In this document: positions 1 through 40,993 of the stretch, piece by piece | Position numbering within the stretch: position 1 is the stretch's first letter | Layout of the letters: each line of letters starts with the position of its first letter | DNA from: Exiguobacterium sp. | Lineage (GTDB): Bacteria > Bacillota > Bacilli > Exiguobacteriales > Exiguobacteriaceae | Direction of reading: 5' to 3' | Length of the DNA: 40,993 bases | Assembly (NCBI RefSeq): GCF_020832205.1 | Contig: NZ_JAFIFD010000029.1 | Span: 1-40,993, forward strand | The notes under the pieces: generated by a model | What the model was told of the DNA's origin: nothing | Databases searched by the model: none | Seen by the model: the letters and a program-made list of their open reading frames with translations, nothing else | Made by a program: the position numbers and the translations under genes

Positions 1-303
1 ATGATCAGTTTATTTCTGCTCGTCTTAGCGATGGCGATCGTGACGTACATCCCGAGACTCGTGCCGCTCCTCTGGCTCAAGGAATTGAAGCTGCCGCCGC
101 TCTTGAAACGTTTCTTATTGTTCACGCCTTACGCGGTGCTCGCAAGTCTTATTTTCCCCGAAATGTTGCACGCAACGAGCAACACGACTTCGGCCATCGC
201 CGGTGGCTTCCTCGCCGCCGTCCTGGCCTTGTTGCGCATGAACCTCGTCCTTGTCGTCCTCGGCGGAATTGCCGGTGTGTACGTCATGGAAGCCTTTCTT
301 TAA
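1..303 (+). CDS. azlD: AzlD-family branched-chain amino acid exporter subunit
   Basis: This 100-residue, almost wholly hydrophobic protein has the AzlD layout: a first helix ending in the family-typical TYIPRLVPL stretch (residues 16-24), a basic loop (KELKLPPLLKR), then three more helices. AzlD proteins are small partners of the larger AzlC permease in export of branched-chain amino acids or azaleucine. azlC normally lies just upstream and would be outside this window. The ATG is the first base of the window, so no ribosome binding site can be seen and the true start could be slightly upstream, although the length fits the family (about 100-110). The stop is followed at once by a strong terminator. 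The family call is firm; the substrate is inferred. Confidence 0.8.
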   Translation: MISLFLLVLAMAIVTYIPRLVPLLWLKELKLPPLLKRFLLFTPYAVLASLIFPEMLHATSNTTSAIAGGFLAAVLALLRMNLVLVVLGGIAGVYVMEAFL

Positions 304-305
304 CG

Positions 306-349
306 AACAGGCGTGCTCTCAATTGATCGGGAGCACGCCTGTTTTCTAT
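306..349. terminator. Bidirectional terminator between convergent genes
   Basis: A perfect 13-bp stem (AACAGGCGTGCTC at 306-318 with its complement at 331-343) and a 12-nt loop. A short T run follows on the plus strand. It lies between the permease gene and the convergent HD-GYP gene, so it may serve both. Confidence 0.85.
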
Positions 350-1837
350 TCACGCAGACACCGCTTCACGTCGCAATTGAATGAACACGTCGACGAACGC
401 CGCGTCCCATTGCGTCCCGCGTCCGCCTTCTAAAATCGAGAGCGCCTTCTCGACCGGCATGCCTTGGCGATATGGACGGTCCGACGTCATCGCGTCGTAC
501 GCATCAGCGATCGCCATGATGCGACCGAAGAGCGGAATCGTTTCCCCTGCGAGACCGTCCGGATACCCGCGCCCATCAATGCGCTCATGGTGTGAACGTA
601 CACCTGCCAAAATCGGCTGCAGCGAGTCTGGCAATGTGATTTGATTCAAAATGTGGATGCCGATGGTCGGATGCTCTTGGATTTGGGCGAACTCCTCGTC
701 CGTCAATCTGCCTTCTTTCAGTAAAACATCATCGCGGACACCGATTTTTCCGATGTCGTGAAGGAGTGCCGACTTACGAAGCAACTCAATTTGATGCGAA
801 GGCAATCGGAGAGCCGTCGCCAACTCAACCGAATACGCGGCGACACGTTCGGAATGCCCGGCCGTGTAGGAGTCTCGAGCGTCTAACGTCGCAGCGAACA
901 AGACGAACAGACTGTTCAACAACTGTTCGTTCTCGGCCTCTCGGCGGGTCACGTTCTCGACCATATGATTGAACCCGGTCACGAGCCGACCGAACTCATC
1001 GGAAAAAGGGTTCGCGATCGGTTGGAGCTTTCCGGCATCAAGGGCGGCGACCCCTTCGGTCAACGCACCGAGCGGACGTTTGATACTGTCATATAGCAAT
1101 ATGCTGCTGAACGTGGCCACACAGACGATGACGACTAGGATGAGAGCGGCCCACCCCCAATACGCATCGACTTGTTCGACGTTCGATAATTGCACGCCTG
1201 AGGCGAGCGTGAACAACATGACAGGGAACACCCCGATGACGAGCATACTGAACAATAACTTCGTTCGGACACTGAGCGACTGGTACGTCGTGTGCAGCGG
1301 CTGACCCGTCAACTGTTCACTCTTTTTCTGTAAATGGAGAAGCATCGGTTCGACCGTACGATACGTTAAAAAGAATTCGATGAGGGCATGAAGAATCGCA
1401 ATCAATACGGCACCGAGTGCAGCCAGCCCGATCATTCGATACGGCAAGTCGACCCACCCTCGTTGAATGGCAACTGCGGATAGAGCCATCGCTGGAATCG
1501 ATAGCCCGAACAAGTGTGGACCGAGAATGCGTTTGACCGTCAGCACCGGGAAACGGCTCGTCTGACTGTACGCTTGTTGGAGCGCCGCATGATCCGGGAA
1601 CTCGGTCAGACACACTGCCCGGATCGGTGCCACGTGTCGACGATACATGGACAGTTCAAGTCCGGCCATGACCGCCCCTGATGCGCCCATGATGGAAAAT
1701 AAAATCATAATCTCAGACGTCGACAACTCAAGCGTCTGGAAAATAAATAAGCCGCCGACCCCGAATACAGCGATTCCTGATCCGAGCACGTAATTGAATA
1801 ACAACGTCCGTTGAAACGTTTTAAACACAATATCCAC
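350..1837 (-). CDS. Membrane HD-GYP c-di-GMP phosphodiesterase
   Basis: A 495-residue protein: six predicted membrane helices in the first 250 residues (about 12-36, 42-62, 108-127, 134-158, 190-215, 228-250), a HAMP-like linker (about 240-300), then an HD-GYP domain (about 310-490). The domain has H328, the HD pair H360-D361 in LLHDIGKIG, and the signature HHERIDGRGYP at 416-426. HD-GYP proteins hydrolyse cyclic-di-GMP to pGpG or GMP with a di- or tri-iron centre. All metal-binding motifs are present, so it should be active. The membrane part has no recognised periplasmic sensor domain. The start is GTG, with a GAGGCAGGA sequence just upstream. It is monocistronic. Its counterparts in the window are the GGDEF cyclase at 37.7 kb and the c-di-GMP riboswitches at 13.1 kb. 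Confidence 0.88.
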   Translation of the reverse strand: MDIVFKTFQRTLLFNYVLGSGIAVFGVGGLFIFQTLELSTSEIMILFSIMGASGAVMAGLELSMYRRHVAPIRAVCLTEFPDHAALQQAYSQTSRFPVLTVKRILGPHLFGLSIPAMALSAVAIQRGWVDLPYRMIGLAALGAVLIAILHALIEFFLTYRTVEPMLLHLQKKSEQLTGQPLHTTYQSLSVRTKLLFSMLVIGVFPVMLFTLASGVQLSNVEQVDAYWGWAALILVVIVCVATFSSILLYDSIKRPLGALTEGVAALDAGKLQPIANPFSDEFGRLVTGFNHMVENVTRREAENEQLLNSLFVLFAATLDARDSYTAGHSERVAAYSVELATALRLPSHQIELLRKSALLHDIGKIGVRDDVLLKEGRLTDEEFAQIQEHPTIGIHILNQITLPDSLQPILAGVRSHHERIDGRGYPDGLAGETIPLFGRIMAIADAYDAMTSDRPYRQGMPVEKALSILEGGRGTQWDAAFVDVFIQLRREAVSA

Positions 1838-1902
1838 TCCTGCCTCTGACTACTAATTACCTTATATATCGACTGTGCGACTCCAACTATTGATGCCAAC
1901 AC

Positions 1903-1932
1903 AAAAAAACAGGCCTCTCAGAGAGAGACCTG
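1903..1932 (-). terminator. Terminator of the TM-helix-repeat gene
   Basis: A 10-bp stem with one mismatch (CAGGCCTCTC at 1910-1919 against 1923-1932), followed on the minus strand by seven T residues (1903-1909). It sits just after the stop of the minus-strand gene that ends at 1945. Confidence 0.75.
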
Positions 1933-1944
1933 TGCAACTAACGA

Positions 1945-3726
1945 TTACGGACGGAGTGGTCCTTCATTGTCATCAAGCGACCGGTTATCTTGGTCTGGCG
2001 TGATGTTTTCGTGGAACGGGTTCGGTTCTGGACCGTCGACGTTCGTCTGGTTCGGCATGTTCGTCCGATCCGCTTCACGTTTCAACTCTTGTTTCGTTTG
2101 ATTCGCTTCACGTTTCGATTGATCCATGCCTTGTTTCGCCTGACGCTTCGCAGCTTCGGCTTCTTCGTTCATTTGGGCTTTTTCTTGTTCGAGTCCTTCT
2201 TTTGAGACTTCTGTCTCATCAATGCTTTTCTCAGCTTTTTTCAAGTAACGGGCCGCTGTTTCACGTCCACCGAGACCGAAGGCAAGGCCGAAAGCGAGAG
2301 CGACTGCACCGAGGATGAGCAAGAACGCCGTATTGACGATCATCGGCGCGATGCCGAGCTGACTGATTGCCATGAAGAAGGCAATCCCGAGAATCGCATA
2401 TTTCGCTACGTGACGGAGAACGCTCGGTTGTCCCGCTCCATCGACGAGCACACTGCCGACGAGACGCTCTGCCATGTTAGCGAGCCAGAAACCGACGGCC
2501 AAGATGATGATGGCCGCGATGACCATTGGCAAGTAAGCGAAGATTGCTGTCGCAAGCGACGCCATGAAGTCGAGATTAGCGACTTGGAGCGCCTCTGAGA
2601 CGAACAACAAGATCACGATGATTTGAACGATCGTTCCAATCACTTGAGCGACCGACGTCGATGACGCAGAACGTCCACCGAAGCCCATCTTTCCAGCGAG
2701 CGAGTTGACGCCTAAGTTCTCAAGGAGTGAGACGACGACACCTTTGAGCCACTTTGCAACGAACACACCGACGAGAATCAAGACGATGGCAACGATGATG
2801 TTTGGAATCATCGCCAAAATATTGTTAAGCATCGAAATCGCCGGATCTGAAATACCACGGATGTTCAACGCTTCAAGCGCTGAAATCGTGACCGGGATCA
2901 TGATCAGGATGAACACGATCGTGCCGACTGCTTTCGCAAGGCTCGACCCTTTGACGTAATCCGATAAATGGAGTTTCTCAGCAAATTTGTTCAAACCTGC
3001 TGCTTCCAAGAACTTCGTTAAAATATCGCGTACGATTTTCGCCACGATGTAACCGATAGCGAAGATGAGTGCTGCCGCGACAAGTTTCGGAATGAAGGCA
3101 AGGAAACTGTTCAACAAATCTTCGAACGGTCCACTGATCCCGCGTAATCCGAGGGCGTCAAGGACGGCCGGGAGCGCTAATAGCAAGACGAGGTAGAAGA
3201 CGATGTTTGCGACCGTATCGACCCATTTCGTTTGATTGACGCTCGTCGACTCTTGTCCGGTCTTTTCCATCAACTTGTTCAAGTTGAGACGGTGACCCGC
3301 CATCTGAATCGCTTTTTTCAACAACGTCGCGATAATCCAGGCAACGAGTAAAATGAGACCCGCTTTCACGACTCCTGTGATCAATCCAGAGAGCCCAGCA
3401 TAGATTTGGCTGAACGGTTGCGTGACTGCTGGTACGTTCATAAATTCGAAGATGATCAAGAAGGCGAGGAGCAATACTCCAAAGAAGACGACCTTACCGA
3501 TAATCCGTTCAGGCGTCCACCGCTTTTCCTCTCTTCCAGGCTTACCTGGTTCTCCTTCTTTTTTGACACCAACGCGTTCATCAAGGCGGGCTTTACGAAG
3601 CGCCTTGCGTGTCACGTTTTCCAGAACTTTCGCTAAAATAAAACCGACGACAAGGACTAAAAGTGCGAGTAAAAGATCTGGTAGCCATGACATGAACGTG
3701 TTGAAATTATATGTTGTATTGTTCAT
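1945..3726 (-). CDS. Membrane protein with four MscS-like TM-helix repeats
   Basis: A 593-residue protein with at least four copies of a repeat. Each copy has an amphipathic segment, a long hydrophobic helix and an AK/LE-rich end, for example LPDLLLALLVLVVGFILAKV, IPKLVAAALIFAIGYIVAKI, IPNIIVAIVLILVGVFVAKW and LPMVIAAIIILAVGFWLANM. This is the 'conserved TM helix' repeat related to the pore helix of small mechanosensitive channels; no MscS beta domain follows. The last 95 residues are a charged K/E/Q coiled-coil-like tail ending in an acidic stretch. A role as an osmotic or mechanosensitive channel is inferred. I chose ATG 3726 (MNNTTYNF) because AGGAGG lies just upstream; an in-frame extension to 3864 has no comparable signal and an unlike composition. 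Confidence 0.75.
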   Translation of the reverse strand: MNNTTYNFNTFMSWLPDLLLALLVLVVGFILAKVLENVTRKALRKARLDERVGVKKEGEPGKPGREEKRWTPERIIGKVVFFGVLLLAFLIIFEFMNVPAVTQPFSQIYAGLSGLITGVVKAGLILLVAWIIATLLKKAIQMAGHRLNLNKLMEKTGQESTSVNQTKWVDTVANIVFYLVLLLALPAVLDALGLRGISGPFEDLLNSFLAFIPKLVAAALIFAIGYIVAKIVRDILTKFLEAAGLNKFAEKLHLSDYVKGSSLAKAVGTIVFILIMIPVTISALEALNIRGISDPAISMLNNILAMIPNIIVAIVLILVGVFVAKWLKGVVVSLLENLGVNSLAGKMGFGGRSASSTSVAQVIGTIVQIIVILLFVSEALQVANLDFMASLATAIFAYLPMVIAAIIILAVGFWLANMAERLVGSVLVDGAGQPSVLRHVAKYAILGIAFFMAISQLGIAPMIVNTAFLLILGAVALAFGLAFGLGGRETAARYLKKAEKSIDETEVSKEGLEQEKAQMNEEAEAAKRQAKQGMDQSKREANQTKQELKREADRTNMPNQTNVDGPEPNPFHENITPDQDNRSLDDNEGPLRP

Positions 3727-3782
3727 CCAACATCTTCCTCCTATCTCTTTTAAATTTTGGTTAACATTGACTCTCTGTATTA

Positions 3783-3808
3783 ATACCAACATTTTCATGG
3801 GACTAAAC
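3783..3808 (-). promoter_or_regulatory. Candidate SigB promoter for the TM-helix-repeat gene
   Basis: On the minus strand GTTTAG (3808-3803) is followed after 14 nt by TGGTAT (3788-3783). This is one mismatch per box from the Bacillus SigB consensus GTTTAA-N12-15-GGGTAT. It lies about 57 nt upstream of the start codon. It is a motif match only. Confidence 0.4.
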
Positions 3809-3863
3809 CTCGCCTGTTTTATATAGTGTGATAAAGATTTAGGAATAATTGATTTTGCTTTCA

Positions 3864-3889
3864 TTAGAAAGAAGACGTGTCTTTCCTAA
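3864..3889. repeat. Inverted repeat in the mgsA upstream region
   Basis: TTAGAAAGA and TCTTTCCTAA pair around a 7-nt centre, with one extra C in the right arm. No T run follows, so it is not a terminator. It could be an operator or a leader hairpin of the mgsA transcript. Confidence 0.35.
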
Positions 3890-3938
3890 TCAAATGTGGT
3901 ACGAATGAGGAGGAAAATCTTTTTTAGGAGGAGTCAAG

Positions 3939-4352
3939 ATGAACATCGCCCTGATTGCCCATGACAAGAAGAAAGATGATTTGATTCAACTCGTGAAAAC
4001 GTACGCCCACATCTTAGAGCACCATCAACTGTTCGCAACCGGCACGACCGGAACGCGTGTAGCCGAGGCGACCGGACTTCCGGTCCATTGTTTCAAGTCG
4101 GGACCGCTCGGTGGTGACCAAGAGATCGGGGCCGCCGTTGCCCGCGGAGAGATGGACATGATTCTCTTCTTCCGCGACCCGTTGACAGCCCAACCGCATG
4201 AACCTGACGTGAGTGCGCTCATGCGTCTTTGCGACGTTTATTCAATCCCGCTCGCCACGAACATGGGTGGAAGCGAGATTTTGATTCGCAGTATTGAACA
4301 AGGGGATTTCGAGGCGCGCCAACTCGACCATAACGACGAGCCGCCTTTATGA
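3939..4352 (+). CDS. mgsA: Methylglyoxal synthase
   Basis: A 137-residue enzyme that converts dihydroxyacetone phosphate into methylglyoxal and phosphate, a bypass that frees phosphate when glycolytic intermediates build up. Family features are all visible: the N-terminal [10 protein letters not shown] with H8, the phosphate-binding ATGTTG motif (33-38), the GGDQEIGA motif with the catalytic Asp D60, and the FFRDPL (D80), QPHEPD (H87, D90) and LATNMGG segments. Length matches the family. Start ATG has a strong AGGAGG about 8 nt upstream. The next gene begins about 30 nt after the stop, so the two are probably cotranscribed. No clear SigA promoter could be picked. Confidence 0.95.
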
Positions 4353-4383
4353 ACCTTATAACGACAAGAAGAGAGGGATCATT

Positions 4384-5256
4384 CTGAAGCAACCAATATT
4401 TAACGATCCGGCCCTCCAAGCCTACTATGACCAAGTCCGAACCCATTTGTTGGAACTCGTCGACGACGAGGCAGAGGCAGAACGTTTACTCGAGAGCTTG
4501 GCCGGATACATCCATCAAGCCGAGAAGAACGGTCAATCACTTGAAGGACTACTAAAACAACACCCGAGTGAGTACGCTTTGTTTTTGGTCGAAAAGCCGG
4601 CCACGAACGAAGAGTTCAGACGACGATACCATACGATCGTCGAACAGTCCGACGAACTCAAGCCTCACGAAAAAACACAAGTCACCTGTGAGTTCGATTG
4701 GGCGATTGATCGCTTGAACGAGATGAAATTAAAATTGCAGGACATCGAGATGAGAGACGTCTCCTTCCTCGCCTATACGAAAATCGAGGCGATGAAATCA
4801 TCGCGCCGCGCCTGGAACCAGTTCGGATGGCTGCTCGGCATGATTCTCGCTTTCGCCTATGCGAATCTGTTGCTTGTCATGGACGATTTGTTCAGCTTGC
4901 GTCTCTTTACTGCCCCGACCGGCACGTATGCGATCGACTATTTCGGGTTCGTCCTCCCGGTTCTGCTGACCGGGGCCGTCTTCGGGATCTTGACCCGATT
5001 TCGTCATCATTTCCAAACGCTTGGGCGACGCATCTTGTTCGCACTCTTCATCGTGCTCGTCTATATCGGTTTCGTCATTTTGACCCAACCGCTGCTCATG
5101 GCGCTCGAGTGGTCGTTTTTGATTCAATTGACCCCGATCTATGCGATCGTCCTGCTCGGCATCAGCGGATTCATGGCGTTATGGACTTTAATCGAATTCG
5201 TCTGGCGGAACACCCGCTGCCGACTCGGCAATGACGACATCATCATCTACTATTAA
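4384..5256 (+). CDS. Four-TM membrane protein, DUF1129-like layout
   Basis: The N-terminal 140 residues are soluble, helical and acidic (AYYDQVRTHLLELVDDEAEAERLLESL is its opening helical region). Four membrane helices follow (starting at FGWLLGMILAFAYANLLLV, YFGFVLPVLLTGAVFGIL, RILFALFIVLVYIGFVIL and PIYAIVLLGISGFMALWTL). This resembles DUF1129-type proteins, whose function is unknown; I am not certain of the family. No ATG or good GTG/TTG exists near the start. GAGAGGG (4371-4377) lies 6 nt before CTG 4384 and 3 nt before ATT 4381, so initiation probably uses CTG, giving about 290 residues. The frame also opens upstream at a TTG inside mgsA but without a ribosome binding site. Confidence 0.55.
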   Translation: MKQPIFNDPALQAYYDQVRTHLLELVDDEAEAERLLESLAGYIHQAEKNGQSLEGLLKQHPSEYALFLVEKPATNEEFRRRYHTIVEQSDELKPHEKTQVTCEFDWAIDRLNEMKLKLQDIEMRDVSFLAYTKIEAMKSSRRAWNQFGWLLGMILAFAYANLLLVMDDLFSLRLFTAPTGTYAIDYFGFVLPVLLTGAVFGILTRFRHHFQTLGRRILFALFIVLVYIGFVILTQPLLMALEWSFLIQLTPIYAIVLLGISGFMALWTLIEFVWRNTRCRLGNDDIIIYY

Positions 5257-5262
5257 AATGTC

Positions 5263-5292
5263 ACGCCTTTTCTTACGAGAAGGCGTTTTTTG
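5263..5292 (+). terminator. Terminator after the mgsA pair
   Basis: A 10-bp stem with one mismatch (5263-5272 with 5277-5286), a 4-nt loop and a run of T residues ending at 5291. Confidence 0.8.
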
Positions 5293-5317
5293 TTTGAATC
5301 TAGCCAAGAACGGAAAT
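5292..5317 (+). promoter_or_regulatory. Candidate SigB promoter for the YflT-like pair
   Basis: GTTTGA (5292-5297), a 14-nt spacer and GGAAAT (5312-5317) each differ by one base from the SigB boxes GTTTAA and GGGWAW. It lies 58 nt before the start codon. YflT is known to be SigB-dependent in Bacillus subtilis, which supports the reading, but the -35 box abuts the T run of the preceding terminator. Confidence 0.4.
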
Positions 5318-5374
5318 TACTAATAGCGTGACGCCAATTTGTAAAGTACGACAACATAACAAAGGAGGCACAAT

Positions 5375-5890
5375 ATGTCTGACCGTAAAATTATCGGGCT
5401 GTTTGCAAGCGAGCAAGAAGTAATGGACAAAGTAGATGAGCTTCGGACGGCTGGGGAAGCCGAGAAGAACATGCACGTCGTCGCCAAGCGGGACGGGGAA
5501 ATCTCCGCATTGCGCTATCATACCGACGTGAACGCCGAAGCCGGGATTCGTGACGTGAACTGGCTTGACCGCGTCAAATCATTCCTTCACGGAAGTGACC
5601 GAATTCGCGACGAGTTACGCAATATGGGGTTGAGTGACGCCGAGGCAGAAGAGTACCACACCGCGATCGACGCCGGCAAACTGTTGCTTTACGTCGATAA
5701 GCATTCATACGAGCGCTATCCGAACATGTATAAAAAAGATAGCGAGCTCGACCATGAAAAAGGGGAAGAAGCGGACGGCATCGCTTTTGATGCCAAACCG
5801 TTCAACGATCATGATGAAAAACCGCGCGGTACGAAAGACGACCCGATTGTGCGCGGCCATTCCGGACTAGAAGACCATCGCCGATTATAA
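5375..5890 (+). CDS. YflT-domain general stress protein, copy 1
   Basis: A 171-residue soluble acidic protein. Residues 5-107 match the YflT (general stress protein 17M) domain: a start of the form IIGLFASEQEVMDKVDELR, a central MHVVAKRDGEISALRYHTDV, the helix WLDRVKSFLHG, then LRNMGLSDAEAEEYHTAIDAGKLLLYVD. The biochemical function of the domain is not known; family members are induced by general stress. The C-terminal tail is charged and carries the short motif ADGIAFDAKPFND (about 132-144), which also appears in the next gene. The start ATG has AAAGGAGG. The next gene lies 12 nt downstream, so the two form an operon created by tandem duplication. Confidence 0.85.
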   Translation: MSDRKIIGLFASEQEVMDKVDELRTAGEAEKNMHVVAKRDGEISALRYHTDVNAEAGIRDVNWLDRVKSFLHGSDRIRDELRNMGLSDAEAEEYHTAIDAGKLLLYVDKHSYERYPNMYKKDSELDHEKGEEADGIAFDAKPFNDHDEKPRGTKDDPIVRGHSGLEDHRRL

Positions 5891-5902
5891 GGAGGAACAC
5901 AC

Positions 5903-6514
5903 ATGAGTGAGAAACGGTTCATTAGCATGTTCGACACCCAACAGTCAGCCCTCGGTAAAGTCGAGGAACTGCGTGCCAAAGGGTATAAGGATTCAGACAT
6001 TTACGTCGTCGCCAAGCACGAGGATAACGTCTCGATTTTGCGTCGACAAACTGACGTCCACACAGAAGCGTCGCACGATACAGGCTGGTTCGATAAAGTC
6101 CGCGCTTTCCTAAGCGGTCATGAGGACGTCCATAGCGGCCTTCGCAACATGGGACTCAGTGAAGAAGAAGTCAAACGCCACTATCGCGACGTCGAAGACG
6201 GCAAAATCCTCATCTACGTCGACGAAGACTTCGAACGTCGCCACAATGAAGGCTTGACGATCGATTCGACGCCATACAACGATTCAAAGCATGACACGAG
6301 CCACCAAGGGCATCACACGGCGGACGGACTCGAAATCGATTCGAAACCGTTCAATGAATCGGTCGGAGACAATCCAAACCGGGCCGTTGATCCTGAACAG
6401 GACAAACTGGATGAAAAAGCTAAATTGAACGACAAAGAAGCGAAACTCCGCGGTCTCGATGACCGGGCGCTTCGTAACGACCATGAAGATCCGGATAATA
6501 TCCGCCGCTTCTAA
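5903..6514 (+). CDS. YflT-domain general stress protein, copy 2
   Basis: A 203-residue paralogue of the preceding gene. The YflT domain (about 1-112) is well conserved: FISMFDTQQSALGKVEELR, IYVVAKHEDNVSILRRQTDV, WFDKVRAFLSG and LRNMGLSEEEVKRHYRDV. The tail is longer and contains two copies of a short motif, LTIDSTPYNDS and LEIDSKPFNES, spaced about 30 residues apart; copy 1 has a third relative. It ends in a lysine- and aspartate-rich region that looks disordered. TAAGGAGG precedes the ATG. The function is unknown beyond the stress association of the family. Confidence 0.85.
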   Translation: MSEKRFISMFDTQQSALGKVEELRAKGYKDSDIYVVAKHEDNVSILRRQTDVHTEASHDTGWFDKVRAFLSGHEDVHSGLRNMGLSEEEVKRHYRDVEDGKILIYVDEDFERRHNEGLTIDSTPYNDSKHDTSHQGHHTADGLEIDSKPFNESVGDNPNRAVDPEQDKLDEKAKLNDKEAKLRGLDDRALRNDHEDPDNIRRF

Positions 6515-6521
6515 ACAAAGC

Positions 6522-6552
6522 AAGGAGCCTGACACGTGTCAGACTCCTTTTT
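6522..6552. terminator. Terminator between convergent genes
   Basis: A near-perfect hairpin: AAGGAG-CTGACA arms with one mismatch pair, centred on ACACGTGT. Five T residues follow on the plus strand. It serves the stress-protein pair and possibly the convergent dehydrogenase. Confidence 0.85.
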
Positions 6553-6553
6553 C

Positions 6554-7516
6554 TTATGTTAATCGGTTTTTTGGCTCTGCGCCGGTCAACACACTCATGA
6601 TCGCTTCTCGGTTGAGTGCCATCATGGCGAGACGGGTTCGAATCGAGGCGCTGCCGATGTGCGGCAACGTCGTGACGTTCGGAAGCGTCAACAACGGATG
6701 ATCCATCGAGATCGGTTCTTTCGCGAACACATCGAGGCCGGCTGCCCAGATCCGTTTCTCCTTCAACGCATCGTATAGCGCTTCTTCATCGACGATCTCA
6801 CCGCGGGCGACGTTGATGAACACAGCCGTCTCTTTCATCTTACCGAATTCGGCGGCACCGAGCATACCGCGCGTCTCTTCAGTGAGCGGTGCGAGCACGA
6901 CGACGAAATCAGACTCAGCGAGGAGTTCATCGAGTTCAGCGTAAACGAAACCGTACATCGATTCCGACTCATGCCGTCTTGTCCGGTTGTGATACAACAC
7001 GTCCATATCAAACCCACGAGCCCGGCGCGCGACCGCTTCCCCGATGCGTCCCATGCCGATAATCCCGAGTTTGGCCCGATACACGTCCATGCCGACGTAT
7101 CCCATCGGCGTCCACGACTTCCATTCCCCGGCCCGTAAATCACGTTCGGCTTCACCGAGACGGCGTGCCGTCATCATCATCAATCCGAAAGCGAGGTCTG
7201 CTGTCGTCTCGCTCAATACGTCCGGCGTATTCGTGACGATGATTCCCCGTTCCTTCGCTGCCTCCACGTCGATATTGTTGTAGCCGACCGCCAAGTTCGA
7301 GATGACTTCGAGATGAGGCGCTTGCTCGATCAATTCCCGGTCGATCGTATCGCTCAACATCGTCCACAGCCCATGGGCCGCCGCTGCTTCTTCGAGCAAC
7401 ACGTCACGCGGCACACTCACGGCCTCTTCTTCCCACATCCGTACGTCAAATTCCTCTCGCAGCGGAGCCACCGCTTCTTCTGGCAAGCGTCTCGTAATAT
7501 AAATACGTTTCTTCAT
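6554..7516 (-). CDS. NAD(P)-dependent D-2-hydroxyacid dehydrogenase
   Basis: A 320-residue enzyme of the D-isomer-specific 2-hydroxyacid dehydrogenase family, closest in style to glyoxylate/hydroxypyruvate reductases (GhrB, YvcT-like). The Rossmann motif is GMGRIG at 154-159. The catalytic set is R238 (in NVARGEIVDE), E267 (in DVFAKEP) and H286 (in LPHIGSA). The segment YHNRTRR (176-181) after the second strand has arginines rather than an acidic residue, which favours NADPH; this is an inference. The substrate is probably glyoxylate, hydroxypyruvate or 2-ketogluconate. It starts 23 nt below the second GTPase gene with no terminator between, so it may be the third gene of that operon. GAGGAG precedes the ATG. 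Confidence 0.88.
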   Translation of the reverse strand: MKKRIYITRRLPEEAVAPLREEFDVRMWEEEAVSVPRDVLLEEAAAAHGLWTMLSDTIDRELIEQAPHLEVISNLAVGYNNIDVEAAKERGIIVTNTPDVLSETTADLAFGLMMMTARRLGEAERDLRAGEWKSWTPMGYVGMDVYRAKLGIIGMGRIGEAVARRARGFDMDVLYHNRTRRHESESMYGFVYAELDELLAESDFVVVLAPLTEETRGMLGAAEFGKMKETAVFINVARGEIVDEEALYDALKEKRIWAAGLDVFAKEPISMDHPLLTLPNVTTLPHIGSASIRTRLAMMALNREAIMSVLTGAEPKNRLT

Positions 7517-7539
7517 CCAATCGCTCCTCGTCTCTATAG

Positions 7540-8682
7540 TCAGTCTTTCTTTTTTGTCACCGGATTCTGTTCCATAAACTGTTCGAATAGCGAACCGAAG
7601 TCACTGTTGAGCAATTGTTCGATCGTCTTCGACGAATCCATCGCATTTCGGAAAGCGATCTCGTTGATGGCGAGACCGATCGCCCATGTGATGCCGGAAG
7701 CGACCGTCGCGTTGATGACGCTCGCCGCCGCGTTCGCCCCTGGGAAGAATTTCATCACGTTAAGTAAAATCGTCTTCGATAGCGCCCGGCCGATTTGGGG
7801 AATGATCGTACTCCCGATTAACGTCTTCAACATGTCATCGTTCGCTTTCACACCCCAATACCGGAACAAATGGACGCTCATCGTCACTTGAATCGGTGTC
7901 AACGCGATCGCGTCCGCGAACGGGAGCGGCACGGCGGCCGCGGTCCCCGCACTGGCGACGTAGCCCGAAATGATTCGATTCGCTTTTTTCCGCTTCAACT
8001 TGAGCATCGCTTCGCTCTCAGCGTGAATTTCCATGAGCAGTCCTTCTTGAAGCGACTGGTCGAGTTGATCGACGGACCACGTGACAAGACGTTCCCAGTC
8101 GAGATGGGCGCGTAGTTCCTGATCGTTTAACAGTTCTTCGGCGACACTGAGTTGGAATACCGCCTCGCTCGCCACCACATCTTTTAACTCGTTTCGTAAA
8201 GCGGCCAGTTCATCGGCATCGACTTGATCAATTTGCGTCAACAAGACAGCCACCGACGTCACGGCGCTCAACCGTTTGATGAGTGCCTGATCAAGAGGGG
8301 TGACCCGCTTCATCGATGCGTTGATGGCATACCAGACGAGGTGCATCTGTTCGGCAGCCCCTTTCGCTTGTGCCCGCTCCACAAAACCGATCACTTCGTC
8401 CGCATACGCCTCTTGCCGGGCGCTCCCGATTTCATAGCCTTCACTGTCGTAAAGGACGATGGCGACATCCTCACTCATAAACTGATGAATCCCTCGTGTG
8501 ACCGGTTCCCCGGCCGCGACTTTCGTCAAATCCCGGCCGAACACGTGGTTGACGACCGAACTTTTACCCGATCCGGTGGCCCCGGCGATTAAAATATTCG
8601 GTTTCTTCACTTTTCCGCGTAACCGGTCCAATTCTTCTTTCAGGTCATACGTGTCTAAGTTGAACGGTATTTTTTTCTCCAT
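7540..8682 (-). CDS. P-loop GTPase with hydrophobic C-terminal (DUF697-like) domain
   Basis: A 380-residue protein. G1 is GATGSGKS (34-41), G3 is DSEG (79-82) and G4 is TQID (149-152), where the usual N/T-KxD lysine is Q. Residues 225-350 form a domain with an alanine-rich hydrophobic stretch (YVASAGTAAAVPLPFADAIA) followed by ALTPIQVTMSVHLFRYWG and further hydrophobic helices, as in the DUF697/YcjF group, whose members associate with membranes. The likely role is a GTP-driven switch at the membrane; the pathway is unknown. It is separated by only 12 nt from the upstream GTPase gene. An AGGAGG lies in that gap. The pairing of two different GTPases suggests that they work together. Confidence 0.75.
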   Translation of the reverse strand: MEKKIPFNLDTYDLKEELDRLRGKVKKPNILIAGATGSGKSSVVNHVFGRDLTKVAAGEPVTRGIHQFMSEDVAIVLYDSEGYEIGSARQEAYADEVIGFVERAQAKGAAEQMHLVWYAINASMKRVTPLDQALIKRLSAVTSVAVLLTQIDQVDADELAALRNELKDVVASEAVFQLSVAEELLNDQELRAHLDWERLVTWSVDQLDQSLQEGLLMEIHAESEAMLKLKRKKANRIISGYVASAGTAAAVPLPFADAIALTPIQVTMSVHLFRYWGVKANDDMLKTLIGSTIIPQIGRALSKTILLNVMKFFPGANAAASVINATVASGITWAIGLAINEIAFRNAMDSSKTIEQLLNSDFGSLFEQFMEQNPVTKKKD

Positions 8683-8694
8683 CGGAATTCCTCC

Positions 8695-9813
8695 TCATTG
8701 ACTGAGCGTTCGTCCGAGCCGGCGCATCTCTTCCTCGAAACCTCGGCGGACATCCAACTCAATCGTCTGTTTGACCAATTCGTATTGCTGATCGACCGCT
8801 TTTTTGATTCCTCGCTCCGCCGTCCGTCGTTTGAACGCCCAATAAATGAAATGGACACCGGGAATCATCCCGAGCACCATCTTACGAATCGTCCGCTTGA
8901 ACGAGTAGTCGAAACCGAGCTCGACTCGACGTGTTTTGAACACGAGGTCAGAAGGCGCTCCGACGAGCGGATACCGTTGCATCAGTTGAATGTAGTGGCG
9001 GATTCCTTGCGACATCGCCTCTTCCGTCGTCTCGGCTGCCGCCTCGAGTGTCTGTTCTAAGTCTTTCTCGATGCGTCTAGCCTTCCAACTGATCATCGCC
9101 TGCGGCGTGATCATGCGGATCGTTTCAGCAGAGCGATAGCTTCGTTGACGCCACGCCTCGAGCTCGTCCAATAAGTGCCGAGTCAAATTGAGCGGCAATT
9201 TTCGTTCGACGTCCCGCCATAAGTTCGTCCGGTTTCTGTTCCATACGGCCTCATAACCGATATGCGGAACGACTTGCCCGCTCAGCAACTTCTTCTCGAC
9301 ACTGTTGACGCGAATGATCGCATCACGGGTCACACCGAGCTCACGGATCAAGACGTCTTCCATCGCCTCCGCCTTCTCGACGTTCATGGCGCTGTCTGGA
9401 TTGTAGTTCGTTAAAATGATCGTCACGTTGCTCTGTTTCGCATAGAGCGGTTTTAAAATCGATTCTAGCTCGTACGCCTCTACTCGTCCTGAGTTGATGG
9501 ACAACAAGTAATAGATGGTATGAAACCAGTCCGCGATGTCGAGCGCGCCTTCCCGTTCATTGACGATCGATAGGATTGCATCGTGCCATTCATCCGACCG
9601 GTCCGCCTCAAGCCCCCACGTGTCAAAAAAACGAAATAAGATGCCGCGCTCGAGGTCATAATACTCATACTCGTGCAACCCTTCGCCCGTCACTGGTCTG
9701 CCGGCCCGCGACTCGGCGACGTCACGTCCGTAAATATAGTTTAAAAACGCGCTCTTCCCCACCCCGGTCTTCCCCGCGATTAAAATGTTCGAGACAAGCC
9801 CCGTGTTGTCCAT
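8695..9813 (-). CDS. P-loop GTPase with divergent G4, unknown function
   Basis: A 372-residue protein. G1 is GKTGVGKS (14-21) and G3 is DTWG (64-67). The G4 position reads TNYN (135-138), lacking the lysine and aspartate of NKxD that give guanine specificity, so nucleotide preference is open. The C-terminal half is helical (WRQRSYRSAETIRMITPQAM, then RRIEKDLEQTLEAAAETTEEA) and then has a short hydrophobic piece (VLGMIPGVHFIYWAF, about 320-334) and an amphipathic end. This resembles 50S-binding/Era-type or dynamin-like small families, but I do not recognise a specific one. It is first in an apparent three-gene operon. AGGGGGA lies about 5 nt before the ATG. Confidence 0.7.
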   Translation of the reverse strand: MDNTGLVSNILIAGKTGVGKSAFLNYIYGRDVAESRAGRPVTGEGLHEYEYYDLERGILFRFFDTWGLEADRSDEWHDAILSIVNEREGALDIADWFHTIYYLLSINSGRVEAYELESILKPLYAKQSNVTIILTNYNPDSAMNVEKAEAMEDVLIRELGVTRDAIIRVNSVEKKLLSGQVVPHIGYEAVWNRNRTNLWRDVERKLPLNLTRHLLDELEAWRQRSYRSAETIRMITPQAMISWKARRIEKDLEQTLEAAAETTEEAMSQGIRHYIQLMQRYPLVGAPSDLVFKTRRVELGFDYSFKRTIRKMVLGMIPGVHFIYWAFKRRTAERGIKKAVDQQYELVKQTIELDVRRGFEEEMRRLGRTLSQ

Positions 9814-9834
9814 ATCGTTCCCCCTGCCTTCATC

Positions 9835-9852
9835 GTATAATAACCATTATAC
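9835..9852. promoter_or_regulatory. Palindrome between divergent genes, with -10-like arms
   Basis: GTATAAT and ATTATAC (7-bp perfect arms) flank AACC. Each arm reads as a -10 box (TATAAT) in one orientation, so the site could hold overlapping divergent promoters for the GTPase operon and the VOC gene, or an operator over them. The -35 matches are weak on both sides. Confidence 0.4.
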
Positions 9853-9894
9853 TAAATGGACAAGTTTGAAACGTCCGACGAAAGGATGAGACAG

Positions 9895-10281
9895 ATGTTG
9901 CACCATCTCGAACTATACGTCTCCGATTTGAAAAAAAGCCTCACGGCCTGGGATTGGCTCCTCACCGAACTCGGCTACACCGTCTATCAGCAATGGGAGC
10001 ATGGCCGTAGTTACCGCTTCGGGGAAACGTATCTCGTCTTCGTCCAAACCGAGGCCGCACATCTGGAGCCCCCTTACCATCGAAAAAAGACCGGTTTGAA
10101 CCACCTCGCCTTTCATGCGGAGTCACTCGATCAGCTCGAACGGTTGCGCCCAGAGTTGCCGCGTCACGGGTTCAGGGAACTGTATGCCGACCGCTTCCCT
10201 TATGCTGGCGGTCCGAACGATATCGCCCTCTATTTCGAGGACCCGGACCGGATCAAAGTCGAACTCGTGGCAACGATGTGA
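9895..10281 (+). CDS. VOC (glyoxalase/dioxygenase) superfamily protein
   Basis: A 128-residue single VOC-fold protein. It opens with MLHHLELYVSDLKKSLTAWD, typical of the first beta-alpha-beta module. H4 is a probable metal ligand. The second module has GLNHLAFHAESLDQLERL and ends in IALYFEDPDRIKVELV, where the final glutamate is a usual metal ligand. Family members include lactoylglutathione lyase-like enzymes and antibiotic-binding proteins; the substrate cannot be told from sequence. An in-frame ATG lies upstream at 9856, but it directly follows the palindrome and has no ribosome binding site, whereas AAAGGA lies 9 nt before ATG 9895. Confidence 0.75.
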   Translation: MLHHLELYVSDLKKSLTAWDWLLTELGYTVYQQWEHGRSYRFGETYLVFVQTEAAHLEPPYHRKKTGLNHLAFHAESLDQLERLRPELPRHGFRELYADRFPYAGGPNDIALYFEDPDRIKVELVATM

Positions 10282-10302
10282 ACGATTGGAACGGCACCTA
10301 TC

Positions 10303-10332
10303 AAAAGTTTGTGAAAACAATTGCAAACTTTT
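10303..10332. promoter_or_regulatory. Rex-like box inside a 9-bp inverted repeat
   Basis: AAAAGTTTG (10303-10311) and CAAACTTTT (10324-10332) are perfect complements. Inside lies TTGTGAAAACAATTGCAA (10309-10326), which matches the Rex consensus TTGTGAA-N4-TTCACAA perfectly in the left half and at 4 of 7 positions in the right. In Bacillus subtilis the formate/nitrite transporter gene ywcJ belongs to the NADH-sensing Rex regulon, which supports the reading. A Crp/Fnr-type site is a weaker alternative. Confidence 0.5.
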
Positions 10333-10349
10333 ATCTGACCTCCTAGACT
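10321..10349 (+). promoter_or_regulatory. Candidate SigA promoter of the formate/nitrite transporter
   Basis: TTGCAA (10321-10326), 17 nt, TAGACT (10344-10349). The -35 box overlaps the right half of the Rex-like site, the expected place for repression. Transcription from here would begin near 10356. Confidence 0.4.
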
Positions 10350-10369
10350 TAAAAGTGTCTAAGGAGGTC
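10337..10369 (+). promoter_or_regulatory. Inverted repeat covering the Shine-Dalgarno sequence
   Basis: GACCTCCTAGAC (10337-10348) pairs with GTCT-A-AGGAGGTC (10357-10369), giving 12 base pairs with one bulged A. The right arm contains the AAGGAGG ribosome binding site of the transporter. In an RNA that starts upstream of 10337 it would hide the ribosome binding site. If the promoter at 10321 is the real one, the left arm is not transcribed. Confidence 0.5.
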
Positions 10370-10376
10370 TTTTCAA

Positions 10377-11177
10377 ATGGAAAAACAAGTTGTGGAGTAT
10401 ATGGAAGAAGCTGCGTACAAAAAGGCGACGCTTCTGCGTCATTCTTTCGGCCAGTACGCACTCCGCTCGATTGTCGCTGGCTTTTTAATCGGGATCGGGG
10501 TCGTTTTCGCTTTTTCCGTCGGGAACATGTTCATCGACGTCCCTGGAACGATGCTGTTTGCCGGGATGAGCTTTTCTGTCGCTCTCGTCTTCATCGTTTG
10601 GATGGGCGGAGAGCTGTTCACGAGCAACACGATGTACTTGTATACCGGGGCGAAGCGAGGCCGGGTCGCGTGGCGTGACCTCGTTCACGTATGGGGCATC
10701 AGTTGGATCGGTAACTTGGTCGGTGCCCTCTTGCTCGTCGTCCTCGTCATCGGCGCCCACAGTATGGGTGAAGTCGGAAGTGATCATTTACTGTCCGTCG
10801 TGGCCGCGAAAAAAATGGGTGGCGACGCGTTCGCGATTTTTTTGAAAGGGATTCTATGTAACATCCTCGTCTGTATCGCCATTTTCATGCCGCTCAAGAC
10901 GCAAAATGACGTTGCGAAGATCATGCTGACGATGTTGCCGGTCGTCGTGTTTTTCGCTGCCGGTTTCGAGCACTCGATTGCCAACATGGGCATCTTCGGA
11001 CTCGCACTGTACTACGCGCCTTCTGAAATGATCAACATCGGGCTCGCCTTGAACAACTTGCTCTTCGCCACACTCGGCAATATCGTCGGTGGCGCCTTGT
11101 TCGTCGCCGGCACGTATGTCCATTTGAACGCACAATCTTCCTCGACTACCGTTAAATCTATCCGCCAAAACGCATAA
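10377..11177 (+). CDS. Formate/nitrite transporter (FNT family)
   Basis: A 266-residue integral membrane protein of the FocA/NirC/YwcJ family. These form aquaporin-like pentamers that pass formate, nitrite or other small monovalent anions with protons. Family signatures are clear: FAGMSFSVALVFIVWMGGELFTSN (about 61-84) with the first broken-helix/omega-loop threonine T82, and AGFEHSIANM with the central histidine H199. Six membrane helices can be counted. The strong AAGGAGG lies inside an inverted repeat (10337-10369), and a Rex-like box lies just upstream, both consistent with redox control. Formate versus nitrite cannot be decided; no nitrite reductase or pyruvate formate-lyase gene is in the window. 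Confidence 0.88.
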   Translation: MEKQVVEYMEEAAYKKATLLRHSFGQYALRSIVAGFLIGIGVVFAFSVGNMFIDVPGTMLFAGMSFSVALVFIVWMGGELFTSNTMYLYTGAKRGRVAWRDLVHVWGISWIGNLVGALLLVVLVIGAHSMGEVGSDHLLSVVAAKKMGGDAFAIFLKGILCNILVCIAIFMPLKTQNDVAKIMLTMLPVVVFFAAGFEHSIANMGIFGLALYYAPSEMINIGLALNNLLFATLGNIVGGALFVAGTYVHLNAQSSSTTVKSIRQNA

Positions 11178-11179
11178 AG

Positions 11180-11208
11180 ACAGGGGCCCCGATTAGCAGG
11201 GCCCCTGT
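11180..11208. terminator. Terminator between convergent transporter genes
   Basis: A perfect 10-bp GC-rich stem (ACAGGGGCCC at 11180-11189 with 11199-11208) and a 9-nt loop. Only a mixed T/G tract follows on the plus strand, so efficiency is uncertain. Confidence 0.7.
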
Positions 11209-11220
11209 TGTTGCAATCGA

Positions 11221-12693
11221 TTATGCTTTTGATGAGTCGGCAGCGGCCGCTTGGACCGTACCTTGCGCGACTTCGTCTTCTTCGACGTCCCAACACTCCG
11301 TGTTCTCGATGCCGAGTTTACGGGCCGAGAAGCGTGGGTTGAGACCTTGGGCGCGCTGTTCTTCATAGTCACGGAGGACTTTGAAGGCTACGCCGCCGAG
11401 AAGCGTGATCGCCGCCAAGTTGATGAGTGTCATGCCGGCCATGAACAAGTCGGCGAGGCTCCAAACGAAGCCGAGACTTGCGACCGATCCGAGGAAGACG
11501 AAGCCCATCGTGAGAAGACGGAAGCCGAAGACGGCACCTTTGCTCTTCTTGATGAATTCGATGTTCGTCTCACCGTAGTAGTAGCTACCTACGATTGAGC
11601 TGAAGGCGAACAAGAGAACGCTGATGGCGATGAAAGCAGGTGCCCACGAGCCGATTTGCTCAGCCAACGCGTTTTGAAGGAGGGCGATCCCTTCGCCGTT
11701 ACCAGACGCGTAGCTGTCCGAAAGAAGAACGATAGCTGCTGTTGCCGTACAGACGATCAACGTGTCCAAGAAGACTCCGAGTGTCTGCATGAAACCTTGT
11801 TTCGCCGGGTGAGACACTTCTGCTGTCGCAGCGGCGTTTGGTGCCGAACCCATACCGGCTTCGTTCGAGAAGAGACCACGACGTACACCCATCATGATCG
11901 CCGCTCCGACCGATCCGCCGAACGCTTGCTCGAGACCGAACGCGCTTTGGAAGATCATGCCGAGGACTGCTGGCATTTCTGTGATATTCACGACGACGAC
12001 GTAAAGAGCGACGATCAAGTAAAGGACTGCCATGAATGGGACGACGATCGCCGAGAAGTTCGCGACGCGTTGAACGCCTCCGAAGATGACGAGACCTGTC
12101 AACACGACGAGTACGGCTCCGCCGATGGCCGCTTCAAGACCGAACGCGTTGTCGAACGCTGCCGCGATCGTGTTCGATTGAACCGAGTTGAAGATGAGAC
12201 CGAACGTGAAGGCGATCAATACCGCAAAGATGATACCGAGGACACGGTTGTTGAGTCCTTTTTCAATGTAGTAAGCTGGGCCGCCGCGGTACGCGACGTC
12301 GTCTTTCACTTTGTATACTTGAGCGAGCGTGCTCTCGATCATCGCTGTCGCTCCACCGAGGAGCGCGACGATCCACATCCAGAAGACGGCACCAGGACCG
12401 CCGAGTGTGATGGCGACCGTTACCCCGGCCAAGTTACCCGTTCCGATTCGTGTCGCCGCTCCAATGAAGAACGACTTCGCTGAACTGATGCTCTTGCCAT
12501 CTTTCGCGAGTGTGACGTCTGATTTGTCAGTGACGACGCGGAACATTTCTTTTAAGTAACGGAATTGCATAAATCGTGTTTTGATGGTGAAGTAAATCCC
12601 TGCTCCGACAAGTGCGACGATCAACACGTACGTCCATAAAACGTTGTTTAAAAAGTCGACGCTTCCTTGCAATAAGTTTTGTACAGCTTCCAT
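11221..12693 (-). CDS. Alanine/glycine:Na+ symporter (AgcS family)
   Basis: A 490-residue carrier with about 11 membrane helices. It has the family signatures: FFIGAATRIGTGNLAGVTVAI is spread near residues 75-95, followed by GGPGAVFWMWIVALLGGATAMIESTLAQ, YRGGPAYYIEKGL, the loop RRGLFSNEAGMGSAPNAAATAEV, and HPAKQGFMQTLGVFLDTLIVC. The related Bacillus AlsT carries alanine or glutamine; the substrate here is inferred as alanine or glycine with sodium. A sodium-coupled carrier fits with the Mrp sodium extruder nearby. Start ATG 12693 was chosen over an upstream in-frame ATG (12777) because GGGAGGAAC lies right before it and because the promoter -10 lies within the longer reading. Confidence 0.88.
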   Translation of the reverse strand: MEAVQNLLQGSVDFLNNVLWTYVLIVALVGAGIYFTIKTRFMQFRYLKEMFRVVTDKSDVTLAKDGKSISSAKSFFIGAATRIGTGNLAGVTVAITLGGPGAVFWMWIVALLGGATAMIESTLAQVYKVKDDVAYRGGPAYYIEKGLNNRVLGIIFAVLIAFTFGLIFNSVQSNTIAAAFDNAFGLEAAIGGAVLVVLTGLVIFGGVQRVANFSAIVVPFMAVLYLIVALYVVVVNITEMPAVLGMIFQSAFGLEQAFGGSVGAAIMMGVRRGLFSNEAGMGSAPNAAATAEVSHPAKQGFMQTLGVFLDTLIVCTATAAIVLLSDSYASGNGEGIALLQNALAEQIGSWAPAFIAISVLLFAFSSIVGSYYYGETNIEFIKKSKGAVFGFRLLTMGFVFLGSVASLGFVWSLADLFMAGMTLINLAAITLLGGVAFKVLRDYEEQRAQGLNPRFSARKLGIENTECWDVEEDEVAQGTVQAAAADSSKA

Positions 12694-12756
12694 GAATAAG
12701 TTCCTCCCTGTTGTGTGAATCTGAAGTTGTTGAGATTTTATAATGTCTTGTTTTGA

Positions 12757-12784
12757 ATTATACAAAGATTCTGACAATTAGCAA
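12757..12784 (-). promoter_or_regulatory. SigA promoter of the AgcS symporter
   Basis: On the minus strand TTGCTA (12784-12779), 16 nt, TATAAT (12762-12757). The predicted start of transcription leaves a leader of about 55 nt. Confidence 0.6.
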
Positions 12785-12853
12785 TAATTTTTTTATAGGT
12801 TGGTTCACAGAAAGTTCACATAAAATTCGACATAAATCCCGAAAAACCGACAC

Positions 12854-12867
12854 TTAAAGCGCTTACA
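12854..12867. promoter_or_regulatory. cre-like CcpA site
   Basis: TTAAAGCGCTTACA differs at one position from the CcpA consensus TGWAANCGNTNWCA. It lies about 70 bp upstream of the symporter promoter and about 240 bp upstream of the riboswitch leader; which unit it serves is unclear. A weaker relative, GTGAACCGCTTACA, is at 13051-13064. Confidence 0.45.
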
Positions 12868-12994
12868 AAAGTTTTTAAAAGAAATAAAAAATCATCAATT
12901 GCTTACATAAAGTTGACTATCCGTTACAGTTTTTTTGTCATTTCAGACTTTTTCTTCATTATATATACTATCTACATATATAAGTAGTAATAAA

Positions 12995-13019
12995 TACCTA
13001 TAAAATAATAATATAGGTA
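12995..13019. repeat. Perfect inverted repeat upstream of the riboswitch leader
   Basis: TACCTATA (12995-13002) and TATAGGTA (13012-13019) are perfect 8-bp arms around 9 nt of AT. The right arm lies where a -35 box would be for the -10-like TATACT at 13038-13043; no proper -35 is present. This would suit an activator or repressor site for the leader transcript. Confidence 0.4.
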
Positions 13020-13092
13020 AATACAACCATTTTGACTTATACTGAATATAGTGAACCGCTTACAGCGAGTCATGATTGAGCGCATGCTTTTT

Positions 13093-13166
13093 GGGTAATG
13101 CGATGAAGCCTTCTCTGTATCTGGACACTTGGGGAAGGTGGAGCGAGTAGTGTAACCGGACCCCCT
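13093..13166 (+). ncRNA. c-di-GMP-II riboswitch aptamer, first of two
   Basis: The order of conserved parts matches class II c-di-GMP riboswitches: GCGATGAAG (13100-13108), stem P2 (CCTTC 13109-13113 with GAAGG 13134-13138), loop TGGACACTT (13122-13130), then GAGCGAGTAGTGTAACCG (13141-13158). ACACT (13125-13129) can form the family pseudoknot with AGTGT (13149-13153). P1 would pair GGGT (13093-13096) with ACCC (13160-13163). P2 covaries fully with the second copy. An alternative hairpin, CCCCT (13162-13166) with AGGGG (13173-13177), competes with P1 and uses bases needed by the second aptamer. Confidence 0.85.
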
Positions 13167-13171
13167 AATAG

Positions 13172-13246
13172 AAGGGGCGCGATGAAGTATAGACTCGTAT
13201 ATGGACACTTGAGCTATACGGAGCGAGTAGTGTAACCGACCCTCTT
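13172..13246 (+). ncRNA. c-di-GMP-II riboswitch aptamer, second of two
   Basis: A second copy in tandem: GCGATGAAG (13179-13187), P2 (TATAG 13188-13192 with CTATA 13214-13218, plus CTC/GAG), loop TGGACACTT (13202-13210), then GAGCGAGTAGTGTAACCGACC (13221-13241) with the pseudoknot ACACT 13205-13209 and AGTGT 13229-13233. P1 would use AGGG (13173-13176) with CCCT (13240-13243 region). The ending AACCGACC is the class II hallmark. Its 3' P1 strand overlaps the strand that can mask the ribosome binding site of the downstream gene. Confidence 0.88.
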
Positions 13247-13262
13247 AATCTACTTTAAGAGG
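13241..13262 (+). promoter_or_regulatory. Shine-Dalgarno-masking hairpin (expression platform)
   Basis: CCTCTTAA (13241-13248) pairs perfectly with TTAAGAGG (13255-13262) across a 6-nt loop. The right arm contains most of the AAGAGGAG ribosome binding site, 9-10 nt before ATG 13274. The left arm shares bases with the 3' P1 strand of the second aptamer, so ligand-stabilised P1 would free the ribosome binding site. No T run follows, so control is probably at translation. Confidence 0.7.
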
Positions 13263-13273
13263 AGACTAAAACC

Positions 13274-13960
13274 ATGAAAAAACAAGTTGGTATGACCATG
13301 TTGGCAGCATCACTATTATTTGTCGGAGCGGCTGACGCATCAGCAGCGACGAACGGCAAAACGGCGAGTAAGTTCGAATCACTCGCAGACGGCCGTCAAA
13401 CGAACGGGATTGGCACAGGCGTCATCGAAGGGCTCGCCTTCTCAGGCACGGAACTCGTCGAAGGCGATGCCCTCACGATTTCGGTCGATGGCGTCGTCAT
13501 CGATGGACCACTCGATACATTGAAATGGTCAATCACGGATCAATCTGGACAAGCTTATGACTTTGGCGACCATGTCCTTGCTCCTGGCACGTATACGTTC
13601 ACAGTTCAAGCAAGCACATACTTCAAAAATGGTCAGAAAGCCGGTCTCGTCCATAGCACAACTGCACCACAGACCGTCTCGGTCACAGTCGTTGAAAAAC
13701 CTGAGGCGGTCGCCGTCACAGTCGTTTCGGCTGAAGTAGTAGCTTACAACTATACCGTCGCCAAAACGAATGCTCATGGCGCCATTCTCGGCTATCACTT
13801 GGAAGCGACCGTCGCATTCAAGTTGAGCAATGGCGAAACGCTTTACGATACACGTCACTTCAATAACGTCCAACCGTCACAGTCACTCGGTTTCTCAGTG
13901 ATCTACGGCGAAGAGACGTTCGTGACGTCATTCGCACCACCTGCTTACCCAGCAAAGTAA
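13274..13960 (+). CDS. Secreted protein of unknown function under c-di-GMP riboswitch control
   Basis: A 228-residue exported protein. A signal peptide is clear: MKKQ, a hydrophobic core (MTMLAASLLFVGA) and a cleavage site near ADASA-A (about residue 25). There is no LPXTG, lipobox or membrane anchor, so it should be released or bound non-covalently. The mature part is low in cysteine (none seen) and looks beta-rich with Ig-like alternation: TKWSITDQSGQAYDFGDHVLAPGTYTFTVQA-type strands in the middle and a second unit from about 145 (AVTVVSAEVVAYNYTVAKTNAHG). I recognise no named domain. Placement behind two c-di-GMP-II aptamers suggests a role in surface or biofilm behaviour; that is inference. 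Confidence 0.8.
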   Translation: MKKQVGMTMLAASLLFVGAADASAATNGKTASKFESLADGRQTNGIGTGVIEGLAFSGTELVEGDALTISVDGVVIDGPLDTLKWSITDQSGQAYDFGDHVLAPGTYTFTVQASTYFKNGQKAGLVHSTTAPQTVSVTVVEKPEAVAVTVVSAEVVAYNYTVAKTNAHGAILGYHLEATVAFKLSNGETLYDTRHFNNVQPSQSLGFSVIYGEETFVTSFAPPAYPAK

Positions 13961-13971
13961 ACGATTCACTT

Positions 13972-14006
13972 TCCCTAGTGCGCGCTCAAGCTAGGGATTT
14001 TTTTTT
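13972..14006 (+). terminator. Terminator of the riboswitch-controlled gene
   Basis: TCCCTAG (13972-13978) pairs with CTAGGGA (13991-13997); nine T residues follow. It separates this transcript from the next secreted-protein gene. Confidence 0.9.
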
Positions 14007-14071
14007 GATTTTTAGGACAATTTTCCCATATCTCTGAATGAATTCCGACTAACCGGGTAATGAATTACTAT

Positions 14072-14083
14072 AGGTGCGCACCT
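14072..14083. promoter_or_regulatory. 12-bp perfect palindrome before the GFWKN protein gene
   Basis: AGGTGCGCACCT is a perfect palindrome 45 nt before the start codon. The only -10-like sequence nearby is TACTAT (14067-14072), so the palindrome would lie at the transcription start, a usual operator position. No regulator family is recognised. Confidence 0.4.
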
Positions 14084-14128
14084 TCTCTAACACCACGTTC
14101 AGTCATCACGAAGAAAGAAGGGAATGAG

Positions 14129-15100
14129 ATGAAGAAGCATCGCAAATGGTGGTCACTGCTGTTCGTGCTCATGTTCGTGCTGTCGCTGTTGCCAATGAAA
14201 GGAGTAGTCGCGGAAGAAAGTAGCCAACAATGGTGTGTCTCGACGACGTCGGATAAAACGATCTATGCGGGACAAGACATCCCCATCGGTACGGTCGACT
14301 TTGAGTTTGTCGCAAACGGGCTGAAAATCGTGATTGATTTGAATGACGAGGTCGTGCTGAAAGACGCCGCTGAAAACATCAAGATTGATTTCCGTTTATT
14401 GACCGAATCGCTTGAACGGGGAAGCCCAGGGGCATACGACTTTAAAACGTACTCGAACGTCGATCCGACACACTTGCTGATTCCGTATGCGGATCTCGCC
14501 TTCTACCTCGGAGTGCCTGTATCGACGCTCTTGTCGGACGGATTCCAATTCAACGTCTTCCTTCACTTGGACACATTGGTGAATGGCGCTGACGAAACCG
14601 CCTATCCAGGCGATCCAGGTACCGGAAATCCTTGGGTCCGCTACGTCAAGTTGACGGTGGAAGAATGCACACCACCGCCACCGATGGACGATTATGACGT
14701 CTATACGCTCGGGTTCTGGAAAAACATCTTCAACTTCGACAAAGTGACGTTCTCGTACGGCACGGTCATCAACATTGGAGGAACAGATTACAGTGTGATT
14801 CATGATCGCGAGGCACTCGCCCTTCTCATGGATCCTGCGAAAAAAGGAATGACAGAAGAGAAACGGTTGATCATGCAGTTGACGGCTGCGAAAATCAACG
14901 TCCTCTTGAACGACGCTGACTTCAAAAACCTTGAGCTCGTCTATAGAGACAGCGGGGTCGAGGTCGGTTTGACAGTCGGTGAGATGATTGCCGGTGCTGA
15001 CGCGGCACTTGCGAGCCAGAACATCGACCAAATGAAGTATTATCAACAACTGCTCGACGACTTCAATAACGGGCTTTTCATCGGTACGTCGCATGACTGA
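14129..15100 (+). CDS. Secreted protein with C-terminal GFWKN-motif domain
   Basis: A 323-residue exported protein. The signal peptide has a KKHRK basic start, a long hydrophobic core and probable cleavage at VVA-EE (about residue 29). Residues 30-180 form a mainly beta region with two cysteines (QQWCVS and VEECTP). A proline hinge TPPPPMDDYD follows, then YTLGFWKN (192-199), like the TxGYWKN motif seen in scattered bacterial and archaeal surface proteins, and a helical end (LIMQLTAAKINVLLND). No cell-wall anchor is seen. Function unknown. The start was placed at ATG 14129, with GAAGGGAATGAG before it; an in-frame start at 14060 precedes the palindrome and would spoil the signal peptide. Confidence 0.75.
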   Translation: MKKHRKWWSLLFVLMFVLSLLPMKGVVAEESSQQWCVSTTSDKTIYAGQDIPIGTVDFEFVANGLKIVIDLNDEVVLKDAAENIKIDFRLLTESLERGSPGAYDFKTYSNVDPTHLLIPYADLAFYLGVPVSTLLSDGFQFNVFLHLDTLVNGADETAYPGDPGTGNPWVRYVKLTVEECTPPPPMDDYDVYTLGFWKNIFNFDKVTFSYGTVINIGGTDYSVIHDREALALLMDPAKKGMTEEKRLIMQLTAAKINVLLNDADFKNLELVYRDSGVEVGLTVGEMIAGADAALASQNIDQMKYYQQLLDDFNNGLFIGTSHD

Positions 15101-15119
15101 ACGGGTGTGAACGAAGAAA

Positions 15120-15150
15120 AAGGCAGTCGCTCCAATTGAGCGGCTGCCTT
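15120..15150. terminator. Bidirectional terminator
   Basis: AAGGCAG-CGCTC arms (15120-15132) pair with GAGCG-CTGCCTT (15138-15150), with one mismatch and a 5-nt loop. T runs flank it on both strands, so it serves the convergent small gene as well. Confidence 0.85.
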
Positions 15151-15318
15151 TTAGATGCCTGTCCGTTTCTTCTGGTTATTCGGCTTCTTCGTCAACTGGT
15201 TCGTCAACGGTTTCTGCTTCGTCCCATGAAGTCCTGTCGGCACTTTCGTCTGACTTTGTTTCTTCTCGGCGAGTTTTTGCTTCATCGCCTCTTGAAAATT
15301 GAGTTTTTTCTCACTCAT
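15151..15318 (-). CDS. Small basic protein, 55 residues
   Basis: A short open frame encoding a lysine- and glutamine-rich protein (MSEKKLNFQEAMKQKLAEKK at the start, ending KKRTGI). It looks soluble and possibly partly disordered; the first 25 residues could form one helix. GGAGGTGAATAAG lies just before the ATG, within the last codons of ywbE, and only one base separates the ywbE stop from this start, so translation is probably coupled. No family recognised. The perfect ribosome binding site and the terminator right after the stop argue that it is a real gene. Confidence 0.7.
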   Translation of the reverse strand: MSEKKLNFQEAMKQKLAEKKQSQTKVPTGLHGTKQKPLTNQLTKKPNNQKKRTGI

Positions 15319-15319
15319 C

Positions 15320-15523
15320 TTATTCACCTCCAGCTTCGATCACTTTCACCCGACCGACCTGTCCATCGCTTAAGCGTACTTTAATGCCGTGCGGGTGACG
15401 CGGCGAGTTCGTCAAAATGTCTTTGACGACGCCTTTCGTCAACTTCCCACTCCGCTGATCTTGTTTAAGGACAATCTGGACGTGGAGCCCTGGGCGAATG
15501 TCCGCGCGTTTCGTGCCATCCAT
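15320..15523 (-). CDS. ywbE: YwbE family protein
   Basis: A 67-residue protein almost identical in pattern to Bacillus YwbE: RADIRPGLHVQIVLKQDQ near the start, GKLTKGVVKDILTNSP, then HPHGIKVRLSDGQVGRVKVI. The family is small, basic and conserved but uncharacterised; the pattern suggests a small beta-barrel (SH3/KOW-like) that might bind nucleic acid, which is an inference. Start ATG 15523 was chosen because AAAGGGGTG lies 6-7 nt before it; an in-frame ATG at 15550 has no such signal. Confidence 0.9.
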   Translation of the reverse strand: MDGTKRADIRPGLHVQIVLKQDQRSGKLTKGVVKDILTNSPRHPHGIKVRLSDGQVGRVKVIEAGGE

Positions 15524-15587
15524 ACCCGACACCCCTTTCCGTATAGTCAACCTCTATCATATGCTCTTTTCCCGCTTTTGTCACAAC

Positions 15588-15920
15588 CTATTCGATGACG
15601 CCGATTTGAGCGAGTGCCGGAGTCACATAACTTTGGTCGGTGCGAAACGTCCGAACCGATCCGCCGCGGACGATACGGACGTCGACGACACCGCGTTTGA
15701 ACGTCAACGTCACAATCGCGTGTCCGGCTTCATTGACAAGTTGTGCCGTGCCGTCAAGTTTGTGGTAGGCTTCTGTGAGGGCCCGGGCAAACAGGACATA
15801 ATCGACTGTCTTGACGGCTTCGACGTGCCCGAAAATATCGATGGACACCGTCTTTCGACTAGCCCATACGATGGTCAGCCGATGCGTCTCGACTTCATTC
15901 CCGATTTCAATTCGATGCAT
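15588..15920 (-). CDS. Uncharacterised 110-residue protein
   Basis: A small soluble protein with alternating hydrophobic strands (HRLTIVWASRKTVSIDIFGHV, then GHAIVTLTFKRGVVDVRIVRGG) and no membrane segment or cysteine. It looks like an alpha/beta protein of a simple fold. I do not recognise a family. AGGAGGGG lies 5 nt before the ATG. It follows mrpG by 38 nt across a weak hairpin, so read-through from the antiporter operon is possible. ywbE starts 64 nt below it on the same strand. Confidence 0.7.
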   Translation of the reverse strand: MHRIEIGNEVETHRLTIVWASRKTVSIDIFGHVEAVKTVDYVLFARALTEAYHKLDGTAQLVNEAGHAIVTLTFKRGVVDVRIVRGGSVRTFRTDQSYVTPALAQIGVIE

Positions 15921-15932
15921 CGAACCCCTCCT

Positions 15933-15959
15933 AAAAACACTCCCCGGAACGGAGAGTGT
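15933..15959 (-). terminator. Weak terminator or attenuator after mrpG
   Basis: On the minus strand ACACTCTC (15959-15952) pairs with GGGAGTGT (15944-15937) with one G-T pair, followed by TTTTT (15937-15933). The next gene's ribosome binding site begins at once, so it may only weaken read-through. Confidence 0.5.
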
Positions 15960-16318
15960 CAGTGTACGTCTTTTCGTGCTTCCGGATACTTCTTTTTCAA
16001 ATCATCCTGCGTCGTCAATTTAGAGAGCGGGACGCCGGTCCGATACGCGGCCCGCGAAACCATGAGCGCGGCGAGCGGCGCCGTCAAGAAGACGAAGAGA
16101 ATCGTCAGCAAGATTTTTCCGGAGAACATCCCTTCTGCCAACAAGAAGTAGAGGAACGTCCCGACCATGACGGTGATGACGCCGAGCGTGGCGCTCTTCG
16201 TCGCCGAATGCGTCCGCCCGTAAACGTCCGGAAAGCGAATAAAACCGATTCCGCCGACGAGACTGAGGAACCCACCGATCAGACAAAGAATCGCAACAAT
16301 CCATTCAATCGCGGTCAA
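15959..16318 (-). CDS. mrpG: Na+/H+ antiporter Mrp complex, subunit G
   Basis: A 119-residue membrane protein with three helices. MrpG-type signatures are visible: LIGGFLSLVGGIGFIRFPDVYGRTHSATKSATLGV and APLAALMVSRAAYRTG. It is one of the small subunits required for assembly and activity of the Mrp antiporter. The start is most likely TTG 16318, with GGGGGGATATC before it; this overlaps the end of mrpF by 14 nt. The longer frame from 16354 lies inside mrpF. It is the last gene of the operon. Confidence 0.9.
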   Translation of the reverse strand: MTAIEWIVAILCLIGGFLSLVGGIGFIRFPDVYGRTHSATKSATLGVITVMVGTFLYFLLAEGMFSGKILLTILFVFLTAPLAALMVSRAAYRTGVPLSKLTTQDDLKKKYPEARKDVH

Positions 16319-16580
16319 AGATATCCCCCCTCTCCACAAATTTCGACAGTGCAATCGTCCCGATGAACGCCAATATACCGATGACGAGGATGACTTCAGC
16401 GTAGGCGATCGTCTCCTGCAAGATCATCAAGATACCGATGACCCCGATGAGCGTGATACCGATCGCATCAAGCGCGACGATTCGGTCTGGCATCGTCGGC
16501 CCTTTCACCGTCCGGACGAACGAGATGACGAGTGAGATCGACATGAAGAACAACGCGATCATAAGCAACACTTTAAACAT
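16305..16580 (-). CDS. mrpF: Na+/H+ antiporter Mrp complex, subunit F
   Basis: A 91-residue protein with three helices. It has the core FVRTVKGPTMPDRIVALDAIG, the family hallmark with a buried aspartate implicated in ion transfer, then GVIGILMILQETIAYAEVILVIG and the end TIALSKFVERG. The ATG (16580) overlaps the mrpE stop as TGATG, and GGAGGTGACG provides the ribosome binding site, so translation is coupled. A longer frame upstream is inside mrpE and was discarded. Confidence 0.92.
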   Translation of the reverse strand: MFKVLLMIALFFMSISLVISFVRTVKGPTMPDRIVALDAIGITLIGVIGILMILQETIAYAEVILVIGILAFIGTIALSKFVERGDIFDRD

Positions 16581-17056
16581 CAGTGCGTCACCTCCATTAT
16601 CGCTTTTTCGAACGTGTCGTGAATCTCGCGAATCATCTGTTCCTTGTCCGGTACGTGAATCGAATGGACGAAAATCGACTTCTTGTCTTCTGAGAAATCC
16701 ATCGATAACGTCCCCGGCGTCAGACTGATGAGCGAGGCAAGGAGCGTCAACTCCCAATCCGACTTGAGTTGGGTCGGGACTTCGATGATGCCGGGCTCGA
16801 TGTCGAATTTAGGACTAAGGAGCACTTTGACGACATCGATGTTCGACATGATCAGCTCTTTGATAAATAACGCGATCAGTTTGAAGGCGGCGAAGACGCG
16901 GCGCATATAGAAATCGAAATGAAGGAAGCGGCGCAAGACGAACAAGATAAAGATCCCGACGATATAGCCGAGCAGGAAGTCGACACCGGTGTAGCTATTC
17001 CAAAGCACTGCCCACATGATGGCGATGACCGTGTTTAAGACGACTTGGAACGTCAT
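16580..17056 (-). CDS. mrpE: Na+/H+ antiporter Mrp complex, subunit E
   Basis: A 158-residue protein with two or three N-terminal membrane helices (VVLNTVIAIMWAVLWNSYTGVDFLLGYIVGIFILFVLRR) and a cytoplasmic domain. The conserved stretch PGIIEVPTQLKSDWELTLLASLISLTPGTLSMD is typical of MrpE. In the assembled complex E sits next to F and G. ATG 17056 overlaps the mrpD stop. Confidence 0.92.
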   Translation of the reverse strand: MTFQVVLNTVIAIMWAVLWNSYTGVDFLLGYIVGIFILFVLRRFLHFDFYMRRVFAAFKLIALFIKELIMSNIDVVKVLLSPKFDIEPGIIEVPTQLKSDWELTLLASLISLTPGTLSMDFSEDKKSIFVHSIHVPDKEQMIREIHDTFEKAIMEVTH

Positions 17057-18543
17057 GCTCCCCCTCCTTTCAAGACCGAATCAATATAAATCGATGGGTC
17101 GAGCAACTGGTTCGACGCCTCAAGGAAGAACGAGAGGATCGGCTGCGCCGCGACACCGAGCACCGTCGTCAAGATGACGAGCGGGATGGCCGGCAGCAAC
17201 AAGTCGCCAACTTTCGTCTTGCCTTGTGCTTTCGTATGCTTCTGTTCGCCCCAGAACACGTACATGAAGATTTTGATCATCGAGAAGAGCGTCAGCATCC
17301 CGACGGCGAGCGCAATGCCGCCGACGACGTAGTGCTCGGTCTCAAAACTCGAGACGACGAGCGACAGTTTACTGACGAAACCGCTGAACGGCGGGATGCC
17401 GGCGATGGCGATCCCGGTGATGAAGAACATCCAGCCGAGGAGCGGATGCGTCTTCAACAGCCCGCCCATCTGTTTCAGGTCGGTCGTACCGGTAATACGT
17501 TGCGCCGTCCCTGCATAGAGGAAGAGCGCCGTCTTCACGATAATGTTGTGGACGATATAATAAATCGCCGCCGCAACCGCAAGACTCGTATATAGCCCGA
17601 GACCGATGACCATATAGCCGACCTGCGACACGATATGATACGACAGGATGCGTTTAAAGTCGAAGTTCGAGACGGCACCAAGGCCGCCGATAACGATCGT
17701 GACCGCACCGACCCAGATGAGAATCGGTTGGGTGAACTCTTGGTTGTGCGGGAAAATGAGCGTGAACGTACGGATGATCGCGTAAATCCCGACTTTCGTC
17801 AACAGGCCACCGAACAAGGCGGCGACTGCAGCCGGCGGTCCGAAGTACGAACGCGGCAGCCAGAAGTAAAGCGGGAACAATGCCCCTTTCATCCCGAAGA
17901 CGATGAAGTAGAACATGGCGATGACGTTTAGCACACCGACTTGTTCAAGCTCGGCGACGCGCTCGGCGAGTTGCGCCATGTTGAGCGTGCCCGTCACGGC
18001 GTACGTGAACGCCATCGTCGCGATGAACAAAATCGAGGCGAAGATGTTCATGACGACGTACTTGAGCGACTCGCGCAGCTGGTAGTTCGTCCCGCCCATG
18101 ACGATCAACACGTAAGACGAGATAAGCATCACTTCGAAGAAGACGAACAAGTTGAAAATGTCACCTGTCAAGAACGCCCCGTTCACCCCCGTCAACAAGA
18201 AGAAGTAGAACGGATAGAAGTAGAACTTCTCACGTTCCGGTGCGATTGTCCGAAACGCAAAGAAGAGACAGAGCAGACCGACGATCGCTGACATGAGTAC
18301 CATGATAGCCGCGAACAAGTCGGCGACAAGAACGATCCCGAACGGTGCCGACCAATTCCCGACCTCGAGAACGACGACCCCTTCGGCCCGGACGACACTG
18401 AGCAAGTAAATCGCGACGCCGAGCATGAGGATTGCCGTCAAACCACTCAAGAAGCGCTGTAATCCGATTCGCTTCGAGAACAAAATCAAGATTGCTCCGA
18501 CCGCGAACGGGATTAAAAATGGGAGTACGAGCAAGTTATTCAT
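17053..18543 (-). CDS. mrpD: Na+/H+ antiporter Mrp complex, subunit D
   Basis: A 496-residue proton-translocating subunit homologous to NuoM/NuoN of complex I, with about 14 helices. Visible signatures: VNGAFLTGDIFNLFVFFEVMLISSYVLIV with the key glutamate of the TM5 region, then GMKGALFPLYFWLPRSYFGPPAAVAALFGGLLTKVGIYAIIR with the functional lysines, and FDFKRILSYHIVSQVGYMVIGLG. With MrpA it supplies the ion channels of the antiporter. It overlaps mrpC by 8 nt and mrpE by 4. Confidence 0.95.
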   Translation of the reverse strand: MNNLLVLPFLIPFAVGAILILFSKRIGLQRFLSGLTAILMLGVAIYLLSVVRAEGVVVLEVGNWSAPFGIVLVADLFAAIMVLMSAIVGLLCLFFAFRTIAPEREKFYFYPFYFFLLTGVNGAFLTGDIFNLFVFFEVMLISSYVLIVMGGTNYQLRESLKYVVMNIFASILFIATMAFTYAVTGTLNMAQLAERVAELEQVGVLNVIAMFYFIVFGMKGALFPLYFWLPRSYFGPPAAVAALFGGLLTKVGIYAIIRTFTLIFPHNQEFTQPILIWVGAVTIVIGGLGAVSNFDFKRILSYHIVSQVGYMVIGLGLYTSLAVAAAIYYIVHNIIVKTALFLYAGTAQRITGTTDLKQMGGLLKTHPLLGWMFFITGIAIAGIPPFSGFVSKLSLVVSSFETEHYVVGGIALAVGMLTLFSMIKIFMYVFWGEQKHTKAQGKTKVGDLLLPAIPLVILTTVLGVAAQPILSFFLEASNQLLDPSIYIDSVLKGGGA

Positions 18544-18874
18544 CAGCCGACCCCCTCAATTGTTCTAAATCGTCCGTCTTGAACGCTTTGTACGTCCGGT
18601 ATGACAAGACGAGTAAAAATGAAGTCATCCCGAAACTGATGACGAGCGCCGTCAAAACGAGCGCTTGCGGCAACGGGTCAGCATAAGCTTCTGAATTTAA
18701 GTTAAGGAGCGGCGGGGTCCCGCTTTGCAGTCCCGACATCGTTAACAGTAAGAAGTGCGCCCCGTGCGACAAAAGGATTAAACCGAGCACGATTCGCAAC
18801 AAGCTTTTCGTCAGTAACAGGTAAGTGCCGACCATGAAGAGGACACCGACCGTAATCGACATGAGTATTTCCAT
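18536..18874 (-). CDS. mrpC: Na+/H+ antiporter Mrp complex, subunit C
   Basis: A 112-residue homologue of NuoK with three helices: MEILMSITVGVLFMVGTYLLL, then LLRIVLGLILLSHGAHFLLLTMSG, and ADPLPQALVLTALVISFGMTSFLLVLSYR, where the DPLPQALVLTAIVI motif is typical of MrpC/NuoK. Start and stop overlap the neighbouring genes, so the operon is translationally coupled. Confidence 0.93.
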   Translation of the reverse strand: MEILMSITVGVLFMVGTYLLLTKSLLRIVLGLILLSHGAHFLLLTMSGLQSGTPPLLNLNSEAYADPLPQALVLTALVISFGMTSFLLVLSYRTYKAFKTDDLEQLRGSADE

Positions 18875-19311
18875 TACGAATCATCCTCCGCAATCGCTAA
18901 AATTATCGTCAAGGCAATGGCCACGACTACCAAGTAAATCCCGAGGTCGAACGGGAGCGCCGTCGACAGCTCGGTCGTCCCGAGGACCGGTAAGTCGTAG
19001 TAGTCAAAAAACTGGGTCAAAAACGGATAACCGAACAACATGCTCGATACACCTGTGAACAAGGCGACGAGCAGGCCGACGGCGATCATCGTCGTAAAGT
19101 TGAACGGAAGCGCCTTTTTAATGCGCTTCATGTCAAAGCCCAAATACATGAGGAGAAGCGCGCTCGCCGTCATCAATCCACCGATGAATCCTCCGCCGGG
19201 GTTGTTGTGTCCGGCGAAGAACAAGTAAATCGAAAATGCGAGCAAGACGAATGTGACGACCCGGGTGATGCTGTGGAGCATCAAATTGCTCGCTCTCACA
19301 TGTCTCTTCAT
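18874..19311 (-). CDS. mrpB: Na+/H+ antiporter Mrp complex, subunit B
   Basis: A 145-residue protein with four helices and the MrpB signature [30 protein letters not shown]-type core (here [19 protein letters not shown]), then [19 protein letters not shown] and a C-terminal helix. It overlaps the mrpA end by 4 nt. A good GGAGGAGAAGACGT precedes the ATG. Confidence 0.93.
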   Translation of the reverse strand: [145 protein letters not shown]

Positions 19312-21716
19312 ACGTCTTCTCCTCCTTTCAAGCGCAGTTTAATCAATGTGACAATCCCGAGGGCAGCGACGGCCAACACGAGCACTTCAAGCAGCGTATC
19401 GAGCCCACGGAAGTCGACGAGAATGACGTTGACGACGTTGTATCCGCCGGCGAGTTCTTTCGCATTCTCGAGGAAGTAATCTGAAATCGACTCGTATCCT
19501 GCCTCGTTCCCGAGTGCCGCCGAACTGAGGGCGACGAGTGTCATCATGACTCCGACGCCAATCGAGATCAACAGGTTCGCCACGTTCAGTCGCGGCGTGA
19601 ACTTCTCTTTTCGCATTTCCGGCAAGTGATAGAAAGCGAGCATGAAGATGACGAGCGTCACCGTCTCAACGAGCAGTTTCGTCAAAGCGAGGTCCGGCGC
19701 GCGGAACACGATGAGCAAGAGCGCGAGCAAGAACCCGATGACCCCGACGACGATGACCGCCGTGATGCGGTGGTTCAAGAATGGGATCGTGACGATCGCC
19801 CCGATGAGGAGCGGGATCAGAATCCACATGAACGGCTCGATCACACTCGTATTCGCCGTATCGATAGCGAACGCATCGAACCGCCAGAACGTGTAGCCGA
19901 CGAGAAGCAACATGAACGTGAAGATGTAAGCGAAGTAATCGCGCAACAGCCCTGTCATTTGAAGACGCGTGATCCACTGTGATCCCGACGTGAGGCCAGT
20001 GAGCGCATTGTCATAGAACCAGTTGAACGGGTCACGCTCGCGGTTGTAGATTGCAAGTTTCGCCCAACGGTGCATGAGATAGAACAAGAACGAGGCGATC
20101 AAGACGACACCGAGCGTCATGAGCAGTTCTGTGTTGACGCCGTGCCAAATCTTGATATTGACGACGAACTGTTCGCCTTCCGGCAAGACCGTCGGCAAAA
20201 TCGCTTGTTTCGCCGGTTCAATGATCGAGTACGACAACAAGTTCGGGAACAAGCCGAAGACGATGACGAGCACAACGAGAATGATCGGGCTGATCAGCAT
20301 CCCGATTGGCGCCTCGTGCACCTTTCGTTCATAGTTGCTCGGCTCGAACTTTCCGCGGAACGTGTGGAAGAACATGATCAAGCTGTAGAGGAACGTAAAG
20401 ATACTCGCGATCCAGGCGATAAGCGGGAATAGAAAACCGAGCGAACCGACGTCGAAAGCTTCAAAGTTACGCACGTTCAACATCGCCGAGAAGAACTTCT
20501 CCTTACTCAAGAACCCGTTGAACGGCGGGAGCCCCGCCATCGAGGCGAGACCGATGAGCGAGACGGTGAACGTGATCGGCATGACCGTCATCAAGCCTCC
20601 GAGCTTGCGGATGTCCCGCGTCCCCGTCTCGTGGTCGATGATCCCGACCGCCATGAAGAGCGCGCCTTTGAACGTCGCGTGGTTGAACAAGTGGAAAATC
20701 GCGACGAGAATCGCTTGCGAGTAAATCGGGTCATCTGCCCCAACCGTCAGCGCAGCCGAGCCGACACCAAGGAGCGACATGATGAGACCAAGTTGGCTCA
20801 CCGTCGAGAAAGCGAGAATCCCTTTCAAGTCCTTTTGCCGGACGGCTGAAATCGAGCCCCATAGGAGCGTCACGAGTCCGACGATCGACAGCGTCCAAAA
20901 CCAAACGTTCGAGCCGCCGAATACAGGTGTCATCCGAGCGACGAGATAAATCCCGGCTTTGACCATCGTCGCCGAGTGGAGGTACGCACTGACCGGCGTC
21001 GGTGCTTCCATCGCGTCCGGCAACCAGATGTGGAACGGGAACTGGGCCGACTTCGTGAACGCACCGAGCAAAATGAGCAGCATCGCCGGAACGAACAGCG
21101 GGCTCGCTTGAACGACATCAACGTTGTCGATGATCGTCCGAATACTGAACGTGCCCGTCATTTGATAGAGCAAGATGAAACCACCGAGCATGGCGAGTCC
21201 GCCTGCGACGGTGATGAGCATCGACTTTTGGGCACCTTTCGTCGACTTGTCCTTATGGAACCAGTAACTGATCAGAAGCGCCGACGCCATGCTCGTCACT
21301 TCCCAGAACACGTACAAGACGATCAGGTTATCGGACAAGACGACACCGAGCATCGCCCCCATGAAGAGCATCAAGTATACATAGAAGTTACCGAGACGCT
21401 CTTTTTTAGACAGATAGAAGATGGAATAGAGCACGACGAGCGAGCCGATCCCAGTAATCAAAAGCACAAACAGCATGCTCAATCCGTCTAGATAAGCAGT
21501 GAAATCAATGCCGAGCGCAGGGATCCATGAAATGGTCGTCTCGACGACTTGGCCAGACGAGATGACCGGCAACCAGTTCATGAAATAGATGAACAGTGCC
21601 GTCGGCAACAGCCAGACGAACCAACCCGTATGAATTTTCGAGACGTACTTAAACAAGAACGGTATGATGAGCGCGAATAAAAAAGGCGATAAGATCACCC
21701 AATGCAGTGCGGACAA
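19308..21716 (-). CDS. mrpA: Na+/H+ antiporter Mrp complex, subunit A
   Basis: An 802-residue subunit, the usual size for MrpA. The N-terminal 500 residues are NuoL-like: FWEVTSMASALLISYWFH with the key glutamate, FTKSAQFPFHIWLPDAMEAPTPVSAYLHSATMVKAGIYLVARM with the channel lysines, and FNHATFKGALFMAVGIIDHETGTRD. The C-terminal third (from about 620) holds the MbhD/MbhE-like segments (RAPDLALTKLLVETVTLVIFMLAFYHLP and a final GLDTLLEVLVLAVAALG). The complex exports Na+ in exchange for protons, giving alkali and salt tolerance. TTG 21716 is the likely start: GAAGGAGGGAACACA lies before it; a TTG at 21743 would leave the ribosome binding site inside the frame. Confidence 0.94.
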   Translation of the reverse strand: MSALHWVILSPFLFALIIPFLFKYVSKIHTGWFVWLLPTALFIYFMNWLPVISSGQVVETTISWIPALGIDFTAYLDGLSMLFVLLITGIGSLVVLYSIFYLSKKERLGNFYVYLMLFMGAMLGVVLSDNLIVLYVFWEVTSMASALLISYWFHKDKSTKGAQKSMLITVAGGLAMLGGFILLYQMTGTFSIRTIIDNVDVVQASPLFVPAMLLILLGAFTKSAQFPFHIWLPDAMEAPTPVSAYLHSATMVKAGIYLVARMTPVFGGSNVWFWTLSIVGLVTLLWGSISAVRQKDLKGILAFSTVSQLGLIMSLLGVGSAALTVGADDPIYSQAILVAIFHLFNHATFKGALFMAVGIIDHETGTRDIRKLGGLMTVMPITFTVSLIGLASMAGLPPFNGFLSKEKFFSAMLNVRNFEAFDVGSLGFLFPLIAWIASIFTFLYSLIMFFHTFRGKFEPSNYERKVHEAPIGMLISPIILVVLVIVFGLFPNLLSYSIIEPAKQAILPTVLPEGEQFVVNIKIWHGVNTELLMTLGVVLIASFLFYLMHRWAKLAIYNRERDPFNWFYDNALTGLTSGSQWITRLQMTGLLRDYFAYIFTFMLLLVGYTFWRFDAFAIDTANTSVIEPFMWILIPLLIGAIVTIPFLNHRITAVIVVGVIGFLLALLLIVFRAPDLALTKLLVETVTLVIFMLAFYHLPEMRKEKFTPRLNVANLLISIGVGVMMTLVALSSAALGNEAGYESISDYFLENAKELAGGYNVVNVILVDFRGLDTLLEVLVLAVAALGIVTLIKLRLKGGEDV

Positions 21717-22110
21717 TGTGTTCCCTCCTTCAACTTTTCTCAATATGCCTTGTAAGGTAATCTTTTACATTAGTGAATGTAGATTCCTTTTCTAAGGAGC
21801 GGATGATCGTTTCGGTTTTCTAAACTTCGATACCCGATTTTTCACCCGCTCAACCTCACACATTATTTTGAATGCTCTCTTGATTTGTTGTTGATTCCCA
21901 GTATAACTCACTTTTTCGTTCGATTCATCTCTCCCGCTCTCTCTAATTCAAATTCATATGACCTTGTTAATAAGAAGAAACGCGATATTTTTTTATTTTA
22001 AACGCCGTTTGTAAAAACCTTTTATTGTAAATTAATTTACTCTTAAATCCAAAAATGGCTCTTTAAAATCTTTTATTTTCAAACCTGTTACATCCTAAGA
22101 CTCTCTGCAG
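21717..22110. other. Intergenic region upstream of mrpA with two palindromes
   Basis: About 390 bp of AT-rich DNA with no convincing gene. It holds TACATT-AGTG-AATGTA (21766-21781) about 50 bp before the mrpA start, and a perfect 14-bp palindrome GTAAATTAATTTAC (22027-22040). A promoter for the mrp operon should lie here, but I found no convincing -35/-10 pair on the minus strand. A plus-strand pair TTGATT-N16-TATAAC (21880-21907) has no gene to serve. Confidence 0.45.
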
Positions 22111-22114
22111 GCGA

Positions 22115-22149
22115 CAAAAAAAGCACTTCCGAGTCTTCGGAAAGTGCTT
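22115..22149 (-). terminator. Terminator of the alpha-glucosidase gene
   Basis: On the minus strand a long stem (AAGCACTT and CCGA arms, 22121-22132 with 22137-22149, one bulged base) is followed by about six T residues (22120-22115). Confidence 0.85.
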
Positions 22150-22159
22150 CTTTCTTCGG

Positions 22160-23851
22160 TCAAAGACGATAAAGTCTCGCCTCGAACGGTTTCAACATAA
22201 ACGTTTCGGTATCGATCGGTTCTGGGTCCGTCTCGTTCGTCAAGACGAGGGTCGCCTCTAGAACGTCCGGGAGCGTGACGATGGCCGGATTCGCCGTCAA
22301 GTTGACGACAATCATGAAGCGTGTATTCTCGAACGCGCGCTCATAGACGTACGCTTGCGTATGGTCCGGTAAAGCGTCCGTGTAACTGCCGTACGTGAAC
22401 GTCTCTTCGGCACGGCGAAGACGGATCATCGCTTTGTAGAACGATAGAATCGAATGCGCGTCTTTCGTCTGCGCCTCGACATTGAGCGTCTCGTACTCTT
22501 CGTGGACCGGCATCCACGGCGCTGCCGTCGAGAACCCGGCATGCGGCGAAGCGTCCCATTGAATCGGGGTCCGGACGTTGTCCCGGGACGTCCCCCACAC
22601 TTGTTGCATCGAATCGATCTCGCTCATGCCGTTGGCGATGCGCTCGAAATACTCGTTTTTCGTGGCGACATCGTCGTAATCATGGATCGATGGGAGCGGC
22701 ACGTTTTTCATTCCGATCTCTTGCCCTTGGTAGATGAACGGTGTCCCGTGCATGAAGAAGTACATCATTCCGAGCGCGGTCGCACTCTCCCTCCAATAGT
22801 GATTTTCATCACCGACGAGCGAGACGGCCCGGACCATGTCATGGTTTTCGATGTAAAGGGCGTTCCACCCCGTCTCGAGGAGCCCTTGTTGCCATTTGTC
22901 GAAGATTCGCTTCAACTCTACGACGTCAAGCGGAGCCAGGCGTGACTTTCGCATAATATCGACGTGGTCGAAGTGGAACGCCATGTTCATCGCCCCATTT
23001 TCCGGTCCCATCCATAAGTCCGCCGCTTCCGGCTCGATGCCGTTCGTCTCCCCGACCGTCATGATGTCGTATTTCGAAAACGTCTCGCGTTTCATCTCTT
23101 GGAGATAGTCGTGGATCCCCTCGATGTTCGAATACATCGAGAACGCCGTCACGTATGTTTTCCCATCCGGCGAGGGGAGGATCGTATCCGTCGGTTTCTT
23201 TTTAATGTGGCTGATCGCGTCGACACGGAACCCGTCGATGCCTTTGTCGAGCCACCAGTTGATCATATCGTAGATTGCCGTGCGCACTTCCCCGTTCTCC
23301 CAGTTGAGGTCGGGTTGTTTCTTTGAAAACACGTGCAAATAATATTGGTCGGTCTCGGGGTCGAGCTCCCACGCCGAACCACCGAAGATGCTCGCCCAGT
23401 TGTTCGGCGGTCCGCCATCTTCCCCGTCACGCCAAATGTACCAGTCTCGTTTCGGGTTGTCCTTCGACTGTTTCGACTCGACGAACCATGGATGCTCGTC
23501 TGACGTGTGGTTGACGACGAGGTCTAAGAGCAGCTTCATTCCGCGCGCATGGACGGCTTTAAGAAGTGCATCGAAATCTTCCATCGTCCCGAACTCTTCC
23601 ATGATGCCTTGGTAATCGCTGATGTCATAGCCGTTGTCATCGTTCGGCGACTTATACATCGGACAAATCCAGATCACATCGATGCCAAGCTCCTCAAGAT
23701 AATCCAGCTTCTCGATGATGCCACGGAGATCGCCGATGCCGTCACCGTTTGAATCTTTGAAACTGCGCGGATAGATTTGGTATGCGATCGCCTCTTTCCA
23801 CCATGCCCGCGCGACCCCTTGTTGCTCCACTCGTCTGAACGCCGTCTCCAT
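22160..23851 (-). CDS. Alpha-glucosidase / oligo-1,6-glucosidase, GH13
   Basis: A 563-residue cytoplasmic GH13 hydrolase of the MalL/oligo-1,6-glucosidase group; no signal peptide. It opens WWKEAIAYQIYPRSFKDSNGDGIGDL. The catalytic set is D211 (GFRVDAIS), E268 (VGETNG) and D338 (ENHDMVR), and DLVVNHTSDEHPWF (110-123) is conserved region I. The region II text VDAISHIKK resembles broad-specificity Bacillus alpha-glucosidases more than strict isomaltases or trehalose-6-phosphate hydrolases, so maltose, isomaltose, sucrose or related oligosaccharides are possible. AGGGGGAAA precedes the ATG. A consensus cre site overlaps the promoter, so it is probably repressed by glucose through CcpA. No sugar transporter is next to it. 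Confidence 0.9.
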   Translation of the reverse strand: METAFRRVEQQGVARAWWKEAIAYQIYPRSFKDSNGDGIGDLRGIIEKLDYLEELGIDVIWICPMYKSPNDDNGYDISDYQGIMEEFGTMEDFDALLKAVHARGMKLLLDLVVNHTSDEHPWFVESKQSKDNPKRDWYIWRDGEDGGPPNNWASIFGGSAWELDPETDQYYLHVFSKKQPDLNWENGEVRTAIYDMINWWLDKGIDGFRVDAISHIKKKPTDTILPSPDGKTYVTAFSMYSNIEGIHDYLQEMKRETFSKYDIMTVGETNGIEPEAADLWMGPENGAMNMAFHFDHVDIMRKSRLAPLDVVELKRIFDKWQQGLLETGWNALYIENHDMVRAVSLVGDENHYWRESATALGMMYFFMHGTPFIYQGQEIGMKNVPLPSIHDYDDVATKNEYFERIANGMSEIDSMQQVWGTSRDNVRTPIQWDASPHAGFSTAAPWMPVHEEYETLNVEAQTKDAHSILSFYKAMIRLRRAEETFTYGSYTDALPDHTQAYVYERAFENTRFMIVVNLTANPAIVTLPDVLEATLVLTNETDPEPIDTETFMLKPFEARLYRL

Positions 23852-23915
23852 ACGTCAATTTCCCCCTAGTGATTGTAGTCAATTTATAAAGAAGGTACAT
23901 ACCTGTTTTTACGTG

Positions 23916-23953
23916 AATCTAATCCTACAATAGCATTAGTGCAAGCGTTTGCA
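23916..23953 (-). promoter_or_regulatory. Alpha-glucosidase promoter overlapped by a perfect cre site
   Basis: On the minus strand TTGCAC (23944-23939), 17 nt, TAGATT (23921-23916) forms a SigA-type promoter. TGCAAGCGTTTGCA (23940-23953) fits the CcpA consensus TGNAANCGNTNNCA completely, is fully palindromic apart from the central GCGT, and overlaps the -35 box. Confidence 0.75.
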
Positions 23954-23967
23954 AATAGAGAGGGCAC

Positions 23968-23994
23968 AAAAAAATGCAGTCCGTAGACTACATT
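23968..23994 (-). terminator. Terminator overlapping the esterase stop codon
   Basis: On the minus strand AATGTAGTC (23994-23986) pairs with GACTGCATT (23981-23973), with one G-T pair and a short loop. A run of seven T residues lies on the same strand. The TAG stop (23990-23988) is inside the stem. Confidence 0.75.
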
Positions 23995-24743
23995 TTCGTG
24001 ACGGTCGCGACTTGTTCACAAAATGACGCAATGAGGTGGGAAAGTCGCTCCCGGTCGTGATCCATCGTGGCCACGTGATAGGAGCGCTCGAGCACGTCTC
24101 GTCGCTTTGGTGCTCGAATCTGTTCATGCAACCAAACCGAGTCTTCCGGCGGAACGACGTTGTCGACCGCGGAATGGATGACGTATGTCGGGACATTGAT
24201 TTCAGAAACTTGAGGACGAACTTCTTCAATCAAGGCGAGCAACTCTCGAATCGCCGTCGTCGGCACGATTGGATAGACGATTTCATGAACGCCTTCCGCC
24301 AAAATATCCGGGTCGTCCTCATCGATGAAACGACACTCCCCGTCCTTCGCATGACAAGCATATCCCGGGACAGATAGTGCCGCGTTGATCGTGATGACGG
24401 CCTCGACTTTTCCAGCGAGCGCCGCTTTCAAAGCGAGCGTCCCGCCCATCGATTGACCGACGATAACGACGTGACGACATCGTTCTTGCAAAAAATGGAG
24501 CCCGTTGATGACCGTCTCGTACCATTGCTGATAAGTCGTCCCTCTAAACTCCTCCGGGTCTGTCCCGTGGCCGGCAAGCCGCGGGGCATACACCGTGAAG
24601 CCTCGGCTCATCAAATCGAGACCGACATCGTGAACGCTTTGCGGAGTCCCGTTGAACCCATGGCATAACAAGATGCCGATTCCATTTCCTTCATAGTAGA
24701 ACGAGCCTGCTCCCGGTATGACCGGATAAGTTGCTGTCGTCAT
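23988..24743 (-). CDS. Carboxylesterase / monoacylglycerol lipase-like alpha/beta hydrolase
   Basis: A 251-residue cytoplasmic alpha/beta hydrolase with the length and motifs of Bacillus Est30 and the H257 monoglyceride lipase. The oxyanion stretch is LLCHGFNGTP (25-34), the nucleophile S98 sits in VGQSMGG, the acid is D194 (SAVDNVVP), and the base is H223 (SYHVATMD). The cap region (about 125-170) is acidic. It hydrolyses esters of short or medium acyl chains; natural substrate not known. GGAGGAAACAA precedes the ATG. It is a single gene, downstream terminator overlapping its stop. Confidence 0.88.
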   Translation of the reverse strand: MTTATYPVIPGAGSFYYEGNGIGILLCHGFNGTPQSVHDVGLDLMSRGFTVYAPRLAGHGTDPEEFRGTTYQQWYETVINGLHFLQERCRHVVIVGQSMGGTLALKAALAGKVEAVITINAALSVPGYACHAKDGECRFIDEDDPDILAEGVHEIVYPIVPTTAIRELLALIEEVRPQVSEINVPTYVIHSAVDNVVPPEDSVWLHEQIRAPKRRDVLERSYHVATMDHDRERLSHLIASFCEQVATVTKM

Positions 24744-24897
24744 TTGTTTCCTCCTTTTAATCCACAGTTAGCCGATACATTTAATTTGTATTAGAGAATT
24801 GTAAGAGGAGAACGTCATTCCGTCAACCTAATTCGACAATCCAAAAACCCGTTTACCTTTGTCATCAAAATGTAACATGAACTTCGCAATAAGAGGA

Positions 24898-24953
24898 TTG
24901 AGTTCTGACGTCTGCTTGGTTATGTTTAACATGTAGTTAAAAAGTTGGTAAAT
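24898..24953 (+). promoter_or_regulatory. Possible promoter and Pho-box-like repeats of the nuclease gene
   Basis: TTGAGT (24898-24903), 17 nt, TATGTT (24921-24926) is a moderate SigA match. From 24926 an 11-nt spaced repeat follows: TTAACA (24926), TTAAAA (24937), GTAAAT (24948), which resembles PhoP TTHACA repeats. The two readings conflict, since an activator would be expected upstream of the -10. The rest of 24744-25141 holds no gene. Confidence 0.3.
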
Positions 24954-25017
24954 GATAACGAAATACACCAAACCATCCAAGAATTCAAACGCTTCGGCGA
25001 TTCGACAAGTGGAGTAA

Positions 25018-25031
25018 TGTAAGCGCTATCA
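25018..25031. promoter_or_regulatory. cre site in the nuclease leader
   Basis: TGTAAGCGCTATCA fits the CcpA consensus TGNAANCGNTNNCA if position 10 is T, which it is. It is about 110 bp before the start codon, downstream of any likely promoter, so it would act as a road block. Confidence 0.55.
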
Positions 25032-25141
25032 TTTATTGTTTGGTTTTTTTATGGAGGGGGCTAACCGACTCAACAAGCGACGACAACGAAGTGGGACATC
25101 GTATCGGACATCTTACATAAGTCAAGGGAGACGAAAAAAAC

Positions 25142-28100
25142 ATGGGGAATCAATCTACACGCTCGTTCAAAAAAATGACAGGGTTCGCTTTGTCGGTAGG
25201 ACTCATCGCGAGCAGTTTGACGCCAATCGCGGCCAACGTGCAAGCAGAAGGACTCAATGCGACAGACTTATTCATCTCGGAATACGTGGAAGGCTCGAGC
25301 AACAATAAAGCCATCGAACTGTTCAACGGCACAAACTCGGTCATCAATCTCGCTGATTACAAGTTGGAGTTGTACACGAACGGTAGTGCGACAGCTGGAA
25401 CGACATTGAACTTGACGGGGACGTTACAACCAGGGGCGACATACGTCATCGTCAACAGCGGTGCAAACGATGCGCTTAAAGCAAAATCGAACGCCACGAG
25501 TGGTGTGACGAACTTCAACGGGGACGATGCGATCGTCTTGAAGAAAGGGTCGACCGTCCTCGACGTGTTCGGACAAGTCGGCTTTGATCCTGGGACGAAA
25601 TGGGGAACGACGGTCTCGACAGTGGATCAAACGTTAGTCCGCAAAGACACGGTCACAGCAGGCGATACGAACGGCAGCGACGCGTTCGAACCGGCCGACG
25701 AGTGGAACAGCCTTCCAATCGATACGTTCACAAACCTCGGGAAGCACACGTTCCAGGGCGTCGAGTATGGTAACGGCGGGACAATCGAAGAGCCTCCGGC
25801 ACCGGCGACACCGATTTCGATCGCAGATGCGCGGACGCAAGCCGATGGCGCGACAGTGACGGTCAAAGGTGTTGTCACGGCGAAGCTAGCGAACACGATT
25901 TCCATCCAAGACGAGACAGGCGGTCTCTCGATTCGTCCGACGTCTCTTGCGGTCAACGTCGGTGATGAAATCGTCGTCACAGGCGCGCTTGGCTCGTATC
26001 GTGAACTCCTTCAATTGAACAACGCCGTCGTCGTCTCAAAACAAACGACGACCGTTCCGGCCCCGCAAGTGTTGACGGGCGACCAAATCAATGAAGACGT
26101 TGAATCTGAACTCGTCACCGTAAAGAACGTGACACTCTCGGGCAGCGGCCAAAACTTGACGGCGACAGACGGGACGAAAGAATTCGTCGTCCGTGATGAG
26201 CGCGGCATCCTTGATCTTCAAACGGACGTCAACTATTCATCGATCACTGGAATCGTCCAGCAGTTTGACAATACGTATCAAATCATTCCCCGCAGTGCAG
26301 CCGACACCGTGATCGATAATTCGGTCCTCCGTCCGGCCATCGCGACACCGGGTGCGGGTACGTTCGTCGGACCGCAAGATGTGGCGCTCACGACGACGAC
26401 CGCCGATGCGGAGATTTACTACACGCTCGACGGTTCGGACCCGAAAGTGAACGGTATTCGCTACACGGCACCGATCCGCATCGAGTCGTCGAAGACGTTG
26501 AAGACGGCTGTCAAATCGAACGACACGTTCAGCGCCGTGACGACGTACGACTATAAAATCACGGACAAGATTCGCATCCACGATATCCAAGGCGCAAGCC
26601 ATACGTCCCCGATGAACGGGCAGACTGTTGAAGGCGTCGAAGGGATCGTCACGTACTCGTTCGTATCGATGGGAACGACTTATTACTACATTCAAACGCC
26701 GGACATGGAAGCAGACCAGGACCCACGCACGTCTGAAGCGATCGTGTTGTACGGCGGCCGATCGATTCCTGGCCTCCAAGTCGGCGACCTCGTCAGCGTG
26801 AAAGGTCTCGTCAGCGAATATGCGATCGAGGGCTACAGCGATCGCCAGCAGACAGACATGAAGATGACGCAAATCGACACACGCAACGGAAAAGTCGACG
26901 TGCTCAAGAGCGGCGTCACGCTTCCAAAACCGGTCAAAATCGACGAGTCGAACTTGCCGACCGAATTCATCGACAGTGATGCGCTCGCCATCTTCAACCC
27001 GGAGAAAGATGCGATCGACTTCTGGGAGAGCCTTGAAGGCATGCGTGTCGAGACAGGCAACCTCAAATCAGTCGCTCCGCAACAGTATGGCGACCTCGTC
27101 ACCGTCCTCGAGAGCACACCGACCGAGACGTTCAACGGCGGAATCCTCTTGAAAAAAGATGATGCGAACGCCGAGCGGATCCAGTTCCGTCTCGAGCCGA
27201 ACGTCGAAGCGCGTGAGTTTGACGTGGCGACGGGCGACTTGTTCAACGGCCCGATTGTCGGTGTCGTCGGCTACTCGTTCGGTAACTATAAGATCCAAGT
27301 CGGTCTCGATGAGATGAAATCTGCCTTCGTCAAAGGCGATGCCAAACGCGAGACGACGTTCATCCAAGCAGAAGAAGATAAATTGACGATCGCTTCATAC
27401 AACCTCGAGAACTTCTCGAACAACGTGAAAGAGACGTCAGATGACAAAGCCCTCAAACTCGCGAAAGCGTTCGTCGAAGAGTTGAACAGCCCGGACATCA
27501 TCGGCGTGACTGAAGTTCAAGACAACAACGGTCAAAGCACTGGCGACTCGAAAGCGGATCAAAGCTACCAGCGCTTGATCGACAACATCGTCGCTGTCGG
27601 CGGTAAGACGTATAAGTACGTCAACATCGACCCAGAAAACAACAAGGACGGCGGTGCGCCGAACGCCAACATCCGTGTCGGTTTCCTGTATGACCCAGAG
27701 CGCGTCTCGCTCACAGAAGGTGCGCCAGAAGGTGACGCGACGACGGCTGTCGGTTATGAGAATGGTAAATTGACACATAACCCAGGGCGAATCGACCCGC
27801 TCAACCCGGCGTTCAACAGCTCGCGTAAACCGCTCGCAGCCCAGTTTGATTTCCAAGGCGAGAACGTCATCGTCATCGCCAACCATTGGAACTCAAAAGG
27901 CGGCGACACAGGCTTCTTCGGTTCACAGCAACCGGTCGTGCTCGGCAGTGAAGTCCAACGTAAAAAAATCGCACAAATCGTCCATAATTTCGTGGCCGAT
28001 GTGAAAGCCGACAACCCAGACGCGAACGTCGTCGCCCTCGGTGACTTCAACGACTTCGAGTTCTCGGACGCCATGCAAATCTTCAAAGGCGACTTGATGA

Positions 28101-28660
28101 CGAACATGGTCGAGAAAGTCCCGGCCGTCGACCGTTACTCGTACGTTTATCAAGGCAACTCGCAAGTGCTCGATCACATCCTCGTGTCGAACCGTCTCGC
28201 TGCGTCGACTGAGATCGATATGATTCACGTCAACGCCGACTTCACAGAGATGTCAGGCCGCGCCAGTGACCACGATCCGGTACTCGTTCAAATCGACCTC
28301 ACGCCAGAGCCAGAAACGCCAGAAGTCGAGTTGACGCGTTATACGGTCGAGAACCACCCGGCCGCCCGCCTCGTCCTTCAAGACGACTACATCGGCGTGA
28401 CGATCGGTAAAGGGACGAACTTCAAGAACGGTATCTTCGTCCGCGGCATCTACACGGAATTGACAGGTGACCCGCTCAAGAACATCGTCGTGCAAGTGAA
28501 GCCAAAAGAAGCCGGTGCCATCATCGACTTCAAAGGTGCGACGGTCAAAGAAGTGATCGTCGACGGGACGAACCTCGCCGAGATTCGAGGCGCAGAAAAC
28601 GTCAAACGCATCACGTATACGAAAGGCGCATCCGCCAAAACAGTCGTCATCACAAACTGA
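25142..28660 (+). CDS. Secreted multidomain nuclease/phosphatase (EEP family)
   Basis: A 1,172-residue exported protein resembling ExeM/NucH-type extracellular nucleases. Signal peptide to about residue 35 (NVQA-EG). Domains in order: lamin-tail domain (about 38-155; DLFISEYVEGSSNNKAIELFNG), OB-fold unit (about 222-395), chitobiase C-terminal-like unit (about 398-475; AEIYYTLDGSDPKVNGIRYTAPI), a second OB-like unit (about 476-600), a linker domain, then an endonuclease/exonuclease/phosphatase domain (about 745-1050) with E791 (GVTEVQD), D968 and N970 (LGDFND) and H1044 (SDHDPV). A C-terminal beta domain (about 1065-1172) has no sorting signal. It likely degrades extracellular DNA for phosphate or nucleosides. 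AAGGGAG lies 9 nt before the ATG; a strong terminator follows. Confidence 0.88.
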   Translation: MGNQSTRSFKKMTGFALSVGLIASSLTPIAANVQAEGLNATDLFISEYVEGSSNNKAIELFNGTNSVINLADYKLELYTNGSATAGTTLNLTGTLQPGATYVIVNSGANDALKAKSNATSGVTNFNGDDAIVLKKGSTVLDVFGQVGFDPGTKWGTTVSTVDQTLVRKDTVTAGDTNGSDAFEPADEWNSLPIDTFTNLGKHTFQGVEYGNGGTIEEPPAPATPISIADARTQADGATVTVKGVVTAKLANTISIQDETGGLSIRPTSLAVNVGDEIVVTGALGSYRELLQLNNAVVVSKQTTTVPAPQVLTGDQINEDVESELVTVKNVTLSGSGQNLTATDGTKEFVVRDERGILDLQTDVNYSSITGIVQQFDNTYQIIPRSAADTVIDNSVLRPAIATPGAGTFVGPQDVALTTTTADAEIYYTLDGSDPKVNGIRYTAPIRIESSKTLKTAVKSNDTFSAVTTYDYKITDKIRIHDIQGASHTSPMNGQTVEGVEGIVTYSFVSMGTTYYYIQTPDMEADQDPRTSEAIVLYGGRSIPGLQVGDLVSVKGLVSEYAIEGYSDRQQTDMKMTQIDTRNGKVDVLKSGVTLPKPVKIDESNLPTEFIDSDALAIFNPEKDAIDFWESLEGMRVETGNLKSVAPQQYGDLVTVLESTPTETFNGGILLKKDDANAERIQFRLEPNVEAREFDVATGDLFNGPIVGVVGYSFGNYKIQVGLDEMKSAFVKGDAKRETTFIQAEEDKLTIASYNLENFSNNVKETSDDKALKLAKAFVEELNSPDIIGVTEVQDNNGQSTGDSKADQSYQRLIDNIVAVGGKTYKYVNIDPENNKDGGAPNANIRVGFLYDPERVSLTEGAPEGDATTAVGYENGKLTHNPGRIDPLNPAFNSSRKPLAAQFDFQGENVIVIANHWNSKGGDTGFFGSQQPVVLGSEVQRKKIAQIVHNFVADVKADNPDANVVALGDFNDFEFSDAMQIFKGDLMTNMVEKVPAVDRYSYVYQGNSQVLDHILVSNRLAASTEIDMIHVNADFTEMSGRASDHDPVLVQIDLTPEPETPEVELTRYTVENHPAARLVLQDDYIGVTIGKGTNFKNGIFVRGIYTELTGDPLKNIVVQVKPKEAGAIIDFKGATVKEVIVDGTNLAEIRGAENVKRITYTKGASAKTVVITN

Positions 28661-28668
28661 CGCGTATG

Positions 28669-28697
28669 ACCGCAGACGAGTCCGTCTGCGGTTTTTT
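28669..28697 (+). terminator. Terminator of the nuclease gene
   Basis: Perfect 10-bp stem (ACCGCAGACG 28669-28678 with 28683-28692), 4-nt loop and a T run to 28697. Confidence 0.92.
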
Positions 28698-28760
28698 GTG
28701 TTTCCATTTTTGAAATTCGGGGATTTAAAAGAAGATGTGAACGAAGCGGAGGCTGACGAG

Positions 28761-29987
28761 ATGGAGATGCATAACGGTGAACTGTATTGGCCGAAGACAG
28801 AATCAGAACAGGTCGTCCTCGAACGGCCGAAGAAAAAAGAACGCTATGACGTGCTCGTAATCGGGGCCGGCATGTCTGGCACGCTGACCGCGTACACGCT
28901 TTATCAAGACGGTGTCGATTTCGCCGTCCTCGACAAAGGAAAAGTCGGGGCTGGGAGCACGGCCGCGAACACCGGGCTCATCCAATACTCGAACGACATC
29001 ATGTTGCACGAGCTCGCCGCGCAAATCGGCGAGGCCGACGCCGTCCGGTTTTATAAGCTTTGCGCGGAGGCGGTCGATTCACTCGACGAGGTGGCCAAGA
29101 CGGTGGGTGCGAAAGACGTATATATTCGACGGGACAGTCTCTGTTTCGCCAGCTGTGACGAAGATGTCACTAAATTGAGACGTGAATATGAGATGCTAAC
29201 GAAACATGGCTTTGCGGCCGAGTGGCTCGAGCGCGACGAATTGAAGACGCGTTTCCCGTTCGATAAACCCGCTGCCCTCGTCACGAAAGGCGATGCCGAA
29301 GTGAACCCGCTCACGCTCAGCCGCCAAGTCGTCCGTCACTTGTCACAGGCGAACGTCCCGATTTTTGAAGAGACCGACGTCACCGACGTCGTATCGGACG
29401 GGGACGGTTGGCTCGTCGTGACGCCGGGCGCCACGTTCAAAGCGAACCACGTCATCTTTGCGACAGGGTATGGGGCTTCTCCCCTGCTCGACTCCCATCG
29501 GATCGAACTGAACCGCTCATACGCCATCGCCACAAACCCCGTCGACGATTTCCGCGCCTGGGACGGCCGAGCACTCATTTGGGAGACGAAGCGGCCGTAC
29601 TTGTACGTGCGGACGACCGTCGACGGTCGAATCATTGCCGGTGGGCTCGATGAAGAGAAGCCGGAGACCCCGCATAGCGAAGCTCTCATCCAACACCGGG
29701 CCGAACAGATCCGCCAAGCAGTCGAGGCGCTGTTCCCGATGTACGACTTGACAGTTGAATACGCTTGGGTCGCGTTGTTCGGGGAATCGATCGATCAGTT
29801 GCCGTTCATCGGGGAGCACCCCGACCGGCCGAACCTTTATTACCTGCTCGGTTACGGAGGCAACGGCACCGTGTACAGTATGCTCGGCTCTAAAATGTTG
29901 AGTGATGCCGTGCGCGGCGTCGAGAACGAAGATGCACGCATCGTCCGGCTCGAACGGACGCGCCAATCAGACTTGACCTTCCCCTGA
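28761..29987 (+). CDS. FAD-dependent oxidoreductase (DAO family)
   Basis: A 408-residue cytoplasmic flavoprotein of the D-amino-acid oxidase/glycine oxidase-like family. The dinucleotide-binding motif DVLVIGAGMSGTLTAYTL lies near residues 30-47 with E/D partner VLDKG further on, and GSTAANTGLIQY is the flavin pyrophosphate loop. The C-terminal FAD motif is LLGYGGNGTVYSMLGS. The middle section has the substrate domain with RPYLYVRTTVDGRIIAGG. The substrate is unknown; an amine or amino-acid is likely from the family. ATG 28761 has GGAGG 8 nt before; the ATG at 28698 overlaps the end of the previous terminator and has no signal. Same strand as the nuclease but separately terminated. Confidence 0.82.
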   Translation: MEMHNGELYWPKTESEQVVLERPKKKERYDVLVIGAGMSGTLTAYTLYQDGVDFAVLDKGKVGAGSTAANTGLIQYSNDIMLHELAAQIGEADAVRFYKLCAEAVDSLDEVAKTVGAKDVYIRRDSLCFASCDEDVTKLRREYEMLTKHGFAAEWLERDELKTRFPFDKPAALVTKGDAEVNPLTLSRQVVRHLSQANVPIFEETDVTDVVSDGDGWLVVTPGATFKANHVIFATGYGASPLLDSHRIELNRSYAIATNPVDDFRAWDGRALIWETKRPYLYVRTTVDGRIIAGGLDEEKPETPHSEALIQHRAEQIRQAVEALFPMYDLTVEYAWVALFGESIDQLPFIGEHPDRPNLYYLLGYGGNGTVYSMLGSKMLSDAVRGVENEDARIVRLERTRQSDLTFP

Positions 29988-30005
29988 CATTCAGGGGATG
30001 TTTTT
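29981..30005 (+). terminator. Terminator overlapping the oxidoreductase stop
   Basis: CCCCTGA (29981-29987) pairs with TCAGGGG (29991-29997) over a 3-nt loop, then TGTTTTT. The stop codon TGA is the last part of the left arm. Confidence 0.85.
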
Positions 30006-30029
30006 GTACATAGGCAAGGAGTGAATGAC

Positions 30030-30692
30030 ATGACAATCAATCAAAACCAAAAACCGCGCTGGGTATACCGCTTAAGGAGAGGTCTGCTCTTCCTTCCAGC
30101 CGTCGCTTTCGCCATTTACGCTTGGCCGAACGAATCCGAGTCAGAACAGGCGGAGACCGTCCAAACGACCGAAGCGACAAACGATGTCGCGTATACAATT
30201 GAAGCGAGCCGTGCCGTAGAAGAAGACGGTTCGCTCCGTTATGAGTACGACGTCGTCGTGCACGGTCAACCGGACGTCGAAGCGTTGCAGGCAATCAGCC
30301 ACGACGTCATCGACGAAGTCACAATGCGTGACACGTTCCAGGCGGCGTTAATCCAATTTTATGACCACGAGGCCTATATCGGCACGGTTTCCCCACTCGG
30401 TCAAGCCGTATTCGGTCCCGGAGGTGATTGGGGGCTTGCCGGGACGGTCGAACCTGGGGATTACGACGAGATGTCGTTCGGGTGGCAACTGCGTGAGAAG
30501 GAATGGGATACGCAGCTGTCCGAAGATGAGGTACGCGTCTGGCGGGCATGGAACGACGTCTATGAAGAGAAAGATTCCGACCATCCCGACATTCGATCGC
30601 GGGTGACCCGTACCATCTCTTCCAAGTACGGGCTCGAACCGGAAGACGTACAGCACATCGTCTTGAAACAAAACGTCTGGGCGGCGTTGTAA
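30030..30692 (+). CDS. Membrane-anchored protein of unknown function
   Basis: A 220-residue protein with a short basic N terminus (RWVYRLRRG), one membrane segment (LLFLPAVAFAIYAW, about 19-34) and an acidic outside part. No lipobox, so it is a membrane-anchored or signal-anchored protein. The body (about 55-220) has alternating strands, for example SLRYEYDVVVHGQPDVEALQ, and an SPLGQAVFGPGGDWGLAG loop, then a charged helical end. No family recognised. ATG 30030 was chosen because AAGGAG lies 8 nt before; the GTG at 30021 overlaps that signal. It stands alone between two terminators. Confidence 0.65.
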   Translation: MTINQNQKPRWVYRLRRGLLFLPAVAFAIYAWPNESESEQAETVQTTEATNDVAYTIEASRAVEEDGSLRYEYDVVVHGQPDVEALQAISHDVIDEVTMRDTFQAALIQFYDHEAYIGTVSPLGQAVFGPGGDWGLAGTVEPGDYDEMSFGWQLREKEWDTQLSEDEVRVWRAWNDVYEEKDSDHPDIRSRVTRTISSKYGLEPEDVQHIVLKQNVWAAL

Positions 30693-30722
30693 CACCCTTT
30701 TCGATATGACATGCAGGACTTT

Positions 30723-30759
30723 CCTTCCCTTTCGGCTAACTGGATAGGGAAGGTTTTTT
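30723..30759 (+). terminator. Terminator of the membrane-anchored protein gene
   Basis: CCTTCCCT (30723-30730) pairs perfectly with AGGGAAGG (30746-30753); six T residues follow. Confidence 0.88.
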
Positions 30760-30790
30760 GTGCACCGCTCACCTAGAAAGGACGACATCT

Positions 30791-32749
30791 ATGAAAAGAC
30801 ATTTGTTCGTATGGATTGCTTTGTTTCTCATCGGTTCGACCCTCACCCCGGTAACCGCCGAAGCCGCCACGAACTCTCCCTATCAACTGAACGTTCGGAC
30901 CGGCGCCGTCCTTTATCAATTTGTCGGCAAGACGCTCGTCCCGAAGACGACGCTTAAAAGCGCCAAGACGTTCCCTGCCGTCACGACGTCCGGCAGCTAT
31001 TATCGCGTGCTCGACGGAAAAACGACGTGGTACGTTCGTAAACAAGACGGAGCGCTTCAAGCGACGAACTTGTCCCGCTCGATCCTTTCAGCGAGTACAT
31101 ATGCGCGACTGACCCACGAGTATATGCGGACACTCCCGCGCGGCCATACCCCTTATAACTACGATGAACTCAAACCTTCGACCGCGGTCTCCCGGGCCGA
31201 TGCCGTGTTGAAAGGGAATTGGTATATCCCTTCTCCCCCTTACGAACTGCGGGTCCCGAATATCGATACATACCGGTTCGACGCATCGATCCCGAACGTC
31301 GACTCGAACTCGTTCAAGTTCCAAATTCATTACTTCACGACACTCAACCAGTTGACCCAAGCGTACACGGTAAACGGACGGGACGATTATCTCCGTTACG
31401 GGAAACGAATCATCTTAAGTTGGACGAAACAATATCCGGTCCAAGATTATCAACGCCATCCTTGGCCGTACCACGACCACGGCACCGCGATTCGGACGTT
31501 TCACCTGCTCAATTTTTGGAACGTGTATCGGACATCACGCGTGAACGATGACCCGGCGTTCTCCCAACTGTTTGCCAAGACGTTATATGAGCACGCGGCA
31601 CTCTTATCGACCCCGAGCTTTTATAAGCCGAACAACAATCATGGCATCTTTCAAGATATGGCGCTGACCGCGGTCGCCGAGACACATCGTTCGTTCGACC
31701 GCTCCGCCGCTTGGCGTTCCCTCGCCACGACACGCCTCACGAAACAACTGAATCATAGTTTGAGCACCGACGGAGTGCATCTCGAACACTCCCCGTTCTA
31801 TCAAATCTATATGTATGATACGCTCAGCCGCTTCAACGACTGGGCGGCGGCCAACCGGTTCACGTTATCGAACCGGATGCGGGACGTTAGGGACATGCCG
31901 AGCGCCCTGACGTATATGCTCAAACCGAACGGTACGTTGCCGATGTTCGGAGACACCCCGTCTCTCGTCCACCGCCCAGAGGCCATTCCCCACATCGAGC
32001 GTTATCCTCATCTTCGTTATGCGATGAGCGGTGGAACGAGCGGCACGGCTCCGACGACACGAGTCGGGCGGCTATCGGATCAGTACGCTTTTTTCCGTCA
32101 ACATTGGGGCGGACGGGCCGGTAAATTCCAAGACGCGGTCCATATCATGATGACGGCCGGCTATCATAGCAACGTCCACAAACATGCCGACGACTTGTCG
32201 ATCGACGTATCCGGCTACGGACGCGACTTCATCGTCGAAAGCGGCCGTTATGCCTATACGAACCGGCCCGAACGCCAAAGCGTCTTGCAGGCAGCCGCTC
32301 ACAACACCGTTCACGTCTCTGGTCAAAGCTTCAAGCTGATGCCAAGTAACTTGGGACGGAGCAGCATCACGTCAGTCGGTGTCGCCTCGACGTTTGTCCA
32401 ACGGTTCCATCTCGGCGTCGGGTTGAATCGGGTCGAGAACGGCAGTCGTTACGCCTACTTCAAAGATGCGGCTGGACGCTCCCTCCACGTGTTGCAACTA
32501 GACATCGGACCTGTGCCAAAACTCGCCGTCGGTTCGAGCTACGTCTCGTATCGTGATTACGACTGGCAACGACGCAACCAAGTCGTGACGACGAAACGGG
32601 GAAAAGGCGTGACGTATTTGACGCTCCTTCATCTTGGCGACAAACCAACAAAAATCAAATCGTATAAAGTAGAGACAACGCCCCGTCACCATCTCGTCCG
32701 TTACACACTTTCTGACGGCACGATAGGGACGCTGTCGATGCTCCGCTGA
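30791..32749 (+). CDS. Secreted heparinase II/III-like polysaccharide lyase
   Basis: A 652-residue exported protein. The signal peptide is MKRHLFVWIALFLIGSTLTPVTAEA (about 1-26). An N-terminal unit of about 85 residues (NVRTGAVLYQFVGKT, YYRVLDGKTTWYVR) looks like a small beta domain of the kind attached to cell-wall proteins. Then follows an alpha/alpha-toroid (about 110-400) with FYKPNNNHGIFQDMAL and LEHSPFYQIYMYDTL, and a beta-sandwich (about 420-652) with HSNVHKHADDLSIDVSGYGRDFIVESGRYAY, which is the alginate-lyase/heparinase II/III hallmark; N and H residues in NNNHG and SPFYQIY are the expected catalytic neighbourhood. It probably cleaves a uronic-acid polysaccharide outside the cell. 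AAAGGA precedes the ATG at 10 nt. No other lyase or uronate genes are adjacent. Confidence 0.75.
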   Translation: MKRHLFVWIALFLIGSTLTPVTAEAATNSPYQLNVRTGAVLYQFVGKTLVPKTTLKSAKTFPAVTTSGSYYRVLDGKTTWYVRKQDGALQATNLSRSILSASTYARLTHEYMRTLPRGHTPYNYDELKPSTAVSRADAVLKGNWYIPSPPYELRVPNIDTYRFDASIPNVDSNSFKFQIHYFTTLNQLTQAYTVNGRDDYLRYGKRIILSWTKQYPVQDYQRHPWPYHDHGTAIRTFHLLNFWNVYRTSRVNDDPAFSQLFAKTLYEHAALLSTPSFYKPNNNHGIFQDMALTAVAETHRSFDRSAAWRSLATTRLTKQLNHSLSTDGVHLEHSPFYQIYMYDTLSRFNDWAAANRFTLSNRMRDVRDMPSALTYMLKPNGTLPMFGDTPSLVHRPEAIPHIERYPHLRYAMSGGTSGTAPTTRVGRLSDQYAFFRQHWGGRAGKFQDAVHIMMTAGYHSNVHKHADDLSIDVSGYGRDFIVESGRYAYTNRPERQSVLQAAAHNTVHVSGQSFKLMPSNLGRSSITSVGVASTFVQRFHLGVGLNRVENGSRYAYFKDAAGRSLHVLQLDIGPVPKLAVGSSYVSYRDYDWQRRNQVVTTKRGKGVTYLTLLHLGDKPTKIKSYKVETTPRHHLVRYTLSDGTIGTLSMLR

Positions 32750-32754
32750 CTCCT

Positions 32755-32782
32755 CCCTCTTTCCTAAAAAGAGGGTTTTTTT
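32755..32782 (+). terminator. Terminator of the lyase gene
   Basis: CCCTCTTT (32755-32762) pairs with AAAGAGGG (32768-32775), loop of 5 nt, seven T residues. Confidence 0.92.
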
Positions 32783-32862
32783 CCGTTCGGTTAGGGAAAA
32801 CTCGTTAAGTAGGCCAAATTGGGGCTTGCGTCGGGAGTGCATACTTAAGGGGAGGCAACAAC

Positions 32863-34872
32863 ATGGGGAACAAAAAAGAAGAGCAGTTGAAGCAACATAC
32901 GATTGATAACGAACAGTCAGCAGGATTGACGACGAATCAAGGCTTGAAGATGGCAGAAGATGAGTTCTCGCTCAAAGCCGGACGTCGTGGACCGACGCTC
33001 ATCGAAGACTTCCACTTCCGTGAGAAGATGACCCACTTCGACCACGAGCGTATCCCGGAGCGCATCGTTCATGCCCGTGGTGTCGGGGCGCACGGAGAGT
33101 TTCAAGTGTATGAGCCGCTCGCCGAGTATACGAAAGCCGACTTTTTGAACGACCCGTCGAAAGTGACGCCGGTGTTCGTCCGTTTTTCGACGGTGCAAGG
33201 ATCACGCGGATCGGGGGACACCGTCCGTGACGTCCGTGGGTTCGCGACGAAGTTCTATACGGATGAAGGTAACTATGACCTCGTCGGGAACAATATGCCG
33301 GTCTTCTTCATCCAAGACGCCATCAAGTTCCCGGACCTCGTCCACGCCGTCAAACCGGAGCCGCACACGGAAGTGCCACAAGGCGGCAGCGCCCACGACA
33401 CGTTCTGGGACTTCGTCGGCCAAAACCATGAGGCGGCCCACCACGTGATGTGGGCGATGAGTGACCGGGGCATCCCGCGCAGCCTGCGGATGATGGAAGG
33501 GTTCGGTGTGCACACGTTCCGACTCGTCAATCGTGAAGGAAAAGCCCATTTCGTCAAGTTCCACTGGAAACCGAAGCTCGGCGTCCATTCACAAGTATGG
33601 GACGAAGCCCAGAAGGCGGTCGGCAAGAACGCCGACTTCCATCGCGTCGATTTATATGAAGCCATCGATAAAGGCGATTATCCGGAGTGGGAGCTCGGAC
33701 TTCAAATCATCGCGGAAGAGGATGAGTTCAAATTCGACTTCGATATCCTCGACCCGACGAAACTGTGGCCGGAAGAAGAAGTGCCGGTCAAACTCGTCGG
33801 CAAGATGACGCTCAATCGAAACGTCGACAACTTCTTCGCTGAGACCGAGCAAGTCGCATTCCACCCTGGTCACCTCGTGCCGGGAATCGACTTCTCGAAC
33901 GACCCACTCCTGCAAGGTCGCTTGTTCTCGTATACGGATACGCAGCTGTCGCGCCTCGGCGGACCAAACTTCCATCAAATTCCGATCAACAAGCCGGTCT
34001 GTCCATTCCATAACAACCAACGTGACGGAATGCATCAGATGGCCGTCCATAAAGGGCAGACGAGCTACCATAAAAATGTGCTCAATAACAATCAACCGGA
34101 ACCCGTCCCAGCCGACCAGGGCGGATTCGAGCACTATCAAGAGAAAGTCGACGGCCATAAGATTCGTGGACGCAGCGACAGCTTCCTCGACTTTTATTCG
34201 CAAGCGAAACTTTTCTATAACAGCATGACCGACGTCGAGAAGCAGCACATTCAAGACGCCTACAGTTTCGAGCTCGGCAAATGTGAGTCGGACATGGTCA
34301 AAGAGAACGCCGTCGACTTGTTGAACCGAATCGATCGTCACCTCGCCTCGGTCGTCGCCGACAACTTAGGCGTCGAGCTCCCGGCCGAGAACAATGAAGT
34401 CGTCTCGGACAAGACGTCACCGGCTCTCAGCATGGCCAACACCGTCATGAAACCCGATACGAAGAGCGTCGCCGTTTTGCTTGCCGGAGACGTCGATGCC
34501 GCGCAAGTGAAGGCGTGGGTGCAAGTACTCGCCGACAACAAGGTGAACTATAGCCTCGTCGGGAAGAAATCGTATACGCTCGGTGACCTCAAAGTGAAAG
34601 AGACGTACGACACGGTCGATTCAAGCCTGTTCGACGCCGCTTTCCTCGTCAGTGCCGCCAGCAGCGTAGAAGATGACGTCCTCGAGTTTATCGAGAACAC
34701 GTACAAGCACTTCAAGCCGCTCGCGTTGCATCTGCATCACGATGAAGTGCTCGCGAAGTGCCGCGTGAAGACGGATCAACCCGGGGTGTTCTCATTCCCG
34801 GAACACAGTCTCGACGGATTCGATACGTTTATCGACGGGATTGCCAAGGGCCGATTCTGGGACCGGACGTAA
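32863..34872 (+). CDS. katE: Large-subunit (clade 2) catalase
   Basis: A 669-residue heme catalase of the large-subunit type (KatE/HPII), with a C-terminal extension. It dismutates hydrogen peroxide to water and oxygen in the cytoplasm. Active-site residues are all present: H70 ([12 protein letters not shown]), N143 (DLVGNNMP) and the heme-ligand Y357 ([12 protein letters not shown]). Residues about 70-500 are the catalase core; about 520-669 resemble the class I glutamine amidotransferase/DJ-1-like domain of clade 2 enzymes ([18 protein letters not shown]). Large catalases are often SigB-controlled in Bacilli; I found no clean SigB box here. AAGGGGAGG precedes the ATG. It is monocistronic. 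Confidence 0.95.
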
Positions 34873-34887
34873 ACATATGAACGATGC

Positions 34888-34922
34888 AAAGACTCGACCC
34901 GTTAAATCGGGCGAGTCTTTTT
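34888..34922 (+). terminator. Terminator of katE
   Basis: AAAGACTCG (34888-34896) pairs with CGAGTCTTT (34912-34920), with an inner CCG/CGG, then TT. Confidence 0.9.
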
Positions 34923-34996
34923 CATGTCACTTTCTTTTCTCTAGATGTCCGCGTTATACTTGGTGGGGTATATATCGATCAGGGAGGAATTACTTC

Positions 34997-36247
34997 ATGA
35001 AACACATGTCATACGTTGACGACCCGGATCAACAACGACGTTTGTATAAGCGGACGTTGTTCGTCGTCGTGCTCTCGCAAATTTTCGGGGGTGCCGGGCT
35101 TGCCGCCGGGATTACGGTCGGCGCGTTGCTCGCACGTGACCTGCTCGGCACCGACGCTTATGCCGGTGTCCCGACGGCACTCTTTACGCTCGGTTCTGCC
35201 GCAGCAGCCTTTTTAATCGGTCTCATGTCACAACGTGTCGGCCGCCGGTTCGGACTCGCCACTGGTTTTATGACAGGGGCGTTCGGGGCGTTCGGCGTCA
35301 TCCTCGCAGCTACGCTTGAAAACGTGCCATTGCTGTTCGCCGCGCTTCTCATCTACGGGGCCGGGACAGCGACGAATCTCCAAGCGCGCTATGCCGGTAC
35401 GGATTTAGCGAATGCGACGGAGCGGGCGACAGCTGTCAGCATCGCCATGGTGTCGACGACGTTCGGGGCCGTCGCCGGACCGAATTTAGTGGAACCGATG
35501 GGACGCGTCGCCGACAGCATCGGACTGCCTACGCTCACCGGACCGTTCTTATTGGCAGGGGCCGCCTATTTCGTGGCCGGACTCATCTTGCTCATCTTTT
35601 TGAACCCGGATCCGCTTCTCGTCGCCCGGGCCATCGAATCGAAACGGAAAGCCTCGCTTGATGCGACGCAACCTCAATCGGAAGATGTACATAACCGAAA
35701 CGGCGTCTATGTCGGAGCGTTCGTCATGGTACTCAGTCAAATCGTCATGGTCGCCATCATGACGATGACTCCCGTCCATATGCGGCATCACGGTCACGAA
35801 CTGAGCGCGGTCGGGCTCGTTATCGGGTTCCATATCGGGGCGATGTACTTGCCCTCGCTTGTGACCGGTGTGCTCGTCGATAAAGTCGGCCGTGAAATTA
35901 TGGCCATCGCCTCCGGCGTGACGTTATTCTTCGCAGGGATCGTCGCCGCCTTCGCCCCGGCCGACTCGCTCTTCTTGTTAATCGTCGGGCTCGTCTTACT
36001 CGGCATCGGTTGGAATTTCGGCTTGATTAGCGGAACCGCCATTTTGGTCGATGCGACGACGCCTGAGACTCGGGCGAAGACGCAAGGGTCGGTCGATGTG
36101 TGGATCGCCTTATCGGGCGCTTCAGGTGGCATGTTGTCCGGGGTCATCGCGTCGCAGTCGAGCTATTTGACGTTGTCCCTCCTCGGCGGGATCGTATCGC
36201 TCGTCCTCGTCCCGCTCGTTCTGTGGTATCGTCGCCAGTCGATTTGA
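34997..36247 (+). CDS. MFS transporter, 416 residues
   Basis: A 12-helix major facilitator protein. After a soluble start (MKHMSYVDDPDQQRRLYKR) come the helices; the loop between TM2 and TM3 is GLMSQRVGRRFGLATG, the standard MFS motif A pattern (GxxxDRxGRR, here with Q for D). The central loop has RAIESKRKASLDATQ. A second motif-A-like copy is GVLVDKVGREIMAIASG. It exports or imports a small molecule of unknown nature; drug efflux is a usual guess. AGGGAGGAATTACTTC precedes ATG 34997; the frame extends back into katE but has no start signal. Strong terminator after the stop. Confidence 0.85.
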   Translation: MKHMSYVDDPDQQRRLYKRTLFVVVLSQIFGGAGLAAGITVGALLARDLLGTDAYAGVPTALFTLGSAAAAFLIGLMSQRVGRRFGLATGFMTGAFGAFGVILAATLENVPLLFAALLIYGAGTATNLQARYAGTDLANATERATAVSIAMVSTTFGAVAGPNLVEPMGRVADSIGLPTLTGPFLLAGAAYFVAGLILLIFLNPDPLLVARAIESKRKASLDATQPQSEDVHNRNGVYVGAFVMVLSQIVMVAIMTMTPVHMRHHGHELSAVGLVIGFHIGAMYLPSLVTGVLVDKVGREIMAIASGVTLFFAGIVAAFAPADSLFLLIVGLVLLGIGWNFGLISGTAILVDATTPETRAKTQGSVDVWIALSGASGGMLSGVIASQSSYLTLSLLGGIVSLVLVPLVLWYRRQSI

Positions 36248-36252
36248 CGATG

Positions 36253-36283
36253 AACCGATTCGCTCACGTGAATCGGTTTTTTT
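36253..36283 (+). terminator. Terminator of the first MFS gene
   Basis: AACCGATTC (36253-36261) pairs with GAATCGGTT (36270-36278), 8-nt loop, seven T residues ending at 36283. Confidence 0.9.
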
Positions 36284-36301
36284 GTGCATAATGCGTCGTC
36301 T

Positions 36302-36330
36302 CTGACAAGCTTCCCTCAATTTGCTATACT
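36302..36330 (+). promoter_or_regulatory. Strong SigA promoter of the second MFS gene
   Basis: CTGACA (36302-36307), 17 nt, TATACT (36325-36330) with the extended -10 TG at 36322-36323. Predicted transcription start about 36337. Confidence 0.7.
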
Positions 36331-36334
36331 CCTT

Positions 36335-36353
36335 TAGTTATGTTTACTAACTA
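36335..36353. promoter_or_regulatory. Inverted repeat at the transcription start, likely operator
   Basis: TAGTTA (36335-36340) and TAACTA (36348-36353) flank TGTTTAC. The site starts at the predicted transcription start of the MFS gene, a usual place for a MarR- or TetR-type repressor. No regulator gene is adjacent. Confidence 0.45.
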
Positions 36354-36388
36354 TTCAGGTTCGAACAAATAAGGAGGCGTCATCGCCG

Positions 36389-37573
36389 ATGCAATTGACC
36401 GCACAAAAATTATGGACGAAAGACTTCCTCATCATCTCGCTCGTCAACTTCTTGTTGACGCTCATCTTCTTTTTACTCATGGTCACGATTGGGGTTCACG
36501 CCGTGTCGACATACGGGGCGACGACAAGCGAGGCCGGGCTCGTCACCGGTATTTTCATCATCGGGACGCTCGTCGGCCGTCTCTTCATCGGGCGACTCAT
36601 CGATTCGATTGGCCGCTGCAAAACGTTGCTGATCGGTCTCACGTTTTTCACGGCGACGATTTTACTTTATTTTGTCGATCTCGGTGTCGGTTTCCTGTTG
36701 TTTACCCGTTTCGTGCACGGTCTCGGGATGGGGCTATCGAGCACGGCGACCGGGACGATCGTCGCCCAAGTCATCCCGGCTTCAAGAAAAGGAGAAGGCA
36801 TCGGCTATTACAGCATGAGTTCGACGCTCGCGACGGCCATCGGTCCGTTCGTCGGTCTGCTGATGAGTCAATATACGAGCTTTTCGACCATCTTTTTCAG
36901 CTGTCTCGTCGTCGGTGCGGTCAGTCTCGTGAGCGCTTTATTCGTCAACGTGCCGGAAGCACACAATCCGTCCGTCATCCGCGGGTTCTCACTGAGCGCC
37001 TTCGTTGAACCGAAGGCTCTCCCGATTGCGCTCATCGTCGCCGTCGCCGCGCTCAGCTTTTCGAGCGTGTTGTCCTATATTAACTTTTATGCCACCGAAC
37101 TCGACCTCGTCGAAGCGGCGAGCGTCTTCTTCCTCGTCTATTCGATCTCGGTCCTCATCTCGCGCCCGATCACGGGGCGGCTCATGGACGCACGCGGAGC
37201 GAACATCGTCATGTATCCAGCCATTGCTGTCTTTGCCATCGGGTTGCTCGTGTTGAGCCAAACGACGACCGCTGTCGGTTTATTGGTAGCCGGTGCGTTG
37301 ATTGGGCTCGGCTTCGGCAACATTCAATCCGGGACACAAGCGATTGCCGTTAAGGCCGCGTCTCCAGCCCGGATGGGGATGGCCACTTCAACGTTCTTCA
37401 TCGCGCTCGACGCCGGCCTCGGTTTTGGCCCTTACTTCATCGGCCTCATCATTCCGTTGACCGGTTTTTCGACACTTTATCTCGGACTCGCAAGTGTCGT
37501 GGCCCTATTGATTTTCTTATATGACGTCATGAACGGGCGCCAGGAACGGACTCAGTTACGACGGTCAGCATGA
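36389..37573 (+). CDS. MFS transporter, 394 residues
   Basis: A 12-helix major facilitator protein without close resemblance to the neighbour before it. Motif A is GRLFIGRLIDSIGRCKTLLIG (about 63-83), with a second related copy in the second half, SRPITGRLMDARGANIVMYP. There is a VHGLGMGLSSTATGTIVAQVIP segment typical of MFS exporters in the first half (about 109-130), and GLGFGNIQSGTQAIAVKAASP is its counterpart. Substrate unknown; multidrug or metabolite efflux is most likely. AAGGAGG lies about 13 nt before the ATG. An extended promoter and an operator-like inverted repeat just upstream suggest inducible expression. Confidence 0.85.
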   Translation: MQLTAQKLWTKDFLIISLVNFLLTLIFFLLMVTIGVHAVSTYGATTSEAGLVTGIFIIGTLVGRLFIGRLIDSIGRCKTLLIGLTFFTATILLYFVDLGVGFLLFTRFVHGLGMGLSSTATGTIVAQVIPASRKGEGIGYYSMSSTLATAIGPFVGLLMSQYTSFSTIFFSCLVVGAVSLVSALFVNVPEAHNPSVIRGFSLSAFVEPKALPIALIVAVAALSFSSVLSYINFYATELDLVEAASVFFLVYSISVLISRPITGRLMDARGANIVMYPAIAVFAIGLLVLSQTTTAVGLLVAGALIGLGFGNIQSGTQAIAVKAASPARMGMATSTFFIALDAGLGFGPYFIGLIIPLTGFSTLYLGLASVVALLIFLYDVMNGRQERTQLRRSA

Positions 37574-37603
37574 CAGGACTTTCCAAAGTTCTGTCTTTTT
37601 TTT
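37572..37603 (+). terminator. Terminator overlapping the MFS stop codon
   Basis: GACAG-ACTT arms (37572-37581) pair with AAGT-CTGTC (37586-37595), with one mismatch; eight T residues follow. Confidence 0.88.
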
Positions 37604-37684
37604 GAATGTTCACACATTTAGATTCAGCTTACGGTAATATAAAAATGACGTGTCAAAAAGCTTTGGATGGAAATGAGGAACATT

Positions 37685-39742
37685 ATGCACGCTGACCAGA
37701 CGATTTATAACCACTATGCCGCCTTGCTCCGGACGTTTGATAAAATTTCAGATTATGTGTTCTTCATGGAAGTCGACGGTCCGACATACCGGTACGCCTT
37801 CGTCAACGAGCCCGGGCAGCGCGCCATCGGTTGGAAAGAAGATGACCTCGGGAAAAGCATTGAGGACTTGGTCCCGCCCGAGACGGCACTGTTGATTAGG
37901 CGACATTACGACGAAGCGATCCGTGAACGAAAGAGTGTCGTCTTCGAGGACTATCGTCTCGCCGATTCGTTCTTTACAGATACGCTGGAATCGACAGACG
38001 TCCTCTCGTTGCCGCTCCACTACTTCGAGTCGGAAGTGACGCCCGTCTTTGACGGGGAGACGTGCACCCATGTTATTTCTGTCGTCCGAGAAGTGACGGA
38101 ACGAAAACGCCGAGAGCTCGAATTGACGATTTTGCGGGATCAACACGAATCACTTCGACGGTACTCTCCGCACGGAATTTTCGTCCTCGACCACCATTTT
38201 CGGATCAAGTCGCTCAACCCGGCCGTGACGACCATTACCGGTTACACGGAAGCCGATTTGATTGACCATTCATTCATTGACTGGGTCGACCCGTCCGAGC
38301 GAGAGACGGTTCAAGCCGGGCTCGAGCACGCCATGGCGGGGGCACCGCACAAATATACAATCCAGGGACAGCGGAAGTCGGGCGCCTCACTCGACCTGGC
38401 AATCTTGAATATCCCGATCGAGGTCGGTGGTCACATCAATGGGCTGTTCGCCATCATCATCGACCACACGCCCGAGAAAGACGCGGAACGAGCGACACAA
38501 GAGAGTGAGCGACGTTACCGTCAATTGATCGAGACGATTCCTGAAGGGATCATCGTCCATCGGGAAGGAGAAATCGTGTACGCCAATACGTTAGCGCTTG
38601 AGACGATCGGTGAAACCACGATCACGGGCATGTCCGTCTTCACGTTCGTCGCACCGGAGTATCGCGAAGCGGCTGCCGCTCGACTCGCCTCGATGCGCCC
38701 TGATGATGCGGTACAAGAAATGGAACTTGTCGTCATGTCACGCGCTGGCCGACGTTTCCATATGGACGTGGCCAGTCTCGTCATTGACTATGAAGGGACA
38801 GCTGCCATCTTGACCGTCCTTCGCGATGTCACGGAGAAACGGGACATTGAACGGGCACTCCGTCAAAGCGAGATGCGCTACCGATTAATCACCGAGAACA
38901 TGAGCGACCTCGTCTGCATGCTCGAGGCGGACGGAACGGTCCGGTATGCGAGCCCGTCTCACCTCCACGTGCTCGGCTATCCCCCGTCGTTCTATGAAGG
39001 GAAGAATACGCTTGACTTCATTCATCCACGCGACGTCGAACTGGCGCGCCTGCAGCTCCACGCGTCGGCGCACGGAAGCGAACCGCTCACACTCGAATTT
39101 CGTCACGCCCACGACGACGGTCGCTGGATTTGGCTTGAAACGAAAATCCAAGCCATCTATCACGAGGATGGCAAGTTGCTGCATTATTTGACGGTCACTC
39201 GAGAGATCATGCAGCGGAAAGTCGTCGAAAAGCAGTTACGCCACTTGGCTTACCACGATACGTTGACGGACTTGCCGAACCGACGCTATTTTCTCGCCTA
39301 TCTCGAGGAGTCACTCACACGGATCGAAGACGAGACGGAAGCGCTCGCCATTCTTTCGCTCGACCTCGACCGTTTCAAACAAATCAATGATACACTCGGC
39401 CATGACGTCGGCGATGAACTGTTGCGTCAATTCGCGTCTCGCCTAAAGACCGCCCTCCGCAAACAGGACGTCGTCGCGCGGTTCGGGGGTGACGAATTCA
39501 CCGTGTTGATTCGCTATAACGATCCGGTCGCACCGCACCGGGTCGCTGAAAAGTTACTGGCTGCTCTCAAACTGCCTTGGCATATCGAAAATCATACGTT
39601 CGTGACGACGTCGAGCATCGGGGTCGCCTGTTGCAAAACCGGGCTTACACCGAAGCAGTTATTAAAACAAGCCGATCTCGCCTTGTACGAGGCCAAGTCG
39701 AACGGCCGAAACCGTTATGCGTTGTTCCAAGACCGCCAATGA
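37685..39742 (+). CDS. Diguanylate cyclase with four PAS domains and a GGDEF domain
   Basis: A 685-residue soluble sensor enzyme, no membrane helices. Four PAS repeats run from about 15 to 520 (IRRHYDEAIRERKSVVFED in the first; SPHGIFVLDHHFRIKSLNPAV in the second; IPEGIIVHREGEIVYANTLAL in the third; MSDLVCMLEADGTVRYASPSH in the fourth), each with PAC-like ends such as VVREVTERKR and VLRDVTEKRD. The GGDEF domain follows (about 525-682): HDTLTDLPNRRYF, LDLDRFKQIND and the intact active site GGDEF at 601-605. The feedback I-site RKQD is at 592-595. It makes c-di-GMP from GTP, with product inhibition expected. There is no EAL domain. ATG 37685 was chosen: GAGGA lies 6-7 nt upstream. Confidence 0.92.
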   Translation: MHADQTIYNHYAALLRTFDKISDYVFFMEVDGPTYRYAFVNEPGQRAIGWKEDDLGKSIEDLVPPETALLIRRHYDEAIRERKSVVFEDYRLADSFFTDTLESTDVLSLPLHYFESEVTPVFDGETCTHVISVVREVTERKRRELELTILRDQHESLRRYSPHGIFVLDHHFRIKSLNPAVTTITGYTEADLIDHSFIDWVDPSERETVQAGLEHAMAGAPHKYTIQGQRKSGASLDLAILNIPIEVGGHINGLFAIIIDHTPEKDAERATQESERRYRQLIETIPEGIIVHREGEIVYANTLALETIGETTITGMSVFTFVAPEYREAAAARLASMRPDDAVQEMELVVMSRAGRRFHMDVASLVIDYEGTAAILTVLRDVTEKRDIERALRQSEMRYRLITENMSDLVCMLEADGTVRYASPSHLHVLGYPPSFYEGKNTLDFIHPRDVELARLQLHASAHGSEPLTLEFRHAHDDGRWIWLETKIQAIYHEDGKLLHYLTVTREIMQRKVVEKQLRHLAYHDTLTDLPNRRYFLAYLEESLTRIEDETEALAILSLDLDRFKQINDTLGHDVGDELLRQFASRLKTALRKQDVVARFGGDEFTVLIRYNDPVAPHRVAEKLLAALKLPWHIENHTFVTTSSIGVACCKTGLTPKQLLKQADLALYEAKSNGRNRYALFQDRQ

Positions 39743-39753
39743 GCGGTCTTTTT
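39729..39753 (+). terminator. Terminator overlapping the end of the cyclase gene
   Basis: AAGACCGC (39729-39736) pairs with GCGGTCTT (39743-39750), then TTT. The stop codon TGA is in the loop. Confidence 0.85.
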
Positions 39754-39778
39754 CACGTGAAACAATCAATTTCTAATC

Positions 39779-39805
39779 AAAACACGAACATTAAAATGTG
39801 TTTTT
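39779..39805 (+). repeat. Second hairpin with T run after the cyclase gene
   Basis: AAAACAC (39779-39785) pairs with GTGTTTT (39798-39804); an alternative ACATT/AATGT pairing lies inside. A T run follows. It could be a back-up terminator. Confidence 0.4.
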
Positions 39806-39847
39806 AGTTAAATATCAGTTAAAAACATAGTTTCTTCCCCTAAACCT

Positions 39848-39876
39848 TTGACTTTATCGAGTATTTGCGTTACATT
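39848..39876 (+). promoter_or_regulatory. SigA promoter of GMP reductase
   Basis: TTGACT (39848-39853), 17 nt, TACATT (39871-39876). The predicted start of transcription is near 39883, leaving a leader of about 58 nt. Confidence 0.65.
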
Positions 39877-39881
39877 ACCGA

Positions 39882-39926
39882 ATGGACGAAGTATTTCTGA
39901 TGTGAGTAACTAAAATGTTCGTAAAT
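39882..39926. promoter_or_regulatory. Possible pair of PurR boxes
   Basis: AATGTTCGTAAAT (39914-39926) is the reverse complement of ATTTACGAACATT, which fits the PurBox consensus AWWWCCGAACWWT at all but one position. A weaker opposite-facing partner ATGGACGAAGTAT lies at 39882-39894, 19 nt away. In Bacillus subtilis the GMP reductase gene (yumD) belongs to the PurR regulon. Confidence 0.45.
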
Positions 39927-39940
39927 AGGGGTGTTTGATG

Positions 39941-40924
39941 ATGGATAAAGTATTTGATTATGAAGATATTCAATTGATTCCCGCAAAATGTATCGTCGAT
40001 AGCCGTTCGGAATGTGATACGAGCGTGACGCTCGGCGGTTTCACGTTCCGCCTGCCGGTCGTACCCGCAAACATGCAGACGATCGTCGATGAGAATGTGG
40101 CGCTCTCGCTCGCGGAGAACGGCTATTTCTATATCATGCATCGGTTCAACCCAGAGTCGCGGCTGCGTTTCATCGAAGACATGCACGGACGCGGCCTGTA
40201 CGCCTCAATCAGCGTTGGCGTGAAAGAGGATGAATACCGTTTCATCGAGATGCTCGCCGAATCCGGCCATACGCCAGAGTTCATCACGATCGACATCGCT
40301 CATGGGCACTCGAATGCGGTCATCCGGATGATTCAACATATTAAACACCACCTGCCACAATCATTCGTCATCGCCGGGAACGTCGGGACGCCGGAAGCGG
40401 TACGTGAACTCGAGCATGCGGGGGCCGACGCGACGAAAGTCGGGATCGGGCCAGGAAAAGTGTGCATCACGAAAATCAAGACCGGCTTCGGCACGGGCGG
40501 TTGGCAACTCGCCGCACTTCGTTGGTGTGCCAAGGCGGCCACAAAACCGATCATTGCGGATGGGGGCATTCGCACACATGGGGATATCGCCAAATCGATC
40601 CGGTTCGGCGCCTCGATGGTCATGATCGGTTCACTGTTCGCCGGTCACGATGAGTCTCCGGGAGAGACGTTTGAGCAGGATGGGAAGTTGCTCAAAGAGT
40701 ATTTCGGGTCGGCGTCTGAATTCCAAAAAGGGGAACGGAAGAACGTCGAAGGCAAGAAGGTGTTTGTGGAGCATAAAGGGGCATTGCAAGACACGTTGAC
40801 CGAGATGGAGCAAGACCTTCAGTCGGCCATCTCTTACTCGGGTGGGGACACGCTCGACGCGTTACGTACCGTCGATTACGTCATGGTAAAAAACTCAATC
40901 TTTAACGGGGATAAAGTGTACTAA
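39941..40924 (+). CDS. guaC: GMP reductase
   Basis: A 327-residue enzyme of the IMPDH/GMP reductase family that turns GMP into IMP and ammonia with NADPH, allowing guanine nucleotides to feed the adenine branch. The family loop [23 protein letters not shown] (168-190) has the catalytic cysteine C175 and T177. [16 protein letters not shown] (39-54) and [37 protein letters not shown] (about 205-243) are phosphate-binding and cofactor loops. Without a CBS pair it is a reductase rather than IMP dehydrogenase. Start is ATG 39941 (AGGGGTG about 8 nt before), although ATG 39938 and TTG 39935 are in frame just upstream. Confidence 0.93.
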
Positions 40925-40993
40925 AAAAGACGACTAGCCCGACTATTGATTTTATAAAATTACGTCAAAAGCATATTAATCATGTTATTATAA
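40925..40993. other. AT-rich tail of the window
   Basis: No clear terminator after guaC and no gene seen in the last 70 bp. The final stretch is AT-rich and may be the upstream region of a gene beyond the window. Confidence 0.4.

Follow-up and report, generated by a model that had tools for sequence, protein, structure and literature searches.

Why should one leader carry two complete aptamers for the same second messenger when a single ribosome binding site lies downstream of them? The question is raised by a stretch of 40,993 nucleotides from Exiguobacterium sp. (contig NZ_JAFIFD010000029.1, positions 1-40,993, called the window hereafter), in which two class II c-di-GMP (c-di-GMP-II) riboswitch aptamers precede an open frame whose ATG stands at 13274. 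All leader features given below are on the forward strand. The genome encodes 23 GGDEF domains, one of them within the window, and therefore c-di-GMP is very likely made in the host cell.

Two overlapping class II aptamers

The original prediction had placed two class II aptamers back to back with a period of about 80 nt and had proposed the Rfam c-di-GMP-II model as one check. Both copies match RF01786 above its gathering cut-off of 53.5 bits, aptamer 1 at 13087-13171 with 62.9 bits and aptamer 2 at 13166-13250 with 66.5 bits, each over model positions 1-84; the two matches overlap by 6 nt and the period is 80 nt. By the covariance model both are c-di-GMP-II aptamers, which presumably bind c-di-GMP. 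Their P2 helices are, as had been claimed, unlike in sequence and nonetheless paired, GCCUUCUC/GGGAAGGU in aptamer 1 (13108-13115/13132-13139) versus GUAUAG/CUAUAC in aptamer 2 (13187-13192/13214-13219). Read by eye, both copies carry ACAC/GUGU where the Rfam consensus has GCAC/GUGC, so that both sides are changed in what we take to be the pseudoknot.

Standard cmscan output can conceal one copy of such a pair. The output for the window lists aptamer 2 and omits aptamer 1, because overlapping matches of one clan compete, and one copy is likewise hidden at loci L005 (genome G004), L228 (doublet G407a) and L229 (doublet G407b), while both are listed for G398, G732 and G812. Annotation pipelines or surveys that drop overlapping matches can hide such doublets; in the sections of PMC9481103 consulted, some candidates with overlapping coordinates were discarded as false positives.

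A chain of mutually exclusive helices

Both P1 helices that had been claimed do pair, with two reservations. P1 of aptamer 1, P1(1), has only 4 bp, GGGU (13093-13096) with ACCC (13160-13163), enforced and checked in constrained folding; P1 of aptamer 2, P1(2), joins 13169-13176 to 13240-13247 in both the RF01786 match and constrained folding, with one A.C mismatch. The predicted helix between the 3' P1 strand of aptamer 1 and the 5' P1 strand of aptamer 2 also exists, in the corrected form CCCCU/AGGGG. This linker hairpin, H1, has its left arm at 13162-13166 (isolated linker fold, centroid of the whole leader) and its right arm at 13173-13177 (isolated linker fold, constrained folding). It has 13162-13163, the last two bases of the P1(1) 3' strand, in common with P1(1), and 13173-13176, the inner 5' strand of P1(2), in common with P1(2). 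The pairing of the aptamer 2 3' P1 strand with the Shine-Dalgarno (SD) region was confirmed as a second hairpin, H2, between CCUCUUAA (13241-13248) and UUAAGAGG (13255-13262), whose right arm overlaps the SD sequence GAGGAG read at 13259-13264. The strand at 13240-13247 is both the 3' strand of P1(2) and the anti-SD strand, as the isolated tail fold and constrained folding indicate, and H2 and P1(2) compete for it. When folded in isolation against 300 mononucleotide shuffles, the linker gave p=0.033 and the tail p=0.003; for the unconstrained whole leader the centroid holds both H1 and H2, and the total energy does not stand out (z 0.13). Neighbouring helices in the chain P1(1)-H1-P1(2)-H2 have bases in common and are mutually exclusive; aptamers, helices and mutual exclusion are computed results, as is the recurrence in other genomes described below.

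The leader holds two aptamers and a single SD-bearing expression platform, placed after aptamer 2. The SD-sequestering hairpin leads us to predict a translational ON switch, and the original prediction to this effect is supported in its two aptamers, its P1/anti-P1 interlock and the sequestering hairpin itself. We consider it probable that the two aptamers are chained through their common P1 strands into one such switch. With no ligand, the 3' P1 strand of aptamer 1 would be held in H1, which would occupy bases needed for P1(2), and the 3' P1 strand of aptamer 2 would pair with the SD, the OFF state. Binding of c-di-GMP at aptamer 1 would stabilise P1(1), break H1 and free the 5' P1 strand of aptamer 2; binding at aptamer 2 would then stabilise P1(2), withdraw the anti-SD strand and expose the SD, the ON state. 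Positive cooperativity, possibly near AND, would be the expected outcome. In this scheme ligand binding, switching direction and cooperativity are what we infer.

It might be argued that aptamer 2 alone controls the SD, with aptamer 1 left as an auxiliary or decaying copy that stabilises the leader or the mRNA. The shorter P1 (4 bp) and slightly lower score of aptamer 1 point that way; nevertheless, this copy scores above the cut-off with an intact core, and in the second genome that carries the pair, G004, the P2 change is consistent with pairing, T to C at 13114 turning a U-G pair into C-G. We regard such a division of labour as highly improbable.

Tight doublets in other genomes

The pair is present in 2 of the 19 genomes of the genus (2 of 38 in the family), and the downstream protein was found in the same two; the leader of the second carrier, G004 (contamination 8), is almost identical to that of the window. 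At class level 88 of 398 genomes have a match and seven have a close pair, all of them tight. More tight pairs occur in G398 (one), G407 (two, G407a and G407b), G732 and G812, and loose pairs in G476 (spacing 45 nt) and G814 (119 nt). Among the matches listed from a pattern scan of genome contigs most were chance, with two motif copies only in L042 among the loci examined; 35 stretches of viral contigs match the pattern, none with two motif copies, and similar DNA was not found in plasmids and phages.

The loose pairs bear on the reading that c-di-GMP-II doublets are two independent serial switches, called "pseudo-cooperative", in which H1 would be no more than the alternative pairing that P1 strands usually have. 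G476 and G814 fit it, with a terminator-like stem and T run seen by eye after each aptamer, and the consulted sections of PMC9481103 place c-di-GMP-II doublets in this category. For the window we judge it unlikely. A platform for each aptamer, by which the pseudo-cooperative type is recognised, was not found there: aptamer 1 lacks an output of its own, no terminator-like site appeared in a scan of 12700-14150 and no T run follows H1, and the right arm of H1 is itself a P1 strand of aptamer 2. On the same two observations, the empty scan and the missing T run, H1 was rejected as a candidate terminator.

For comparison of the linkers, a motif search of the collected loci yielded, with the window counted, 32 distinct tight doublets, G004 being merged with the window; L192 and L257 were added by hand to the 32 doublets, and the collection is a part of all matches. 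We divided them into six window-like doublets (window, G398, G407a, G407b, G732 and G812; the five other than the window are given the working label "clostridial-type") and a second group of 27 others, with L191 set aside; alignments A2 and A3, in which the H1 arms are out of register, were left out of the counts. The original prediction had named relatives without the pairing as the observation that would speak against it. One linker, L191, is such a case, because its 14 nt are too short for H1, whereas an H1-like hairpin is present in 31 of 32 (p<=0.05 versus mononucleotide shuffles in 30 of 32) and an H2 counterpart, a tail hairpin with its 3' arm on the purine-rich SD, in all 32 (p<=0.05 in 13). 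Interlocked pairs resembling that of the window thus occur in bacteria unrelated to it.

When the arms of H1 were swapped among the 25 distinct linkers of the second group, own arms paired at -11.79 and swapped arms at -8.48 kcal/mol, a difference reached in 0 of 20000 permutations; for 12 cluster representatives it was reached in 0 of 100000. Permutation of this kind leaves relatedness in. By this comparison of sequences the H1 arms evidently co-evolve in the second group, the largest. The same test on the window-like six was not significant (p=0.10). For H2 the outcome was the reverse, with own arms at -9.58 versus swapped arms at -9.65 kcal/mol in the second group (21 distinct, p=0.70) and p=0.03 in the window-like six. 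In 31 of 31 doublets, L191 set aside, H1 is a stronger pairing for the aptamer 1 3' P1 strand than P1(1), and H2 is stronger than P1(2) in 6 of 6 and in 20 of 25 doublets.

These figures also allow us to weigh whether the complementarity of H1 is a by-product of tandem duplication, where a 3' strand fits the next 5' strand because both P1 helices are alike. The five clostridial-type doublets do have nearly equal 3' P1 strands, and the swap test was not significant there (p=0.10 for the six). Duplication, however, predicts about equal strength of H1 and P1(1), which disagrees with the 31 doublets just mentioned; the H1 stems that reach past the P1 strands in several doublets (L190, L257, L259, L260 and L264) and the co-evolving arms of the larger group argue against it too. 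We take this explanation as already weakened and quite improbable, somewhat more so than independent switches.

Returning to the common-strand relay, its reach should be stated with care. The g23 genomes have a degenerate second copy, and inspection by eye shows H1 sharing only about 2 nt with P1(2) there, so that these doublets support H1 and not the whole relay; we therefore confine the complete chain to the window-like six and, as judged by eye, L190, L192 and L193. Copy 2 of g23, its core motifs lost, may be a "ghost" aptamer. Whether we are dealing with a recurrent same-ligand "domino" riboswitch of several bacterial families, in which the output strand of one aptamer is the structural strand of the next and occupancy propagates in order before translation, is a question on which we find ourselves evenly divided. 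If true, two copies of one aptamer could turn one second messenger into a response that is steep or AND-like, and strand competition alone would suffice for it, without tertiary contact between aptamers, a design simple to test and to copy. Tandem c-di-GMP-II arrangements would then comprise more than one mechanism, the tight ones being relays and the wide ones independent switches.

Other arrangements were noticed in the same loci. In those read among L190-L194 and L239-L265 the aptamers, single or in doublets, belong to a variant type, GGUCGCUU..GUAGCGAA; after them comes a very short reading frame, some 25 codons long and hydrophobic at its start, and then a terminator-like stem. All five clostridial-type doublets have one or two class I aptamers (RF01051 or RF03167) upstream on the same strand (L228 2296-2382; L229 2057-2141 and 2182-2268; L233 4272-4359 and 4395-4482; L231 2036-2117; L268 2861-2942); the nearest ends some 140-300 nt upstream of the class II doublet, and by eye a T run follows each. 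Two unrelated classes of c-di-GMP aptamer may therefore stand in one leader in these doublets, a combination absent from the tables of PMC9481103 as far as these were available.

Predicted coupling, known tandem riboswitches and gene context

How strongly would the two aptamers be coupled? In a constrained model, where P2 is enforced and the cores are kept single-stranded while pseudoknot, ligand, Mg2+ and transcription kinetics are ignored, forming aptamer 2 of the window costs 9.9 kcal/mol, and 4.0 after aptamer 1 has formed; the coupling of 5.9 kcal/mol falls to 0.1 when H1 pairs are disallowed. An automatic version, tried on eight doublets of which L193 was unparsable and dropped, gave a coupling of 1.1-5.6 kcal/mol in seven of seven and of -0.2 to 0.3 without H1. 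In an earlier model with fewer constraints the window, its P1(2) in the wrong register, reached only 0.3 kcal/mol, and three other doublets 2.0-4.4.

The modelled opening of the SD is more varied. With neither aptamer, aptamer 1, aptamer 2 or both formed, the probability of SD unpairing is 0.30/0.33/0.33/0.96 in G732 and 0.31/0.31/0.03/0.67 in G812, both AND-like; in G398 most of the opening is already reached with aptamer 2 by itself (0.19/0.19/0.62/0.82), and the effect is weak in G407b (0.39/0.34/0.39/0.49), G407a (0.40/0.40/0.40/0.44) and L190 (0.02/0.02/0.19/0.18). For the window the values are 0.30/0.30/0.42/0.44. A cooperative or AND-type switch accordingly stays a prediction for the window, whose model combines a positive coupling with a weak rise in SD unpairing (0.30 to 0.44) and in slope (1.03 to 1.38; 1.15 versus 1.09 with a longer P1(2)). 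Positive coupling is, in these models, general across the doublets, and AND-like output is clear in two of them and not clearly present in the window.

In the tandem glycine riboswitch, coupling takes place between aptamers in the folded state, unlike the competition for one strand that we propose for the window. Both have one ligand, two like aptamers and one platform, and the cooperativity of the glycine riboswitch would have its counterpart in the one predicted here (PMC9481103, in part). According to the same partial source, guanine/PRPP aptamers likewise stand as two adjacent aptamers on one platform, binding at one affecting the other as we predict for the window, and differ by their two ligands, a transcription terminator and OFF/ON IMPLY logic. 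The triple-tandem riboswitch Bc3-5 also puts several c-di-GMP aptamers in one leader and is ON, the direction predicted here, but its aptamers belong to class I, and every one has a transcription terminator of its own (PMC4759541, excerpts). The nearest precedent lies in the 59 doublets and nine triplets of c-di-GMP-II that PMC9481103 predicts to be pseudo-cooperative and independent; these too are tandems of class II aptamers, and most of them precede the gene of a surface anchor protein. The sections consulted describe no common P1 strand, and the window matches overlap like the candidates dropped there. PMC12452182, in its consulted part, reports c-di-GMP riboswitches as enriched in tandem and expects independent action. 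Tandem c-di-GMP-II doublets are already known, then, and, measured against the consulted parts of both surveys, the proposed common-strand relay would be new and would fit the label of neither. No c-di-GMP-II relay with a common P1 was found in the open-access literature searched, although one may have been published elsewhere.

The gene behind the window leader (13274-13960, forward strand) encodes a protein of 228 aa that, judged by eye, begins like a signal peptide and for which there was no Pfam or NCBIfam match over cut-off and no fold match at E<=0.001, the model being of low confidence (mean pLDDT 61.7, one sequence). Among the targets of the other window-like doublets, that of G407b has an LPXTG anchor over cut-off, those of G398 and G732 an LPxTG-like end (by eye), and in G812 the open frame is long and its beginning signal-like; no frame reaching 150 aa is listed for G407a. 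In the window, a stem and T run seen by eye at about 13976-14005, absent from the terminator scan, separate the 228-aa gene from the next (14129-15100), whose product also begins in a signal-like way and matches nothing in Pfam or NCBIfam. Upstream lies a divergent gene of the sodium:alanine symporter family (PF01235, 11221-12777), and the GGDEF domain of the window, at 39248-39715, scores 170.6 bits within a 697-codon open frame.
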